Shown here in pieces: positions 1 to 64,000 of a stretch of DNA of 64,000 bases (the first letter of the stretch is position 1; each line of letters begins with the position of its first letter). The DNA is from Pseudonocardia sp. (GTDB taxonomy: Bacteria > Actinomycetota > Actinomycetes > Mycobacteriales > Pseudonocardiaceae). Made by a program: the position numbers and the translations under genes. The stretch is taken from positions 142,334-206,333 of the forward strand of contig NZ_JAJCYB010000074.1 in the NCBI RefSeq assembly GCF_029263155.1, given 5' to 3'. The notes under the pieces are model-generated. The model was not told the DNA's origin. It did no database searches and saw nothing but the letters and a program-made list of their open reading frames with translations.

Positions 1-1
1 G

Positions 2-1066
2 GTGCTGCGGCGGCTGGGCATCACCGAGGCCGGGCGGACCGGCAACGTCACCCTGCTCGACGTCCCGGCGGGAGCGGCTCCCGACGGCATCGCCGCACTC
101 GCCGCGCGGATCCGCAAGGACGGGGCGCCGGTCTCGGTCGACCATGTCGCACCGCTCGGTGCCTGGATGAAGGGTGAGGGCGGCCCCGAGCCGACGACGG
201 GCGCCCGGCGCTTCCCGGCCGTCGAGTTCCCACAGAAGTCCCCGCCACCCGCGATCGCCGTCCTCGACAGCGGGATCAGCAACGCCGGCCGCACGGACGG
301 CTACCTCGGGGCGAACATCGCTCCCGCCGATGTCGACCCGCTCGACATCTTCCCGACCCTCGGCCTGCTCGACGCCGACGCCGGCCACGGGTCGTCCGTG
401 GTGGGCATCGTCCAGCAGGTCGTGCCGCCCGCCGCGATCGGCAGCTACCGCGTGGCCGACAGCGACGGGATCACGACCTCGTTCGACGTCGCGGACAAGA
501 TGCGCCTGGCGGTGCGGCAGGGAGCGATGATCCTGAACCTGTCGCTGGGCACGGCGACCGAGGACGGGAACCCGCCGATCGCGCTGCAGGACGTGGTCGA
601 CGAGCTCCTGCAGGACAACCCGGAGGTCCTGATCGTGTGCGCGGCGGGCAACGACGCCTCGACCACGAAGGTGTGGCCCGCGGCGTTCGCCGAGACCCAC
701 CCCAACGTCGTCGCCGTCGCCGCGCTCGACGCCGCGGGCGCTCCCGCGCCGTGGTCCAGCCACGGTCGGTGGGTGACCTGCTCCACGATCGGCGAGGGCG
801 TCGCGTCCACCTACGTCGTGGGCACCGAGGACGGGCCACTCATCGGCGACCCCACGCCCGACACGTTCCATCCGCCCAACCCGTGGGCGGTCTGGAGCGG
901 GACGTCGTTCGCCGCGCCGCAGATCGCCGGGGCGGTCGCCCGGATCTGCAGCCAGAACGTGGGGGTCGGGCCGCGCCAGGCGCTCAAGCTGCTCGAGGCG
1001 GACGCGACGCCGGCCGCGGCCGGCTCGCCGTACGGGTGGACGGTCGAGATCCTGCCGGGAACCTGA
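2..1066 (+). CDS. S8 family (subtilisin-like) serine peptidase, 5' end possibly cut by window edge
   Basis: Triad motifs AVLDSGIS (Asp), AGHGSSVVGI (His), VCAAGND (Asn), WSGTSFAAPQIAGA (Ser). Confidence 0.88.
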   Translation: MLRRLGITEAGRTGNVTLLDVPAGAAPDGIAALAARIRKDGAPVSVDHVAPLGAWMKGEGGPEPTTGARRFPAVEFPQKSPPPAIAVLDSGISNAGRTDGYLGANIAPADVDPLDIFPTLGLLDADAGHGSSVVGIVQQVVPPAAIGSYRVADSDGITTSFDVADKMRLAVRQGAMILNLSLGTATEDGNPPIALQDVVDELLQDNPEVLIVCAAGNDASTTKVWPAAFAETHPNVVAVAALDAAGAPAPWSSHGRWVTCSTIGEGVASTYVVGTEDGPLIGDPTPDTFHPPNPWAVWSGTSFAAPQIAGAVARICSQNVGVGPRQALKLLEADATPAAAGSPYGWTVEILPGT

Positions 1067-1133
1067 CCGGACCCGGACCCGGACGCGGTATCGGCATCCC
1101 GGCAGGCTGCCGGTACCGCGACCGGCCGCCGCG

Positions 1134-1604
1134 TCACATCGCGGCGGAGGCGGTCTCCACGACGGTCCCGTCGGCGAGGCGACAGCGCAGCCATACCCGG
1201 GCGGTGCCGGAGGGGACCGGCACGGCGAACCGGCCCAGATCGTCGGCGACGGAGCTACCCACGACGGTCTCCGCACTGCGCAGCTCCAGCTCAGCGGCCT
1301 GGGCCGGGATCAGCTGCCCGAGCAACCGCCGCCCGGACGGCGTGGCGTCGAGTTCCACCTCGACCGTGAGGCCGTCGGACTCGAACGTGAGGATCCGGGG
1401 CTGCGCCGCCGCGCGGACCGCGACCGCGACGTCGTCGAGCAGGGAGTCGTAGGTCAGGGCGGCGATCTCGGCATCCACGGTGCGCCAGGTGAAGACCTCC
1501 CGGGCGGCGTCGAGCACCTCGGGGGGCGGCTCGTTCCGCCCGCGCAGCAGGGCGGCCAGCTCGTCGAGCAGGGCGCGGTCCCCGAACTCGGGATCGGCGT
1601 TCAT
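1134..1604 (-). CDS. hypothetical protein, ends 2 bp from the ECF sigma gene
   Basis: ORF with good codon bias, tight spacing with the downstream-coordinate sigma gene. Confidence 0.7.
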   Translation of the reverse strand: MNADPEFGDRALLDELAALLRGRNEPPPEVLDAAREVFTWRTVDAEIAALTYDSLLDDVAVAVRAAAQPRILTFESDGLTVEVELDATPSGRRLLGQLIPAQAAELELRSAETVVGSSVADDLGRFAVPVPSGTARVWLRCRLADGTVVETASAAM

Positions 1605-1605
1605 C

Positions 1606-2187
1606 TCAGCACTCCGCCGCGCTCGTCGTCCCGCCGGCCGCGAGCAGCCGTCGCAGCCGCTCCAGGCAGCGGGCGCGGGTGGGGCCGATGCTGCCGATGG
1701 GCATGTCCAGTGCCTGCGCGACCTCCGCGTAGGGCGGCCCGACGACGATCACCATGTGCAGCAGCACCCGGCAGTTCTCGGGGAGCGCGGCGAACGCGTG
1801 CCAGAGCCTGCGGTCGCGGTCGCGGTCCATCGTCAGCGACTCCGGCGTGGGCGCGTGGCCGACGGCATCGAGGTCCAGCCGGGACTCGTCGTCGGTCGGG
1901 AACTCGCGTCCCCGCAGGCGCAGCAGCCGCAGCGACTCGCGGCGCGCCGTGGTGGCCAGCCAGCCGCCGAGGCGCTCGGGCTGGGAGATCCGGTCCAGGT
2001 TCTCCACCAGCCGCAACCACGTGGTCTGCGAGACCTCCGCGGAGTCCGCCGGACCCAACCGGTGAGCGGCGGCGATGGACCACACCAGCCGGCCGAAGCT
2101 CGTCACCAGCCCGTCCCACGCGTCCTTGTCGCCGGCTGCGGCCCGCCGCACGGTGTCCGCCACTTCGGTCGGTTCCACTCGCCCCAT
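1606..2187 (-). CDS. ECF-type RNA polymerase sigma-70 factor
   Basis: Sigma region 2/4-like sequence (DAWDGLVTSFGRLVWSIA..., ALPENCRVLLHMVIVVGPPYAEVAQALDMPIGSIGPTRARCLERLRRLL). Confidence 0.88.
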   Translation of the reverse strand: MGRVEPTEVADTVRRAAAGDKDAWDGLVTSFGRLVWSIAAAHRLGPADSAEVSQTTWLRLVENLDRISQPERLGGWLATTARRESLRLLRLRGREFPTDDESRLDLDAVGHAPTPESLTMDRDRDRRLWHAFAALPENCRVLLHMVIVVGPPYAEVAQALDMPIGSIGPTRARCLERLRRLLAAGGTTSAAEC

Positions 2188-2383
2188 CCATGGTCCGCCA
2201 CGCCCGCGGGTCTCGCGGAGCGCTGACGGTAACCCAGACGTCGCTGTCCATGTCCCACCCTTCCTCGGTGTCCTGTACGAGCGACCACGAGGCCCGGAGA
2301 TACCGCGCGTCCGGGTGAGCACCACCACGGCGAACGGGGGATCACCGACGCTCGGTGATCCCCCGTTCGGCGACCGGTGGACG

Positions 2384-2773
2384 TCAGGCCGCCGCCGTGA
2401 CCACCTGCGGGCGGTAGCTCTCGATGATGTCCATGAACTCCTTGTGCTCGGCCGCGGGCACGCCGAGGAAGTTCAGGGTGGATGCGATCTCCAAGGCGAC
2501 GGCGTCGAACTGCTCCGGGGTGATGGCCATCGTCTCGTGGGCCTTGGTCATGTCCAGGCCGGGATAGCACTTCGGCCCGCCGGCCGCCTCCACCGACCAC
2601 GCCGTGACCAGGAACTTGTAGCCCGGAGCGTTCGCAGGAACCCCGTGGTGAGCGTGCACCGCCTCGTTGGCGTTGACCGAGGCGTTCTCGAAGAGCCGGT
2701 CGACCAACACGTCGACCGCTCCTGCGATCGCGTAGATGCCTCCCAGCCGGTCGTACAGGGTCTCGTCAGCCAT
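2384..2773 (-). CDS. group I truncated hemoglobin
   Basis: LYDRLGGIYAIAGAVDVLVDRLFEN...HHGVPANAPGYKFLVTAW globin-like sequence. Confidence 0.78.
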   Translation of the reverse strand: MADETLYDRLGGIYAIAGAVDVLVDRLFENASVNANEAVHAHHGVPANAPGYKFLVTAWSVEAAGGPKCYPGLDMTKAHETMAITPEQFDAVALEIASTLNFLGVPAAEHKEFMDIIESYRPQVVTAAA

Positions 2774-2875
2774 GTCCGCTCCTCGTTGCACGTGGTGGTG
2801 TGAGCAACCCCACTGTCCCAAGCACTCAGTCACGCAGTCAACGGTGCACAACACAACCCGGCACGATATGAGGGG

Positions 2876-3988
<1,113 letters not shown>

Positions 3989-3995
3989 CGCCGCC

Positions 3996-5018
3996 TCATT
4001 CCGCGTTCGCCGGGACGGGGTTGTGACAGCGCAGCAGGCGGCCGCCGCTGGTGTCGGGCTCCGGCGTCGTGGTGCGGCAGACCTCGATCGCCCGCGCGCA
4101 GCGCGGCGCGAACGCGCACGCGTCGGTCCACGGCAGGTTGTCGGCGACCGAGCCGGGAATGGCCGTCAGGTCCTCGCCCGCGGGCGCGTCCAGGCGTGGG
4201 ATCGAACCGAGCAGCCCGTTCGTGTACGGGTGGCGCGGCGTGCCGAACAGCCGGTGGCGTTGCGCGCGCTCGACGATCCGCCCGCCGTAGAGCACGTTCA
4301 CCGTCTCGCACAGCCCGGCGACGACCCCCAGGTCGTGCGTGATCATCACCAGTGCCGCGCCGGTGTCACGCACCATCTCCTTGAGCAGTTCGAGGATCTG
4401 GGCCTGGATGGTGACGTCGAGCGCGGTGGTCGGCTCGTCGGCGATGAGCAGCTTGGGGCGGCAGGCCAGCGCGATCGCGATGAGCGCGCGCTGGCGCATC
4501 CCGCCGGAGAGCTGGTGGGGGTAGGAGTCCAGGCGCCGGCGCGGGTCGGGGATGCCGACGCGGTCGAGCAGGTCGGCGGCCTCGGTGCGGGCGGCCTCCT
4601 TGCGCATCCCGCGGTGCCGCGTGAGCACCTCGGTGACCTGCACCCCGATCGGGATGACCGGGTTCAGCGAGGACAGCGGGTCCTGGAAGACCATCGACAG
4701 GTCGCGGCCGCGCCGTTCCCGCATCGCGCTCTCCGGCAGCGTCAACAGGTCGACGCCCTCCATCACGGCGCTGCCGGTGACCCGCACGCCACGAGCCGGG
4801 AGCAGGCGGGTGATGGCCATGGAGGTGACGGACTTGCCGCAGCCCGACTCCCCGACCAGCCCGACGATCTGTCCGGGGGCGACGTCGAAGCTGACCCCGT
4901 CGACGGCGATCGTGTCCGGCTCGCCGCGCCGGGTGAAGGCGACGGTGAGGTCGCGCACGGCCAGCAGCGGCTCCCCCGCCGGCGTGCCGCCGGGCGACTT
5001 CTGCAGCGACGCGGTCAT
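3996..5018 (-). CDS. dipeptide/oligopeptide ABC transporter ATP-binding protein (DppD/OppD type)
   Basis: [29 protein letters not shown], oligo_HPY C-terminus. Confidence 0.93.
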
Positions 5019-5938
5019 CGGCTGCCCTTCGGGTCCAGTGCCTCGCGCAGCGACTCGCCCAGCAGCGTGAAGCCCAGCGCCACCACGATGATCGCGAAAG
5101 CCGGGTAGAGCGCGAGGGCCGGTCGCACGTCGAGATATGCCTGGGCCTGGGCGAGCATCAGTCCCCACTCGGCGCGGCCCGGGTCGGCGTCGCCGAGGCC
5201 GAGGAAGGACAGGGCGGCGGCGTCGAGGATGGCCGTGGCCAGGGTCAGGGTGGCCTGCACGATCACCGGACCGAGCGCATTGGGCAACATGTGTCTCAGC
5301 ACGACGGCGGAACGCCGGACCCCGAGCGCCGTGACCGCCACGACGTGGTCACTGTCCCGCTGGGCCAGCATCGCCCCACGCAGCAGCCGCGCGAAGATCG
5401 GCACCGCCACGATCGACACCGCGATGATCACCGTGGTCTGCGAGGGGCTGGCCGCCAGGGCCGCCACGGAGATCGCGAGGAGCAGGCTCGGGATCGAGAG
5501 CAGGACGTCGGTGACCCGCATGAGGACGTTGTCGACCCACCCGCCGAACGCGCCGGCGAGGGTACCGATGACCAGCCCGACCGCGAGTCCGATGAGCGTC
5601 GCGACCACGCCGACGACCAGCGTCTGCTGCGCGGCCAGGATCATCCGCGAGAAGAAGTCGCGTCCGAGCTGGTCGCCGCCCAGCGGGAAACCCTCCTGCG
5701 GGCCGGGGATCTGGCCCGGCCGAAGCTCGTCGAGCAGCTGCGGGAACGCCTCGGTGGCGTTGTTCGGCGCGATCACCGGGGCCAACACCGCGACCAGGAC
5801 GAACAGCCCGACGATCGACGCGCCCGTGATCGCCACCGGGTCGCGGCGCAGCCTGCGCAACGCCTCCACGCTCAGGCTCCGGCCGCCGGCCACGTCGTCG
5901 ATGCGGGCCCGGCGTCGCTCCAGCCATGTCGTCGCCAT
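5015..5938 (-). CDS. dipeptide ABC transporter permease (DppC type)
   Basis: Multi-TM protein with DppC-like C-terminal region (LRHMLPNALGPVIVQATLTLATAILDAAALSFLGLG). Confidence 0.92.
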   Translation of the reverse strand: MATTWLERRRARIDDVAGGRSLSVEALRRLRRDPVAITGASIVGLFVLVAVLAPVIAPNNATEAFPQLLDELRPGQIPGPQEGFPLGGDQLGRDFFSRMILAAQQTLVVGVVATLIGLAVGLVIGTLAGAFGGWVDNVLMRVTDVLLSIPSLLLAISVAALAASPSQTTVIIAVSIVAVPIFARLLRGAMLAQRDSDHVVAVTALGVRRSAVVLRHMLPNALGPVIVQATLTLATAILDAAALSFLGLGDADPGRAEWGLMLAQAQAYLDVRPALALYPAFAIIVVALGFTLLGESLREALDPKGSR

Positions 5939-5940
5939 CG

Positions 5941-6942
5941 CTACAGCCGCACTCTCGGGTCGATGATCGCGTAGGAGAGGTCGACGAGCAGGTTGACGAC
6001 GATGTAGACCAGCGCCCCGAGGAGCAGGATCGCCTGCAGCCGCGGGTAGTCGCGTCGTTCGATCGCCTCGGCGAGCAGGGTGCCCAGCCCGCCCCAGACG
6101 AACACCCGCTCGGTCAGCACCGCGCCGGCGAGCAGCAGCCCCACCTGCAGGCCGACCGTCGTCGACACCGGGAGCAGCGCGTTGCGCAGCACGTGCCTGC
6201 CGCGGATCGTGCCCGGCGTGAGCCCCTTGGAGCGTGCGGTCCGGACGAAGTCGGCGCCGGTCACGTCCAGAACCGATGCCCGGGTGATGCGGACGATCAC
6301 CGCGAGCGGGATCGTCGCGAGCGCGACGGCGGGCAGCACGAGGTGGACGAGCGCGTCGAGGGTCGCGTCGAACTCCCCGGTGAGCAGGCCGTCGAGGATC
6401 GCGAAACCGGTGACGTCGGTGGCATCGATGCGGACCGACTGGCGTCCCGAGGGCGGGAACCAGCCCAGTTGCACCGCGAACACGGCCTTCAGCACGTAGC
6501 CGAGGAAGAACACGGGCACCGCGACGCCCACCAAGGTCCCGATCACGGTGCCCGCGTCCAGCGGGCGGCCCCGGTTGACGGCGGCGAGGTAACCCAACGG
6601 TATGCCCAGCCCGACGGCGAGGACCAGCGCCGCCACCGACAGCTCCACGGTGGCCGGCAGCGCCCGGGCGATCTCGAGCAGCACCGGCTGTCCCGTGATG
6701 GACGAGGTCCCGAAGTCGCCGGTGACCGCTCGGCCGAGAAACTGCAGGTACTGCAGCGGAATCGGCTGGTCCAGCCCGTAGAGCCGATTGAGTTCGGCGA
6801 CGCGCTCGGGCGTCGCGCGATCGCCGAGCAGCGCGACCGCCGGTCCGCCCGGGAGGTTGCGCAGCCAGGCGAAGACCAGCAGCGACAGGAGGAGCAGCGT
6901 CGGGATCACCTGCAGGAGTCGGCGCAGGACGAACCGGAGCAT
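5941..6942 (-). CDS. dipeptide ABC transporter permease (DppB type)
   Basis: MLRFVLRRLLQVIPTLLLLSLLVF start, DFVRTARSKGL motif. Confidence 0.93.
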   Translation of the reverse strand: MLRFVLRRLLQVIPTLLLLSLLVFAWLRNLPGGPAVALLGDRATPERVAELNRLYGLDQPIPLQYLQFLGRAVTGDFGTSSITGQPVLLEIARALPATVELSVAALVLAVGLGIPLGYLAAVNRGRPLDAGTVIGTLVGVAVPVFFLGYVLKAVFAVQLGWFPPSGRQSVRIDATDVTGFAILDGLLTGEFDATLDALVHLVLPAVALATIPLAVIVRITRASVLDVTGADFVRTARSKGLTPGTIRGRHVLRNALLPVSTTVGLQVGLLLAGAVLTERVFVWGGLGTLLAEAIERRDYPRLQAILLLGALVYIVVNLLVDLSYAIIDPRVRL

Positions 6943-7011
6943 TCATCCTCCCCGAAGACGAGCGCTAAGGGTGGCACCGCCCCGCAGGACGGTGCCACCC
7001 GGGGGTCGGCC

Positions 7012-8685
7012 TCAGTTCACGCCGACGGTGACGAACCGCTCGTCGGTCAGCGGGGACGGAACGAGACCCTGCACGCCCTCCCGCACCACCAGCGCGGGCG
7101 GCGAGTGGCTGATCGGGACGGCAGGCAGGTACTCCATCACCGCCGCGTTCGCGGACCGGTAGGCGGTGGCGCCCGCCTCCGGGCTGGTGGCGGCGTCCCC
7201 GGCGGCGATCTGCTGGAACAGCTGCGGGTTGTCGAACCCGAACTCCGGCTTCGGTCGTCCGAAGAACGTGCCGATGAAGTTCCCGGCGTAGTTGAAGTCA
7301 CCGGTCCAGCCGAGCAGGTGCAGGTCGTGGGAGCCGTTGACGGTCACCGAGTCCAGGTATCCACCGTTCCAGGGCTGTGCGACCGGGTTCACGGTGATGC
7401 CGACCTGGCTGAGGTTCTCGGCCAGCGCGGTGAAGATGTTGGTGGGGTTGGGCATGTACGGGCGGGTCACGTCGGTCGGGTAGTAGAAGTCGAGCGTGAG
7501 GTTCGGCTGCCCGGCCTCCGCCAGCAGCGCCCGGGCTCGTTCGGGGTCGTACGGGATCGCTTCCAGGCCGGGGTTGTAGCCCTCGACGGCCTCGGGCATG
7601 AACTGCGTCGCGACCTCCGCCCCCTCGGGCAGCTGCGTCCGGACGAGCGATTCACGGTCGAGCGCGGCGGCGATCGCCTGGCGGACGCGGATGTCCTGCA
7701 GCGCGGGGTTGCCCGCCTGGTTGATGCCGAGGTAGAGGATGTTGAACGGCTGGCGGATGAGCAGCTGGTTGCCGGCGTCTCGCAGCCCCTGCCACTGTGC
7801 GGGCGGCGGGTAGTCGTAACCGTCGATCGTGCCGGCCTGCAGCTCCTGCTGGCGGGCGTTCTCGTCCGCGATGACCCGGAAGATCAGCTGGTCGAGCTGC
7901 GCGGGCTCACCCCAGTACTCGTCGTTGCGGACGAGCGTGATCGTGCCGCTGGCCCGGTCGAAGCTCTCGAACCGGAACGGCCCGGTGCCGATGGGGTGCT
8001 GGTTGGCGTACTCGCTGAACGTGAACGCCTCGCCGCTCTGGGTCACCTCGTCGCCGTTGTACTGCTCGATCGCCTCTGGGCTCTGGATGGACAGCGACGT
8101 GAGGCCGAACGCGGCCGGGAACAGGCCGCGCGGCTGGGTGAGACCCAGCACCGCGGTCTGCGCGTCGGGGGCCTCGCACCCCGCGTAGACCGACTCACCG
8201 ACGCCCTCGATCTGGTTGTCGGCATAGCCACCGAACTGGTCGCTGTAGTAGATGGCCTGGCTCTGTGCCGCCGCGCTGGGCAGGTTGTGCCAGCGCTCGA
8301 AGTTGGCGCACACGGCGGCGCCGTCGAGCGGGGTGCCGTCGTGGAAGGTGACGCCCTCCCGGATGGTGAACGTCCACTCTGTGCCCTCGGCGTTCGGCGT
8401 CCACTCGGTGGCCAGGCCCGGCGCGAGGTCGGAGGTGCCCGGCGCGTAGGTGATGAGGGTCTCGTACATCTGGCGGGCGGGACGGAAGGTCTCCCCGTCC
8501 TGGGCGAAGAGGGGGTCGAAGTGCGCCGGTTCACCCGGCACCCCGAACACCATCGTGCCGCCGCCCTCGCCGCCGGCGGCATCGGCGCCGCCGTCCCGCT
8601 CGGATGCGCAGGCGGCAAGGGTCACGGCGAGCACGCCCGCGGTCAGGGCGGCGGACAGTCGTCGGGCAGATCTCATGGACGGCAC
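7012..8685 (-). CDS. ABC transporter substrate-binding lipoprotein (SBP_bac_5 type)
   Basis: Lipobox-like N-terminus (LAVTLAACAS), SBP5-like body, completes the transporter operon. Confidence 0.92.
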   Translation of the reverse strand: MPSMRSARRLSAALTAGVLAVTLAACASERDGGADAAGGEGGGTMVFGVPGEPAHFDPLFAQDGETFRPARQMYETLITYAPGTSDLAPGLATEWTPNAEGTEWTFTIREGVTFHDGTPLDGAAVCANFERWHNLPSAAAQSQAIYYSDQFGGYADNQIEGVGESVYAGCEAPDAQTAVLGLTQPRGLFPAAFGLTSLSIQSPEAIEQYNGDEVTQSGEAFTFSEYANQHPIGTGPFRFESFDRASGTITLVRNDEYWGEPAQLDQLIFRVIADENARQQELQAGTIDGYDYPPPAQWQGLRDAGNQLLIRQPFNILYLGINQAGNPALQDIRVRQAIAAALDRESLVRTQLPEGAEVATQFMPEAVEGYNPGLEAIPYDPERARALLAEAGQPNLTLDFYYPTDVTRPYMPNPTNIFTALAENLSQVGITVNPVAQPWNGGYLDSVTVNGSHDLHLLGWTGDFNYAGNFIGTFFGRPKPEFGFDNPQLFQQIAAGDAATSPEAGATAYRSANAAVMEYLPAVPISHSPPALVVREGVQGLVPSPLTDERFVTVGVN

Positions 8686-9084
8686 CTCTTCGTAGGAGAC
8701 CCGCGAACGGTAATGGGGTGAACTACGGATGGGTAGCCGTTGACGTCACGGTTGCGCTACGACGCGGGAGGCGGCGTAACGGCCCGCTCCCGGACCGTCA
8801 CGGGGCGTCGGCGGCCGGTCCCGGACCGCGGGCGGGGACGCGCCGGCACGGCGCAGGCATGCGCATCCGTCGAGCACACCGGCGCTCCGGAACCGCCGCC
8901 ACCGTGGCGCCGATGATCGTCGGTTCGGAACCCGGAGACGTGGCCCGATGCGCTGCGCGGTCCCGCGCGTCGATCTTCGACGGTGGGGCGAGGGAGGGCC
9001 GAAGATCACCGGAGCGGAACGGGGAGGCGTGCGAGCTGCGGCTCGGAGTTCCCGTACGTCGATCACCGGCCCCGCGCAGGCGGA

Positions 9085-9306
9085 TCAGCCGGCGGCGGCG
9101 AGATCGGCCGCGGGCACGCCGGGACCGTCGAACTCCCCCGCCTTGACGCCGCGGACGAAGGCCGTCCACTCCTCGCCGGTGAAGGTGAGCGTCGTCGAGC
9201 GCGCCGCGTCCTTGGTGTCCCGCACGATCACCGAGCCGTCGGGCGAGTGCCCCACCTCGACGCAGTCGCCGAAGTTGCAGAAGCTGCTGGTCTTGAACTC
9301 GATCAT
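9085..9306 (-). CDS. DUF397 domain protein
   Basis: IEFKTSSFCNFGDCVEVGHSPDGSVIVRDTKD...EWTAFVRGVKAGEFD is the typical DUF397 pattern. Confidence 0.88.
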   Translation of the reverse strand: MIEFKTSSFCNFGDCVEVGHSPDGSVIVRDTKDAARSTTLTFTGEEWTAFVRGVKAGEFDGPGVPAADLAAAG

Positions 9307-10214
9307 CGCGGGGCAGTCCTCGGGTTCGGGGGGGCGTACTCGTCGTGATAACGACCGATCGTCGCCGCGGACACTTCCGCGGTCTGGGCGTGCCCCGATG
9401 CATCGGCGAAGACGTCTTTATACAGGTCCACATCGGAGGCGCCATTGAGGTAGCTGTCCCCGGCGTGGCCCTCCACGTAGACGACGTCGGAGCCGAGCGC
9501 GTGCGGGATCTCGACCAGCACGAAGTGACCGGCGTGGGCCCGGAGGATCCCCGCCGTGAACGGCAGCACCTGGATGGTCACGTTGGGCGATTCGGCCGCA
9601 ACCGCGAGGTGCTCGAGCTGGGCCGCCATCACCTCACGGCCGCCGACGGGTCGGCGCAGCACAGCCTCGTCGAGCAGTGCGTGGAGTTCCAGCGGGGCCG
9701 GATCGGCACGCCGCAGTGCCTCCTGCCGCTTGGAACGCAGCTCGACCAGCCTGTCGATCTCGGCAGGCGGGTGATGCGGCAACGTCGCCGTGAGGACGGC
9801 CCGGGCGTACGCGGGTATCTGCAGCAGGCCGTGGACGACGGTGATGTCGAACGAGCGCACCGCGGTGGCGTCGTTCTCCAGCGCGGCGTAGCGGCCGGGT
9901 TGATCGAGCACGAACCGCTCGGGTGCGACCCCGTCGGTCAGCGGCTCCCACCACCCGTGTTCCCGCCCGTCCTTGACCAGCCGCAGCAGCATGTCGCTCT
10001 CGGTCTCGGACGTGACGCCGTAGATGCGCATCAGCTCGCGGACGTCGGGGACCTTCGGCACCCCCTTCCCCGTCTCCAGCCGGGAGATCTTCGACGTGGA
10101 GCACGTCATCATCTCGGCCACATCGTCGAGGGTGAGGCCGACCTTCAGGCGGAGTCGCCGCAGCTCGGCGCCGAGGCGCCGGCGGGATCCGATCGGGCTC
10201 TGCGGTGCGGCCAT
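9303..10214 (-). CDS. XRE family HTH regulator with DUF5753-like domain
   Basis: LRRLRLKVGLTLDDVAEMMTCSTSKISRLETGKGVPKVPDV HTH; paired with DUF397. Confidence 0.9.
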   Translation of the reverse strand: MAAPQSPIGSRRRLGAELRRLRLKVGLTLDDVAEMMTCSTSKISRLETGKGVPKVPDVRELMRIYGVTSETESDMLLRLVKDGREHGWWEPLTDGVAPERFVLDQPGRYAALENDATAVRSFDITVVHGLLQIPAYARAVLTATLPHHPPAEIDRLVELRSKRQEALRRADPAPLELHALLDEAVLRRPVGGREVMAAQLEHLAVAAESPNVTIQVLPFTAGILRAHAGHFVLVEIPHALGSDVVYVEGHAGDSYLNGASDVDLYKDVFADASGHAQTAEVSAATIGRYHDEYAPPNPRTAPR

Positions 10215-10254
10215 GGCCCCTTCTCGTTGGTGCGGGCGGGTGATGGTAGCGGGA

Positions 10255-10266
10255 ATGCAATTGCAT
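10255..10266. promoter_or_regulatory. perfect 12-bp palindrome ATGCAATTGCAT upstream of XRE gene (candidate operator)
   Basis: Direct reading, 41 bp upstream of the start at 10214. Confidence 0.45.
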
Positions 10267-10563
10267 GAGGCACTGTCTTGCGGCAATCTAAGCACCAGCG
10301 CTCGATGTGGCGACAGTCACCACGCCGAGCCGCTGGCACATCTCTTCCCGAGAGGAGGCCGACGTGATCGCACCACCGACCGCGCCCCTTCTCGGCCCGC
10401 CTCCGCCCCGACGGTCGGTCCGGCACCCCGGACCCCCGTCTCCCGTTCCGGCCCGCGCCGGGAACCTCCGTCCCCCCGGTGACCACCAGGGGGAAGTCGC
10501 CACGGGAAGGAGCACGTCGATGTCCGCCAAGAAGATCCAGAACTCCGCCGCGCCCCGCGGGGG

Positions 10564-10752
10564 GTGGTCACCGTGATCGTCTTGCTGATCATCGGAGGAC
10601 TCGCCCTCATCGCGCTGATCGCCGTCGTCGTCGGCATCGTCGACGCTGCCCATGCGCGGGCCTGGCGGGAGGTCGCGGCCGATCGCCGTGGCGAGTGGGA
10701 GGCACGCCGGCCCGAGTTCCACGGCCCGTACGAGGCCTGGGACGAGGACTGA
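10564..10752 (+). CDS. small single-TM hypothetical protein
   Basis: GTG start; hydrophobic N-terminus VTVIVLLIIGGLALIALIAVVVGIV. Confidence 0.45.
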   Translation: MVTVIVLLIIGGLALIALIAVVVGIVDAAHARAWREVAADRRGEWEARRPEFHGPYEAWDED

Positions 10753-10803
10753 TCCCCGGGCGGTCCCGGGGAGTGACCGAGCCGGACCCGGCCGTCCGCG
10801 CAG

Positions 10804-11421
10804 CTACAGCGCGCGGCGGCCGGACAGGGCTCGGCCGAGCGTGAGTTCGTCGGCGAACTCCAGGTCGCCCCCCATCGGCAGCCCCGAGGCGAGCCGGGTG
10901 ACCGACAGCCCGGGGAAGTCGCGCAGCAGCCGCACCAGGTAGGTGGCCGTGGCCTCGCCCTCGGTGTTCGGGTCGGTCGCGATGATCACCTCGGCGATCT
11001 CGGTCTCGTCCGGCGCCGGGCCGGTGCCGCCCAGGCGCGCCAGCAACTCGCGGATGCGCAGGCCGTCGGGCCCGACGCCGGCCAGCGGGTCCAGCGCCCC
11101 GCCCAGCACGTGGTAGCGGCCCTTGAACTCGCGGGTTCGCTCCACGGCCAGCACGTCCTTGGGCTCCTCCACGACGCAGACGACCGTGGGGTCGCGGCGG
11201 GCGTCGGCGCAGTAGCGGCAGCGCTCCCGCTCCGAGACGTTGCCGCAGACCTCGCAGAACTGCACCCCGAGCTTGACCTTCTGCAGCACGTCCTGCAGCC
11301 GCGACACGTCCGCCGGGTCGGCGGCGAGCAGGTGGAACGCGATGCGCTGGGCGCTCTTGGGCCCGACCCCGGGCAGCCGGCCGAGCTCGTCGATCAGGTC
11401 CTGGACCGGCCCCTCGAACAC
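10804..11421 (-). CDS. recR: recombination mediator RecR
   Basis: [24 protein letters not shown], zinc finger [16 protein letters not shown], Toprim [15 protein letters not shown]. Confidence 0.96.
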
Positions 11422-11433
11422 GAGACGATGTCC

Positions 11434-11778
11434 TCAGGCCCCGGGCAACCCGGGCAGGCCGCCGAGCCCACCGGCCAGCGGCCCCATCTTCTGGGCCTGC
11501 AGCTCCTGCGCGGCGCGCGCGGCGTCCTGCATGGCGCCGACGATGAGGTCCTGCAGCGTCTCCACGTCGGACGGGTCGACGAGCTGCGGGTCGATCTTCA
11601 CGCCCTGCACCTGGCCCGACGCCGTCATCCGGACGTGCACGAGCCCGTTGCCCGCCTGCCCGACGACCTCGGTGGTGGCCAGCTCGGCCTGCGCGGACAT
11701 CAGCTGTTCCTGCATCTGCTGGGCCTGCTGCATCAGCGCCTGCAGGTCGAGATCCCCCGGGTTCACGGCACGCTCCAT
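11434..11778 (-). CDS. YbaB/EbfC nucleoid-associated protein
   Basis: [46 protein letters not shown]. Confidence 0.93.
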
Positions 11779-11857
11779 CTGATCGGTCGGCTCGGAGAGT
11801 CCAGCCTACGGCGCCCGCCGATCGACGCGGCCGGGCGGGCCGGGCCCCCTCGCCGTC

Positions 11858-11913
11858 GATCAAGGGCAGATGGCGGCCCGCGAAGATCCGCCGGCGACCA
11901 TCAGACCTTGATC
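11858..11913. repeat. extended imperfect inverted repeat
   Basis: GATCAAGG (11858-11865) / CCTTGATC (11906-11913), with an inner ATGG/CCAT pair at matching 4-nt spacing. Confidence 0.55.
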
Positions 11914-11947
11914 GCGGCCGGGACGGTTCGTGTCAGGGATGGTCGGC

Positions 11948-14284
11948 TCACCGTCTCCGGTAGACCACTCGCGCCGCGATCTCGATCGCCACGACTCCCA
12001 CCGCCGCGACGGTGAGGCCCGTGAGCAGCGTCGGGGTGTGAGCGGGGTCGAGCTGCCAGAACTCCTGACCGAAGAAGATCGGCAGGAACAGGGCGTAGCT
12101 GAACGCCGCCACCGACGCCGCGATCATCCCGAGCTTCCACCAGGCGAACGGGCGGGCGACGACCACGAGCACCCACGTCGCCACGACGTACAGCGCGACG
12201 ACCGCGGCGGTGCTCTGCTGGATCTCCGTCGCCCCGGCGTCGCCGCGCACCAGCAGGTAGGTCACGAAGGTGACCGACCCGGCGACCAGGCCTGCGGGCA
12301 CCGACAGCCGCAGCACCCGCCGCACGAACCCCGGGCGGGCCCGCTCGACGTTCGGCGCCAGCGCGAGGAAGAACGCCGGGATGCCGATCGTCAGCGCACC
12401 GATCAGCGTGAGGTGTCGCGGCAGGAACGGGAAGGGCACGCCGATCGCGCCGATCGAGATGGCCAGGAACACCGAGTACACCGTCTTGGTGAGGAACAGG
12501 TTCGAGACCCGCTCGATGTTGCCGATCACCCGCCGCCCCTCGGCCACGACGTACGGGAGCGTGGCGAAGGAGTTGTCCAGCAGCACGATCTGCGCGACGG
12601 CGCGGCTGGCCGGGCTACCCGAGCCCATCGCCACGCCGATGTCGGCGTCCTTGAGGGCGAGCACGTCGTTCACGCCGTCGCCGGTCATCGCGACGGTGTG
12701 CCCGCGCGACTGCAGCGCGCCCACCATGTCCCGCTTCTGCGCCGGCGTGACGCGGCCGAACACCGTGCCGGCCTCGAGCGCCTCGGCGAGGCCCTCACGG
12801 TCCTCGGGCAGCCTGCGGGCGTCGACGGGGGCGTCGGCCCGGGGCAGGTGCAGCGACGCGGCGACGGCCCCGACCGACAGCGCGTTGTCCCCGGAGATGA
12901 CCTTGACCTCGACGTCCTGCTCCGCGAAGTAGGCCAGCGTGCCCGCCGCCTCGGGTCGCACCCGCTGCTCCAGCACAACGAGCGCCGCCGGGTCGACGGC
13001 GCCCAGCGCGTCCCCCGCGATGTCGGCCCGGCCCAGCAGCAGCACCCGCAGCCCGTCCGCGCCGATCCGCTCGGCCTCGGCGCGCTCGGGGCTGTCGGCG
13101 GCGAGCAGGACGTCTGCCGCCCCGAGCACCCACTGCCCGTCCTCCCCGAAGCCCGCGCCGCCCCACTTGCGGGCCGAGGAGAACGGGACCGTCGAGGTCG
13201 TCGTCCAGCCGGGGTCGGGGCAGCCCTCGACCACGGCCTCCAGGCTCGCGTTGGGTCGCGGATCGGCCGCTCCGAGTGCGCCCAGGACCCGGCGCAGCGC
13301 GGACTCGTCCTCGCCGGCGAAGGCGCGGACCTCCGCCAGTCGCATGCCGTTCTCGGTCAGGGTGCCGGTCTTGTCGGCGCACACCACATCGACGCGCGCG
13401 AGCCCCTCGATCGCCGGCAGCTCCTGGACCAGGCACTTCCGCGCCCCGAGCCGGACCACGCCGACCGCGAACGCGATCGACGTCAGCAGCACCAGCCCCT
13501 CGGGCACCATCGGCACGAGCGCGGCGACCATGCCGCGCAGGGCGTCGTCGATGTCGGCGGACTCGGTGCGGAACTGGCTCCAGATGATCAGTGCGGCGGC
13601 CGGAACCAGCAGGTAGGTGATCACCCGCAGGATCGTGTTGATGCCCTCGCGCAGTTCGGAGCCGACGAGGGTGAACCGGCTCGCCTCCTCGGCCAGCTTC
13701 GCGGCGTAGGCCTCGCGGCCGACCCTCGTGGCCCGCTGCGCGCCGCTGCCGACGGTGACGAAGCTGCCCGAGAGCACCGGGTCGCCCACCTGCTTGTGCA
13801 CCGGGTCGGACTCACCGGTGAGCAGTGACTCGTCGATCTCCAGGCCCTCGGCGGCGAGCACCACGCCGTCCACGACGATCTTGTCACCGGGGCCGAGGTC
13901 GATGACGTCGTCGAGCACCACCCCGCTGGGCGAGAGCTCCACGATCTCCCCGTCGCGGCGCACCCGGGGGCGCGCCTCCCCGACGATCGCGAGCCGCTCC
14001 AGGGTGCGCTTGGCCCGCAGCTCCTGCACGATGCCGATCAGCGTGTTGATGATGATCACGAACCCGAACAGGCCGTCCTGGATCGGACCGATCACCAGGA
14101 TGATCGCGAACAGCACGCCGACGATGGCGTTGAAGCGCGTCAGGACGTTCGCACGGACGATCTCGGAGACGCTGCGGCTCGCCCGCGCCGGTACGTCGTT
14201 GGTCTGCCCGGCGGCGACCCGCTCGGCGACCTGCGCGGCGGACAGGCCGGCGCGGACGTCGACGTCCTGCTCAGTGGTGGACAC
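11948..14284 (-). CDS. cation-translocating P-type ATPase (CtpE-like)
   Basis: [10 protein letters not shown] phosphorylation motif, [34 protein letters not shown] start. Confidence 0.9.
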
Positions 14285-14421
14285 GTCAGCGGAGCCTACG
14301 CAACGGGGACGGACCGGGTGATCGGACCGATGGCCGATGCGGCCCGGCATCTCGTACACCCGTCCCACAAGCGGGTGTGCGGGCGGTGGGTCCCGTGGCC
14401 GGCCCGCGGCGACGGGAGCAC

Positions 14422-16641
14422 CTAGCGCTGGTCGAGCGCCCGCGCGCCGAGCTGGGTGGTGAGCAGCTCGATGGCCGCCTCCTCGGGGTCGCGACGCTCG
14501 GCCGGGGCCGCAGCGGCCCCCGAGGCCGCCTCGGCGATCATCGACTCCTCGTCGTCGGGCGGCGCGTCGTCCGGGGGCGGCTCGGGTGGGAGCGGCTCGC
14601 CGCTGTCGGGCGTGGTGGAGCGACGCGTGGGTGGTGGCCGCACCGGCCGCTTCGGCGCGGGCGGCGGGGCGGGCGCCGGGCCACGGGGGTCACCACCGGT
14701 CGTCGCGCCGCCGTCGCCGTGCTCGCAGCGGACCCGCCAGCGCACCCCGAGGACGGCGTGCAGCGACTCCGCGATGACGTCGGTGTTGCTCTGCTCCGAC
14801 AGCAGCCGCGCCAGCGGCGCCGTGCCGATGCTCAGCACCAGCGTGTCGGACTCCACGGCCCGCACCGTGGCACTGACGAGCAGCGCGGCCGTGCGCTTCT
14901 TGCGGTCCTTGGCCGCGGCGAGGATCTCCGGCCACACCCGGCGCACGGCGGCGGCGTCGAGCCCGGTCGCCGGGGCGGGCGGCGGCGTGGACTGCTCCGC
15001 ACCGACGGTGTCGGGCGCTCCGGACGGACGATCCCCGGGTCCCGCGGCGGGCACCGGCGCGGGTGGGCCGTCGGCGGCCGGCGTGCGTGCCGCAGCGGCC
15101 TCGGGGCGCCCGGCAGCCGATGCGGGCCGGTCGGTGGGCCGCGCCGGGGCCTCGGTGTCCGCGGCCCCGATGGCGGGCGCGGCGCCCTCGGCCCGGACGT
15201 CGTGCGGTGCGGGGGGGCCGGTCGTGGGCGCGGCGCTCCCGCTCCGGACCGCGCGCGATGCCGCGGCGCCGGGTGGCGGCGCCGCGGTGGCTGCGGCCTC
15301 GGGCACGGGTTTCCGGGAGCTGCCCGCCGGAGCATCACCGGCCGGCACGGATGAACGGGTGCCCGCGGGCGCCGGCTCGGTGGCGGTGTCGTCGTCCGCC
15401 GCCGACGCGCTGGCCCGGCGGAACGTTCGGGTCGGCGCCGTGCGGTCCTCGACAGGCTCCGCCATCCCCGACGTGGCGGAGATGTCGCTGCGGCGTTCCA
15501 GCCGTTCGAGCCGTTCGAGCAGCCCGGCCTCGGCGGTGCTGGCGGCCGGGAGCAGCATCCGCGCGCACAGCAGCTCCAGCAGCAGGCGGGGGGCGGTGGC
15601 GCCGCGCATCTCGACGAGCCCGGTGTGCAGGATCTCGCCGTAGCGGGTGAGCGTGGCGGGGCCGAGCCGGGCGGCCTGCTCGACCATCCGCGCCACCTCG
15701 TCGTCGGCCGCCTCCACCAGCCCGCGCTCGGCGGCCTCGGGCACCGCCTGCAGCAGGGTGACATCGCGCAGCCGTTGCAGCAGGTCGGAGGCGAACCGGC
15801 GCGGGTCGTGACCCGCCTCGACGAGCCGGTCGACGGTCTCGAAGACGGCCGCGCGGTCGCCTGCCGCGAGCGCGTCGACCATGTCGTCGATCAGCGCGAC
15901 GTCGGTGACGCCGAGCAGCGCCACCGCGCGCTCGTAGACCACTCCCTCCGGCCCGGCGCCGGCGAGCAGCTGGTCGAGCACCGACAGCGAGTCCCGTGCC
16001 GAGCCCCCACCGGCCCGGATGACCAGCGGATACACCGCGGGCGCGACCACCGCTCCCTCGTCGGCGCAGATCCGTTCCAGCAGCCCGCGCAGCGTGCCCG
16101 GCGGGATGAGCCGGAACGGGTAGTGGTGCGTGCGCGAGCGGATGGTGGGGAGCACCTTGTCCGGCTCGGTGGTGGCGAACACGAAGACGAGGTGCTCCGG
16201 CGGCTCCTCCACGATCTTGAGCAGGGCGTTGAAGCCCTGCGTCGTGATCATGTGCGCCTCGTCGACGATGAAGACGCGGTAGCGCGACTCGGCCGGGGCG
16301 AAGAACGCGCGGTCGCGCAGCTCGCGGGTGTCGTCGACCCCGCCGTGCGAGGCGGCGTCCAGCTCGGTGACGTCGATGTTGCCCGGCCCGCCGGGCGCGA
16401 GCGCCACGCAGGACGCGCACACGCCGCACGGATCGGGCGTGGGGCCCTGCTCGCAGTTCAGCGAGCGGGCCAGGATCCGGGCGCTGGAGGTCTTGCCGCA
16501 GCCCCGCGGGCCCGAGAACAGGTAGGCGTGGTTGATCCGCCCGGCCGCGAGCGCGGTGCGCAACGGCTCGGTGACGTGCTCCTGCCCCACGACCTCGGCG
16601 AACTTCGCCGGGCGGTACTTGCGGTACAGAGCCAGTGCCAC
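14422..16641 (-). CDS. dnaX: DNA polymerase III subunit gamma/tau
   Basis: [28 protein letters not shown], Walker [32 protein letters not shown]. Confidence 0.95.
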
Positions 16642-16694
16642 GGGGGCGAGGCTACCGACCGGCACCGACGGTGCGGACACGAGCCAGGACATGA

Positions 16695-16789
16695 GGCGGA
16701 CCCCGCGCACCCGCCAGAGCCCGCTGACCCTTGCTGCCTTCCGGCCCTGGGGGAGTTCACAGGATGGACGCCGCGCGGGGTCCACCGCC
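16695..16789 (-). ncRNA. ffs: bacterial SRP RNA (small 4.5S type)
   Basis: Reverse strand has CAGGGCCGGAAGGCAGCAAGGGUCAGCGGGCUCUGGCGGGUGCGCGGGGUCC; ends pair (GGACCCCGCGC/GCGCGGGGUCC). Confidence 0.92.
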
Positions 16790-16890
16790 GAGTCTAGCCG
16801 GGAACGGAAGGGCTGACGAAGGAGGCCCGCTGTGGGTGGGCATGTGCCGGGTCGGCCGGCCGCAGCGGGGAGGTTATGCTTCTCGGCGTT

Positions 16891-16975
16891 GGAGGATTCG
16901 CCTAGTGGCCTATGGCGCACGCTTGGAAAGCGTGTTGGGTTCACGCCCTCGGGGGTTCGAATCCCCCATCCTCCG
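16891..16975 (+). tRNA. tRNA-Ser (anticodon GGA)
   Basis: Acceptor GGAGGAT/ATCCTCC, anticodon loop CTTGGAAAG, T-loop GGGGGTTCGAATCCCCC, long variable arm. Confidence 0.95.
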
Positions 16976-16983
16976 CAGGTGAG

Positions 16984-17014
16984 ACCGGGTGCCCCGCTCG
17001 TCGGGACACCCGGT
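16984..17014 (+). terminator. hairpin after tRNA-Ser
   Basis: ACCGGGTG...CACCCGGT stem followed by TTCGTCGTT. Confidence 0.6.
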
Positions 17015-17077
17015 TTCGTCGTTCGTCATGCTGATGTCCGACACGGGGCCCGGTCGGCATCCTGGCGTCGGCGCACC

Positions 17078-17470
17078 TCAGGTGCGGCGCCACCACCAGG
17101 GCAGTGACGGATCGACGGTGGGATCGTCCAGGGTCTTGTCCAGGAACAGGACGTCGAGCTGGGCGACCTGGCGACGGAGCGATGCGCGGCGATGCCGTGG
17201 CAGGGCGTGCAGAGCCTGTTCGAGGACATCCCGGCTGAACGGGCCGATGAACCGGACCCGGTCGTTGTTCTCCCGCTGGAGCGTGGAGCGTGGTGTGACG
17301 GCGACGCGGCGCCATGAGAGAAGATCGGTGCGGACGCTGCCCGAGGAGAGCCGTGGCCGGTCGAGCCGGTCGAGCGCACGGCTGGTCGAGAGCGGAACAC
17401 CGCGTATCGCAGTCGGGCGTGGCTGACGCTGGTTGCGCGCCCGTACCTGGGCGGGCCGCCTACGCGGCAT
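17078..17470 (-). CDS. hypothetical protein
   Basis: ORF, protein-like C-terminal half (RVRFIGPFSRDVLEQALHALPRHRRASLRRQVAQLDVLFLDKTLDDPTVDPSLPWWW). Confidence 0.45.
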   Translation of the reverse strand: MPRRRPAQVRARNQRQPRPTAIRGVPLSTSRALDRLDRPRLSSGSVRTDLLSWRRVAVTPRSTLQRENNDRVRFIGPFSRDVLEQALHALPRHRRASLRRQVAQLDVLFLDKTLDDPTVDPSLPWWWRRT

Positions 17471-17596
17471 GGACCTTTCGGATCGAAGCCATGCGACCAG
17501 CGTGCCAGGGCCCAGCGGGAGAGGGAAGGAGAACCCCCGCGGGCTCCGCCCACACCCGGCACCGCTCGGAGATCGGAGGGAGTGCGGCAGGGCTAG

Positions 17597-19297
17597 CCTC
17601 GATCTTTCGTAACGGTCGTACCGTGATCTCCGCGCTGCTCTGATGATCTTGCCGGTGGCCTGTTCGGTGTCGGGGCATGCGTGATCGCCGGCTCAGCGTG
17701 GTCTGCCGTTGCTCCGGGTCCTGGTCGTCGGGGTGGGTCCTGTGGTCAAGGGACGAGCAGCGCGCAGAGCCGGGCGTGCGCGGTGGTGATCACGTCGGCC
17801 CAGGGCCAGGCCGGGTCGATGTGCAGGACCCGGCGGCGTGCGGTGCGCACGATCCGTCCGGCGACGGCCAGGATGCGCAGCCGTAGCCGTTTGGGCTCGT
17901 AGGTCGCGGCCGACGCGGGCAGCGCGAGCCGGCCGGTGAAGGCGAGCAGGTCCGCGGCCAGCGCCGCGACGGCGAGCCAGACCCGGTTCTGGTCGAGCTC
18001 GTGGTAGGGCAGGTTGCGCATGCCGGTGTCCTTGCCTGCCCGGATGCGGTCCTCGACGCGGGCGTGCCGGCGGTGACGCAACTCGAGATCGGCGAGCTGG
18101 CGGCCGGGCCCACCGGGCCCGGTGTTGGTGAGGAACCCGGTGATCCGCATGCCGTCGGCGTCGGTGGTGCGCAGCTGCGCGCCCGGGTGCGGGCGTTCCT
18201 TGCGCAGGATCAGCCGGGTGCCGGGCGGCCAGGCCGACAGGTCCACCAGCGCGCTGGCCTCGGTGACCCAGGCGCCGTCACGCGGTTCGATCTGCACGCC
18301 GGTCTCCGCGGCGCGCGGCCTGCGCGCCTGGTACGCCGGGGTCCACGCCTGCGCCGGCAGGGCCGCGAGCGCGCCGTGGGTGTCGAAGTGGCCCAGGTTC
18401 GCCCCCAGCGAGAACTCCACCCCGACCTGGTCGAGATGGCGGGCGAAGTCCCTCGTGGCACCGGCGGCATCGGTGCGCACCAGCACCGGCACCCGACCCC
18501 GGGCGTCGCGGCGGCGCAGCGGTGCGGGCACCTGCGTCAGCGCCGCGTCCAGCACGGGGACGTGGTCGATGGCGGTGTTCGAACCGGCCCGCCCGGGGCG
18601 CAGCAGCTCGGCCACCGGCTCCCCGCCACCGCCGGTGCCGTGATCGACGAACCCGAGCAGCGGGTGGAATCCGAAACCCTTCTTCCAGGTCCGGGTCGCG
18701 TCCTGCTTCTCCGAGTGCGCGTCCAGCAGCGTGGCGTCCAGATCGATGACGGTGCGCCCGTCCTGGGTCGGCGCCCCGGCCCAGTCCCAGACCCGCTCCC
18801 GGGCCGTCGCCCCGCGCGGACGTGATCGCCGCGAGCGCGGCGTCGGCGTCCTCGGCGAGCCGGGCGATCAGCCGCGACACCGTCGGATCCGAGGCCACCG
18901 GCCCGAACACCCCCGGCTGGGCGCGCAGCACCGCCAGGTCGCAGGCGGCGTCCCCACCCAGCGCGATCGCGACCGCGAGATCCAGCACGATCTTGCCCGG
19001 GTCGTGCGTCGCGAGAGGCCGCCGCCACGGCCCCAGCCGGGCCGAGAGCTCCTTGGCCAGGCCACTGCGCCGCGCCGCCTCGATCAACAACGTTGCGCCG
19101 GCGTGCGACACCAGCGACTCGCCGCCAGCGATCACGGACAACCAGGGACGCAAGTCCTTATGCTTCACCCGCGGAGTGCCTCTCAGCTCGATCTGATGTG
19201 GTCTCGACTACCAACATCAAACCGCGCTGAGCAGGCACTTTCGCGTATCCAGGGCCCGCGTGTCGCTCACCAGATCAACCTCGATGAAAGCCCGAGG
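17597..19297 (-). mobile_element. IS1380-family insertion sequence, about 1701 bp
   Basis: Imperfect TIRs CCTCGATCTTTCGT (left) and CCTCGGGCTTTCAT (reverse complement of right), flanked by CTAG at 17593-17596 and 19298-19301; encodes an IS1380-type transposase. Confidence 0.85.
17746..19168 (-). pseudogene. IS1380-family transposase, frameshifted
   Basis: N-terminus (MKHKDLRPWLSVIAGGESLVSHAG...) and C-terminus (...GSNTAIDHVPVLDAALTQVP...) lie in different frames; continuity is restored by deleting one base in the CCCC run at 18810-18813. Confidence 0.88.
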
Positions 19298-19403
19298 CTA
19301 GTGATCTCCTCACGGCGCCGAGGCGGCAGCCGGCGTCGATCACGAAACTCGCGCGCCTCCCCCGGGTCGTCGGCGGGTCGGCCCCGTCACCGTGCGTGCC
19401 GGA

Positions 19404-19982
19404 TCACCGGCCCGCCGGACCGGCGCGGACGTGCAGGCGCTCGCCCTGGGGACCGAAGAGGCTGAGCAGCTCGGCCGGCCCGGGGCCGGGGTTGGTGAAC
19501 CAGTGCGGCACGTGGGTGTCGAACTCCGCCACCTCCCCCGGGGTGAGGACGACGTCGTGCTCGGCGAGCACCAGCCGTAGCCGCCCGGACAGCACGTACA
19601 TCCACTCGTAGCCCTCGTGGACCTGCGGGTCGGGCTCCGCGTCCGGCCGCGGCGGAATGATCATCTTGAACGCCTGCAGGCCACCGGGCCGTCGGGTGAG
19701 CGGGAGGAACGTCATGCCGTGGCGGGTGACCGGGCGGGGGCGGACGCGGGGGTCGCCGGTCTCCGGTGCGTCCACGAGCTCGTCGAGCGGCACCTGGTGG
19801 GCCCGGGCCAGCTGCAGCAGCAGCTCCAGGGTCGGGCGGCGCTGACCGGCCTCCAGCCGGGACAGGGTGCTCACCGAGATGCCGGTCGTCTCCGACAGCT
19901 GGGACAGGGTCGCGCCGCGCTGCTGGCGGAGGGCGCGCAGCCGGGGCCCGACCGCCTGGAGCACACCCTCCAGATTTGCCAT
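19404..19982 (-). CDS. XRE family regulator with C-terminal cupin domain
   Basis: HTH LRALRQQRGATLSQLSETTGISVSTLSRLEAGQRRPTLELL, cupin HEGYEWMYVLSGRLRLVLAEHD. Confidence 0.9.
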   Translation of the reverse strand: MANLEGVLQAVGPRLRALRQQRGATLSQLSETTGISVSTLSRLEAGQRRPTLELLLQLARAHQVPLDELVDAPETGDPRVRPRPVTRHGMTFLPLTRRPGGLQAFKMIIPPRPDAEPDPQVHEGYEWMYVLSGRLRLVLAEHDVVLTPGEVAEFDTHVPHWFTNPGPGPAELLSLFGPQGERLHVRAGPAGR

Positions 19983-20033
19983 ACCGGCAACGATACTTGT
20001 CATTCGCGTCGGGCGCAGCGCACAGTGCGGAAC

Positions 20034-21047
20034 ATGGACGAGAGATACGACGTGGTGGTCATCGGTGGCGGCGCGGCCGGGCTCAGCGGGGCGGTGGCGG
20101 CGGCGCGGTCCCGGCGTTCGGTGCTGGTGGTCGACGCGGGCGCCCCCCGCAATGCCCCGGCCGGGCACATCCACAACTACCTGGGTCGCGAGGGGTGCCC
20201 TCCCGGCGAGCTGCTGGCGGCCGGCCGGGCCGAGCTCGACGGTTACGGCGGCACGGTCGTCGACGGCTCGGTCACGGCGGCCGAACCCGTCGAGGGCGGG
20301 TTCCGCGTGCGCCTTGCCGGTGGCGAGACCGTGCACGCCCGGCGGCTGCTGCTCACGACCGGGCTGGTCGACGAGCTGCCCGAGGTCGACGGCCTGGCCG
20401 GGCGCTGGGGACGCGACGTGCTGCACTGCCCGTACTGCCACGGCTACGAGGTGCGCGACCGGGCGATCGGGGTGCTCGCGACCGGGCCCGCCGCGATGCA
20501 CCACGTGCAGCTGTTCCGGCAGCTCAGCTCGGACGTCACGCTGTTCCTGCACACCGGTCCGGAACCGACCGACGAGCAGTGGGAGCAGCTCGCCGCCCGC
20601 GGCATCGCGGTCGTGGACGGCGAGGTGGCGGGCGTGGAGGTGACCGACGGCCGGCTCTGCGGGGTGCGGCTGCGGTCCGGCGAGGTCGTCGCCCGGGAGG
20701 CGCTGGTCGTCGCGCCGCGCTTCACGGCCCGGACGCCCGCGGTGGCCGGGTTGTCGGTCACCGAGGTGCGGATGGGCGAGTACGTGGTCGGCAGCCAGGT
20801 GGACACCGACCCGACCGGTGCGACATCGGTGCCGGGGGTGTGGGCGGCCGGCAACGTGGCGGACGTGATGGCGCAGGTGGGAGCCGCGGCGGCGGCCGGG
20901 GTCCGGGCGGGTGCGGCGATCAACGCCGACCTCGTGGCCGAGGACGTGCGTGCCGCCGTGGCCGCGAGGCGGGTCGGGCCGTTCGCGGCGGAGCAGGAGC
21001 TGTGCGAGCGGGTGCTGGGCGAGCGCCGTCACGGGATGGCGGTGTGA
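20034..21047 (+). CDS. thioredoxin reductase-like NAD(P)/FAD-dependent oxidoreductase
   Basis: VVVIGGGAAGLSGAVAAARSRRSVLVVDAG, CPYCHG, GVWAAGNVAD. Confidence 0.9.
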   Translation: MDERYDVVVIGGGAAGLSGAVAAARSRRSVLVVDAGAPRNAPAGHIHNYLGREGCPPGELLAAGRAELDGYGGTVVDGSVTAAEPVEGGFRVRLAGGETVHARRLLLTTGLVDELPEVDGLAGRWGRDVLHCPYCHGYEVRDRAIGVLATGPAAMHHVQLFRQLSSDVTLFLHTGPEPTDEQWEQLAARGIAVVDGEVAGVEVTDGRLCGVRLRSGEVVAREALVVAPRFTARTPAVAGLSVTEVRMGEYVVGSQVDTDPTGATSVPGVWAAGNVADVMAQVGAAAAAGVRAGAAINADLVAEDVRAAVAARRVGPFAAEQELCERVLGERRHGMAV

Positions 21048-21424
21048 GCGGCGGCCGATCGGGAGGCCGGGAGCGACCGGTGCCCGGGCACGGAACCGCG
21101 TGTGCGATCAGTGGTCGTGACCCGCGTGCCGGCCGGACAAGCTCTCGGCCCGGCGGTCCACGTCGTACCCGGGGGTCCGAGATGCGGCCCAACGTCAGGA
21201 GCGCGAGCGCGAAAGGCCCGCGCCCCCGCTCGGGAGATCCACCGTCGGCGTTGCCGAGCGAGGTCACCGTGACCGGACCCGGGTCCCGGTGACCGGCCTC
21301 GTCGGCGAACTCCGCGAACGGCGTCGACAGCTGGTCGACCCGCCGCGGTCAGACCGCCCACCAACGGGTTCCCGACGCCGCCGCGCGCCGGTACCGTCGG
21401 ATCCGGACCGCACGACGCGGCACC

Positions 21425-21464
21425 CCGGACGAGGTACGCCGTACCCGGCACGACAAGACGGCGT
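21425..21464 (+). ncRNA. guanidine-III (ykkC-III) riboswitch
   Basis: CCGGACGAGGUACGCCGUACCCGGCACGACAAGACGGCGU matches the recalled guanidine-III consensus including the ACGCCGU/ACGGCGU pseudoknot; 17 bp before an SMR exporter ATG. Confidence 0.92.
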
Positions 21465-21481
21465 GGCGACGGAGGTGTGTC

Positions 21482-21796
21482 ATGGCGTGGATCGTGCTGG
21501 TGGTGTCCGGGGTCCTGGAGACCGTCTGGGCCTCGGCCCTGGCCCGCTCGGCTGGCTTCACCCGGCTCGTGCCCGGCGTCGTGTTCGGCGTCGCGCTGGT
21601 GCTGAGCATGGCCGGGCTCGCGTACGCCCTGCGGACGATCCCGGTGGGCACCGGCTACGCGGTGTGGGTCGGCATCGGCGCGGTGGGGACGGCGGCCTAC
21701 GGCATGGCGGTGCTCGGGGAGCCGGTCACCACGGCGCGGATCCTGTGCCTGGTCCTCATCGTGGGCGGCGTCGTGGGCCTGAAACTGGTCCACTAG
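21482..21796 (+). CDS. SMR family transporter, probable guanidinium exporter (Gdx/SugE type)
   Basis: Four-TM SMR protein (MAWIVLVVSGVLETVWASALARSAGFTRL...), behind guanidine riboswitch. Confidence 0.9.
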   Translation: MAWIVLVVSGVLETVWASALARSAGFTRLVPGVVFGVALVLSMAGLAYALRTIPVGTGYAVWVGIGAVGTAAYGMAVLGEPVTTARILCLVLIVGGVVGLKLVH

Positions 21797-21918
21797 CGCG
21801 GTCCCGGGCCATGGTCAGGTCACGATTTCCTCATCTGCGCTTGGAACCGCGACCGATGGGGAACCCAGCCGTCAGCGGAAGCTCAGTGCGACCGCACGGG
21901 GCACGAACTGGAGGAAAA

Positions 21919-22188
21919 ATGGGCATCATCGGCTGGATCATCGTGGGTGGCCTGATGGGCGCGCTCGCGAAATTGATCATGCCGGGGAAGGACCCGGGTG
22001 GCATCATCGTCACGATCCTCATCGGGGTCGCGGGCGGCTTGCTCGGCGGGTTCGTCGGCTCCTACCTGTTCGACGTCAACACCGCCGGATTCTTCAACAT
22101 CAGCACCTGGCTGATCTCCCTGGTCGGCGCGCTCGTGCTGCTCGGGATCTACCGGCTCGTCGTCGGACGCCGCAGCGTCACCCGCTGA
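21919..22188 (+). CDS. GlsB/YeaQ/YmgE family stress-response membrane protein
   Basis: MGIIGWIIVGGLMGALAKLIMPGKDPGGIIVTILIGVAGGLLGGFVG. Confidence 0.92.
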   Translation: MGIIGWIIVGGLMGALAKLIMPGKDPGGIIVTILIGVAGGLLGGFVGSYLFDVNTAGFFNISTWLISLVGALVLLGIYRLVVGRRSVTR

Positions 22189-22204
22189 CCACAGCATCGT
22201 GTCG

Positions 22205-22234
22205 ACGGCCCCCTCCCGACCGGGAGGGGGCCGT
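22205..22234 (+). terminator. rho-independent-like terminator
   Basis: ACGGCCCCCTCCCGACCGGGAGGGGGCCGT perfect hairpin followed by CTTCTCT. Confidence 0.85.
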
Positions 22235-22293
22235 CTTCTCTGCGAATCCGGCAACGTCTTTCCAAATCGGCAAGTACATGCCATCCTGCAGCC

Positions 22294-22713
22294 ATGGAAC
22301 TCAGTCGGGACCAGGCCGCATCCGCCCTCGCCCACGCCGACCGCTCCGCCGCGCGCGTCCGCACCCAGACCCGCTGGTTCGTGCGCTACCTCGCGGTGTT
22401 CGCCGCCGGGTTCGGGGTGCTCACCCTGGTGCTCGGCCTCGTGCAGCCGCTCTGGCTGCGGTTGACGATCAGCATGGCGCTGTGGATCCCGCTGGTCGCC
22501 GGCATGGCCTGGTGGGCACAGCGGCAGCGCGCCACGGCGGGTGGCGCGATCCGGCGGACCGTGCCGGGGTGGATCGGCACCGGTGCCCTGTACGCGGCGG
22601 CCCTGTTCGTCGGCACCCCGGGACAGCTGGGCAATCCGGCGTACTGGGTGCCGGCCGCCGTCGTCGTGACGCTGCCACTGGCCGTCGTGGCCTGGCGCGA
22701 GTCGCGCCGGTGA
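22294..22713 (+). CDS. hypothetical membrane protein
   Basis: ORF with TM segments, overlaps start of wHTH gene. Confidence 0.75.
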   Translation: MELSRDQAASALAHADRSAARVRTQTRWFVRYLAVFAAGFGVLTLVLGLVQPLWLRLTISMALWIPLVAGMAWWAQRQRATAGGAIRRTVPGWIGTGALYAAALFVGTPGQLGNPAYWVPAAVVVTLPLAVVAWRESRR

Positions 22714-23027
22714 CGACCACCGGGCATCCGCGCCACCGCCTCGACGACCTGCTCACCCACGCCGTCCGGCTCTCCATCGCCGCCGCTCTCGCCGACGTCG
22801 ACCGGGCCGAGTTCGCGCTCGTGCGCGACAGCGTGGAGATCTCCGACTCCGTGCTGTCCAAGCAGGTCGCGGCGCTGGAGGCCGCCGGGTACGTCGAGGT
22901 CGAGAAGGGGCGGGTCGGGCGCAGACCGCGCACGTGGCTGCGACTCACCGACGCCGGCCGGGCCACCCTCGACCAGCACGTCGCCGCGCTGCAGGACATC
23001 GCGAGAGGGGCGGGCCGCCCGTCATGA
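22710..23027 (+). CDS. winged-helix transcriptional regulator
   Basis: LSKQVAALEAAGYVEVEKGRVGRRPRTWLRLTDAGR. Confidence 0.88.
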   Translation: MTTTGHPRHRLDDLLTHAVRLSIAAALADVDRAEFALVRDSVEISDSVLSKQVAALEAAGYVEVEKGRVGRRPRTWLRLTDAGRATLDQHVAALQDIARGAGRPS

Positions 23028-23494
23028 TCACCAAGACCGGGACCTGGGCTGCGCATCTGCACGTCCTGTCCCGATCGCACGGATCTTGCCGGGTGGATCT
23101 GCCCGACGGCGGTGCCGTGTACGGGCGCGGCCGACGAGCGCTCCCCGCCCCGACACCGGAGTTCGGCCTGTACCTCGCCCATCCGGGCCTGCGACCCCGG
23201 TGGCCGTCCGAGTCGATCGACTGGCCGGACTTCCGCACCCCGCGCGAACCGGCGGCCGCCGCGGCAGCGATCCGCCGCGCGTACGCGCTGGCCGCGGAGG
23301 GCCGCGTCGTGGAGGTCGCCTGCGGCGGGGGCACCGGCCGGACCGGCACCGTCATCGCGTGCATGGCGGTGCTCGCCGGGCACCCGGCCGACGACGCGGT
23401 CGCGTGGACGAGACGGCACTACCGGCGGCGCGCCGTGGAGACCCGAAGCCAGTGCCGCTGGGTCGCCTGGTTCGCCGCCACCACCCCCGACTGA
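23024..23494 (+). CDS. protein-tyrosine phosphatase-like protein
   Basis: Cx5R motif in VACGGGTGRTGTVIACMAVLAG. Confidence 0.75.
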   Translation: MITKTGTWAAHLHVLSRSHGSCRVDLPDGGAVYGRGRRALPAPTPEFGLYLAHPGLRPRWPSESIDWPDFRTPREPAAAAAAIRRAYALAAEGRVVEVACGGGTGRTGTVIACMAVLAGHPADDAVAWTRRHYRRRAVETRSQCRWVAWFAATTPD

Positions 23495-23676
23495 CGAGTG
23501 ACTGACGAGCCCTGAGCACCACCCCGTCCTCGGCGACGAGCCGGATCGGGCCGAGGAACCTCACGACAGGTGTGGCGCCATGACCGGCACCGGGAAGAGC
23601 ACCGCACCGGCGTCGCGGCAGGTGTGCGGTGCACTCGACGAATGTGCGGTGGTGGGGGGACGGGACCGCGCGCAGG

Positions 23677-23711
23677 AACGCCGGGCCTCCCGCGAACGGG
23701 GGCCCGGCGTT
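23677..23711 (-). terminator. hairpin downstream of tRNA-Ser(CGA)
   Basis: AACGCCGGGCC/GGCCCGGCGTT 11-bp stem just beyond the tRNA 3' end. Confidence 0.65.
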
Positions 23712-23725
23712 TCGCCTGTTCGGGC

Positions 23726-23813
23726 TGGCGGTGGCGGTGGGATTTGAACCCACGGAGGCTTGCACCTCACACGCTTTCGAGGCGTGCTCCTTCGGCCGCT
23801 CGGACACGCCACC
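23726..23813 (-). tRNA. tRNA-Ser (anticodon CGA), CCA encoded
   Basis: Reverse strand GGTGGCGTGTCCGAGCGG...CGCCTCGAAAGCG...GTGGGTTCAAATCCCACCGCCACCGCCA. Confidence 0.95.
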
Positions 23814-23976
23814 GCGAAGAACCTTACAAGACGGCGAGCGACGATCCCACGCGGAGGGTGGGCGGCCGGGGCGGCGTTGCGACCTGGGTGCCGCGCCGGG
23901 CTCCGCGCTCGACCCGGAGGCGGTCGGCGAGGTGCTGGCGATCGTGAGTCCCGCTCGTCCGTGCGCGGAGCGCGCG

Positions 23977-24387
23977 TCAGGCCCGGCCCGCGGCCCTCAG
24001 CGCGACGTCGACGAGCCGGGAGCGATCGAGACCGCCGACGACCGTCAGCGGGATCCACTCGGCCCGGTCGCTGCTGCCGTTCGTCTCGTGCCGCAGCGTT
24101 CCACCGGTGATATCACCGGTGTAGAGGACGCTGATGGCGTGCACGGCGTCGGCCCGGTCGGTCCACAGGCGGGAGTCGACGCCGATCACCGGCCCGAGCG
24201 CGACGGCGAGCCCGGTCTCCTCGGCCACCTCGCGGACGGCCGCGTCGCGCGGATCCTCGCCGTGGTCGATCCCACCGCCGGGCAGGGTCCATCGCGGTCC
24301 GCCGGTGAACCGGACCAGCAGCACGGCGCCGTCCCGCACGCACACCACGTACGCCCCGACGCGCTGGCGCTGCTCGACGCTGCCCAC
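23977..24387 (-). CDS. NUDIX hydrolase
   Basis: Nudix box GGGIDHGEDPRDAAVREVAEETGL. Confidence 0.92.
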   Translation of the reverse strand: MGSVEQRQRVGAYVVCVRDGAVLLVRFTGGPRWTLPGGGIDHGEDPRDAAVREVAEETGLAVALGPVIGVDSRLWTDRADAVHAISVLYTGDITGGTLRHETNGSSDRAEWIPLTVVGGLDRSRLVDVALRAAGRA

Positions 24388-24472
24388 CGGCGAAGGCTAG
24401 TCGAGCGCCGGGCCACGGGTGGGATCCACGTGGTGGGTGTTCGGACCGTCCGAAACCCCGATGGTGTCGACA

Positions 24473-24937
24473 TCACCGGTGCGCGGCGAAGAACGACTCC
24501 ATCAGCGCCGCGCACTCGGCGGCCAGCACCCCGCCGACGACCTCGGGCCGGTGGGTGAGGCGGCGGTCGCGCAGGACGTCCCACAGCGAGCCCGCAGCGC
24601 CGGTCTTGGGCTCCCACGCCCCGAACACCACCCGCTCGACGCGGGCCAGGCCCAGCGCGCCCGCGCACATCGTGCACGGCTCGACGGTGACGGCCAGCGT
24701 GCAGCCCTCCAGCCGCCACCCGCCGAGGACGGCTGCGGCGGCACGCAGGGCGAGGATCTCGGCGTGGGCGGTGGGGTCGCTCAGTGCCTCGCGCCCGTTG
24801 CAGGCGGCGGCGAGCTCGCGGCCGTCGGCGTCGACGACCACCGCGCCGATCGGGACGTCCCCGGTGCGCGGGGCGGCGGCCGCCAGTTCCAGGGCGCGCC
24901 GAACAAGCTCCTCGTCCGAGGTGGGGGACGATGTCAC
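24473..24937 (-). CDS. tadA: tRNA adenosine deaminase
   Basis: HAEILALR...PCTMCAGAL zinc motifs; VFGAWEPKTGAAGS. Confidence 0.93.
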   Translation of the reverse strand: MTSSPTSDEELVRRALELAAAAPRTGDVPIGAVVVDADGRELAAACNGREALSDPTAHAEILALRAAAAVLGGWRLEGCTLAVTVEPCTMCAGALGLARVERVVFGAWEPKTGAAGSLWDVLRDRRLTHRPEVVGGVLAAECAALMESFFAAHR

Positions 24938-25452
24938 CGCGCGTCGACGACCTCGGCGAGCGCGTCGGCGAAACCGCAGCGACGGCCGATGCTGGCCAGC
25001 TGCTCGTCGGGGTACAGGTCCAGCTCGCCCGCGAGGATCTCCAGCTCGTCGGCGGACAGGCCGAAGTCGGCCAGGATGGCGAGGTCGCCCTCGGGCCACG
25101 GGTCGTCGAGCGCGTCGTCGTCGGGCGGGAGTTCGACCCGCAGGAGGTCGAGCACGTCGGCGGCCACGTCGTAGTCCAGGGCGGCGACCGCGTCGGAGAG
25201 CATCAGCGTGACGCCGCCGGGGATGGGCCGCAGCAGCACGAAGAACTCGTCGTCGACGTCGAGCAGGCCCACGACCGCACCCTCCGAGCGGAGCTCGCGC
25301 AGCTCGGTGATGGCGGTGTCGAGGTCGACGAGCGCGTCGGCGCCCAGGCGGATGCAGCGCCACCGGCCCTCCTCCCGGATCACCGCGACGGCGTATCCGG
25401 GCAGGGCCTGTTCCCGCACGTTCGCGGGCGCCTCGACACTCTGCACCGCCAT
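24934..25452 (-). CDS. tRNA adenosine deaminase-associated protein
   Basis: Overlaps tadA by 4 bp; acidic protein typical of actinobacterial tadA partners. Confidence 0.85.
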   Translation of the reverse strand: MAVQSVEAPANVREQALPGYAVAVIREEGRWRCIRLGADALVDLDTAITELRELRSEGAVVGLLDVDDEFFVLLRPIPGGVTLMLSDAVAALDYDVAADVLDLLRVELPPDDDALDDPWPEGDLAILADFGLSADELEILAGELDLYPDEQLASIGRRCGFADALAEVVDAR

Positions 25453-25545
25453 GACACTACGGTAGGCCTCCGACACACTGTGGTCCACACCACAACCGGA
25501 AAGTGGCCGCCGGGTAGCTGCCGCGGGGATGCCAGGATCAGCGCC

Positions 25546-26754
25546 ATGTCCCCGGCCACCCGCACCGACCTGGCCGCGCAGGCCCGCTCGCTCCAGCCCC
25601 GCACCGTCGCGCTGCGCCGGGCGATCCACCGCAGGCCCGAGATCGGCCTGGACCTCCCGACCACCCGCGACGCGGTCCTCGACGCGCTGGCCGACCTCCC
25701 GCTGCAGGTGCACCGCGGGGCGGGGGTCAGCTCGGTCGTCGCGGTGCTCGACGGTGCGCGCAGCGGCCCCACGGTGCTGCTGCGCGGCGACATGGACGCG
25801 CTGCCGCTGCAGGAGGACACCGGGTTGGCGTTCGCCTCGGAGATCGACGGGCGGATGCACGCGTGCGGCCACGACACCCACGTCGCCATGCTCGCCTCGG
25901 CCGCGCGGGTGCTGGCCCTGCGCCGCGACGAGCTGGCCGGGCGGGTGCTGTTCATGTTCCAGCCCGGGGAGGAGGGCTTCCACGGCGCCCGGCACATGAT
26001 CGACGAAGGGCTGCTCGACCGGACGGGGCCCGCCGGACGCCCGGAGTGGGCGTTCGCGCTGCACATCAGCGCGACGCTGCCGTCCGGGGAGATCCACGGG
26101 CGGCCCGGCCCGCTCATGGCCGCGGCCGACACCATCCGGATCACGGTGCGCGGGCGCGGCGGGCACGCCTCGGCCCCGCAGGACGCGCTGGATCCGGTCC
26201 CCGCGGCCGCGGCGATGGTCGGGGCGCTGCAGACCGCCCTGGGCAGGACGGTCGGGGCGCACGACCCGACCGTCCTGACCATCACCCACATCACCGCAGG
26301 CACCACCCACAACGTGATCCCGGAGACGGCGTTGATGGAGGGCACGATCCGGACGCTCGCCGAGCCCGTCCGCATCCAGGTCCGCGAGCTCGTGCGCCGC
26401 GTGTGCCGGCACACCGCGCTCGCCCACGGCTGCACGGCGGAGATCGTGATCGAGCCCGGCTACCCGGTGACCGTCAACGACGCCGACGCCGCGGCCCGCG
26501 TCGACACGGTGGCCGGCCGGGTCCTGGGGCCGTCGAAGGTCGCGCCGATGCCGACGCCGATCATGGGGGCCGAGGACTTCTCCTACGTGCTGGAACAGAT
26601 CCCCGGTGCGCTGGCCTTCCTCGGCGGGTGCCCGCCGGGCACCGCCGCTGCGGCGGCGGCCCCCAACCACTCCAACCGCGTGGTGTTCGACGAGCACGCG
26701 ATGGCCGCAGGCGTGGCGGTGTACGCGGGCCTGGCCCTGGACTGCCTGTCCTGA
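25546..26754 (+). CDS. M20 family metallopeptidase/amidohydrolase
   Basis: LLRGDMDALPLQEDTGL, MHACGHDTHVAM, GEEGFHGARHMI, MGAEDFSYVLE. Confidence 0.93.
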   Translation: MSPATRTDLAAQARSLQPRTVALRRAIHRRPEIGLDLPTTRDAVLDALADLPLQVHRGAGVSSVVAVLDGARSGPTVLLRGDMDALPLQEDTGLAFASEIDGRMHACGHDTHVAMLASAARVLALRRDELAGRVLFMFQPGEEGFHGARHMIDEGLLDRTGPAGRPEWAFALHISATLPSGEIHGRPGPLMAAADTIRITVRGRGGHASAPQDALDPVPAAAAMVGALQTALGRTVGAHDPTVLTITHITAGTTHNVIPETALMEGTIRTLAEPVRIQVRELVRRVCRHTALAHGCTAEIVIEPGYPVTVNDADAAARVDTVAGRVLGPSKVAPMPTPIMGAEDFSYVLEQIPGALAFLGGCPPGTAAAAAAPNHSNRVVFDEHAMAAGVAVYAGLALDCLS

Positions 26755-26935
26755 CCCGGTTCCCGCACACCGGCCGAACTCGCCGATCGAGCACGGCGAG
26801 TCGGGCGTCCCGGCACGGCGGGTCGGCGGTTACGGCCCGACGAATCGGCGCGCACCGACCGCGCGTACGGCCGGCCACCGGCTGCCGCCTCGATCGCGGG
26901 CCCGACCGGGGTCGTGCCGACGGCGGACCGGCAGG

Positions 26936-28231
26936 ATGGCGGGCGTGCTGTCGCTGACCGAGTTGTCCGCCGCCGTGACCGCCGGCGAGCTGTCACCCAC
27001 CGAGCACGTCCGCGACGCCTGCGAGCGCCTCGCGGCCGACACCCACAACGCCGTGATCACCCTCGACGCCGACCGCGCCCTCGCACAGGCCGCCGCGCTC
27101 ACCGAGGAGCTGGCGCGCGGGGAGCGGCGCGGGCCGCTGCACGGCGTCGCGCTGGGCGTGAAGGACCTGTTCGACGTCGCCGGGCTGCCCACCCGCTGCG
27201 GCTCGGACGTCCTCGCCGACGCCCCGCCCGCCGTGGCCGACGCCGCCGTGGTGGCCCGGCTGCGCGCGGCGGGTGCGGTCGTCGTCGCGAAGCTGCACAC
27301 CCACGAGTTCGCCTACGGGCCCACCGGTGACGTCGCCGCGGCCGGTCCGGCCCGCAACCCGCACGACCCGTCGCGGATCACCGGCGGGTCGTCGTCGGGG
27401 TCGGCGGCGGCCGTCGCGGCCGGACACGTGGCGCTCGCGCTGGGCAGCGACACCGGCGCCAGCGTGCGCACCCCGGCGGCCCTGTGCGGCGTGGTCGGGC
27501 TCAAGCCCTCCTACGGCGCGCTGCCCGTCGACGGGGTGTTCCCGCTGTCACAGACGTGCGACCACGTCGGCTTCCTGACCGCGGACGTCGCGGGGGCGGC
27601 GCTGACCTGGGACGTGCTCGCCGGGTCCGGCGAGTTCCGGGTCGCGACGCGGGTGGGAGTGCTCGTCGACGACTTCTGGCGGGCCGCCGATCCCGTGCTG
27701 GACGCCGCCGTCGTCGCGGCCGTCGAGGAGCTGCGGGCGGGCGGCGTCGAGATCGTCGAGATCCGCACGCCCATGATCGAGGAACTGGCCGCGGTCTACC
27801 CGACGATCGTCGGGGCCGAGGCGTGGGCGACGCACCGCCACTGGGTGGCCGAGCGACCCGGGGCGTACCAGCCGGCCACCCGGGAGCGGCTGGCCGTGAA
27901 CGCCGACATGCCCGCCCACGTCTACGTCGACGCGCTGCGCACCCGCGCGCGACTGACCGCCGAGCTGCGCGCCGCCGTCGGTGACGTCGACGCGCTGGTG
28001 CTGCCGACCACCCGCCTGCGCGCCACGCCGATCGGCGCGGACGATGTCGACGGCGTGCCGGTGCGGCCGTCGCTGCTCGGACTGACGCTCCCGTTCAACC
28101 TCACCGGCTGGCCCGCGGTGTCGGTGCCCGGGGCCGTGTCGGACGGGGGGCTGCCGGCCGGGGTACAGCTCGTCGGGGTCGGGCTGGACGAGCGGAGCCT
28201 GCTGCACCTGGCCGGATCGGTCTCCCCGTGA
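26936..28231 (+). CDS. amidase
   Basis: GVALGVKDLFDVAGLPTRCGS, ITGGSSSGSAAAVAAG, LGSDTGASVRTPAALCGVVGLKPSYG. Confidence 0.93.
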   Translation: MAGVLSLTELSAAVTAGELSPTEHVRDACERLAADTHNAVITLDADRALAQAAALTEELARGERRGPLHGVALGVKDLFDVAGLPTRCGSDVLADAPPAVADAAVVARLRAAGAVVVAKLHTHEFAYGPTGDVAAAGPARNPHDPSRITGGSSSGSAAAVAAGHVALALGSDTGASVRTPAALCGVVGLKPSYGALPVDGVFPLSQTCDHVGFLTADVAGAALTWDVLAGSGEFRVATRVGVLVDDFWRAADPVLDAAVVAAVEELRAGGVEIVEIRTPMIEELAAVYPTIVGAEAWATHRHWVAERPGAYQPATRERLAVNADMPAHVYVDALRTRARLTAELRAAVGDVDALVLPTTRLRATPIGADDVDGVPVRPSLLGLTLPFNLTGWPAVSVPGAVSDGGLPAGVQLVGVGLDERSLLHLAGSVSP

Positions 28232-28252
28232 GTCCCTGGTGTCGGTGCACCG

Positions 28253-29239
28253 ATGCGCACTCACGAGGGCGGGACGCCTACCCTGCTGCCCGTGACGGAG
28301 CGAGCGGTCTGCGTGATCGGCACCGGGTTGATCGGCGGGTCGCTGCTGCGCGCCGCGGAGAAGGCCGGGCGTGCGGTGTGGGGCACGAGCGCGTCGGAGT
28401 CCACGGCGGCAGAGGCCCGCGCCGACGGGTTCGACGTCACCACCGACACCGACGCCGCGCTGCGCCGCGCCGCCGAGGCCGACGCGCTCGTGGTGCTCGC
28501 GGTGCCGCTGCCCGTGCTGCCCTCGGTGCTCGGGCGGGTGGACGCGGTCGCCCCGACCGTGCGGCTGACCGACGCCGTCAGCGTCAAGGTGGCGGTGGCC
28601 GACGCGGTGGCCCGGCACGCGCCCCGCGCGCGGTTCGTCGGCGGGCACCCGATGGCCGGCACGTCGGAGTCGGGCTGGGCGGCCGGCACGGCGGGGCTGT
28701 TCGTCGACGCCGCATGGGTGGTGGCCGCCGACGACGGCCTGGACCTCGACGTCTGGCGCGACGTCGCCGAGCTCGCCTGGGCGTGCGGCGCCCGCGTGGT
28801 GCCGGCGGCGTCCGACGAGCACGATCTCGCCGTCGCGCGGGTCTCGCACCTCCCGCACCTGCTGGCCGCCGTGCTCGCCGCGGTGGGCGCCGACGGCACG
28901 GACGACCTGCCGCTCGCGCTCGCCGCCGGGTCGTTCGCCGACGGCACGCGCGTGGCCGGCACCCGCCCCGAGCTGGTACTGGCGATGTGCGAGGGCAACC
29001 GCGACGCGCTGCTGGCCGCCGTCGACGACGCGCTGGGGCGGCTCGGTGCGATGCGCGGGGCGCTCGCCTCCACCGGCGGGCTGTCGGCCACGGTGCACGC
29101 CGGGCACGCCGGGCGCCTGCGCTGGGCGGATGCCCGCGATCCGCAGGGCGTGCGCGTCAGCCTCACGGGTCGCGCCCCCCTGGCCCGCCTGCGCGACATC
29201 GGCCGCCGCGGCGACACCGTCACCGGCTGGAAACCCTGA
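28253..29239 (+). CDS. prephenate dehydrogenase
   Basis: VCVIGTGLIGGSLLRAAEKAG, VGGHPMAGTSESGW; start may be the internal GTG (VTERAVCV). Confidence 0.92.
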   Translation: MRTHEGGTPTLLPVTERAVCVIGTGLIGGSLLRAAEKAGRAVWGTSASESTAAEARADGFDVTTDTDAALRRAAEADALVVLAVPLPVLPSVLGRVDAVAPTVRLTDAVSVKVAVADAVARHAPRARFVGGHPMAGTSESGWAAGTAGLFVDAAWVVAADDGLDLDVWRDVAELAWACGARVVPAASDEHDLAVARVSHLPHLLAAVLAAVGADGTDDLPLALAAGSFADGTRVAGTRPELVLAMCEGNRDALLAAVDDALGRLGAMRGALASTGGLSATVHAGHAGRLRWADARDPQGVRVSLTGRAPLARLRDIGRRGDTVTGWKP

Positions 29240-29245
29240 CCCACA

Positions 29246-29344
29246 CCCCGACTCGCGCACACTCACACCCCGACTCGCGCGTGAACCCCGCGAGTCGGGG
29301 TTTCCGTGCGCGCGAGTCGGGGTTTCCGTGCGCGCGAGTCGGGG
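29246..29344. repeat. inverted/direct repeat cluster with 22-bp period
   Basis: CCCCGACTCGCGC at 29246, 29268; (G/C)CGCGAGTCGGGG at 29288, 29310, 29332. Confidence 0.85.
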
Positions 29345-29959
29345 TCAGCTGGCGGCGGCCGTGGGGCCCGCGCCGGGAGCGGGCGGGCCGAGGCGGGTGG
29401 CCACGCCGGGATAGTGCGTGACCAGACCCTCGGAGTCGACCGTGAGGTCGGCGTGGAAGTCGTTCCAGGTGAACCCGACGGTGGCCGAGCCGGTGGTATC
29501 GAGCACGGAGACGGTGCGGTACTGCTGCTCGACGGCCTCCACCTCCAGGTCCGGCAGCGACACGAACACCACCGGCACCGTGTGCCCGTCCGCCTCCCGC
29601 TGCAGCCCGAGGCGCCGGATGGGCAGGGTGTTGAACATCGGGCTGTACGCCAGGTCGATGTCGACGGCACCTCCGAACGCACCGCGGTCGCCTCCCGAGC
29701 CGCGGTCGAGGAGCCAGAAGCCGTCCTCGGTGCGGTTCATCGTGAGGTGCCGTTCGCGCTGCGCGGTGGCGCAGGTGACCGAGAGCCGTTCGACCCGGCC
29801 GCCGTCGTCGACCACGAGGCGGTACGAGGCGGTGAAGTCACCCGCCGGGTCGGTACGGACCATCCGGCCCAGCGCGCGGAATCCTCCCGGCGCGAGCAGC
29901 AGGCGCGTGCCCTCGAGTCCGTGGCCGTCCTCGGCCTGCCAGGTGAGCATGGTCGTCAC
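29345..29959 (-). CDS. putative glycolipid-binding protein (PF06475-like)
   Basis: SPMFNTLPIRRLGL motif and overall pattern. Confidence 0.75.
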   Translation of the reverse strand: MTTMLTWQAEDGHGLEGTRLLLAPGGFRALGRMVRTDPAGDFTASYRLVVDDGGRVERLSVTCATAQRERHLTMNRTEDGFWLLDRGSGGDRGAFGGAVDIDLAYSPMFNTLPIRRLGLQREADGHTVPVVFVSLPDLEVEAVEQQYRTVSVLDTTGSATVGFTWNDFHADLTVDSEGLVTHYPGVATRLGPPAPGAGPTAAAS

Positions 29960-30033
29960 GGGGCCTACCGTAGTTGCATCGGCAGGGGCCGTGCCCCCTC
30001 CGGGTGAGGGGGCACGTCACATCTGCGTTGCAC

Positions 30034-30222
30034 TCAGGGCGTCTGAGTGGCCGGCGGGTCCGGAATCAGCTCCTTGAGCTTGTCGACGGCCATGTCGACC
30101 TGCTCCGCGTGCCCGAACTTCTCCTTGACGAACTCGCCGGCCTGCTCGGCCGCGTCCTCGATCTTGTCGCCGTGCTCGTTGATGAGCTCTCCGGCCTTGC
30201 CTGCGAGGTTGTTGATATCCAT
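30034..30222 (-). CDS. MT0933-like antitoxin family small protein
   Basis: MDINNLAGKAGELINEHGDKIEDAAEQAGEFVKEKFGHAEQVD pattern. Confidence 0.8.
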   Translation of the reverse strand: MDINNLAGKAGELINEHGDKIEDAAEQAGEFVKEKFGHAEQVDMAVDKLKELIPDPPATQTP

Positions 30223-30300
30223 CGGGTGCCCCCTTCTCGAGCGTTGTACCCGGCGCCATCCTGCACCCGCCGCGCCCGTCCGGACCAGCCGGTCAGCCGA

Positions 30301-31218
30301 TCAGGGCTCCCGGACCGCGTCCGGTGCATCCAGATCGTCCCGGATGCCGCGGAAGACCGGTTGGCGCAGGCGACCGTCCTTCGTCCAGCCGAGGTGGGCG
30401 ACCTCGACGACGACACCGGGCTCGCACCAGTGCGCCCCCTCCGCGTCGAGGCGCGGGAGCCGCTCCGTGAACGGGGGTGACGGCGCCGCGAGCGTCGTGA
30501 GCCGCTCGCCCAGCACCCGCTGCACCGAGTCGCCGGCCAGGCCCGAGCCGACGCGCCCGGCGAACGCGAGGCCGGTCCGGTCGAGCACGCCGAGCAGCAG
30601 CGCCCCGATCCGCGAGGCGCTGGTGCGCTCCTCGCGCCAGCCACCCACCAGGCACGGCTGCGTGCGCCGGTGCGTCACCTTCACCCATCCCGGGCTGCGC
30701 CTGCCCGGTCGGTAGACCGACCCCCGCTGCTTCGCGACGACGCCCTCCATGCCGCGCTGCGCGGTGGCGTCGAGCAGCGCGGGCCCGTCGGTGTAGATCG
30801 GCGACAGCGACACCGTCGACAGTGGAGCGGCGTCCAGGCGCTCCAGGGTGGCTCGCCGCTCGTCGAACGGCCTGTCGAGCAGCGACACCCCGTAGAGGCG
30901 CAGGATGTCGAAGGCCATGAACGTGACGGGCCGCGCCCGCGCCGCGCGCTCCTCGATGGGCCGGTGCATGCGGTCGGCGAGCGCGGAGAAGCTCGGCACC
31001 CCGTTCTCCAGGAGCACGACCTCGCCGTCGAGCAGGACGTCGGGGGCCAGCGTGAGCAGGTCCGCGAGCTCGGGGAAGTGCGTCGTGACGTCACGGCCGC
31101 TGCGACTGCGCAGCGTGAGACGGGAGTCGGCGACGTCGGCGAGCAGCCGCATGCCGTCCCACTTCACCTCGTAGAGCCAATCCGGGCCCGCCGGAAGGGC
31201 CCCAGGGGTGGCGAGCAT
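30301..31218 (-). CDS. ATP-dependent DNA ligase (LigD-ligase-domain-like)
   Basis: Active-site YEVKWDGMRLLA, LDGEVV, GMEGVVAKQRGSVYRPGRRSPGWVKVT; divergent from Ku. Confidence 0.93.
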   Translation of the reverse strand: MLATPGALPAGPDWLYEVKWDGMRLLADVADSRLTLRSRSGRDVTTHFPELADLLTLAPDVLLDGEVVLLENGVPSFSALADRMHRPIEERAARARPVTFMAFDILRLYGVSLLDRPFDERRATLERLDAAPLSTVSLSPIYTDGPALLDATAQRGMEGVVAKQRGSVYRPGRRSPGWVKVTHRRTQPCLVGGWREERTSASRIGALLLGVLDRTGLAFAGRVGSGLAGDSVQRVLGERLTTLAAPSPPFTERLPRLDAEGAHWCEPGVVVEVAHLGWTKDGRLRQPVFRGIRDDLDAPDAVREP

Positions 31219-31245
31219 GGGCTGCACCCGGTCATGCTGACATCC

Positions 31246-32157
31246 ATGCGGGCAATGTGGAGCGGGGCTGTGTCGTTCGGGCTGGTGAGCGTGCCGATCA
31301 AGCTGTATGCCGCCACGACCAACCACGACATCCGCTTCCACCAGGTGCACGGCGCCGACGGTGGTCGGATCAAGTACAAGCGCACCTGCTCCCTCGACGG
31401 CGAGGAGGTGGACTACGCCGACATCGTCAAGGGCTACGAGACCGACGACGGCGAGCTGATCACGCTCACCGAGGAGGACATGGACGCGCTGCCCACGGCG
31501 ACCGGTCACGAGATCGACGTGATCGAGTTCGTGCCGGCCGACCAGATCGACCCCCTGCTGTTCGACAAGTCCTACTACCTCGAACCCGAGGCGAAGGCGG
31601 CGAAGCCCTACGCCCTGCTGCGCGAGGCGCTGATCGACACCGACCGGATGGCCGTGGTCAAGGTGGCGCTGCGCCAGCGCGAGACGCTCGCGCTGCTGCG
31701 GGTGCGCGGCAAGGCGATCGTGCTGCAGACGATGCTGTGGCCCGACGAGGTGCGCGAGCCCGAGTTCGACATCCTCGACAACGACGTGGAGCTGCGGCCC
31801 CAGGAGCTGCAGATGGCGGCGTCGCTGGTGGAGAGCCTGGGCGCCGACTTCGATCCCGACGACTTCCACGACGAGTACCGCGACGCCGTCGTCGCCATGA
31901 TCGAGCAGAAGCGCTCCACGGGCGAGGCCCGCCCCGCCCCGGTCGCCGAGAAGGCGGGCGACGACGGCGACAGCATGACCGACCTGCTCACCGCGCTGCA
32001 GCGCAGCGTGGAGGCCGCACGGGCCGGGTCCGGCAAGGCGGAGCCCGAGCCGGAGGAGAAGCCGGCGGCGAAGAAGGCCCCGGCGCGCAAGCAGGCGGCG
32101 AAGAAGGCGGACGACGAGGACGCGGCCCCCCGCAAGCGCACCCGCAAGCCGGCCTGA
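31246..32157 (+). CDS. ku: Ku protein (NHEJ)
   Basis: MRAMWSGAVSFGLVSVPIKLYAATTNHDIRFHQVH; Lys-rich C-terminal tail. Confidence 0.96.
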   Translation: MRAMWSGAVSFGLVSVPIKLYAATTNHDIRFHQVHGADGGRIKYKRTCSLDGEEVDYADIVKGYETDDGELITLTEEDMDALPTATGHEIDVIEFVPADQIDPLLFDKSYYLEPEAKAAKPYALLREALIDTDRMAVVKVALRQRETLALLRVRGKAIVLQTMLWPDEVREPEFDILDNDVELRPQELQMAASLVESLGADFDPDDFHDEYRDAVVAMIEQKRSTGEARPAPVAEKAGDDGDSMTDLLTALQRSVEAARAGSGKAEPEPEEKPAAKKAPARKQAAKKADDEDAAPRKRTRKPA

Positions 32158-32187
32158 CCCGGTTCGCCGCGACACCACGAGCGTCTC

Positions 32188-32266
32188 GCAGACCTACCAC
32201 GTCCGCGCAGACCGTCCGGCGCCTGCGACGAGCCGATGGGTCTGCGCGCGCCCGGACGGTCTGCGC
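32188..32266. repeat. inverted repeat cluster between convergent genes, possible bidirectional terminator
   Basis: GCGCAGACCGTCCGG (32205-32219) / CCGGACGGTCTGCGC (32252-32266), plus extra GCAGACC at 32188 and GGTCTGCGC near 32239. Confidence 0.75.
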
Positions 32267-32288
32267 GACCGGCCACCACCCTCGCGGC

Positions 32289-33503
32289 TCAGGGGCCGAG
32301 CGCGCTGCCCGACGGGACCTCGTCCACGGCCAGGGCGTCGAACAGCGCCAGGGCCCGGTCGCGGTCCCAGTTCACGACGCCGTCGCGGACCGGCACCGTG
32401 GTGGTGACGCCGCCGTCGCTGACGCCACGCATGGCCAGGCCGAACGCCGCCAGGTGCCAGACGTGGGTGCCGTCGTCCACGGTGATGGCGCTGGACAGCC
32501 CGGTGGCCAGCGGGACCACCCGGAACGGGTTGAGCAGCGTGGCCGGGCTGGTGACCTTCGACAGCAGCGCGGAGATGAACGCGCGCTGGCGCTCGACGCG
32601 GCCGAAGTCCGAGCTCGCCGTGGCGCGCGTACGCACGTAGCCCAGCGCGGTGGCCTGGTCGAGCGTCTGGCAGCCCGCCTCGATGTCAAGCGCGGCCTTG
32701 GGGTCCTCGATGGCCTCGGGCACGCAGAGGTCCACGCCGCCCACCGCGTCGACGACGCTGACGAACCCGGTGAACCCGATCTGCACGTAGTGGTCGATCT
32801 CCAGACCCGTGGCGCCCTCCACCGTGCGCACCAGCAGGCCCGGGCCGCCGCCCTCGCCGTCCGACTCACCCCGCCCGTAGGCAGAATTGATCTTGTGGCG
32901 GCCGTGGCCCGGGATGTCGACCATCGAGTCGCGCGGGATGCTGACCAGCGTCGACGGCCCGCCTCCGGTGTGCAACAGCATGATCGTGTCGGTGAGCTCG
33001 GACTCCGGATCGCCGGTGGCGAGCTCGGCGCGCTGCTCCTCGGTGAGCTCGGCCCGGCTGTCGGACCCGACGATCAGGTAGTTCGTGCCCTCGGAGGTGG
33101 CGTCGCTCTCCGACGGCAGGGCGTCGACCCGGTCCAGGGTGGTGTCGATGTACACGGCGAACCCGATCACGAGGAACAGCACCACCCCGAGGGTCGTGCC
33201 GATGCGGCGGCGCCAGTCCGGGCGGCGGGGTGGCCGCGACGCCGCCGGCCGGTGCGGGGGCGGGCCGGACGGGCGGCGCTGCGGGCCGCCGGGGCGCCGC
33301 GGCGGGGGCCGGCGTGGGGCGTCCCGTCCGGGCGGGAGCACGGAGGTCTCCTGCACCGGTCTCGGGTTCACCGGCGGCCGGTGACCTCCCGGGGGCGGCG
33401 GCCAGGACGGCGGGAGCGGGGACGGCGGCCGGGGACGCTGGGGCTGCTGCCCCCAGCCGGGCCCGCCTCCCCGCCTCGGCGGGTTCCCACCTCGCTCGTT
33501 CAT
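32289..33503 (-). CDS. LytR-CpsA-Psr (LCP) family protein
   Basis: NYLIVGSDSRAELTEEQ, DTIMLLHTGGGPSTLVSIPRDSMV, KINSAYGRGE, one TM after a Pro-rich N-terminus. Confidence 0.93.
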   Translation of the reverse strand: MNERGGNPPRRGGGPGWGQQPQRPRPPSPLPPSWPPPPGGHRPPVNPRPVQETSVLPPGRDAPRRPPPRRPGGPQRRPSGPPPHRPAASRPPRRPDWRRRIGTTLGVVLFLVIGFAVYIDTTLDRVDALPSESDATSEGTNYLIVGSDSRAELTEEQRAELATGDPESELTDTIMLLHTGGGPSTLVSIPRDSMVDIPGHGRHKINSAYGRGESDGEGGGPGLLVRTVEGATGLEIDHYVQIGFTGFVSVVDAVGGVDLCVPEAIEDPKAALDIEAGCQTLDQATALGYVRTRATASSDFGRVERQRAFISALLSKVTSPATLLNPFRVVPLATGLSSAITVDDGTHVWHLAAFGLAMRGVSDGGVTTTVPVRDGVVNWDRDRALALFDALAVDEVPSGSALGP

Positions 33504-33649
33504 CGCACTCCCTCGCTGCGCCGGCCGGTACCGCGCGGGCACGCCCGACCGGACGATCACCGGCCGGTCACGATACGCGCGCGGGGTCACGGGCCTTCGC
33601 AGTACAGGACGTGCGACATCCCGCCGGGGTTCCGGGCACGGGCCGGGGC

Positions 33650-34171
33650 TCAGCCCTCCAGGAGCGGCTCGCCCTCGAAGATCCCCAGCTGCTCGGCGTA
33701 GAACTCGATGCCGACGCCGTTGGGATCGCGGATGTAGAGGCTGTTGTGGATACCGCGGTCCGGGCCGATGTAGGCGATGCCGGCCTCGTCCAGGCGCGCG
33801 CGGGCGGCCGCGAACTCCTCGTCGGTCGTCGACAGCGCGATGTGCTGCACCGCGCCGATCGTCTCGGAGAAGTCGGGGTGGTCGTGGCCGGGGAAGTCGA
33901 AGAAGCCGAGCAGGTTGCGGTTGCCGATGTCGAAGAAGAAGTGGCTCGACCCGGCGTAGTCGCGGTTCTCCACGAGCTCCACCAGCGGGAACCCGAGGAC
34001 GTCCTGGTAGAAGCGGATCGTCTCCTCGACGTCGCGGCAGATCAGGGCGGCATGGTGCACGCCGCGCACGGTGCTGGCCGGCCGTTCGGCGATCGGTGTG
34101 AGGTACTTGTCCTTCAGCTCGGCACGGCGCGCGCGCACGGCGTCGAGTTCGGCACCCTCGGGCTGGGGCAT
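33650..34171 (-). CDS. VOC family (glyoxalase-like) protein
   Basis: VRGVHHAALICRDVEETIRFYQDVLGFPLVE. Confidence 0.9.
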   Translation of the reverse strand: MPQPEGAELDAVRARRAELKDKYLTPIAERPASTVRGVHHAALICRDVEETIRFYQDVLGFPLVELVENRDYAGSSHFFFDIGNRNLLGFFDFPGHDHPDFSETIGAVQHIALSTTDEEFAAARARLDEAGIAYIGPDRGIHNSLYIRDPNGVGIEFYAEQLGIFEGEPLLEG

Positions 34172-34257
34172 CGGAGGAATCCCTTCTTCGGAGCGGGCTG
34201 TGACCCGACCAACGGTAGTTGTGCGATCAACATTCCGCCTGTGGGGTACACCAGGGT

Positions 34258-34863
34258 ATGGACGAACGCTTCGACGGGTGGATCGCCGGTCTCGGCACGC
34301 GATCCGGGCTGCGTGCCGTCGTCGGCATCTGGCCGCGCTCGCCCCTCGGATCCTTCACCGACGTCATGGTGGAGACGGCGGGCGGTCACCGCCTGCTGCT
34401 GGCGCCGTCGGCGGAGGTGGCCGAGTTCGTCGCCGCCACCTACGTGTTCGACGAGGTGCGCGTCGGGCCCGTGCGCAGCCGCACCGACGGCACGCGCTGG
34501 GCGGTCGACGCGGACCCGTTGGCCCTGGAGTTCACCGTCGGCGGGCGCCCACCGCTGGGCACGCTGCTGCGGACCGTTCCGCGGCCGCTGGCCCGACACC
34601 CGCGCTGGATCTCGGTGATCGACGGCATCGCGCGCCGCGCGCTGCCCGGCGTGCGCACCCGCGGCAGCGCCGGTGGGGGCCGCGAGGAGTTCTACGGCGC
34701 GCTCGACCTGCACCGCATCACGGCCGCCACCGTGCACTGGCAGGGCACCGACCGGGGCGGCCTGGCGCCCGTGGACCCGCCCGTACGGTTCGGGTTCGGG
34801 TCGACTCCGCGCACGCCGGCGCTGGCCCGCATCACGACCGTGGTGCGCAGCACCGCCGGGTGA
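34258..34863 (+). CDS. hypothetical protein
   Basis: ORF with strong codon bias. Confidence 0.78.
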   Translation: MDERFDGWIAGLGTRSGLRAVVGIWPRSPLGSFTDVMVETAGGHRLLLAPSAEVAEFVAATYVFDEVRVGPVRSRTDGTRWAVDADPLALEFTVGGRPPLGTLLRTVPRPLARHPRWISVIDGIARRALPGVRTRGSAGGGREEFYGALDLHRITAATVHWQGTDRGGLAPVDPPVRFGFGSTPRTPALARITTVVRSTAG

Positions 34864-34968
34864 CCGGCCGATCCCGCCACCAACGGCACGATCGCCCACC
34901 CGGGGCGTACGGGCCTGCCGTTCGTCGTCGGGCACCGGGGTGGACGCGGCCCCCATGCACGGGCGCCG

Positions 34969-35682
34969 CTACAGCCAGCGGGGCGGCTCGGGGACGGCGC
35001 CGGTGGACGCGGTCACCGCGCCGTCGCGGCCGGTGAGCCAGCCGAGCACGCCGGCCGCCATGCCCCGCACCTCGACCGGATCACCGTCCGCCGGGCCGAG
35101 GTTCCAGGTCCGGCCGCTGTCGGTGGCGGTGAGCACCGCGGACGGACAGCCGTCCTTGCCCGACAGTGCCCCGACGACGTCGTCGAGCATCGTGTCGACG
35201 ACGTCGGGCGGCAGGTCGTCCACGGACGCGCCGGAACCGAGGTCGACGGCGTGCAGCCACACCTCGCGCACCCGCATCCACGGCACCGCGGTCGCCGGGA
35301 TCACGCGACCCTGCGCGCTGCGCACCTGCGCCTCCCAGCCGCCGCCGTCCAGCGCGGCGAGCGCGGCGTCGAGGTCCTCGGCCGTGCTGCCGAGCTCGCG
35401 GCGCAGCGTGGCGGCCGGGGCCGTGGCGGTGGCGGCGATGTCGGCGTCGCGCTGCTGGGCATCGGCGTACATCGGGGTCTCGACGCCCGTACGGGCCCAG
35501 GTCGCGAGCCGCGTCAGCGCCTCGGCGTTGCGGGCGACGTGCGCCACGACATGGGCGCGCGTCCAGCCCGGCAGCGCGCTCGGGGCGCGCAGCGCGTCGT
35601 CGGGCAGGGCGTCGACGAGCTGCACCAGGAACTCCGTGCCCGCCCCCATCCACGGCAGCGTCCGGTGGACGTCGCTTGTCAT
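34969..35682 (-). CDS. maleylpyruvate isomerase family mycothiol-dependent enzyme
   Basis: LPGWTRAHVVAHVARNAEAL motif; RVREVWLHAVDLG. Confidence 0.9.
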   Translation of the reverse strand: MTSDVHRTLPWMGAGTEFLVQLVDALPDDALRAPSALPGWTRAHVVAHVARNAEALTRLATWARTGVETPMYADAQQRDADIAATATAPAATLRRELGSTAEDLDAALAALDGGGWEAQVRSAQGRVIPATAVPWMRVREVWLHAVDLGSGASVDDLPPDVVDTMLDDVVGALSGKDGCPSAVLTATDSGRTWNLGPADGDPVEVRGMAAGVLGWLTGRDGAVTASTGAVPEPPRWL

Positions 35683-35900
35683 GATCCCTCCAGCAGCGCC
35701 CGCAGCGCCTTCTCGTCGATCTCGCCGGCCCTCGTGACCGGCCGCCCGAAACCGCGCCGCGCCGGCCACGTGCAGGAGTCTCGCACCTCGGCCGGGGCCG
35801 CCGGTGCCGTCATGGGGTGTGTACCGCGGGAACGGACGGCCCGGAGGCCCGGCTCAACGCCCCAGCCGCCGCGGGGGAGGTCGTCTCGCGGTACCCGCAC

Positions 35901-36978
35901 TCACGTCGTCACCCGGCGGTGCTCCACCAGCGCCAGTGCGGCCCGCAGCGCGCTGGCCGCGTCGAGGGTGGCGTCTCGGGCGGCGGCGCTGACCGCGCTG
36001 AAGCTGGCATAGCCGTGCACCAGCCCGGGGAAGCGGCGCGCCACCACCGGCACACCGTCGGACCGCAGCCGCTCCGCGAGCTCCTCGCCCTCGTCGCGCA
36101 GGGGGTCGAACCCGGCCGTGGACAGGTAGACCGGAGGCATACCGGTGAAACCCTCGGCACGCAGGATGGCGCCGCGCCGGTCGTCGTCCGGGATCCCCTC
36201 GGGCAGGTACAGGCGCTCCAGTTCGGCGAGCAACGCCGCGGTGAGGCCGAAGCCGGTGCCGAAGGTCTCCCGCGAACCACCCCGGCGGCCGGCGTCGGCG
36301 ACCGGGTAGAGCGCCAGCACGAATGCCGGTGCGCACTCCCCCCGCTGCTGGTGGGCGACCACGAGCGCGAGGTTGGCGCCCGCGCTGTCCCCACCGACGG
36401 CGACGAGCTCCGGGCGGGCGCCGAGCGCCGCCGCGCCGTCCCGGGCTCCGCGGTACGCGGCGATCGCGTCCTCCAGTGCCGCGGGGTACGGCGCCTCCGG
36501 CGCGAGCCGGTAGTCCACCGACAGGATCCGGACGCCCGACTGCGCGGCCAGCAGCCGGCACAGGGGGTCGGTGGACGCGAGGCTGCCCAGCACGAATCCG
36601 CCGCCGTGGAAGTAGACGAGCAGCCCGGAGCTCTCCGGCGCCGACGGCGGGACGTAGAGCCGCGCGGCCAGCGGCCCGGCGTCACCGGGCACCTCGACGT
36701 CGCGGGTCAGCACGTCGTCGAGACCGGGTTCGGCCGTGACCTCGGCCGCGAGGTCGGCCTGACGGCGCTGCTCGGCGAGCGCCGCCTGGTCGACCACCCC
36801 GCCGTCGCGGCTGGCGAGCGCCGTGGTGACCCGTCCGAGCAGCTGCAGATCGAGATCGAGCACCTGCCCGTCGGCCCGCACCGGGGGGCCGGCCAGGGCC
36901 CGCTTGGCCGCGGACGGCAGCCCGAACAGCGCCCGGAACCCCCACCGCAGCGCCCGCACCCGAACCGTCGTGCCGATC
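35901..36978 (-). CDS. alpha/beta hydrolase (HSL-type esterase)
   Basis: HGGGFVLGS, GGDSAGANLAL. Confidence 0.92.
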
Positions 36979-37030
36979 ATGGCTCGACGGTACGCCCGCC
37001 GCTGCGGGCGGCGCCGCTCCGTTCGACGGA

Positions 37031-37106
37031 GGTCACAGCGCTTCTCGCAGGTCACAGCGCCTCTCACAGGTCACAGCGCTCTCTGCAGATCACGGCACTC
37101 TCCGCA
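37031..37106. repeat. 19-bp tandem repeat, four copies
   Basis: GGTCACAGCGCTTCTCGCA / GGTCACAGCGCCTCTCACA / GGTCACAGCGCTCTCTGCA / GATCACGGCACTCTCCGCA. Confidence 0.9.
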
Positions 37107-37108
37107 GA

Positions 37109-37684
37109 TCACGGCTGCGACAGACCGTGCAGGAGCAGCGACGCGAGGTGGTCGTAGGCCTCGGCGTCGGCGAGCCCGGTGGCCGCCGCGACGCGCCGTT
37201 GCTGGATCCGCACCGTGACCGAGGTGACGACGTCGGCCGCGAACGCCACGTGGACGTCGCGGAACGCCCCCGCCGCGACCCCGTCGGTGATCAGTTCCCC
37301 CACCCGCCGCGCCGCGGCCCGGGTGTTGCGCTCGTACACCTCGGCGGCCGGGGCGAACGCGGCGACGTCGTCGAAGAAGCGCGCCGACGCCGGGGCCAGC
37401 TCGGTGGACACGGCGCGCAGGTAGGCGGCGATCCGCTCCTCGGGGGTCCGCGAGTCGTCCAGGCTCGCCTCGACCCGGCCGGTGGCGCCGCGGAAGAAGT
37501 GCACCACCGCGGCGCGGACGAGCTGCTCCTTGCTGCCGGCCAGGGCGTAGAGGGTGCGCTTGGAGCAGCGCAGGCGCGCGGCGAGGTCGTCGAGTGTCAG
37601 GTGGGCGAATCCCTCGGCGAGCAGGAGCTCGACCAGCGCGTCGAACAGCTCGGTGTGCCGTGCGGTGCCCCGGACCTGCGTCAC
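37109..37684 (-). CDS. TetR family regulator
   Basis: FAHLTLDDLAARLRCSKRTLYALAGSKEQLVRAAV. Confidence 0.9.
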   Translation of the reverse strand: MTQVRGTARHTELFDALVELLLAEGFAHLTLDDLAARLRCSKRTLYALAGSKEQLVRAAVVHFFRGATGRVEASLDDSRTPEERIAAYLRAVSTELAPASARFFDDVAAFAPAAEVYERNTRAAARRVGELITDGVAAGAFRDVHVAFAADVVTSVTVRIQQRRVAAATGLADAEAYDHLASLLLHGLSQP

Positions 37685-37702
37685 ATCGCCACCTCGTCCC
37701 CC

Positions 37703-37743
37703 GTACGCTATCGTTAACGGTACTCAAGTACCGTGTAGCGTAC
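37703..37743. promoter_or_regulatory. nested inverted repeats, candidate TetR operator
   Basis: GTACGCTA...TAGCGTAC and CGGTACTCAAGTACCG between divergent TetR and acyl-CoA dehydrogenase. Confidence 0.65.
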
Positions 37744-37760
37744 CGATTCTGGAGCCCGAC

Positions 37761-38900
37761 ATGGCCGTCGACCGGCTGCTGCCCACGAGCGAGGCCACCG
37801 ACCTGCTCGCCCTCGTCCGCGACATCGCCGACAAGGAGCTGGCGCCGCGCGTCGAGGAGCACGAGAGGACCGAGACCTACCCCGAGGGCCTGTTCGCCAC
37901 CCTCGCCGAGGCCGGCCTGCTCGGGCTGCCGTACCCGGAGGAGCACGGCGGCGGCGGGCAGCCCTACGAGGTGTACCTGCAGGTGCTCGAGGAGTTCGCG
38001 GCCCGCTGGGCCGCGGTCGCCGTGGCACTGTCGGTGCACGGCCTGTCCTGCCACCCGATGGCGGCGTTCGGCACCCGGGAGCAGCAGGCCAGGTGGCTGC
38101 CGCGGATGCTCGCCGGCGAGATCATCGGGGGCTACTCGCTGTCCGAGCCGCAGGCCGGATCCGACGCCGCCGCGCTGACCTGCAAGGCCGAGCAGGTCGA
38201 CGCGGGGTACAGGATCACCGGCACGAAGGCGTGGATCACACACGGCGGGATCGTCGACTTCTACGCGCTGTTCGCCCGCACGGGCGAGGGGTCGCGCGGG
38301 GTCTCGTGCTTCCTCGCCCCGGGGCAGGTCGACGGACTCACCTTCGGCAGGCCCGAGGAGAAGATGGGCCTGCACGCCGTCCCCACCGTCACCGCGAACT
38401 GGGACGGCGCGGTCATCGAGGCCGACCGGCTCATCGGCGCGGAGGGCGACGGCCTGCCGATCGCGTTCTCCGCGCTCGACTCCGGACGGCTCGGGATCGC
38501 CGCCGTCGCCACCGGGCTGGCCCAGTCCGCGCTCGACGCGGCCGTCGACTACGCCCACGAGCGCAGCGCGTTCGGCAAGAAGATCATCGACCACCAGGGG
38601 CTGGGCTTCCTGCTCGCCGACATGGCCGCCGCCGTCGACTCCGCCCGTGCCACCTACCTCGACGCCGCCCGCCGCCGCGACGCGGGCCGCGACTACTCCC
38701 GGCAGGCCAGCGTGGCCAAGCTCGTCGCCACCGACGCGGCCATGAAGGTCACCACCGACGCCGTGCAGGTGCTCGGCGGCTACGGCTACACCCGCGACTT
38801 CCCCGTCGAGCGCTACATGCGCGAGGCCAAGATCATGCAGATCTTCGAGGGCACCAACCAGATCCAGCGCCTCGTGATCAGCCGCAAGCTCGCCCGCTGA
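37761..38900 (+). CDS. acyl-CoA dehydrogenase
   Basis: GGYSLSEPQAGSDAAALTCKAE, ERSAFGKKIIDHQGLGF, QVLGGYGYTRDFPVERYMREAKIMQIFEGTNQIQR. Confidence 0.96.
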   Translation: MAVDRLLPTSEATDLLALVRDIADKELAPRVEEHERTETYPEGLFATLAEAGLLGLPYPEEHGGGGQPYEVYLQVLEEFAARWAAVAVALSVHGLSCHPMAAFGTREQQARWLPRMLAGEIIGGYSLSEPQAGSDAAALTCKAEQVDAGYRITGTKAWITHGGIVDFYALFARTGEGSRGVSCFLAPGQVDGLTFGRPEEKMGLHAVPTVTANWDGAVIEADRLIGAEGDGLPIAFSALDSGRLGIAAVATGLAQSALDAAVDYAHERSAFGKKIIDHQGLGFLLADMAAAVDSARATYLDAARRRDAGRDYSRQASVAKLVATDAAMKVTTDAVQVLGGYGYTRDFPVERYMREAKIMQIFEGTNQIQRLVISRKLAR

Positions 38901-38931
38901 CGCTCCCCCACACCCCGATCAGGAGATCACC

Positions 38932-39681
38932 ATGGAGATCGCCGGCATCGCCGCGCTCGTCACCGGCGCCGCCTCCGGGCTCGGCGCCGCCACCGCGGCC
39001 GAGCTCGCGACACGCGGCGCCACCGTCTACGGCCTCGACCGCTCCGCCGACGCGGAGACGCCCGAGGGGGTCACCCTGATCGCCGCCGACGTCACCGACG
39101 AGGACGCGGTACGGGCCGCGATCGCCCGCATCGACGACGACGGCGCACAGCTGCGTCTGGCCGTCAACTGCGCGGGCATCGCCCCGTCCGCGCGGATCCT
39201 CTCGCGCAAGGGCCCGCACGATCTGGACCTGTTCCACACCGTGCTCAAGGTCAACCTGCTCGGCACGTTCAACGTGCTGCGGCTGGCCGCCGAGGCCATG
39301 AACCGGCACGAGCCGGACGCGGACGGCCAGCGCGGCGTCGTCGTCAACACGGCGTCGATCGCCGCCTTCGAGGCGCAGGTCGGGCAGATCGCGTACGCCG
39401 CGTCGAAGGCGGGCGTGGCCGGCATGACGGTCACCGCCGCCCGCGACCTCGCCCAGTACGGCATCCGCGTGGTCACCATCGCGCCCGGGATCGTCGACAC
39501 GCCGATGATGGCCGGGTTCTCCGAGGAGGTCCGGGCCGGGCTGGCCGCCGGGGTGCCGTTCCCGCAGCGGCTCGCGCAGCCCGCGGAGTTCGCGCGGCTG
39601 GTCACGATGGTCGCCGAGCACGACTACCTCAACGGCGAGACGATCCGCATGGACGGCGCGCTGCGGATGGCGTCACGCTGA
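38932..39681 (+). CDS. SDR family oxidoreductase (3-hydroxyacyl-CoA dehydrogenase type)
   Basis: VTGAASGLGAATAAELATRGA, NCAGIAP, YAASKAGVAGMT. Confidence 0.93.
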   Translation: MEIAGIAALVTGAASGLGAATAAELATRGATVYGLDRSADAETPEGVTLIAADVTDEDAVRAAIARIDDDGAQLRLAVNCAGIAPSARILSRKGPHDLDLFHTVLKVNLLGTFNVLRLAAEAMNRHEPDADGQRGVVVNTASIAAFEAQVGQIAYAASKAGVAGMTVTAARDLAQYGIRVVTIAPGIVDTPMMAGFSEEVRAGLAAGVPFPQRLAQPAEFARLVTMVAEHDYLNGETIRMDGALRMASR

Positions 39682-39753
39682 ACGGCCGCGCCCCGCGGGC
39701 GGCCACGTCGAGCTCCTGACCCGACCGGGCCTTCGCGCGCGGAACCGCGTTCT

Positions 39754-39773
39754 GCGCGCTGCCGGCAGCGCGC
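39754..39773. repeat. perfect 20-bp palindrome GCGCGCTGCCGGCAGCGCGC between convergent genes
   Basis: Direct reading. Confidence 0.75.
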
Positions 39774-39777
39774 ACGA

Positions 39778-39807
39778 GCCCAGCCGGCGCGCGAACACCG
39801 GCTGGGC
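39778..39807. terminator. 10-bp-stem hairpin between convergent genes
   Basis: GCCCAGCCGG(gcgcgcgaaca region)CCGGCTGGGC. Confidence 0.6.
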
Positions 39808-39824
39808 CCGGCCGCCGCGCGGAC

Positions 39825-42209
<2,385 letters not shown>

Positions 42210-42236
42210 CGTTCCTCCGTCGGGGAGCAGGGTTGC

Positions 42237-42647
42237 TCAGCGCACCTCGAAGATGCGGATCATGTTGCCCGCGGGGTCGCGGAAGGCGCAGTCCCGGACC
42301 CCCCACGGCTGGTCGGTCGGCTCCTGGACCACGTCGGCGTCGCCGGCCTGCAGCTGCTCGAACGTGGCGTCGAGATCCTTCGTGGCCAGGTTGATGCCCG
42401 CGTAGGTGCCCTTGGCCATCATCTCCGTGACGGTGCGGCGCTCGTCGTCGGTGATGCCGGGGTCGGCGGCGGGCGGGGTCAGCACGATGGAGGTGCCGGG
42501 CTGCCCGGCGGGGCCGACCGTGATCCAGTGCAGCCCGCCGTACTCGACGTCGCCCCGCACCTCGAAGCCGAGGGTGTCACGGTAGAAGGCCAGCGAGGCG
42601 GCCGGGTCGTCGTGGGGCAGGAAGGCCTGGTGAATGGTGATGTCCAT
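42237..42647 (-). CDS. VOC family protein
   Basis: DDPAASLAFYRDTLGFEVRGDVEYGG...FRDPAGNMIRIFEV. Confidence 0.9.
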   Translation of the reverse strand: MDITIHQAFLPHDDPAASLAFYRDTLGFEVRGDVEYGGLHWITVGPAGQPGTSIVLTPPAADPGITDDERRTVTEMMAKGTYAGINLATKDLDATFEQLQAGDADVVQEPTDQPWGVRDCAFRDPAGNMIRIFEVR

Positions 42648-42652
42648 GCCGG

Positions 42653-43102
42653 TCACGCTAGGTGCGGCTCGGGGCCCGGTGCTTCTCGATTCCTGACCGG
42701 TCTGGTCACCTGCCTGGCCACGCACGGCGGCATGCCCTCCGTCGCACGCGGCGCCCGGCGACGGTAGACGCTGGGCGGCACCCCGACCAGCTCGGTGAAG
42801 CGCGTGCTGAACGTACCCAGCGAGGAGCAGCCGACCGCGAAGCACACCTCGGTGACGCTGAGGTCGCCGCGGCGCAGCAACGCCATCGCACGCTCGATCC
42901 GCCGCGTCATCAGGTAGCTGTAGGGCGACTCGCCGTAGGCGCGACGGAACTCGCGGCTGAGGTGCCCGGCCGACATGTGCACACCGTGGGCGAGCGCCTC
43001 GACGTCGAGCGGCCGGGCGTACTCGCGGTCCATCCGGTCGCGCACGCGCCGCAGCCGCGCGAGGTCGCGCAGGTGCTGGGTGGCGGCGGGGGTGCTGGTC
43101 AC
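42653..43102 (-). CDS. AraC family regulator
   Basis: HMSAGHLSREFRRAYGESPYSYLMTRRIERAMALL...VGCSSLGTFSTRFTELVGVPPSVYR. Confidence 0.9.
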   Translation of the reverse strand: MTSTPAATQHLRDLARLRRVRDRMDREYARPLDVEALAHGVHMSAGHLSREFRRAYGESPYSYLMTRRIERAMALLRRGDLSVTEVCFAVGCSSLGTFSTRFTELVGVPPSVYRRRAPRATEGMPPCVARQVTRPVRNREAPGPEPHLA

Positions 43103-43124
43103 CCGCCAGATCGTGCCACGGGGA

Positions 43125-43469
43125 TCAGCCGGGAGCGCCACGCATCCGCCAGGCGTCGGTCACCAGCTCGGCGAGCCGTTCCGCGTCGACCCGCTCGAGC
43201 CGCACCATCACCAGCGGGAGGCCGTCGTAGGACGCGACGGTGAAGAAGCGCTCCGGCTCCCCCAGCAGCAGCGCCTGCTTCTCGGCCTCGTCCCCCACGT
43301 AGAGCACCGCGATGTCGGTGCGGAGCACCCGCCGCCGGCCCGGGACCCGCTCCGGGTAGGACCAGACGAACCCCCTGCCGCCGACGCGGAAGTCGAAACC
43401 GTCGCTGTCGATCTCCTCGACGCCGGGCAGCGCGACCGCGAGCCGCCGAACGTCCTCGGCGTCGGCCAT
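43125..43469 (-). CDS. MmcQ/YjbR family protein
   Basis: Overall pattern incl. FFTVASYDGLPLVMVRLERVDAERLAELVTDAWR. Confidence 0.78.
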   Translation of the reverse strand: MADAEDVRRLAVALPGVEEIDSDGFDFRVGGRGFVWSYPERVPGRRRVLRTDIAVLYVGDEAEKQALLLGEPERFFTVASYDGLPLVMVRLERVDAERLAELVTDAWRMRGAPG

Positions 43470-44296
43470 CAGCGCCCCGCCGGTGCAGCGGTGACGATCC
43501 ACATCGCCGAGTCGAAGGTGACCCCGTCCGGTCCGAGGTGCGCGGCCAGGACCGCCCGCAGGTCGGTCATCGCCTGGTCGCGGGCCGGGCCGGCGAGCTC
43601 GTCGAGCAGCCCGCCGACGATCCCGAGCGCCATCCGCTCCGCCGTCGCGAGGTCGGGACCGAGGCACATCGGCTCGCGCACGCCCGGCAGGTCCGGCGGG
43701 CCGAAGCCGGCGGCCGTCAGCACCTCGCGGACCCGGTCGGGGTCGCCGAGCGAGAACGGCCCGACGCCGTCGAGCGGGCCGGCACCGACCGCGCGGCGCA
43801 GGGCGCTGACCCACTCCTGCTCGGCGTAGGGCTGCCACACGGCGGCGACGAGCCGGCCGTCCGGTGTGAGCGAGCGGGCGAGGTTCGCGAACGCCGCGAC
43901 CGGGTCGCCGAAGAACATGACGCCGGTCCGGCTGATCACCCGCTCGTGGCATCCGGTGCCGAGGTCGGCGATCTGCGCGTCGCCGTGGGTGAAGGTGATG
44001 TTGGTGAGGCCCTCCCGCTCCGCGCGCCGCCGGGCCAGGTCGAGCAGGCGCGCGGACAGGTCGATGCCCGTGACGTGGCCCGCGGGGGCCAGCCGGGCGG
44101 CGTCGCGGCTGGTCTGCCCGGCCCCGCAGCCGACGTCGAGCACCCGGGCGTCGGGCTCCAGCGCGGCGGCCGCGAGGAACGCGGACCGGTAGCGGGCCAC
44201 GCCGGCGTCGAACAGGTCGGCGTTGTCGGTCCAGAAATCACCCGTCGGCCCGTCCCACCCCTGTGCGGCGGCGACGTTGGAGGGATCGATGTCCAC
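43469..44296 (-). CDS. class I SAM-dependent methyltransferase
   Basis: VLDVGCGAGQTSRDAARLAPAGHVTGIDLS. Confidence 0.92.
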   Translation of the reverse strand: MDIDPSNVAAAQGWDGPTGDFWTDNADLFDAGVARYRSAFLAAAALEPDARVLDVGCGAGQTSRDAARLAPAGHVTGIDLSARLLDLARRRAEREGLTNITFTHGDAQIADLGTGCHERVISRTGVMFFGDPVAAFANLARSLTPDGRLVAAVWQPYAEQEWVSALRRAVGAGPLDGVGPFSLGDPDRVREVLTAAGFGPPDLPGVREPMCLGPDLATAERMALGIVGGLLDELAGPARDQAMTDLRAVLAAHLGPDGVTFDSAMWIVTAAPAGR

Positions 44297-44326
44297 GCGG
44301 GCGACGGTACCGAGCCGATCATCCGC

Positions 44327-44830
44327 TCATCGCGTCGCGGTGGCCCGCTCGAAGTGGCCGGAGTCGACCTCCAGGAACAGCCCGTCGGCGCTGAACGCCA
44401 GCTCCCCCGCCGCGGTGTGACCCTCGGCCCGGACGAACAGCTTGCGGCCCTCGCGGCGCACCAGCCACGCGGTGAGCGCGTACGGCGCGCCGAGGACGAC
44501 GGGCGCGCGGTAGTCCACTCCGAGATGGCGGGTGACGGCGACGTGCCCCAGCGCGAACGGCACGAACCCGCAGAGGTCGTCGAGCACCGCGGCCACCGCG
44601 CCGCCGTGCGCCACGCCGGGGCCGCCGACGTGGCGACGGTCGAACACGTGCTCGGCACGCACCCGCTCGCCGTCCCCGAGGACCTGCAGGTGGAAGCCGT
44701 GGGGGTTGTCCGGTCCGCACCCGAGGCACTCGGGGTTGTGCGCGGGCAGCACGTCACCGTTGCGGGCTGCGGCACTCGCCGCCGCGAACCGGGCACGCCA
44801 CCGGTCGGCCACCGCGTCACTGTCCGTCAC
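44327..44830 (-). CDS. PaaI-type hotdog thioesterase
   Basis: GGPGVAHGGAVAAVLDDLCGFV. Confidence 0.85.
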   Translation of the reverse strand: MTDSDAVADRWRARFAAASAAARNGDVLPAHNPECLGCGPDNPHGFHLQVLGDGERVRAEHVFDRRHVGGPGVAHGGAVAAVLDDLCGFVPFALGHVAVTRHLGVDYRAPVVLGAPYALTAWLVRREGRKLFVRAEGHTAAGELAFSADGLFLEVDSGHFERATATR

Positions 44831-45035
44831 CGGCGCACCGTACCGGCCCTCACCGGCGCCATCGCGGCGAGTGCCGCCCGGGTCCGAGACACCGGGTTCG
44901 GCGCGGCGGCAGATCGGGCCCTCGACGGCGCGGGCCGACCCGCCGAGCCGCCCCCGATCCCCCGACGGCCCGGTCGCGGCCGGGTCGGCGATCTCCCGGA
45001 GCGGACCCGGGCCCCGCGGACCGACGCCGGGTCCG

Positions 45036-46334
45036 CTACCCGCGGGCGGCCGCCGGGTGCGCGGGGACGCCGACGAGATGACGGCCGAGCCGGCGCGCCA
45101 GCGCCATGACGGTGAACGTGGGCGGCAGGCCCCAGGCCACGGGGATCACCGACGCGTCGCAGACGTACAGGCCGCGGATCTCGGTCTGCAGGTCGGTGTC
45201 GACGACGTCGCCGACCTTCGCGGTACCGCCGGGATGCACGGCCACGTGCCCGGCCGCGAACACCGAGCGCGCGCCGGCGTGGCGCAGCACGTCACGGGCC
45301 CGCGCCTCGCCCCGGCCGAGCACGGACCGGTCCGCGCCGGTCAGCGGCTTGTCCACACCGCCACGGCCGGTCAGGCGGCCGCTGAGCACGTCGCGGGCCT
45401 TGACCATCACCGTCAACGTGCTGCGGTAGGCCGCCACCCGGTCCGGGCGGCCCGCGGCGACCGTGAGCGCGGAGTGCAGCCACCGTGGACGGCACAGGTC
45501 GGTGAGCACGTACCCGTCCTCGGCGAGCCGGTCGCAGGCGGCGAGCATCGCCGGTTCCGGGCCCGCGTCCAGGCCGTCGACGGAGCCGGACACCGCGAGC
45601 ACCGGGTCGTAGAAGAAGTCGCGACCGGCCCGGGCGATCCCGCTGGCGCGCAGGATCACCGGCGTGCCGAGCCCGCCCGCGGCCAGCACCACCCGCCCGG
45701 CGTCGACGGCGACGGTGCGGCCCCCGATCCGCAGCTCCACCCCGCACGCCATCCCGGACCGCACGATGACCCGCTCGGCCCTCGCCCCGGTGACGACCCG
45801 CGCCCCCGCCCCGATCGCGTCGTCGACGAACTCCCGCGCCGTCCAGCGGGCCGCGCCGAACGCGCCGAGCCCGTCGCGGCGCAGCCGGTGCTGGTCGACG
45901 AACTTGGGGACCGGCTGCCAGTCCAGCCCGAGGGCCCGGGCGCTGTCCAGCAGCCGGGTCGCGCGGGGCCCCATCAGCTCGCGCGGGAGCGCCGCAGGCG
46001 CCAGTTCCGTCCGCAGTGCGTCGACGTCGGAGCCCAGGTCCAGGCCGTGCGCGCGCAGCACGTCGAGCGGGGGCTCCCACGCGGAGCCGAAGTAGTACAT
46101 CGAGCTGCCGCCCAGCGTGACGCCGCGCAGCACCAGCACCGATCCGGAGCGGAACAGGCTGCGGCCGGGCACGAACAGCTCGCGCAGGGCCTGCCGTGCG
46201 CGCCCGCTCGGCGGATCGGCCCGCCCGCGCTCGACGAGAAGCACCCGGGCCCCGGCTCGCGCCAGCTCGCGGGCCACCCCGGCACCACCGGGCCCGCTGC
46301 CCACCACGACGCAGTCGTACCCGGCGCTGCCCAT
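45036..46334 (-). CDS. GMC-type FAD-dependent oxidoreductase
   Basis: CVVVGSGPGGAGVARELARAGARVLLVERG; LYVCDASVIPVAWGLPPTFTVMALARRLG. Confidence 0.92.
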   Translation of the reverse strand: MGSAGYDCVVVGSGPGGAGVARELARAGARVLLVERGRADPPSGRARQALRELFVPGRSLFRSGSVLVLRGVTLGGSSMYYFGSAWEPPLDVLRAHGLDLGSDVDALRTELAPAALPRELMGPRATRLLDSARALGLDWQPVPKFVDQHRLRRDGLGAFGAARWTAREFVDDAIGAGARVVTGARAERVIVRSGMACGVELRIGGRTVAVDAGRVVLAAGGLGTPVILRASGIARAGRDFFYDPVLAVSGSVDGLDAGPEPAMLAACDRLAEDGYVLTDLCRPRWLHSALTVAAGRPDRVAAYRSTLTVMVKARDVLSGRLTGRGGVDKPLTGADRSVLGRGEARARDVLRHAGARSVFAAGHVAVHPGGTAKVGDVVDTDLQTEIRGLYVCDASVIPVAWGLPPTFTVMALARRLGRHLVGVPAHPAAARG

Positions 46335-46425
46335 CGCTCCAGCATCCACTCCCGGCCCGGCGCACCGGCATGTCCTGCGAGGACGAAGCTGCGACGCCCC
46401 GGAGGGCCGGCATCGACACGTGCCG

Positions 46426-46797
46426 GTGCTCATCCTGCGCTGCCCGGACTGCGGACACGAGTTCCGCTCGCCGGTGGTGGAGGGCGCGAAGGCCCCCGGG
46501 CGGTGGACGTGTGCCGAGTGCGGGGGCCGTCGCGCGGAGCCGCACGGCACCGAGGTCGGCCTGCATCCGTTCCCGGGCGGCGCGTCCTGCCGGTGCTGCG
46601 GCCGAACCCGCGGCTCCGACCGGTCGTCGACGGCGCCGGCCGCCGGGCCGCCCGGACGGGCGCGATCTCGGTGCGAGCCGGTCGGTGACCGCGCAGCCGC
46701 GGATCAGTGGATGCGACGGACCGCGGACGCGGTCCCCTGCGCGGTGATCTCGATGACGACGGCGCCCAGGGCCAGCGGGCCGGTGGCCAGCTGGTAG
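46426..46797 (+). CDS. possible zinc-ribbon protein
   Basis: CPDCGH...CAECGG and CRCCGRT; C-terminal part overlaps the antisense phosphoesterase gene. Confidence 0.35.
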   Translation: MLILRCPDCGHEFRSPVVEGAKAPGRWTCAECGGRRAEPHGTEVGLHPFPGGASCRCCGRTRGSDRSSTAPAAGPPGRARSRCEPVGDRAAADQWMRRTADAVPCAVISMTTAPRASGPVASW

Positions 46798-47537
46798 GCG
46801 GGCAGCCGGGTGAAGTCCTCCCCGCGCAACCGGGCGGCGAAGTGGACGGGGTCGAACCCGCCGCCGGTGAACCCGAGCGGGCCGGTCATGCCGAGTTCGG
46901 TGACGTAGGCGGTCCCGCCGGGCAGCAGGTGCCCGCGCAGGGTCGGGTCGTGGGTGTGCGTGCCGACCAACGCCGAGATGCGCCCGTCGAGGGCGTGGGC
47001 GAAGGCGGCCTTCTCCCAGGGGGACTCGCCGTGCAGGTCGATCAGCACCGCCCCGGGCAGCGGCTGCTCCCCGGCGATCCCGGTCCAGGACGGCCACAGC
47101 TCCCGGGGCTGCGGCGCCTTCATCGCCGGCAGCGCCGCGGTGGGGGAGAGCAGGTTGAGCACCGTCAGGACGCGGTCGCCGTCGCGCAGGGTGAGCAGGC
47201 CCCGGCCGCGCGTCTCGTCGAGGTTGGCCGGGCGTACGACCTGCGGGCGGGCGAGCACCTCGTCGACGTCGGGTCCGTCCCAGGAGTGGTTGCCGCCGGT
47301 GACGGCGTCGACCCCGGCCTCCAGCAACAGGTCGACCACCTCGACGGTCATCCCGAAACCGTCCATCGGCAGCGGGCCGGTGACCGCGCAGTTCTCGGCG
47401 TTGACCACGACGAAGTCGGCCCGGTGCTCCTCGCGCAGCCGGGGCAGCCGCGCGGCGAGCCACGCCGCCGCCTCGGCACCGACGACGTCGCCCACCGCCA
47501 GCACGGTCATCGGTGCGGTCGGTGCGTCGGGTGTCAC
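46704..47537 (-). CDS. YmdB-like metallophosphoesterase
   Basis: VLAVGDVVG, VVNAENCAVTG, GGNHSWDG, LVGTHTHDPTL; GTG start overlaps upstream stop. Confidence 0.85.
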   Translation of the reverse strand: MTPDAPTAPMTVLAVGDVVGAEAAAWLAARLPRLREEHRADFVVVNAENCAVTGPLPMDGFGMTVEVVDLLLEAGVDAVTGGNHSWDGPDVDEVLARPQVVRPANLDETRGRGLLTLRDGDRVLTVLNLLSPTAALPAMKAPQPRELWPSWTGIAGEQPLPGAVLIDLHGESPWEKAAFAHALDGRISALVGTHTHDPTLRGHLLPGGTAYVTELGMTGPLGFTGGGFDPVHFAARLRGEDFTRLPAYQLATGPLALGAVVIEITAQGTASAVRRIH

Positions 47538-48712
47538 GCGCCGGCCCCTGCGGTCGCCGCGGTCCGCAGCGCGGCGCCGGCCCGGCGGGCCCCCTCGACC
47601 AGGGAGGCGAGCTTCGCCCAGGCGATACGGGGGTGGACCGGGGTGAACGAGGCGAAGGTGGCGAACCCGCAGTCGGTGCCACCGATGACCCGTTCCACGC
47701 CGACGACCTGTGCGTAGCGCAGCAGGCGCTCGGCGACCAGATCGGGATGCTCGACGTAGTTGGTGCAGGTGTCGATCACGCCGGGGACGAGGATCTTGTC
47801 GTCGGGCAGCGGATGGTCCTCGAAGACCTTCCACTCGTGGGCGTGCCGGGGGTTGGCCGCCTCGACGAGCACGGCGCGCGGGCGGGCCCGCACGACGATG
47901 TCGACGATGTCGGCCAGCTCCACGTCGCGGTGGTGCGGCGACTCGTAGTTGCCCCAGCACAGGTGCATCCGCATCCGGTCCGGGTCGATGCCTGCGGTCG
48001 CCGCGTCGAGGGCCTCGACGTGCACCGAGATCGCCCGGCGGAACTGCTCGACCGAGGCGTCGGCGTGCTGGGCGTGGCGGCCCAGGGCCAGATCCGGACA
48101 GTCGATCTGGAGCAGGAAACCCGCCTCGACGACGGCCTCGTACTCGGTGCGCATCGCCGCGGACAGGGCGGCCAGGTAGTCCTCGTGCGAGCCGTAGTGC
48201 CGGTTGGCCAGGAAGATCGAGATGACGCCCGGGGACGCGGCGGGGACCACCACCTCCGCCGGACCGGAACCGCCGAGCGCGTCGACGGCCGTGCGCAGCT
48301 CGCGCAGCTCGGCGGCGAGGTCGGCGGCCCTGGTGTAGCGGACCGGGCCGGTGCACGCCGGCGTCGCGGTCACCAGCCCGGCCAGGGCCTGCGCGGTCAT
48401 CTCCGGGTAGTCGGCCAGGTCGGCCAGTTCCAGCGCACCGGCCTCCCCGTCGAACCCGCTGAGCCGCTCCTTCACGTAGGTGCTGTAGCCGATCTTGCTC
48501 TGCTCGCCGTCGCTGCCGGCGTCGATGCCGATCTCCCCCTGCCGGCGCAGGACGTCGGTGATCGCGCGGCGCACCATGGCGGGCAGGCCCGCGAGGGCCG
48601 CGGCGTCGGCCTCGCCGTTCTCCCGGGCCACCATCGCCGCGGCCAGCTCGGGTGGGCGCGGCAGGCTCCCGGTGTGCGTCGTCAGGATCGCCGTCGCGGA
48701 GCTGGTTCGCAT
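47534..48712 (-). CDS. cobalamin-independent methionine synthase (MetE C-terminal-like) family protein
   Basis: TTHTGSLPRPPEL, IDAGSDGEQSK, LQIDCPDLAL, MHLCWGNYESPHHRD, CGFATF. Confidence 0.9.
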   Translation of the reverse strand: MRTSSATAILTTHTGSLPRPPELAAAMVARENGEADAAALAGLPAMVRRAITDVLRRQGEIGIDAGSDGEQSKIGYSTYVKERLSGFDGEAGALELADLADYPEMTAQALAGLVTATPACTGPVRYTRAADLAAELRELRTAVDALGGSGPAEVVVPAASPGVISIFLANRHYGSHEDYLAALSAAMRTEYEAVVEAGFLLQIDCPDLALGRHAQHADASVEQFRRAISVHVEALDAATAGIDPDRMRMHLCWGNYESPHHRDVELADIVDIVVRARPRAVLVEAANPRHAHEWKVFEDHPLPDDKILVPGVIDTCTNYVEHPDLVAERLLRYAQVVGVERVIGGTDCGFATFASFTPVHPRIAWAKLASLVEGARRAGAALRTAATAGAGA

Positions 48713-48767
48713 GGCGCCCGACGCTATCCACCCTCCGGAAACATCGACCGCATGCAGGATGAACAAT

Positions 48768-48784
48768 GGATGGATCATCCATCC
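48768..48784. promoter_or_regulatory. palindrome GGATGGATCATCCATCC, candidate RpiR operator
   Basis: 8-bp perfect arms between divergent genes. Confidence 0.55.
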
Positions 48785-48835
48785 GTATCGGCGCGACAAT
48801 TCGGATAGATGTTCCGACTGCTCTAGCGTGACGGC

Positions 48836-49690
48836 GTGGACGGCGAACCGGAGGCACGGCCGAGCGGCTCGGTGCGCGACCGCATCCGCGGGCTGACCCC
48901 GAGCCTGTCCCCGGCAGGACGGCGCATCGCCGAGGCGGTCATGCGCGACCCGGCCCGCGTCGTCGAACTGACCGTGACCGATCTGGCCGTGGAGAGCGGC
49001 ACGTCCCTGGCCAGCGTGGTGCGGTTCTGTCAGGAGCTGGAGCTACGCGGCTTCGGCGACCTGAAGCTGCGTCTGGCCGCGGAGACCGCGCGTTCCCCCG
49101 CCGCGGAGCCGGGTGGGTCCGGGCCGCGAGGGATACTGCAGGAGGTCCTGCACTCGAGCGCGCAGGCGCTGCACGCCGCCGCGACCGCGGTGGACGCCGA
49201 CGTCTTCGCCCGGGTCGCCGGGCTCGTCGCCCGCTCGCCGCACGTGTTCGTGATCGGCGTCGGGACCTCGGCACCCCTGGCACAGGACTGTGCCTACCGG
49301 CTGCGATCGGTCGGAGTGCTCGCCGAGGCCGCGGCCGACGTGCACGTGCAGCACGTCGGCGCCGCATTCCTGCGGCCCGGCGCCACCTGCGTGGCCGTCA
49401 GCCACACCGGGCAGACGCGCGAGACCCTCGCCGCCGCCGACGCGGCGAAGGCGGCAGGCGCCGACACCGTCGCGGTCACCAGCTTCCACCGCTCGCCGCT
49501 GACCGAGCTGTGCGGCCACGCGCTGGTCGCCGGATCCGTCGAGACCCGCCACCAGATCGAGGCCCGGGCCAGCCGGCTGGTCCACGCGGCCGTCCTCGAC
49601 GCGCTGCACAGCGCGGTCGTGCAGCTACGCGCCGGGTCGCCCGCGGCCGCTGACCTGGCCGCCCGGATCGTCGCCGAGCACCGCATCTGA
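48836..49690 (+). CDS. MurR/RpiR family regulator with SIS domain
   Basis: LSPAGRRIAEAVMRDPARVVELTVTDLAVESGTSLASVVRFCQELELRGF; SIS domain VFVIGVGTSAPLAQDCAYRL. Confidence 0.93.
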   Translation: MDGEPEARPSGSVRDRIRGLTPSLSPAGRRIAEAVMRDPARVVELTVTDLAVESGTSLASVVRFCQELELRGFGDLKLRLAAETARSPAAEPGGSGPRGILQEVLHSSAQALHAAATAVDADVFARVAGLVARSPHVFVIGVGTSAPLAQDCAYRLRSVGVLAEAAADVHVQHVGAAFLRPGATCVAVSHTGQTRETLAAADAAKAAGADTVAVTSFHRSPLTELCGHALVAGSVETRHQIEARASRLVHAAVLDALHSAVVQLRAGSPAAADLAARIVAEHRI

Positions 49691-49737
49691 CCCGGCTGCC
49701 CGTCGGCGGCGGCGGGGCTCGAGGTCGACGACGCCGG

Positions 49738-50031
49738 TCACCCGCCGCCGCGGGAGACCAGCCCGTGCTCCCAGGCCCACACCGCGATCTCCACGCGGTT
49801 GCGGGCCGACAGCTTGGCCCCGACGTTGCCCACGTGCGTCTTGACCGTCGAGACCGCGAGGAACAGCTCCCCCGCGATCTCGGCGTTCGTCCGGCCGCGG
49901 GCGATCGCGCGCACCACGTCGAGTTCGCGGCGGGTCAGGGGTACGCGCTCGCGGTCGCGCCGCCCGATCCGGGGCCCGGCGGTGAGGGAGCGGGCGGGGA
50001 CGGGCCGCACGCCGGCGATGTCAGGTGGCAT
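49738..50031 (-). pseudogene. LuxR-type HTH fragment lacking a receiver domain
   Basis: LTRRELDVVRAIARGRTNAEIAGELFLAVSTVKTHVGNVGAKLSARNRVEIAVWAWEHGLV; N-terminus runs into the XRE gene. Confidence 0.65.
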
Positions 50032-50269
50032 CCGTCGTGGCGCCCACGCGGGGCGCGGCGTGGTCGTCCTCCACCCACTCGAGCAGGTCCCCCGGCTGGC
50101 AGTCGAGGACCCGGCACATGGCCTCGAGGGTGCTGAAGCGCACCGCCTTGGCACGACCGTTCTTCAGCACCGCCACGTTCGCGGGGGTGAGCCCGACCCG
50201 CTCGGCGAAGTCCCCCACGCTCATCTTCCGCCGGGCGAGCTCGACGTCGATCCGGACCACGATGGCCAT
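50021..50269 (-). CDS. small XRE (YozG-like) HTH regulator
   Basis: KMSVGDFAERVGLTPANVAVLKNGRAKAVRFSTLEAMCRVLDCQPGDLLEW. Confidence 0.92.
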   Translation of the reverse strand: MAIVVRIDVELARRKMSVGDFAERVGLTPANVAVLKNGRAKAVRFSTLEAMCRVLDCQPGDLLEWVEDDHAAPRVGATTDAT

Positions 50270-50769
50270 CAGATCACCGCCTCCATGTCCGCCCGCAGCG
50301 TCGTCGCCTGCCGCAGCAGGGCGCGCATCACCACCATGAGCAGGCCGACGGCGGCCCCGACGAGCAGGAGCAGCAGGTGCAGTGCCGCCAGGCCCGGCGC
50401 GTCCTCGAGCTCGGCGACCGCGAAGACCGGCACCAACGCGCCCAGCAGCAGCACCCACGCGACGGCCATGGCCCACACGATCGCGTCCACCCAGGGCAGC
50501 GAGGCCGCGCTGAAGATGCGGTCCCGCGCCACCATGGTCAGCAGCCTGCCGGTGCACACGATCACCACCTGCACGCACAGCAGGCCGAGCACCGCGAGGA
50601 TCATCGACGTCCAGTCGAGGCTCGCCACCTCCGGCGGGTCGCCCGCCGTCAGCTCGGACATGCGCGGCAGTACCAGCCCCAGCACCGCCAGCTGCCCGGC
50701 CGTCACGACCGTGAACAGCAGGACGAGCAGGACACGCAGGGGCAGCACGGCCCGATGAGTCGTCAGCAC
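50269..50769 (-). CDS. DUF2975-like membrane protein
   Basis: Four TM segments; overlaps YozG-like HTH gene, a common pairing. Confidence 0.85.
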   Translation of the reverse strand: MLTTHRAVLPLRVLLVLLFTVVTAGQLAVLGLVLPRMSELTAGDPPEVASLDWTSMILAVLGLLCVQVVIVCTGRLLTMVARDRIFSAASLPWVDAIVWAMAVAWVLLLGALVPVFAVAELEDAPGLAALHLLLLLVGAAVGLLMVVMRALLRQATTLRADMEAVI

Positions 50770-50794
50770 ACGACGAGTGTCGATCTCAATCTAT

Positions 50795-50807
50795 CGATTG
50801 TCAATCG
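50795..50807. promoter_or_regulatory. palindrome CGATTGTCAATCG upstream of DUF2975/XRE pair
   Basis: 6-bp perfect arms in an AT-rich pocket. Confidence 0.5.
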
Positions 50808-50842
50808 CAATCAGGTGGAGCACGATGGATTCGGCGGCCCCC

Positions 50843-51742
50843 TCAGGGCGCGAGGTGCTCGACGAACCAGTCCCGGGCCGGTCCGCAGGCGGCGTCGAAC
50901 CCCGTGACGTAGGCGTCGAAGTGCCCGCCGGGCAGGATGCCGAGCTTCTTGGGCTCGCGGGCCTTCTCGTACGCCGCGATCGCCAGTTCGCAGGGCGTGA
51001 GGTGGTCACCGAGTGCCGGCAGCAGCAGCAACGGGGTCGGGCTGATGTAGGGCAGGTAGCTGACCGGCTCGTACTCGGTGAACATCTCCACGCTGCGCAG
51101 TGTCACCTCGTTGCGCCACGACGGCGCGCGGCTCTTGCCGGTCTCGGTGAACCACGTGTACGAGTCCGGTGTGGGCAGCGCGGACGGCGCGAGGGGGTCC
51201 GCGTCCACGACCGGGACCATCGCCGGCGGGTCGCCACGGAAGCGGGCGAGGCGGTCGTTGTCGAACATCTCGCGGAACCCGGCGATGAAGTCCGCGCGCA
51301 CCAGTGCGCGCAGGTTGTCGTGCCCGCTGACCAGCGGGACCTGGCTCACGACCGCCTTGACGCGGCGGTCGATCGCGGCCACCACCAGCACGTGCCCGCC
51401 GGAGTAGCTGCTGCCCCAGACACCGATCCGGGACGCGTCTGTCTCGGGCAGGGTGCTCGCGTAGGTGATGGCGTGGCGGTAGTCGCGGACCTGCGCCCAC
51501 GGGTCGATCTCCTGGCGGGGCTCGCCGTCGCTGGCCCCGAAGTTGCGGTTGTCGTACACCAGCGCGTTCAGGCCGGCGGCGGCGAACACCTCGGCGAACG
51601 AGTCGAGGTACATCTCCTTCACCGCAGAGAAACCGTGTGCCATCACCACCGTGGGCGCGGCCGTGCCGGCCCCCTCCGCCGGGTAGAACCATCCGCGCAG
51701 GGTCACGCCCTCTGCGTCGAACTCGACATCGCGACGAGCCAT
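50843..51742 (-). CDS. alpha/beta hydrolase
   Basis: MAHGFSAVKEMYL, GVWGSSYSGGHVLVVAA, GDHLTPCE. Confidence 0.9.
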   Translation of the reverse strand: MARRDVEFDAEGVTLRGWFYPAEGAGTAAPTVVMAHGFSAVKEMYLDSFAEVFAAAGLNALVYDNRNFGASDGEPRQEIDPWAQVRDYRHAITYASTLPETDASRIGVWGSSYSGGHVLVVAAIDRRVKAVVSQVPLVSGHDNLRALVRADFIAGFREMFDNDRLARFRGDPPAMVPVVDADPLAPSALPTPDSYTWFTETGKSRAPSWRNEVTLRSVEMFTEYEPVSYLPYISPTPLLLLPALGDHLTPCELAIAAYEKAREPKKLGILPGGHFDAYVTGFDAACGPARDWFVEHLAP

Positions 51743-51790
51743 CCGAAGTCCTCCTGGGATCGACCGGCCGACCCGGGACCTGGGTCCGAC

Positions 51791-52831
51791 TCAGCCCCGG
51801 GTCGCTGTGGACCCAGTCTCCGGCTCGCGACCCGCAGCGCGTTGAACCGCCGCGACAGACCGTTGAACCCGCGCGCCACCCTCCGCGGGACGGCGGCGGT
51901 AGTCGCTGGGCGAGCGTCCGTAGCGGGCCTTGAACGCGCGGCTGAAGTGGCTGGTGTCGGAGAACCCCCACCGCCGGGCGATCGCGGCGATCGACCGGTC
52001 GGACCCGGCCAGGTCATCGCGGGCACGGGCCAACCGGCGCACCCGGATCACCTCGCTCACGGTCTCGCCGGTGGCGTTGAAGATCCGGTTCACCGTGCGG
52101 GTGGACACCCCGTGCGCGGTCGCCACGGCGGCCGGGGTCACCGTGTCGTCGAGCAGGTGCTGCTCGATGAACCGGTCCATCACCGCGCGCAGCGCGGGCC
52201 GCGCCGTGCTCGTCGACGGCACGTCCCCCTCGGTGCGCACCGCGCCGACGAACAGTTCCAGGGTCGCGTTGCGCGCCGCCGCCACCGCCGCGGGCGGCAG
52301 GCCCGGGAGGGCGTCGCTCAGGGTGTCCAGATAGCCGGTGAGCAGCCGGGTCGCCGGGGCGAGACCGTCGAGCAGCACCCCGCCGGTCATCCAGGTACGC
52401 CCGCTGACCTCGTCCAGCGCGGCCCGCGGGATGAGCAGGCTCCGCTTGGACAGCGGCTCCCACACGGCGAACCGCGCCGGCCGGGTGCTGTCCCACGCGA
52501 CCGCGTCACCGGGCGACAACTCCGCCTCAGCGCCGCACTGGCTCACGGTCTCCCGCCCGACACGGGTGATCAGGACGACGACGAACTCGCCGTCGGTGTC
52601 GGCGACCTGGCGACGCTGCCGAGTGCCCGAGCAGGGACCACACTCGCAGTCGACCAGCGCGAGGTCGTCGATCCACCACCGCCGCACCCGGGCTTCGAAC
52701 ACCGGCGCGTCGACCCCGGCGGGAACCGACACCGTCCACGGGAGGTGGGTCGCCGACAGCATCTCCTGCCAGTCCGACGTCCGGTCCCCCGAGCCCGTCG
52801 CCCAGGTCTCGCCACCGTGGCCCATCAGCAC
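51791..52831 (-). CDS. AraC family regulator
   Basis: AraC HTH GVSTRTVNRIFNATGETVSEVIRVRRLARARDDLAG...WGFSDTSHFSRAFKARYGRSPSDYR. Confidence 0.92.
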   Translation of the reverse strand: MLMGHGGETWATGSGDRTSDWQEMLSATHLPWTVSVPAGVDAPVFEARVRRWWIDDLALVDCECGPCSGTRQRRQVADTDGEFVVVLITRVGRETVSQCGAEAELSPGDAVAWDSTRPARFAVWEPLSKRSLLIPRAALDEVSGRTWMTGGVLLDGLAPATRLLTGYLDTLSDALPGLPPAAVAAARNATLELFVGAVRTEGDVPSTSTARPALRAVMDRFIEQHLLDDTVTPAAVATAHGVSTRTVNRIFNATGETVSEVIRVRRLARARDDLAGSDRSIAAIARRWGFSDTSHFSRAFKARYGRSPSDYRRRPAEGGARVQRSVAAVQRAAGREPETGSTATRG

Positions 52832-52999
52832 CTCCGCCCGACATCACCGTCGAACAGTCCCCACGACCGTAGGTGAGCCCACCTGCCACCACCACCGGTC
52901 ATCGGCGTGAACCGGAGCGCCGGCCGAGGCGCCGGGATCAGCGGGACGGGATCTGTCGATTGCGCCCGTCGGGCCCCGACGACGAGCGGACGGGGCCGG

Positions 53000-54244
53000 T
53001 CAGCGGAGGCCCGCCCCGGCCACCGCGACGTCCAGCCGCACCTCGGCCGAGCCGAACCGCAGCTCGCGCTGGCGCGCCAGCCACGCCCGCTGGGCCCAGC
53101 CGTAGCGGCCCAGCGCGCGCGCACCGCGCCTGGCCAGCGCATAACGCCAGGTCGCGGCGCGCGCGTCGCCCTGACCCCGCGCCTCCCGCCGCTGCAACTG
53201 CTGGGCGCGGCGGATCTCGGGCTCGCGCTCGGCCTGCACGGCCCGGCACGCGGCATCGACGGCGGGCGGGTCGGCCGGGGCGGTCGCCAACGGGACCAGG
53301 TGATTGGCGGCCACCACCACATCGCGCAGGGCGAGGTTGATGCCCTGGGCCCGCACCGGCGACATGGGGTGCGCCGCGTCTCCGAGCAACAGCACTCCCG
53401 GCACGGACCACGTGGGGGCGAACCCCACGAGGACGGTGAGCCGGATGGGCCCGTCGACCTGCCCGCGGTGGGTGAGCACGTGCTCGGCGAGCCACCCCGG
53501 GGCCGACTGCACGGCCGTGTGCAGCCAGTCGCCCCGCAGCGCCTCGGCGAGACCGCCCTTGGGCATGATCAGGCCGCACTGGAGCTGGTCGTCCCACGAG
53601 GTGTAGGCGACGAGCGGGTGGCGACCCCGGGCGATCATGATGTGGAAGTCGGTGCGGGCCTCGGCGGTGGGTGGCCCGGGGGACTTGAACCACAGCACGT
53701 CGTAGTCCTCGGCCGAGCGCGTCAGCTGCAGACCGCAGTGCTGGCGCACCGACGACCCGCGCCCGTCGCACCCCACGACCAGATCCGCGGGCCACTCGGT
53801 CTCGCCGTCCGGTTGCACGGCACGCACCCCGACCACCCGTCCGGAGGCGTCGTGGACGGGGGCGGCGAACCGCGTGCCCGGGTGGTACGAGAAGCCGGGG
53901 TGCTCGCGGGCGGCGTCGATGATCCGCTCCAGCAGCGCGGCGGGCGAGGCGACCCGGAAGGCACGCTCGCCGAGCTCGGCGACCGGCTCGGGGATCCGGA
54001 ACACCTCCTCCCCGTCGATGTGGATGCGCCAGCTCGACACCGCCCGGCCCGGCACCGCGGCGAGCACCTCCCCGAGCCCCAGCTCGTGCAGCGCGTCGAT
54101 GCCCAGCGGCATCAGGCCCTCGCCGCGGAAGGCAGCCCCGGCCGAGTCCTCACGTTCGAGCAGCCGCACCTGCGCGCCGTGTCAGGCCAGGAGCAGCGCC
54201 AGCGACGCGCCGGCCGGGCCGGCACCCACGATCACGATCCTCAC
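53000..54244 (-). pseudogene. FAD-binding aromatic-ring monooxygenase interrupted by in-frame TGA
   Basis: VRIVIVGAGPAGASLALLLA-TGA(54182-54184)-HGAQVRLLEREDSAGAAFRGEGLMPLG...; same frame both sides; LLLGDAAHPMSPVRAQGINLALRDV. Confidence 0.85.
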
Positions 54245-54278
54245 GTGTCCTCCTCGAGACGATGCCGTCCACGTTAAC

Positions 54279-54311
54279 GCAACGCTGCGTTGCATTGCAA
54301 CGGGAAGTTGC
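54279..54311. promoter_or_regulatory. two adjacent palindromes, candidate TetR operators
   Basis: GCAACGCTGCGTTGC (54279-54293) and GCAACGGGAAGTTGC (54297-54311), 18-bp spacing. Confidence 0.75.
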
Positions 54312-54325
54312 ATTAGGTTGGGCCC

Positions 54326-54916
54326 GTGACCGACGAGCGACGACGGCCGGGAGGGCGGACGGCCCGGGTGACGGCCGCGGTGCGGGCCGCCACCGTGGCG
54401 GCGCTGACCGAGCACGGGTGGAACGGGCTGGCCGTCGAGGACGTCGCGGCGCGGGCCGGGGTGAACAAGACGACGATCTACCGGCGCTGGGGCGGCCGCG
54501 AGGCCCTCGTCGCCGACCTCCTGCTCGCCGCGGCGGACCAGGGGACCGCGCTCCCGGACACCGGCACACTGCGCGGGGACCTCGCGGCCTTCACCCGCCA
54601 GGTACGCGACGCGCTCGTGGCGCCCGCCAACCGCGCGCTGCTGTCGACCCTCGCCGCCGGCGGGCCCGACAGCTCGCTCGCCGAGCTGGGGCGCGGCTAC
54701 TGGGCCGCCCGGTTCGCCCGGGCCCGGCCGATGGTCGAGCGGGCGGTGGACCGGGGCGAGCTGGCGGCCGGTGTGGACGCCGACGCGTTGATCGTGCGCG
54801 TCGTCGGGCCCGTCTGGTTCGGCGTGTTCGGCCCGGGCACCGCCGTCGACGACGCCTTCGTCGAGGGCTGCGTCGAGATCGTGCTGGCGGGGACGGCGGC
54901 CACGGGCCGGCGCTGA
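54326..54916 (+). CDS. TetR family regulator
   Basis: WNGLAVEDVAARAGVNKTTIYRRWGGREALVADLL. Confidence 0.92.
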   Translation: MTDERRRPGGRTARVTAAVRAATVAALTEHGWNGLAVEDVAARAGVNKTTIYRRWGGREALVADLLLAAADQGTALPDTGTLRGDLAAFTRQVRDALVAPANRALLSTLAAGGPDSSLAELGRGYWAARFARARPMVERAVDRGELAAGVDADALIVRVVGPVWFGVFGPGTAVDDAFVEGCVEIVLAGTAATGRR

Positions 54917-54966
54917 CGGGTCGTCGAGGCCGCGGCGTCGTCCGTCACCCGTCGGCAGATCGACCG

Positions 54967-55731
54967 CTATCGGTCGGAGCGCTCGCTCCCCCGCCCCGCG
55001 CGCAGGAGGAGCCACAGCGTCAGCCACAGCTCGCCCACCACCGACGGCACCGCGACGACGGCGAGCAGGACGCCCGCGTAACGGTCGTAGTCGACCAGCG
55101 CCACGTGCGCCGCGGTGTCGAGGGCGTACGCGGCCCCCGCGACCACCAGCAGCCAGCCGAGTGGTCGCGGCGCGATGCGGGAGCCGACGATCGTCGCCCC
55201 CACCACCACGAGGTGCAGACCGAAGACAGCGAGGCCGACGAGCCAGGTGAGGTCGAACGCCGCCACGGCGGCGGCGACCCCAGCCTCGCGGGTCGCGGGG
55301 TCGAGCCCGGCGAACGCCGGTTGGCTCGACAGCTGCAGGGCGATGAACAGCGGCACGATGGCGACGCCGAGGAACGCGGTGTAGGTCAGTCTCGACCACG
55401 CCGCGAGCAGCGACCGGTCGCGTCCCGCCGGACGCAGCACGACGAACAGCGCCCACGCGATGACGACGTCGAGGACGAAGACCACACCGAAGGCCAACAC
55501 CGCCGCCCGCACGACCGGTGCCTCGGCCGCGAGCGCGGTCAGCGTCGCCGCCGGGTCGTCCGGGTCGACGAGCCGGGTGACGACGGCGAAGTTCGCGAAG
55601 ATCGCGAGCACGAACAGGGCTGCGTAGCTGCTGCCCGCCCACAGTGCGGCGGCGCGGGGCGTGGTGTCGGTGACACCGGCGGCCTGCGCGGCGGCGGACG
55701 GGCCGGGTGAGGTCTGGGACACCGCCGTCAC
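54967..55731 (-). CDS. DUF4386-like membrane protein
   Basis: Six or more TM segments, DUF4386-like pattern. Confidence 0.75.
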   Translation of the reverse strand: MTAVSQTSPGPSAAAQAAGVTDTTPRAAALWAGSSYAALFVLAIFANFAVVTRLVDPDDPAATLTALAAEAPVVRAAVLAFGVVFVLDVVIAWALFVVLRPAGRDRSLLAAWSRLTYTAFLGVAIVPLFIALQLSSQPAFAGLDPATREAGVAAAVAAFDLTWLVGLAVFGLHLVVVGATIVGSRIAPRPLGWLLVVAGAAYALDTAAHVALVDYDRYAGVLLAVVAVPSVVGELWLTLWLLLRAGRGSERSDR

Positions 55732-56771
55732 GTCGCCTGCCCGACCACGATCACGGACTTGCCGCGCGCCCGGCCGCCGGCGAGGTCGGCCAGCGCCGCG
55801 CCGGCCTCCTCCAGCCGGTACCGGCGGCCGACGGCCGGGCGCAGGATGCTGTCGGCCAGCAGCGCGGCCAGCCGGTCGGAGCTCGTGTGGTGCTCGCGTG
55901 CCACGAACGTCGTCAGCCGCTGCCGCACGAACACCGACAGCGCGAGGGCGCGCAGCTGCCGGTCCACCCCGCCGCCGATCCGGTCACCGTCCTCGCCGCC
56001 GACGATGACCAGCGTCCCGGTCGGCGTCAGGGCCCGGCGCAACCGGCGCAGCGGTCGCCGCCCACCGGTGTCGATCACCAGGTCGTACCGCAGGCGACCG
56101 TCGACCGGGTCGCCGGTCGTGTAGTCGACGACCTCGTGCGCCCCCAGCGAGCGCACCAGGTCCAGCTTCGCCGGGCCGGCCACGCCGGTCACGTGCGCCC
56201 CGGCGGCCCGGGCGAGCTGCACGGCGTGGCTGCCGACCCCGCCCGACGCGCCGATGACGAGCACCCGCTGCCCGGCCTGCACCCGGCCGATGTCGTGCAG
56301 GGCCTGCAGGGCGGTGCCCCCGGAGACGGCCACGGTGGCGGCCCCGACGAGGTCGACGCCGTCGGGGACGTGGCTGAGCTTGTCCTCGCGCGCGAGCGCG
56401 TACTCCGCCCAGGTACCGGCACCGATGCCGAAGACCCGCTGCCCCACCGCGAAGCGCGTCACGCCGGGGCCGAGGGCGACGACGACGCCGGCCAGGTCGA
56501 GGCCCGGGACCGGTTGGCGCGGACGGCGCAGGCCGAAACCGAGCCGCACCGCGAACGGCATCCCCGTGACGAGGTGCCACACCCCGCGGTCGACCCCCGC
56601 GGCGTGGACGGCGACGAGCACCTCACCGTCGCCCGGCCGGGGAACCGGACGCTCCGCCGGCGCCAGCCGGTCCGGCGACCCGTACGCGTCCTGCACGATC
56701 GCGCGCATCCGCGGCGGGACATCGGCCGCGGGCGCCTGTTCGTCGCGGGCTGCTCGTCGGGCTGCGGTCAT
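55728..56771 (-). CDS. NAD(P)-dependent medium-chain (zinc-less) dehydrogenase/quinone oxidoreductase
   Basis: VLVIGASGGVGSHAVQLARAAGAHVTGVAG; VPGLDLAGVVVALG. Confidence 0.92.
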   Translation of the reverse strand: MTAARRAARDEQAPAADVPPRMRAIVQDAYGSPDRLAPAERPVPRPGDGEVLVAVHAAGVDRGVWHLVTGMPFAVRLGFGLRRPRQPVPGLDLAGVVVALGPGVTRFAVGQRVFGIGAGTWAEYALAREDKLSHVPDGVDLVGAATVAVSGGTALQALHDIGRVQAGQRVLVIGASGGVGSHAVQLARAAGAHVTGVAGPAKLDLVRSLGAHEVVDYTTGDPVDGRLRYDLVIDTGGRRPLRRLRRALTPTGTLVIVGGEDGDRIGGGVDRQLRALALSVFVRQRLTTFVAREHHTSSDRLAALLADSILRPAVGRRYRLEEAGAALADLAGGRARGKSVIVVGQAT

Positions 56772-56798
56772 GACCGTCCTCCTGCTCGTCAGACTTGC

Positions 56799-56845
56799 CG
56801 TACTTTGTACGATCCGATGCGGCGACGCTAGCCGTACAATGTACG
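56799..56845. promoter_or_regulatory. paired palindromes CGTACTTTGTACG and CGTACAATGTACG, candidate TetR operators
   Basis: 56799-56811 and 56833-56845, between divergent TetR and MDR genes. Confidence 0.8.
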
Positions 56846-56879
56846 AAGGGTCAATGGCCGACGGTGGGGAGACACTCGT

Positions 56880-57572
56880 ATGCAGCAGGCCGACGGCCCG
56901 GGACCACGACGGCCCGGGGGCCTCAGCCGCGAGCGGGTGCTCGCCGCGGCGACCGCCCTCGCGGACCGGGTCGGGGTGGAGGGCCTGACCATCCGGGCCC
57001 TGGCGGCGGACCTGTCGGTCAAGCCGATGTCGCTCTACCACCACGTGGCGGGCAAGGAGGCGATCCTGGACGGCGTGGTCGACCAGGTCTTCGGCGAGAT
57101 GGACCGGCCGCCACCCGGGCTGCCCTGGCAGGAGGCGATCCGCGTGCGGTGCCGCTCCGCGCGGGCCGTCCTCGCCCGGCACCCGTGGGCCGCCCCACTG
57201 CTGGAGTCGCGCACCTCCCCCGGCGAGGAGACGCTCGCCCACCACGAGGCGGTGCTCGCGTGCCTGCGCCGCGGCGGCCTGTCGGTCGCCCTGACGGCGC
57301 ACGCCTACGCCGTCCTGGACAGCTTCGTCTACGGCTTCGCCCTGCAGGAAGCGGCGCTGCCCTCGCACGGAGAGGCCGAGTTCGCACAGGTCGCGGCACA
57401 GATCATGGACGGCCTCGACGCCCAGCGCTACCCCTCGCTGGCCGAGCTGACCCGCGAGCACGTCCTGCGGCCGGGATACAGCTTCGGGTCCTCCTTCGAC
57501 GTCGGTCTCGACCTGCTGATCGACGGGCTGACCGCGCTGGACGATCAGGAGCGTGGCCCCGGTGTCGCGTAG
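56880..57572 (+). CDS. TetR family regulator
   Basis: GLTIRALAADLSVKPMSLYHHVAGKEAILDGVVDQV. Confidence 0.93.
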   Translation: MQQADGPGPRRPGGLSRERVLAAATALADRVGVEGLTIRALAADLSVKPMSLYHHVAGKEAILDGVVDQVFGEMDRPPPGLPWQEAIRVRCRSARAVLARHPWAAPLLESRTSPGEETLAHHEAVLACLRRGGLSVALTAHAYAVLDSFVYGFALQEAALPSHGEAEFAQVAAQIMDGLDAQRYPSLAELTREHVLRPGYSFGSSFDVGLDLLIDGLTALDDQERGPGVA

Positions 57573-57707
57573 TTCACGCCCGCCCGGACCCGTGGTCTCA
57601 GCGCCAGGTCAGGGCGAGTGGCGCCGTCCGGCCACCCCCGATCCCTGCCGATCCGCGGCACGGGTCCGCCATCCACCGAACGCTCAGGAGCCGGGAGAAC
57701 CCGAAGA

Positions 57708-59123
57708 ATGCGACTGTTCCTGGCTGCACTCGTACTCGGTCTCGGTGCCGTCCTGCCGGCAGCCACACCTGACCGATCGATCGCGGATGTCATCGACCGT
57801 GAGTTCTCCGCATCGGGCGTGCCCGGCGTGGCCTACGCCGTCGTGGTCGACGGTGAGATCACCTCGGTCGGCGCGCGCGGGGTCGCCGAGATCGGAGGCG
57901 ACGAGGAGGTCACGCCGACCACGGCCTTCCTGACCGGCTCGATCTCCAAGAGCTTCACCGCACTGGCCGTGATGCAGCTGGTCGAGGCGGGCGAGGTCGA
58001 CCTGGATACCGGGGTCTCGCACTACCTCCACGGCTTCTCCGGCCGGCCCGCCGGTGCGATCACCGTCCGGCAGCTGCTGAGCCACACCAGCGGCTTCTCC
58101 ACGCTGCAGGGGAACGTCTCGCACACCGACACCACAGGCGGGAGGGACGAGCTCGAGCGCCGGGTCGACCGGATCGCAGAGGTGATCCCGGCCCATGAGC
58201 CCGGCGAGACGTGGGAGTACTCGAACACGAACTACCAGATTCTCGGTCGGTTGGTCGAGGTCGTGAGCGGGCAGGAGTACCAGGCCTACGTTGCCGCCCA
58301 CATCCTCGAACCGGTCGGCATGGAGCACAGCTTCGTCGCCGACGGCGAGGTCCACGAGTCCATGGCGACCGGGCACCGGCCGTGGTTCGACACCACACGG
58401 CCGCTGCCCGCGAACCCGACCGATCGCGGGACGGCCCCGCAGGGAGGAGTGGTCGCGAGCGCCGGCGACATGGCCCGCTACCTGCAGATGATGATGAACG
58501 GCGAGGACGACGTCGTGAGCGCCGGGAGCAAATCACTGATGATGCGCCCGGCCGGTGCGGAATCGCCGTTCTACGGCTTCGGCTGGTTCGTGGACCCGGA
58601 CGACGGGAGTGTGTGGCACTCCGGGTCGAGCCCCGGCTTCGAGTCGCTCGCGACGATGGTCCCCGCCGAGCGGAAGGCCGCTGTCGTGCTGGTCAACGGG
58701 GGTAGTGGAACGGGCTTCGGCGAGACGACCCGGCTCCGCAACGGGATCGTCGCCGCCGCGTTGGACCTCGACTACGACGACGGTGGGTCCCGCTGGCCGC
58801 AGAAGGCCCTGTTCATCGCCATGGTGCTGCTGCCGGTCGGCTATCTGCTCAGCATGGTCTGGGCCTGGCGTCGCCGGGGCGAGATACGCGCCAAGTCGGG
58901 CGCCTTCGGCCTGTTCAGCCTGTGGTTCCCGCTGCTCACCACGTTCGGTGCGGCGTGGGTCGTCCTCGGCCTGGTGCCGAGCCTGATCGGCGCACCACTG
59001 GCCACGATCGCCCTGTTCCAGCCCGATCTCGGTCTGGCCCTGGTCGCCACCGCGGGGACCGGTGTGCTCTGGGCGGTGTTCCGGCTCGGGGTGGCCTACA
59101 CCGGCCGATCCGGGCCCGCCTGA
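57708..59123 (+). CDS. serine beta-lactamase-like hydrolase with C-terminal TM region
   Basis: SISK (S-x-x-K), YSNTNY (Y-x-N), HSGSSPG; C-terminal TMs. Confidence 0.92.
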   Translation: MRLFLAALVLGLGAVLPAATPDRSIADVIDREFSASGVPGVAYAVVVDGEITSVGARGVAEIGGDEEVTPTTAFLTGSISKSFTALAVMQLVEAGEVDLDTGVSHYLHGFSGRPAGAITVRQLLSHTSGFSTLQGNVSHTDTTGGRDELERRVDRIAEVIPAHEPGETWEYSNTNYQILGRLVEVVSGQEYQAYVAAHILEPVGMEHSFVADGEVHESMATGHRPWFDTTRPLPANPTDRGTAPQGGVVASAGDMARYLQMMMNGEDDVVSAGSKSLMMRPAGAESPFYGFGWFVDPDDGSVWHSGSSPGFESLATMVPAERKAAVVLVNGGSGTGFGETTRLRNGIVAAALDLDYDDGGSRWPQKALFIAMVLLPVGYLLSMVWAWRRRGEIRAKSGAFGLFSLWFPLLTTFGAAWVVLGLVPSLIGAPLATIALFQPDLGLALVATAGTGVLWAVFRLGVAYTGRSGPA

Positions 59124-59158
59124 TCGCGGGTTCCCACCCGCCGCACCTACCGGCGATC

Positions 59159-59490
59159 ATGCCCTCCATCGTCGTCCTGCTCACCGCGACCGACCGGCTG
59201 CCCGACGAGATCGCCATGCACTTCGCCCTCGGCGGGGCCGCTGATGGCTTCTTCGACCGGTGGGCCGTCGTCGCGATCCTCGTCGCGTTCGCGGTCGGCT
59301 CCACCGCGGTGTTCGCGCTGCTCACCCACCGCCATGCGCGCCTGTCGCCCGCCCCGATCGCCTCCGGCGACCCCGGGCGCCAGCTGGCCGGAACCGCCTG
59401 GGCCGTCGCGGGGGTCTTCGGCACCGTGACGTACTTCGCGATCGCGGCCAACCTCGACCTCGCCGACGCCGCGGACGCCGTCCTCCCCGG
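59159..59490 (+). pseudogene. DUF1648-like membrane protein, 3'-truncated
   Basis: ATDRLPDEIAMHFALGGAADGFFDRW; coherent protein sequence ends where the antisense integrase remnant begins. Confidence 0.55.
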
Positions 59491-59965
59491 CTGTCGAATC
59501 CGCTTCACCTGCCCGCTGTCTCCACGTCTCGACACAGCTCCGCCACAGCCGGGCGGTCGTCCATCCGAGGGTGAGCCGCCGGATCCGGCCGCTCTTCGTC
59601 GGCCCGACCATCTCGGCAGCGGTTCCGCGGCTGATCGTCAGGACCTCCCCGTCGAGATCGCCGATCTGCAGCGCGGCCAACTCACCACGGCGGGCGCCGG
59701 TGTCCGCGGCCAACCGCGCCAGGAGCAGAACCTGTTCCCGACGGTGGACCTCCACCAGACCGGCCGATGACGTGAGACGTTGACGGGCGTCGGCGACCTA
59801 GTCGCCGGCGACCTGCAGGATCCGGCGGACCGTCTCGACAGGGGCGTGGAGCCGCGTCGTGCTCGTCGACGGCCCGCGCATCCCCCGCAGCGGCGGCGCG
59901 TCCAGGATGCCCTCCCGGTAGGCCCACCCGAATGCCGAGCGCAGGCACCGCACCCTGGCCGCGAT
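59490..59965 (-). pseudogene. tyrosine recombinase (phage-type integrase) remnant
   Basis: VRCLRSAFGWAYREGILDAPPLRGMR...ILQVAGD-TAG-VADARQRLTSSAGLVEVHRREQVLLLARLAADTGARRGELAALQIGDLDGEVL; in-frame TAG at 59798-59800; lacks H-x-x-R...Y. Confidence 0.75.
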
Positions 59966-60101
59966 CTCGCAGTTCCCACACTCCGGGGTGTCGCTGCCGC
60001 ATCGAACCGCTGCCCCGAGATCTGTTCCTCGTGCCCGACCGTACGGCGGCCCCGGGAAGCGACGGTCGATCGATCCGACCTGGCATCCTGACGCGGTGGC
60101 G

Positions 60102-60434
60102 ATGCCGGAACCGGATGTGGCACGGGTACGGCGCTGGTGCGCCGCGCGGGTACCCGAGCACGCCCTCCACCAGGTTCGTATCGAGTGCGACGCCACCCCA
60201 CGCCACCTGACGATCGTCGAACGCCGCGCTCCGTGGCGCGCCGATCTCGGACCGGACTGGACCACCCTCCCGGTCGCTCGCCTGCGCTACACCGCGACCG
60301 ACCGGACGTGGACGCTGTACTGGCGCGACCGCAACCTGCGCTTCCACCGCTACGACCAGCTGGCCGCCTCACCGCAGGTGGACGATCTCCTCGCCGAGAT
60401 CGAGCACGACCCCACCGCCATCTTCTGGGGTTGA
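60102..60434 (+). CDS. DUF3024 domain protein
   Basis: PEHALHQVRIECDATPRHLTIVERRAPW...ARLRYTATDRTWTLYWRDRNLRFHRYD. Confidence 0.85.
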   Translation: MPEPDVARVRRWCAARVPEHALHQVRIECDATPRHLTIVERRAPWRADLGPDWTTLPVARLRYTATDRTWTLYWRDRNLRFHRYDQLAASPQVDDLLAEIEHDPTAIFWG

Positions 60435-60574
60435 CCTATGGCCGGGACGGCCGACCCCCTCACCGCGATGGAGACGGTCCAATGTTGGGATGACTGTGGG
60501 GACGTCGCGCGTCGAAATGACCTGAACGGCCGCCGAGAGCGACACGTATCCGCAGGTCGGGACCCTCGCGAAAC

Positions 60575-60618
60575 TGGTGCGCCCGAAGGGATTCGAACCC
60601 CTAACCGTCTGATCCGTA
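60575..60618 (-). repeat. partial tRNA-Arg(ACG) 3' end, att-like copy 1
   Basis: Reverse strand TACGGATCAGACGGTTAGGGGTTCGAATCCCTTCGGGCGCACCA; no 5' half. Confidence 0.85.
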
Positions 60619-60709
60619 TCGGCACGCCGACACCGGCACCCGCGGCGTCCTGGGCATCGCTGCATGCGCGAGGCATCAAACCGGTCGCAAGATGCAGGGT
60701 GTGGCGACA

Positions 60710-60732
60710 GTTCGTGGACCAACCCGTGGACC
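60710..60732. repeat. arm-type direct repeat, copy 1
   Basis: GTTCGTGGACCAACCCGTGGACC, 92 bp from att-like copy 1. Confidence 0.55.
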
Positions 60733-60835
60733 ACGACTGTCGACTGTGGAGCGCTCGCCTTCCCGCATTTTGGCGCGGTCGAGAAGCCCTCGACTGGAGC
60801 CGACCTGGCACACGATACGCCTGCATCGCCAGAGG

Positions 60836-61300
60836 TCAGGCGTCCCGGCGCTGGCGAGGTGCTTGCACCTCATCGGAGGACGTGCCCGCGCGAGCCGCCT
60901 CCACGCTGCGCTGCAGTGCAACAAGCAGGTCCTTCATGTTGTCGTCAGGAACGACGCCTGTCGTGTCTGCCGTGGGGCTCGAAGCAGCACCCACGACATG
61001 CAGGGCGACCGACTCCAGACGGTCGACCCGGGCAGCCAGGTCCGCCAAGGTGACCTGGCTCGAACGCGGCTGCGTAGGCCGCCTGTCCTCGATCCACCGG
61101 CGGATCAGCGCAGTTGGCTTGACCCGCTCAGCTTCGGCCTGATCCCGAACCCAGTCGAGCAAGGACTTGGGCAGACGCAGTGAGGTGACGACCATCGGGT
61201 CCGGTTCGACCTCGGTTTCCCACGTCGCCGTCTCGATTTCCTCGCTGAGGTCGGTGCTGCCGAAGTGTTCGCGTAGTTCCGCCAGATCCTTGTCGTTCAT
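60836..61300 (-). CDS. RHH-like antitoxin with Ku-tail-like C-terminus
   Basis: MVVTSLRLPKSLLDWVRDQAEAERVKPTALIRRWIEDR; immediately downstream of BrnT-like toxin. Confidence 0.8.
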   Translation of the reverse strand: MNDKDLAELREHFGSTDLSEEIETATWETEVEPDPMVVTSLRLPKSLLDWVRDQAEAERVKPTALIRRWIEDRRPTQPRSSQVTLADLAARVDRLESVALHVVGAASSPTADTTGVVPDDNMKDLLVALQRSVEAARAGTSSDEVQAPRQRRDA

Positions 61301-61335
61301 GTCATCTGCCCTCCGATGCGGGCTGGGATTGGGAG

Positions 61336-61602
61336 TCAACGTGCTCGGCGGATGAAGGTCCGACGCTCGCTGTCGGTCATGTCTCGCGCGGTGACGACGA
61401 ACATTCGTCCGTCCTCACCGTTGGACAGGACAACCACCAGGTAGCGGCCGGCGTCGGTCGTACCGAACGCAACCTGCGTGCCGCCCCTGCCGGAGTTGAG
61501 CAGGCGAGGCCTACTGAAGACCGCCTGCTCAACCTCAGCCGGGTCGACCTTGTGCCGGGCTATGTGGTCCTCGCTGTCCTCGGTCCACCGAATCTCCCGC
61601 AC
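61336..61602 (-). CDS. BrnT-like toxin
   Basis: VREIRWTEDSEDHIARHKVDPAEVEQAVFSRPRLLNSGRGGTQVAFGTTDAGRYLVVVLSN...MFVVTARDMTDSERRTF. Confidence 0.8.
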   Translation of the reverse strand: MREIRWTEDSEDHIARHKVDPAEVEQAVFSRPRLLNSGRGGTQVAFGTTDAGRYLVVVLSNGEDGRMFVVTARDMTDSERRTFIRRAR

Positions 61603-61611
61603 CCACCTGAG

Positions 61612-61629
61612 CGTACTACGACGTACTAC
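61612..61629. promoter_or_regulatory. tandem CGTACTAC repeats upstream of toxin-antitoxin pair (candidate RHH operator)
   Basis: CGTACTAC at 61612-61619 and 61622-61629, 10-bp period. Confidence 0.6.
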
Positions 61630-61802
61630 ACATGAGTAGCAGAGCGACAGGACCTCGACACCCTCGCGTCGCGCGGAGGAGTGCGCTGTCAACGAACGGG
61701 AACCACCCAAGTCGACGCCAAGACCGTGGACCGAGATCAACTAGTCACCTTGAACAAGGATCTAACCCCGACCGTTCGTGCTGGTCAGGGCTAGTGTGAC
61801 GA

Positions 61803-61846
61803 TGGTGCGCCCGAAGGGATTCGAACCCCTAACCTTCTGATCCGTA
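61803..61846 (-). repeat. partial tRNA-Arg(ACG) 3' end, att-like copy 2
   Basis: Reverse strand TACGGATCAGAAGGTTAGGGGTTCGAATCCCTTCGGGCGCACCA; one mismatch to copy 1. Confidence 0.85.
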
Positions 61847-61938
61847 GTTCGGACGTTGGCGTACGCATGGCGGGCGACCTGGGCGGACGGCGGCGAGAGT
61901 GGCGGCCGGGCGCGCAGATTCGGCACCACGTGTCAGCA

Positions 61939-61961
61939 GTTCGTGGATCAATTCGTGGATC
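61939..61961. repeat. arm-type direct repeat, copy 2
   Basis: GTTCGTGGATCAATTCGTGGATC, 93 bp from att-like copy 2. Confidence 0.55.
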
Positions 61962-62029
61962 GAGATCAACATCCCGCGCCCGCGGCGTGCTCGACTTGCG
62001 GCTTGGCCGGACTGCGCTCTACTTCGGTC

Positions 62030-62974
62030 GTGATCGCGCGACCAGTACTGGAAGCTCACCACGCCTACGTACGCGGAGACAACGCGTGGCAGCAGCGTGC
62101 GCGCCTGCACCAGTCCCTCTGGCGGCAAGCACACGGTCTGCTCGCCGGCATGCACGGTGACAAGCCGCTCGGTTCGCGCCTCCCCCCAACCGCCGACGCC
62201 GAACCTCCGACACTCTCGAACTACCTCTCACCACAAGCGCAGCACTGCGTCGAGGGCGCCGTCGCGGAAGCGCCGAAGACCGGTGCTCTCCTCGGCCGAC
62301 CGCGGCTCTGGGTCGACCTACTCTCCAGCCAGCCGCTTTGCTTCAACCTGTTCGGGCCCCTTGCCGAGGACCACACGCTCGCCGGGCGGGTCCTGTCGAT
62401 GCTCTGGCCCGACATCCGCACGGTCAACGACATCCGATTCGAGTGGTCACCCGGCCGGGGCGACGAGGCCTACACCGGCAACCGCTCCGCGTTCGACGTC
62501 TTCGTCGACTACGACGGCCCGCTCGGGCGCTCGTTCCTCGGGATCGAGGTCAAGTACCACGAGGACCTCTCCGGCAGAGCCGCGAAGGACGAGAACGGCA
62601 GGTACACGGCCTTGGCCAACAAGCACGGGATCTTCCGCGAGGATCTCGTCCCCGCACTGCAGAAGCCCCCGCTGCAACAGATCTGGCTCGACCATCTCCT
62701 CGCCCTGCAGCTGAGATCCAACCCGAAGAACGACGGCTGGAAGGCCGGCACCTTCGCACTGCTGTATCCCGTCGGCAACACCGCCTGCGCCGACGGTGCG
62801 GCGCGCTATCGCCGATGCCTCACCGACGTCGAAACCTTCGACGCTCGCACGCTCGACGACGTCGTCCAGGCCGCCCGACTGACGAGTCCAGCTTCATGGC
62901 CAGACGATGTGTACGCCCGCTATCTCGATCCGACCCTGGTCAACGCCACGATCGCCGATCCCGCCGGCGCATAG
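62030..62974 (+). CDS. PD-(D/E)XK nuclease, PGN_0703-like putative restriction endonuclease
   Basis: RSAFDVFVDYDGPLGRSFLGIEVKYHEDLS (D...ExK) and overall layout; start at GTG 62030 is inferred. Confidence 0.75.
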   Translation: MIARPVLEAHHAYVRGDNAWQQRARLHQSLWRQAHGLLAGMHGDKPLGSRLPPTADAEPPTLSNYLSPQAQHCVEGAVAEAPKTGALLGRPRLWVDLLSSQPLCFNLFGPLAEDHTLAGRVLSMLWPDIRTVNDIRFEWSPGRGDEAYTGNRSAFDVFVDYDGPLGRSFLGIEVKYHEDLSGRAAKDENGRYTALANKHGIFREDLVPALQKPPLQQIWLDHLLALQLRSNPKNDGWKAGTFALLYPVGNTACADGAARYRRCLTDVETFDARTLDDVVQAARLTSPASWPDDVYARYLDPTLVNATIADPAGA

Positions 62975-63005
62975 CCGGCTCGTCGTTCGCGGCATACTTC
63001 CCGCC

Positions 63006-63881
63006 GTGGACTACGAGGTCTCGACGCCCGTACCCGGCTCCGTCGTCGAGGCCGTGTCGCCAGTACGTCTTCCTTTCGAGCCCAGAGGCTGGCTCGTCGA
63101 CTTCCGGCGTGACCTCACGCAAGCTTGCAGGACTCTGACAGCCGGCCCTGACCAGGTTCTTCACGCCGCCTACAGCTCGGCCGACCGTCGACTGTCCGAC
63201 ATCGAGAACGTCCTGAGCTACAACCTCGGAACCGGCGCTCTCCGGGCGGCCGCCGCGCACGGACTCATCCTCGAACGATCCTTCACCACACCACCAACTG
63301 GTCCGCACCACTACCGCTACGAGCTCGTCCTCGACAGTGCTCCGTGGCGGTACTGGCGACCGAGCCGGCTACTGGCCGACCTCACCATGGACGCCCCACT
63401 GTCCCTGTTCACCGAGCCGAAGGCCGGACGGTGGTGGCTCGCGGCCCGCCGCGGCGAGGTCACCGCACAGTCGAACCGCTCGGAACCACCCGAGGCCTAT
63501 GCCTTGTCGATCACGGTGTCGCCTCCGGCCGGATGGCGCGGAAGCCTGTCGGGACTGATCAAGCCCCTCGCCGACGGCGTCGTCTCCGCACTCCACAACC
63601 ACGCCGACCCGGTCGACCAGATCGTCGACCGCGCATCGTCGATCGACCCCACGCTCACGACCGGAGAACTGACAGCGCTCCTTGCGCGAACGGGACCAGC
63701 ACCGCTCGGCACCGTGCGGCTCCTCACGCCACGGGGCGCCGGGGTGCAGTGGCTGCCAGCAGACGACGGCATCGTGGCGCTCGACATCCGGATCACGAGC
63801 CGTATCGCTCCGGGAACGGTCAAGGCGAGGGCACACCTCGTCGAGAAGCTCCCCCAGCCACGGCTGACAGTGAGTATGTAG
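63006..63881 (+). CDS. uncharacterised protein, 31 bp after the nuclease gene
   Basis: Long ORF with good codon bias, no domain recognised; GTG start inferred. Confidence 0.75.
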   Translation: MDYEVSTPVPGSVVEAVSPVRLPFEPRGWLVDFRRDLTQACRTLTAGPDQVLHAAYSSADRRLSDIENVLSYNLGTGALRAAAAHGLILERSFTTPPTGPHHYRYELVLDSAPWRYWRPSRLLADLTMDAPLSLFTEPKAGRWWLAARRGEVTAQSNRSEPPEAYALSITVSPPAGWRGSLSGLIKPLADGVVSALHNHADPVDQIVDRASSIDPTLTTGELTALLARTGPAPLGTVRLLTPRGAGVQWLPADDGIVALDIRITSRIAPGTVKARAHLVEKLPQPRLTVSM

Positions 63882-63883
63882 GG

Positions 63884-63968
63884 GAGCCCCGCAGCGGTCG
63901 TCCTGACCCAACGTCTGACTGGCTGCGTGCCTTTAACGGGATCTGTCGGTCGGTCCGCTGCGGGGCTC
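63884..63968. repeat. 14-bp perfect inverted repeat with 57-nt loop
   Basis: GAGCCCCGCAGCGG (63884-63897) / CCGCTGCGGGGCTC (63955-63968), right after the stop at 63881. Confidence 0.8.
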
Positions 63969-64000
63969 GTTCTGCACTCACCAGACGCGCGGTGTGACCT

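Follow-up and report, generated by a model that had tools for sequence, protein, structure and literature searches.

ADP-ribosylglycohydrolase (ARG) systems have been described as containing a rapidly evolving REase (Iyer et al. 2022, PMC9503650), and the Pfam family REase-ARP (PF22558) appears, judging from its name, to represent this rapidly evolving REase of the ARG/ARPP conflict systems. A search by name for PGN_0703, REase-ARP and PDDEXK_13 returned no reports in the literature library used. Within the class to which the genome studied here belongs, 3 of 246 other genomes have nucleases of the Pfam family PDDEXK_13 (PF20796); the family also occurs in other phyla and on plasmids, where the homologues are annotated as "hypothetical protein", and relatives are also found in two viral contigs and three unannotated phage records. 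Elsewhere these relatives stand alone or with varied neighbours: two lie beside ARG genes and a phosphatase domain or gene (L010 and L020), one is accompanied by an ARG gene and a GIY-YIG gene (L021), and others lie beside a DUF7002 gene (L007) or a gene for a PLD-type protein (L014). Two relatives have extra C-terminal sequence; by eye, the extension of L013 looks like a second nuclease-like region and that of L011 resembles DUF6508, and both are possibly other partners of the PDDEXK_13 family.

We analyzed a PDDEXK_13 nuclease gene of Pseudonocardia and the gene that follows it, referred to here as the partner. The window, by which we mean the whole 64,000-nucleotide stretch analyzed, is the last 64 kb of a contig of 206,333 bases (C74) in a 133-contig assembly (G000), and the contig ends 119 bp 3' of the partner stop codon, so that sequence past position 64,000 is absent from it. 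The original prediction had placed here two codirectional open reading frames 31 bp apart, the first with a PD-(D/E)XK core and the second in no recognized family, next to an att-like tRNA-Arg fragment, and all of these points are borne out (Table 1). GC content in this region falls to 63–69%, from mostly more than 70%, and an RNA family search found nothing above threshold near the pair. The first protein matches PDDEXK_13 with 286.8 bits over the full length of the profile (positions 2–290 of 290) and, more weakly, REase-ARP with 89.1 bits, both against a cut-off of 27. In an alignment of 16 sequences drawn from Actinomycetota, Pseudomonadota, Chloroflexi, Planctomycetota and one deltaproteobacterial MAG, the residues E138, D156, E173, K175 and Q217 (an E…D…ExK…Q core) are invariant, and the window copy thus retains an intact PD-(D/E)XK core. 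A resemblance to PGN_0703-type endonucleases had also been suggested; an NCBIfam search with the nuclease at E<=1 gave no match that would confirm this name. The profiles of PADLOC-DB 2.0.0 matched neither the nuclease, the partner nor a fusion of the two described below, and a search of the PDB returned no solved structure for either protein profile. Estimates of dN/dS for the nuclease (~0.16 against the sister genome G692 and ~0.25 against Pseudonocardia pini) and for the partner (~0.54 and ~0.39, respectively) show the partner changing faster than the nuclease, and both genes look like coding sequences under purifying selection.

Table 1. Features of the island end that carries the nuclease and its partner (window positions)
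Feature	Position	Strand	Remarks
DUF3024 gene	59988–60434	+	near a probable degraded integrase
tRNA-Arg(ACG) 3'-end fragment, outer	60575..60618	-	likely outer limit of the island
CopG/BrnA-like antitoxin gene	60836..61339	-	sub-threshold Pfam match; in the cassette between the tRNA fragments
BrnT-like toxin gene	61336..61740	-	sub-threshold Pfam match; in the cassette between the tRNA fragments
tRNA-Arg(ACG) 3'-end fragment, inner	61803..61846	-	att-like; tRNA 3' flank to its left (61780–61802)
Two near-repeats (TTCGTGGATCAATTCGTGGATCGA)	61935..61970	+	resemble integrase arm-type sites (putative role)
PD-(D/E)XK nuclease gene	62030..62974	+	GTG start; 314 aa; PDDEXK_13 and REase-ARP matches
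Intergenic gap	62975..63005	+	31 bp from first stop to second start; identical in G692; replaced by an in-frame linker in P. pini
Partner gene	63006..63881	+	GTG start; 291 aa; uncharacterized actinobacterial domain family

The partner is without a match in Pfam, NCBIfam, PADLOC or the PDB, yet it belongs to a distinct and conserved family. Its conserved motifs are D65-x-E67-N68, W144, K186-x3-D190-G, H199 and W249-x-P-x-D253; D65, E67, N68, Y105 and W144 are present in all 11 aligned sequences, and K186, D190, H199, R238, W249 and D253 in all 10 that reach that far. The conserved acidic, lysine and histidine residues are more in keeping with ligand binding or catalysis than with a plain inhibitor, and since most family members are not basic (pI mostly 5.6–8), a general DNA-binding domain is not suggested. 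AlphaFold models reached a pLDDT of 52.5 with two sequences and 31.4 with one, and Foldseek searches with these low-pLDDT models gave no meaningful matches. A RusA-like resolvase was considered on the basis of a phrog_34 match (E=0.085) and a resemblance to the RusA motif DxDN…K…DD. It was ruled out, as hhalign against 60 RusA proteins gave a probability below 1%, extra sequences weakened the signal and column-shuffled profiles equalled or beat the score in 11 of 100 and 58 of 100 cases. An internal duplication was likewise dismissed, the match between the N- and C-terminal halves not being significant.

Partner or profile queries against more than 1,100 genomes show the family to be sporadic: in four samples it was found in 3 of 150, 4 of 348, 4 of 397 and 10 of 399 genomes (the counts include the window genome wherever it was drawn). 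Matches in two further genomes (G160 and G182, E ~1e-4) look spurious, as they lie within an epimerase-type ORF whose neighbours are P450 and transport genes. One homologue is plasmid-borne, whereas viral contigs and phage records yielded no copy. Several mycobacteria-type genomes, one of them a Mycobacterium gordonae genome, encode longer proteins (450–714 codons) with the partner domain at the C-terminal end; it is preceded by a SIMPL domain in one and by unrecognized front ends in the others. By eye, four of the mycobacteria-type proteins (L167, L168, L169 and L171) share a Cys-rich segment (GYVIN…LHxAxC…KVCA…CGTCxP) before the partner domain, for which Pfam and NCBIfam gave no match. Among the neighbours of partner homologues, one lies beside HsdM and near HsdS, one adjoins a GmrSD_C HNH gene, another is near an OLD-like ATPase gene, and a shorter one is beside AbiEi/AbiEii-like genes. 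At another locus a 170-amino acid protein directly before a partner homologue (L037:6026-6535) contains a stretch, VRVEVDA…VVVEACARQG, that looks by eye like a PD-(D/E)XK core; it has no Pfam match, and the partner homologue there has one in-frame stop. Of nine genomes with a whole or partial partner, a PDDEXK_13 search detected the nuclease in three, all of the Pseudonocardia group, and no match was obtained in five distant partner-bearing genomes (G141, G107, G450, G986 and G088). This suggests that defence-type loci use the partner as a portable domain, and that it is not an accessory of this nuclease alone. A broader reading, which we hold to be possible but doubtful, is that the family is a new portable actinobacterial defence domain that acts as an enzyme or ligand sensor through its D-x-E-N and K-x3-D-G…H…W-x-P-x-D motifs, is plugged onto different front ends (the PD-(D/E)XK nuclease, SIMPL, unrecognized N-termini) and triggers or executes an undescribed immune response.

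Within the Pseudonocardia group the two genes are closely coupled, the nuclease being followed by the partner in all three genomes with an intact nuclease, namely the window genome, G692 (94% amino acid identity for the nuclease and 89% for the partner) and P. pini (~69% and ~55%). In P. pini they form one uninterrupted 695-codon ORF with a short linker; as this fusion is seen in a single assembly, a sequencing error at the junction is possible. The P. pini fusion adjoins tRNA-Leu(CAA) and integrase-like ORFs, which differ from the tRNA and integrase of the window island, and judging from this difference in site the nuclease–partner unit appears to have moved. In Pseudonocardia oceani (L006:5800-7770) we observed a nuclease truncated to its first 141 residues, 87% identical and joined to unrelated sequence, between two att-like repeats of the same kind as at the window pair; it is probably a remnant of the same unit. 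Among the nuclease loci examined outside the genus none has an adjoining partner. The conserved adjacency that the original prediction proposed to look for across actinobacteria therefore stands for the genus, one fusion included, but was not found outside it, and within our searches the pairing is limited to the Pseudonocardia group because elsewhere each family recombines with other neighbours. That the families do not co-occur outside the genus, in the loci and genomes examined, is what would be expected if two unrelated genes had come to be adjacent by chance in a cargo region; we consider this the most improbable of the readings discussed here, given that all three genus members with an intact nuclease have the partner adjoining, at two different tRNA sites and once as a fusion.

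The same coupling bears on the possibility that the nuclease is a self-targeting toxin, acting in abortive infection or addiction, which the partner inhibits until infection or loss of the element. The pair is a two-gene operon of a mobile island and has a BrnT/BrnA-like toxin–antitoxin cassette beside it, and its partner evolves faster than the nuclease, all of which is compatible with such an arrangement. We nevertheless think it unlikely, because the partner domain occurs without a PDDEXK_13 nuclease in several genomes and as the C-terminal part of other multidomain proteins, because P. pini has an in-frame fusion of it to the nuclease, and because nuclease relatives without the partner in many phyla imply that no such antidote is needed. 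For the same reasons (occurrence without the nuclease, one fusion to it and fusions to other domains elsewhere), a dedicated immunity protein is the least likely of the roles proposed for the partner in the original prediction, the others being a specificity protein and a sensor.

The pair is located at one end of a mobile, defence-rich island. The two tRNA fragments, which are 1228 bp apart with the outer one upstream, correspond to the intact tRNA-Arg(ACG) between its anticodon loop and its 3' end, diverging after TCCGTAGT, and the tRNA 3' flank is also present at the inner fragment. Sequence similar to the near-repeats beside the pair aligns next to other tRNA fragments in the genus. The intact tRNA-Arg(ACG) lies on another contig of the window genome (C32) and at position 1,452,075 of G692, in which the contig carrying the pair spans 6.49 Mb. 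A 58-kb stretch of G692 is delimited by the outer fragment (1,394,121) and the intact tRNA, with a tyrosine integrase adjoining the intact tRNA, a TrwC-type relaxase further in and, at the opposite end, immediately inward of the outer fragment, the nuclease, the partner, a DUF4357 protein directly after them that is the PADLOC candidate PDC-S14 (378 bits), a tRNA fragment and a PNP/NB-ARC STAND protein. Beside the intact tRNA on C32 there are an integrase, a TrwC relaxase, a DrmD-like SNF2 helicase and a type III Mod/Res pair. The shared tRNA and the arrangement in G692 lead us to infer that C74 and C32 belong to one island, between which other contigs may intervene. The defence-gene content fits the island context originally predicted, and the pair itself lacks a methylase, as noted originally, although a type III methylase is found on C32 in an island of this kind.

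Other features of these contigs can be described briefly. On C32 (L069, G000:C32:1-19000) the DrmD-like SNF2 helicase (668 bits), the type III methylase and the type III restriction subunit lie in a row and are possibly an SNF2–type III hybrid. The 1.2-kb BrnT/BrnA-like cassette of the window (60575–61846) is enclosed by two tRNA-Arg(ACG) 3' ends, as if small units were stacked at the site, and outside the outer fragment (59150–60350, minus strand) is a probable degraded tyrosine integrase with broken frames and a weak Phage_integrase match (E=0.066).

This setting could also be read as that of an integrative element whose own DNA-processing genes, serving recombination, transfer or maintenance and not defence, include the pair. 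The pair does lie just inside the att fragment of an element with an integrase and a TrwC relaxase, and plasmids carry copies of the nuclease and one partner homologue. It is, however, at the end of the island away from the integrase and relaxase and among defence-type neighbours; partner homologues reside in different islands beside R-M, AbiE and OLD genes, and the fusion in P. pini has another tRNA and other integrase-like ORFs beside it. We therefore regard a role in element processing as improbable.

Taken together, the defence-rich mobile island and the fusion in a related species suggest that the pair probably works together against invading DNA. On the strength of sequence comparisons, we favour with a probability of about one half a restriction-like nuclease module that lacks a methylase of its own. 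The module would belong to the cargo of an integrative element at tRNA-Arg(ACG), and in it a PD-(D/E)XK effector would be licensed or directed to cut by a physically coupled partner. The nuclease would cut nucleic acid, most likely DNA. A physical complex of the two proteins is argued for by the fusion and the conserved gene order, and this complex would act on invading DNA. Since many lineages have the nuclease but not the partner, the latter most likely contributes control or targeting; it would probably bind or process a ligand or DNA feature that marks the invader, and may sense rather than execute. With no methylase beside the pair, self-protection would need the absence of the trigger, as in modification-dependent or abortive systems, and host DNA would be spared in this way and not by methylation. 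The defence role itself is a prediction, as genes located in a defence island need not serve defence. Should the pair prove to be a defence system, it would offer a module of two genes with no methylase of its own, easy to transfer and test, and would give a handle on a domain absent from the defence library searched (PADLOC).

How does the pair compare with known systems? Its likeness to REase-ARP lies in the score above the cut-off and in the several nuclease relatives beside ARG and phosphatase genes. The pair might accordingly be viewed as an offshoot of the ARG-centred systems, a REase-ARP effector in which the partner has replaced ARPP, and the rapidly evolving REase described in those systems (PMC9503650) and the three nuclease relatives with ARG genes, two of them with a phosphatase domain or gene, would agree with this. 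It differs from these systems in that no ARG gene (PF03747) was found beside it or in the island stretches searched: the gene is absent from P. pini, the sole copy in G692 is ~4.8 Mb from the pair by record coordinates, and that of the window genome is on a different contig (C63). The partner is of a different, unnamed family, and general profile searches identified no ARPP-like gene beside the pair. Such an origin is in our view very unlikely.

Stand-alone type II restriction enzymes with a partner or control protein are similar in having a single-domain REase in a small operon, but no methyltransferase was found next to the pair in the window, where the contig ends 119 bp after the partner, and in the libraries searched the partner is unlike a control protein or specificity subunit. 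A cognate type II methyltransferase is argued against by the genes that follow the pair elsewhere, which are PDC-S14 and PNP-NB-ARC in G692 and DUF6884/GIY-YIG in P. pini. Methylase-free, type IV-like restriction offers a parallel in combining a PD-(D/E)XK nuclease and a second component with no dedicated methylase adjoining, and one partner homologue is found beside a GmrSD_C gene; the pair differs in having no recognized modification-reading domain and no NTPase. With PDDEXK_13 itself the likeness is a full-length match and invariant catalytic residues, whereas other members occur alone or with other C-terminal additions (L011 and L013) and the Pseudonocardia branch alone was seen accompanied by the partner. 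The partner family recurs, often C-terminally, beside several restriction and abortive genes in mycobacteria and relatives, and the nuclease half comes from a family that recombines with many conflict-system neighbours and that here has gained a partner from an unnamed protein family.
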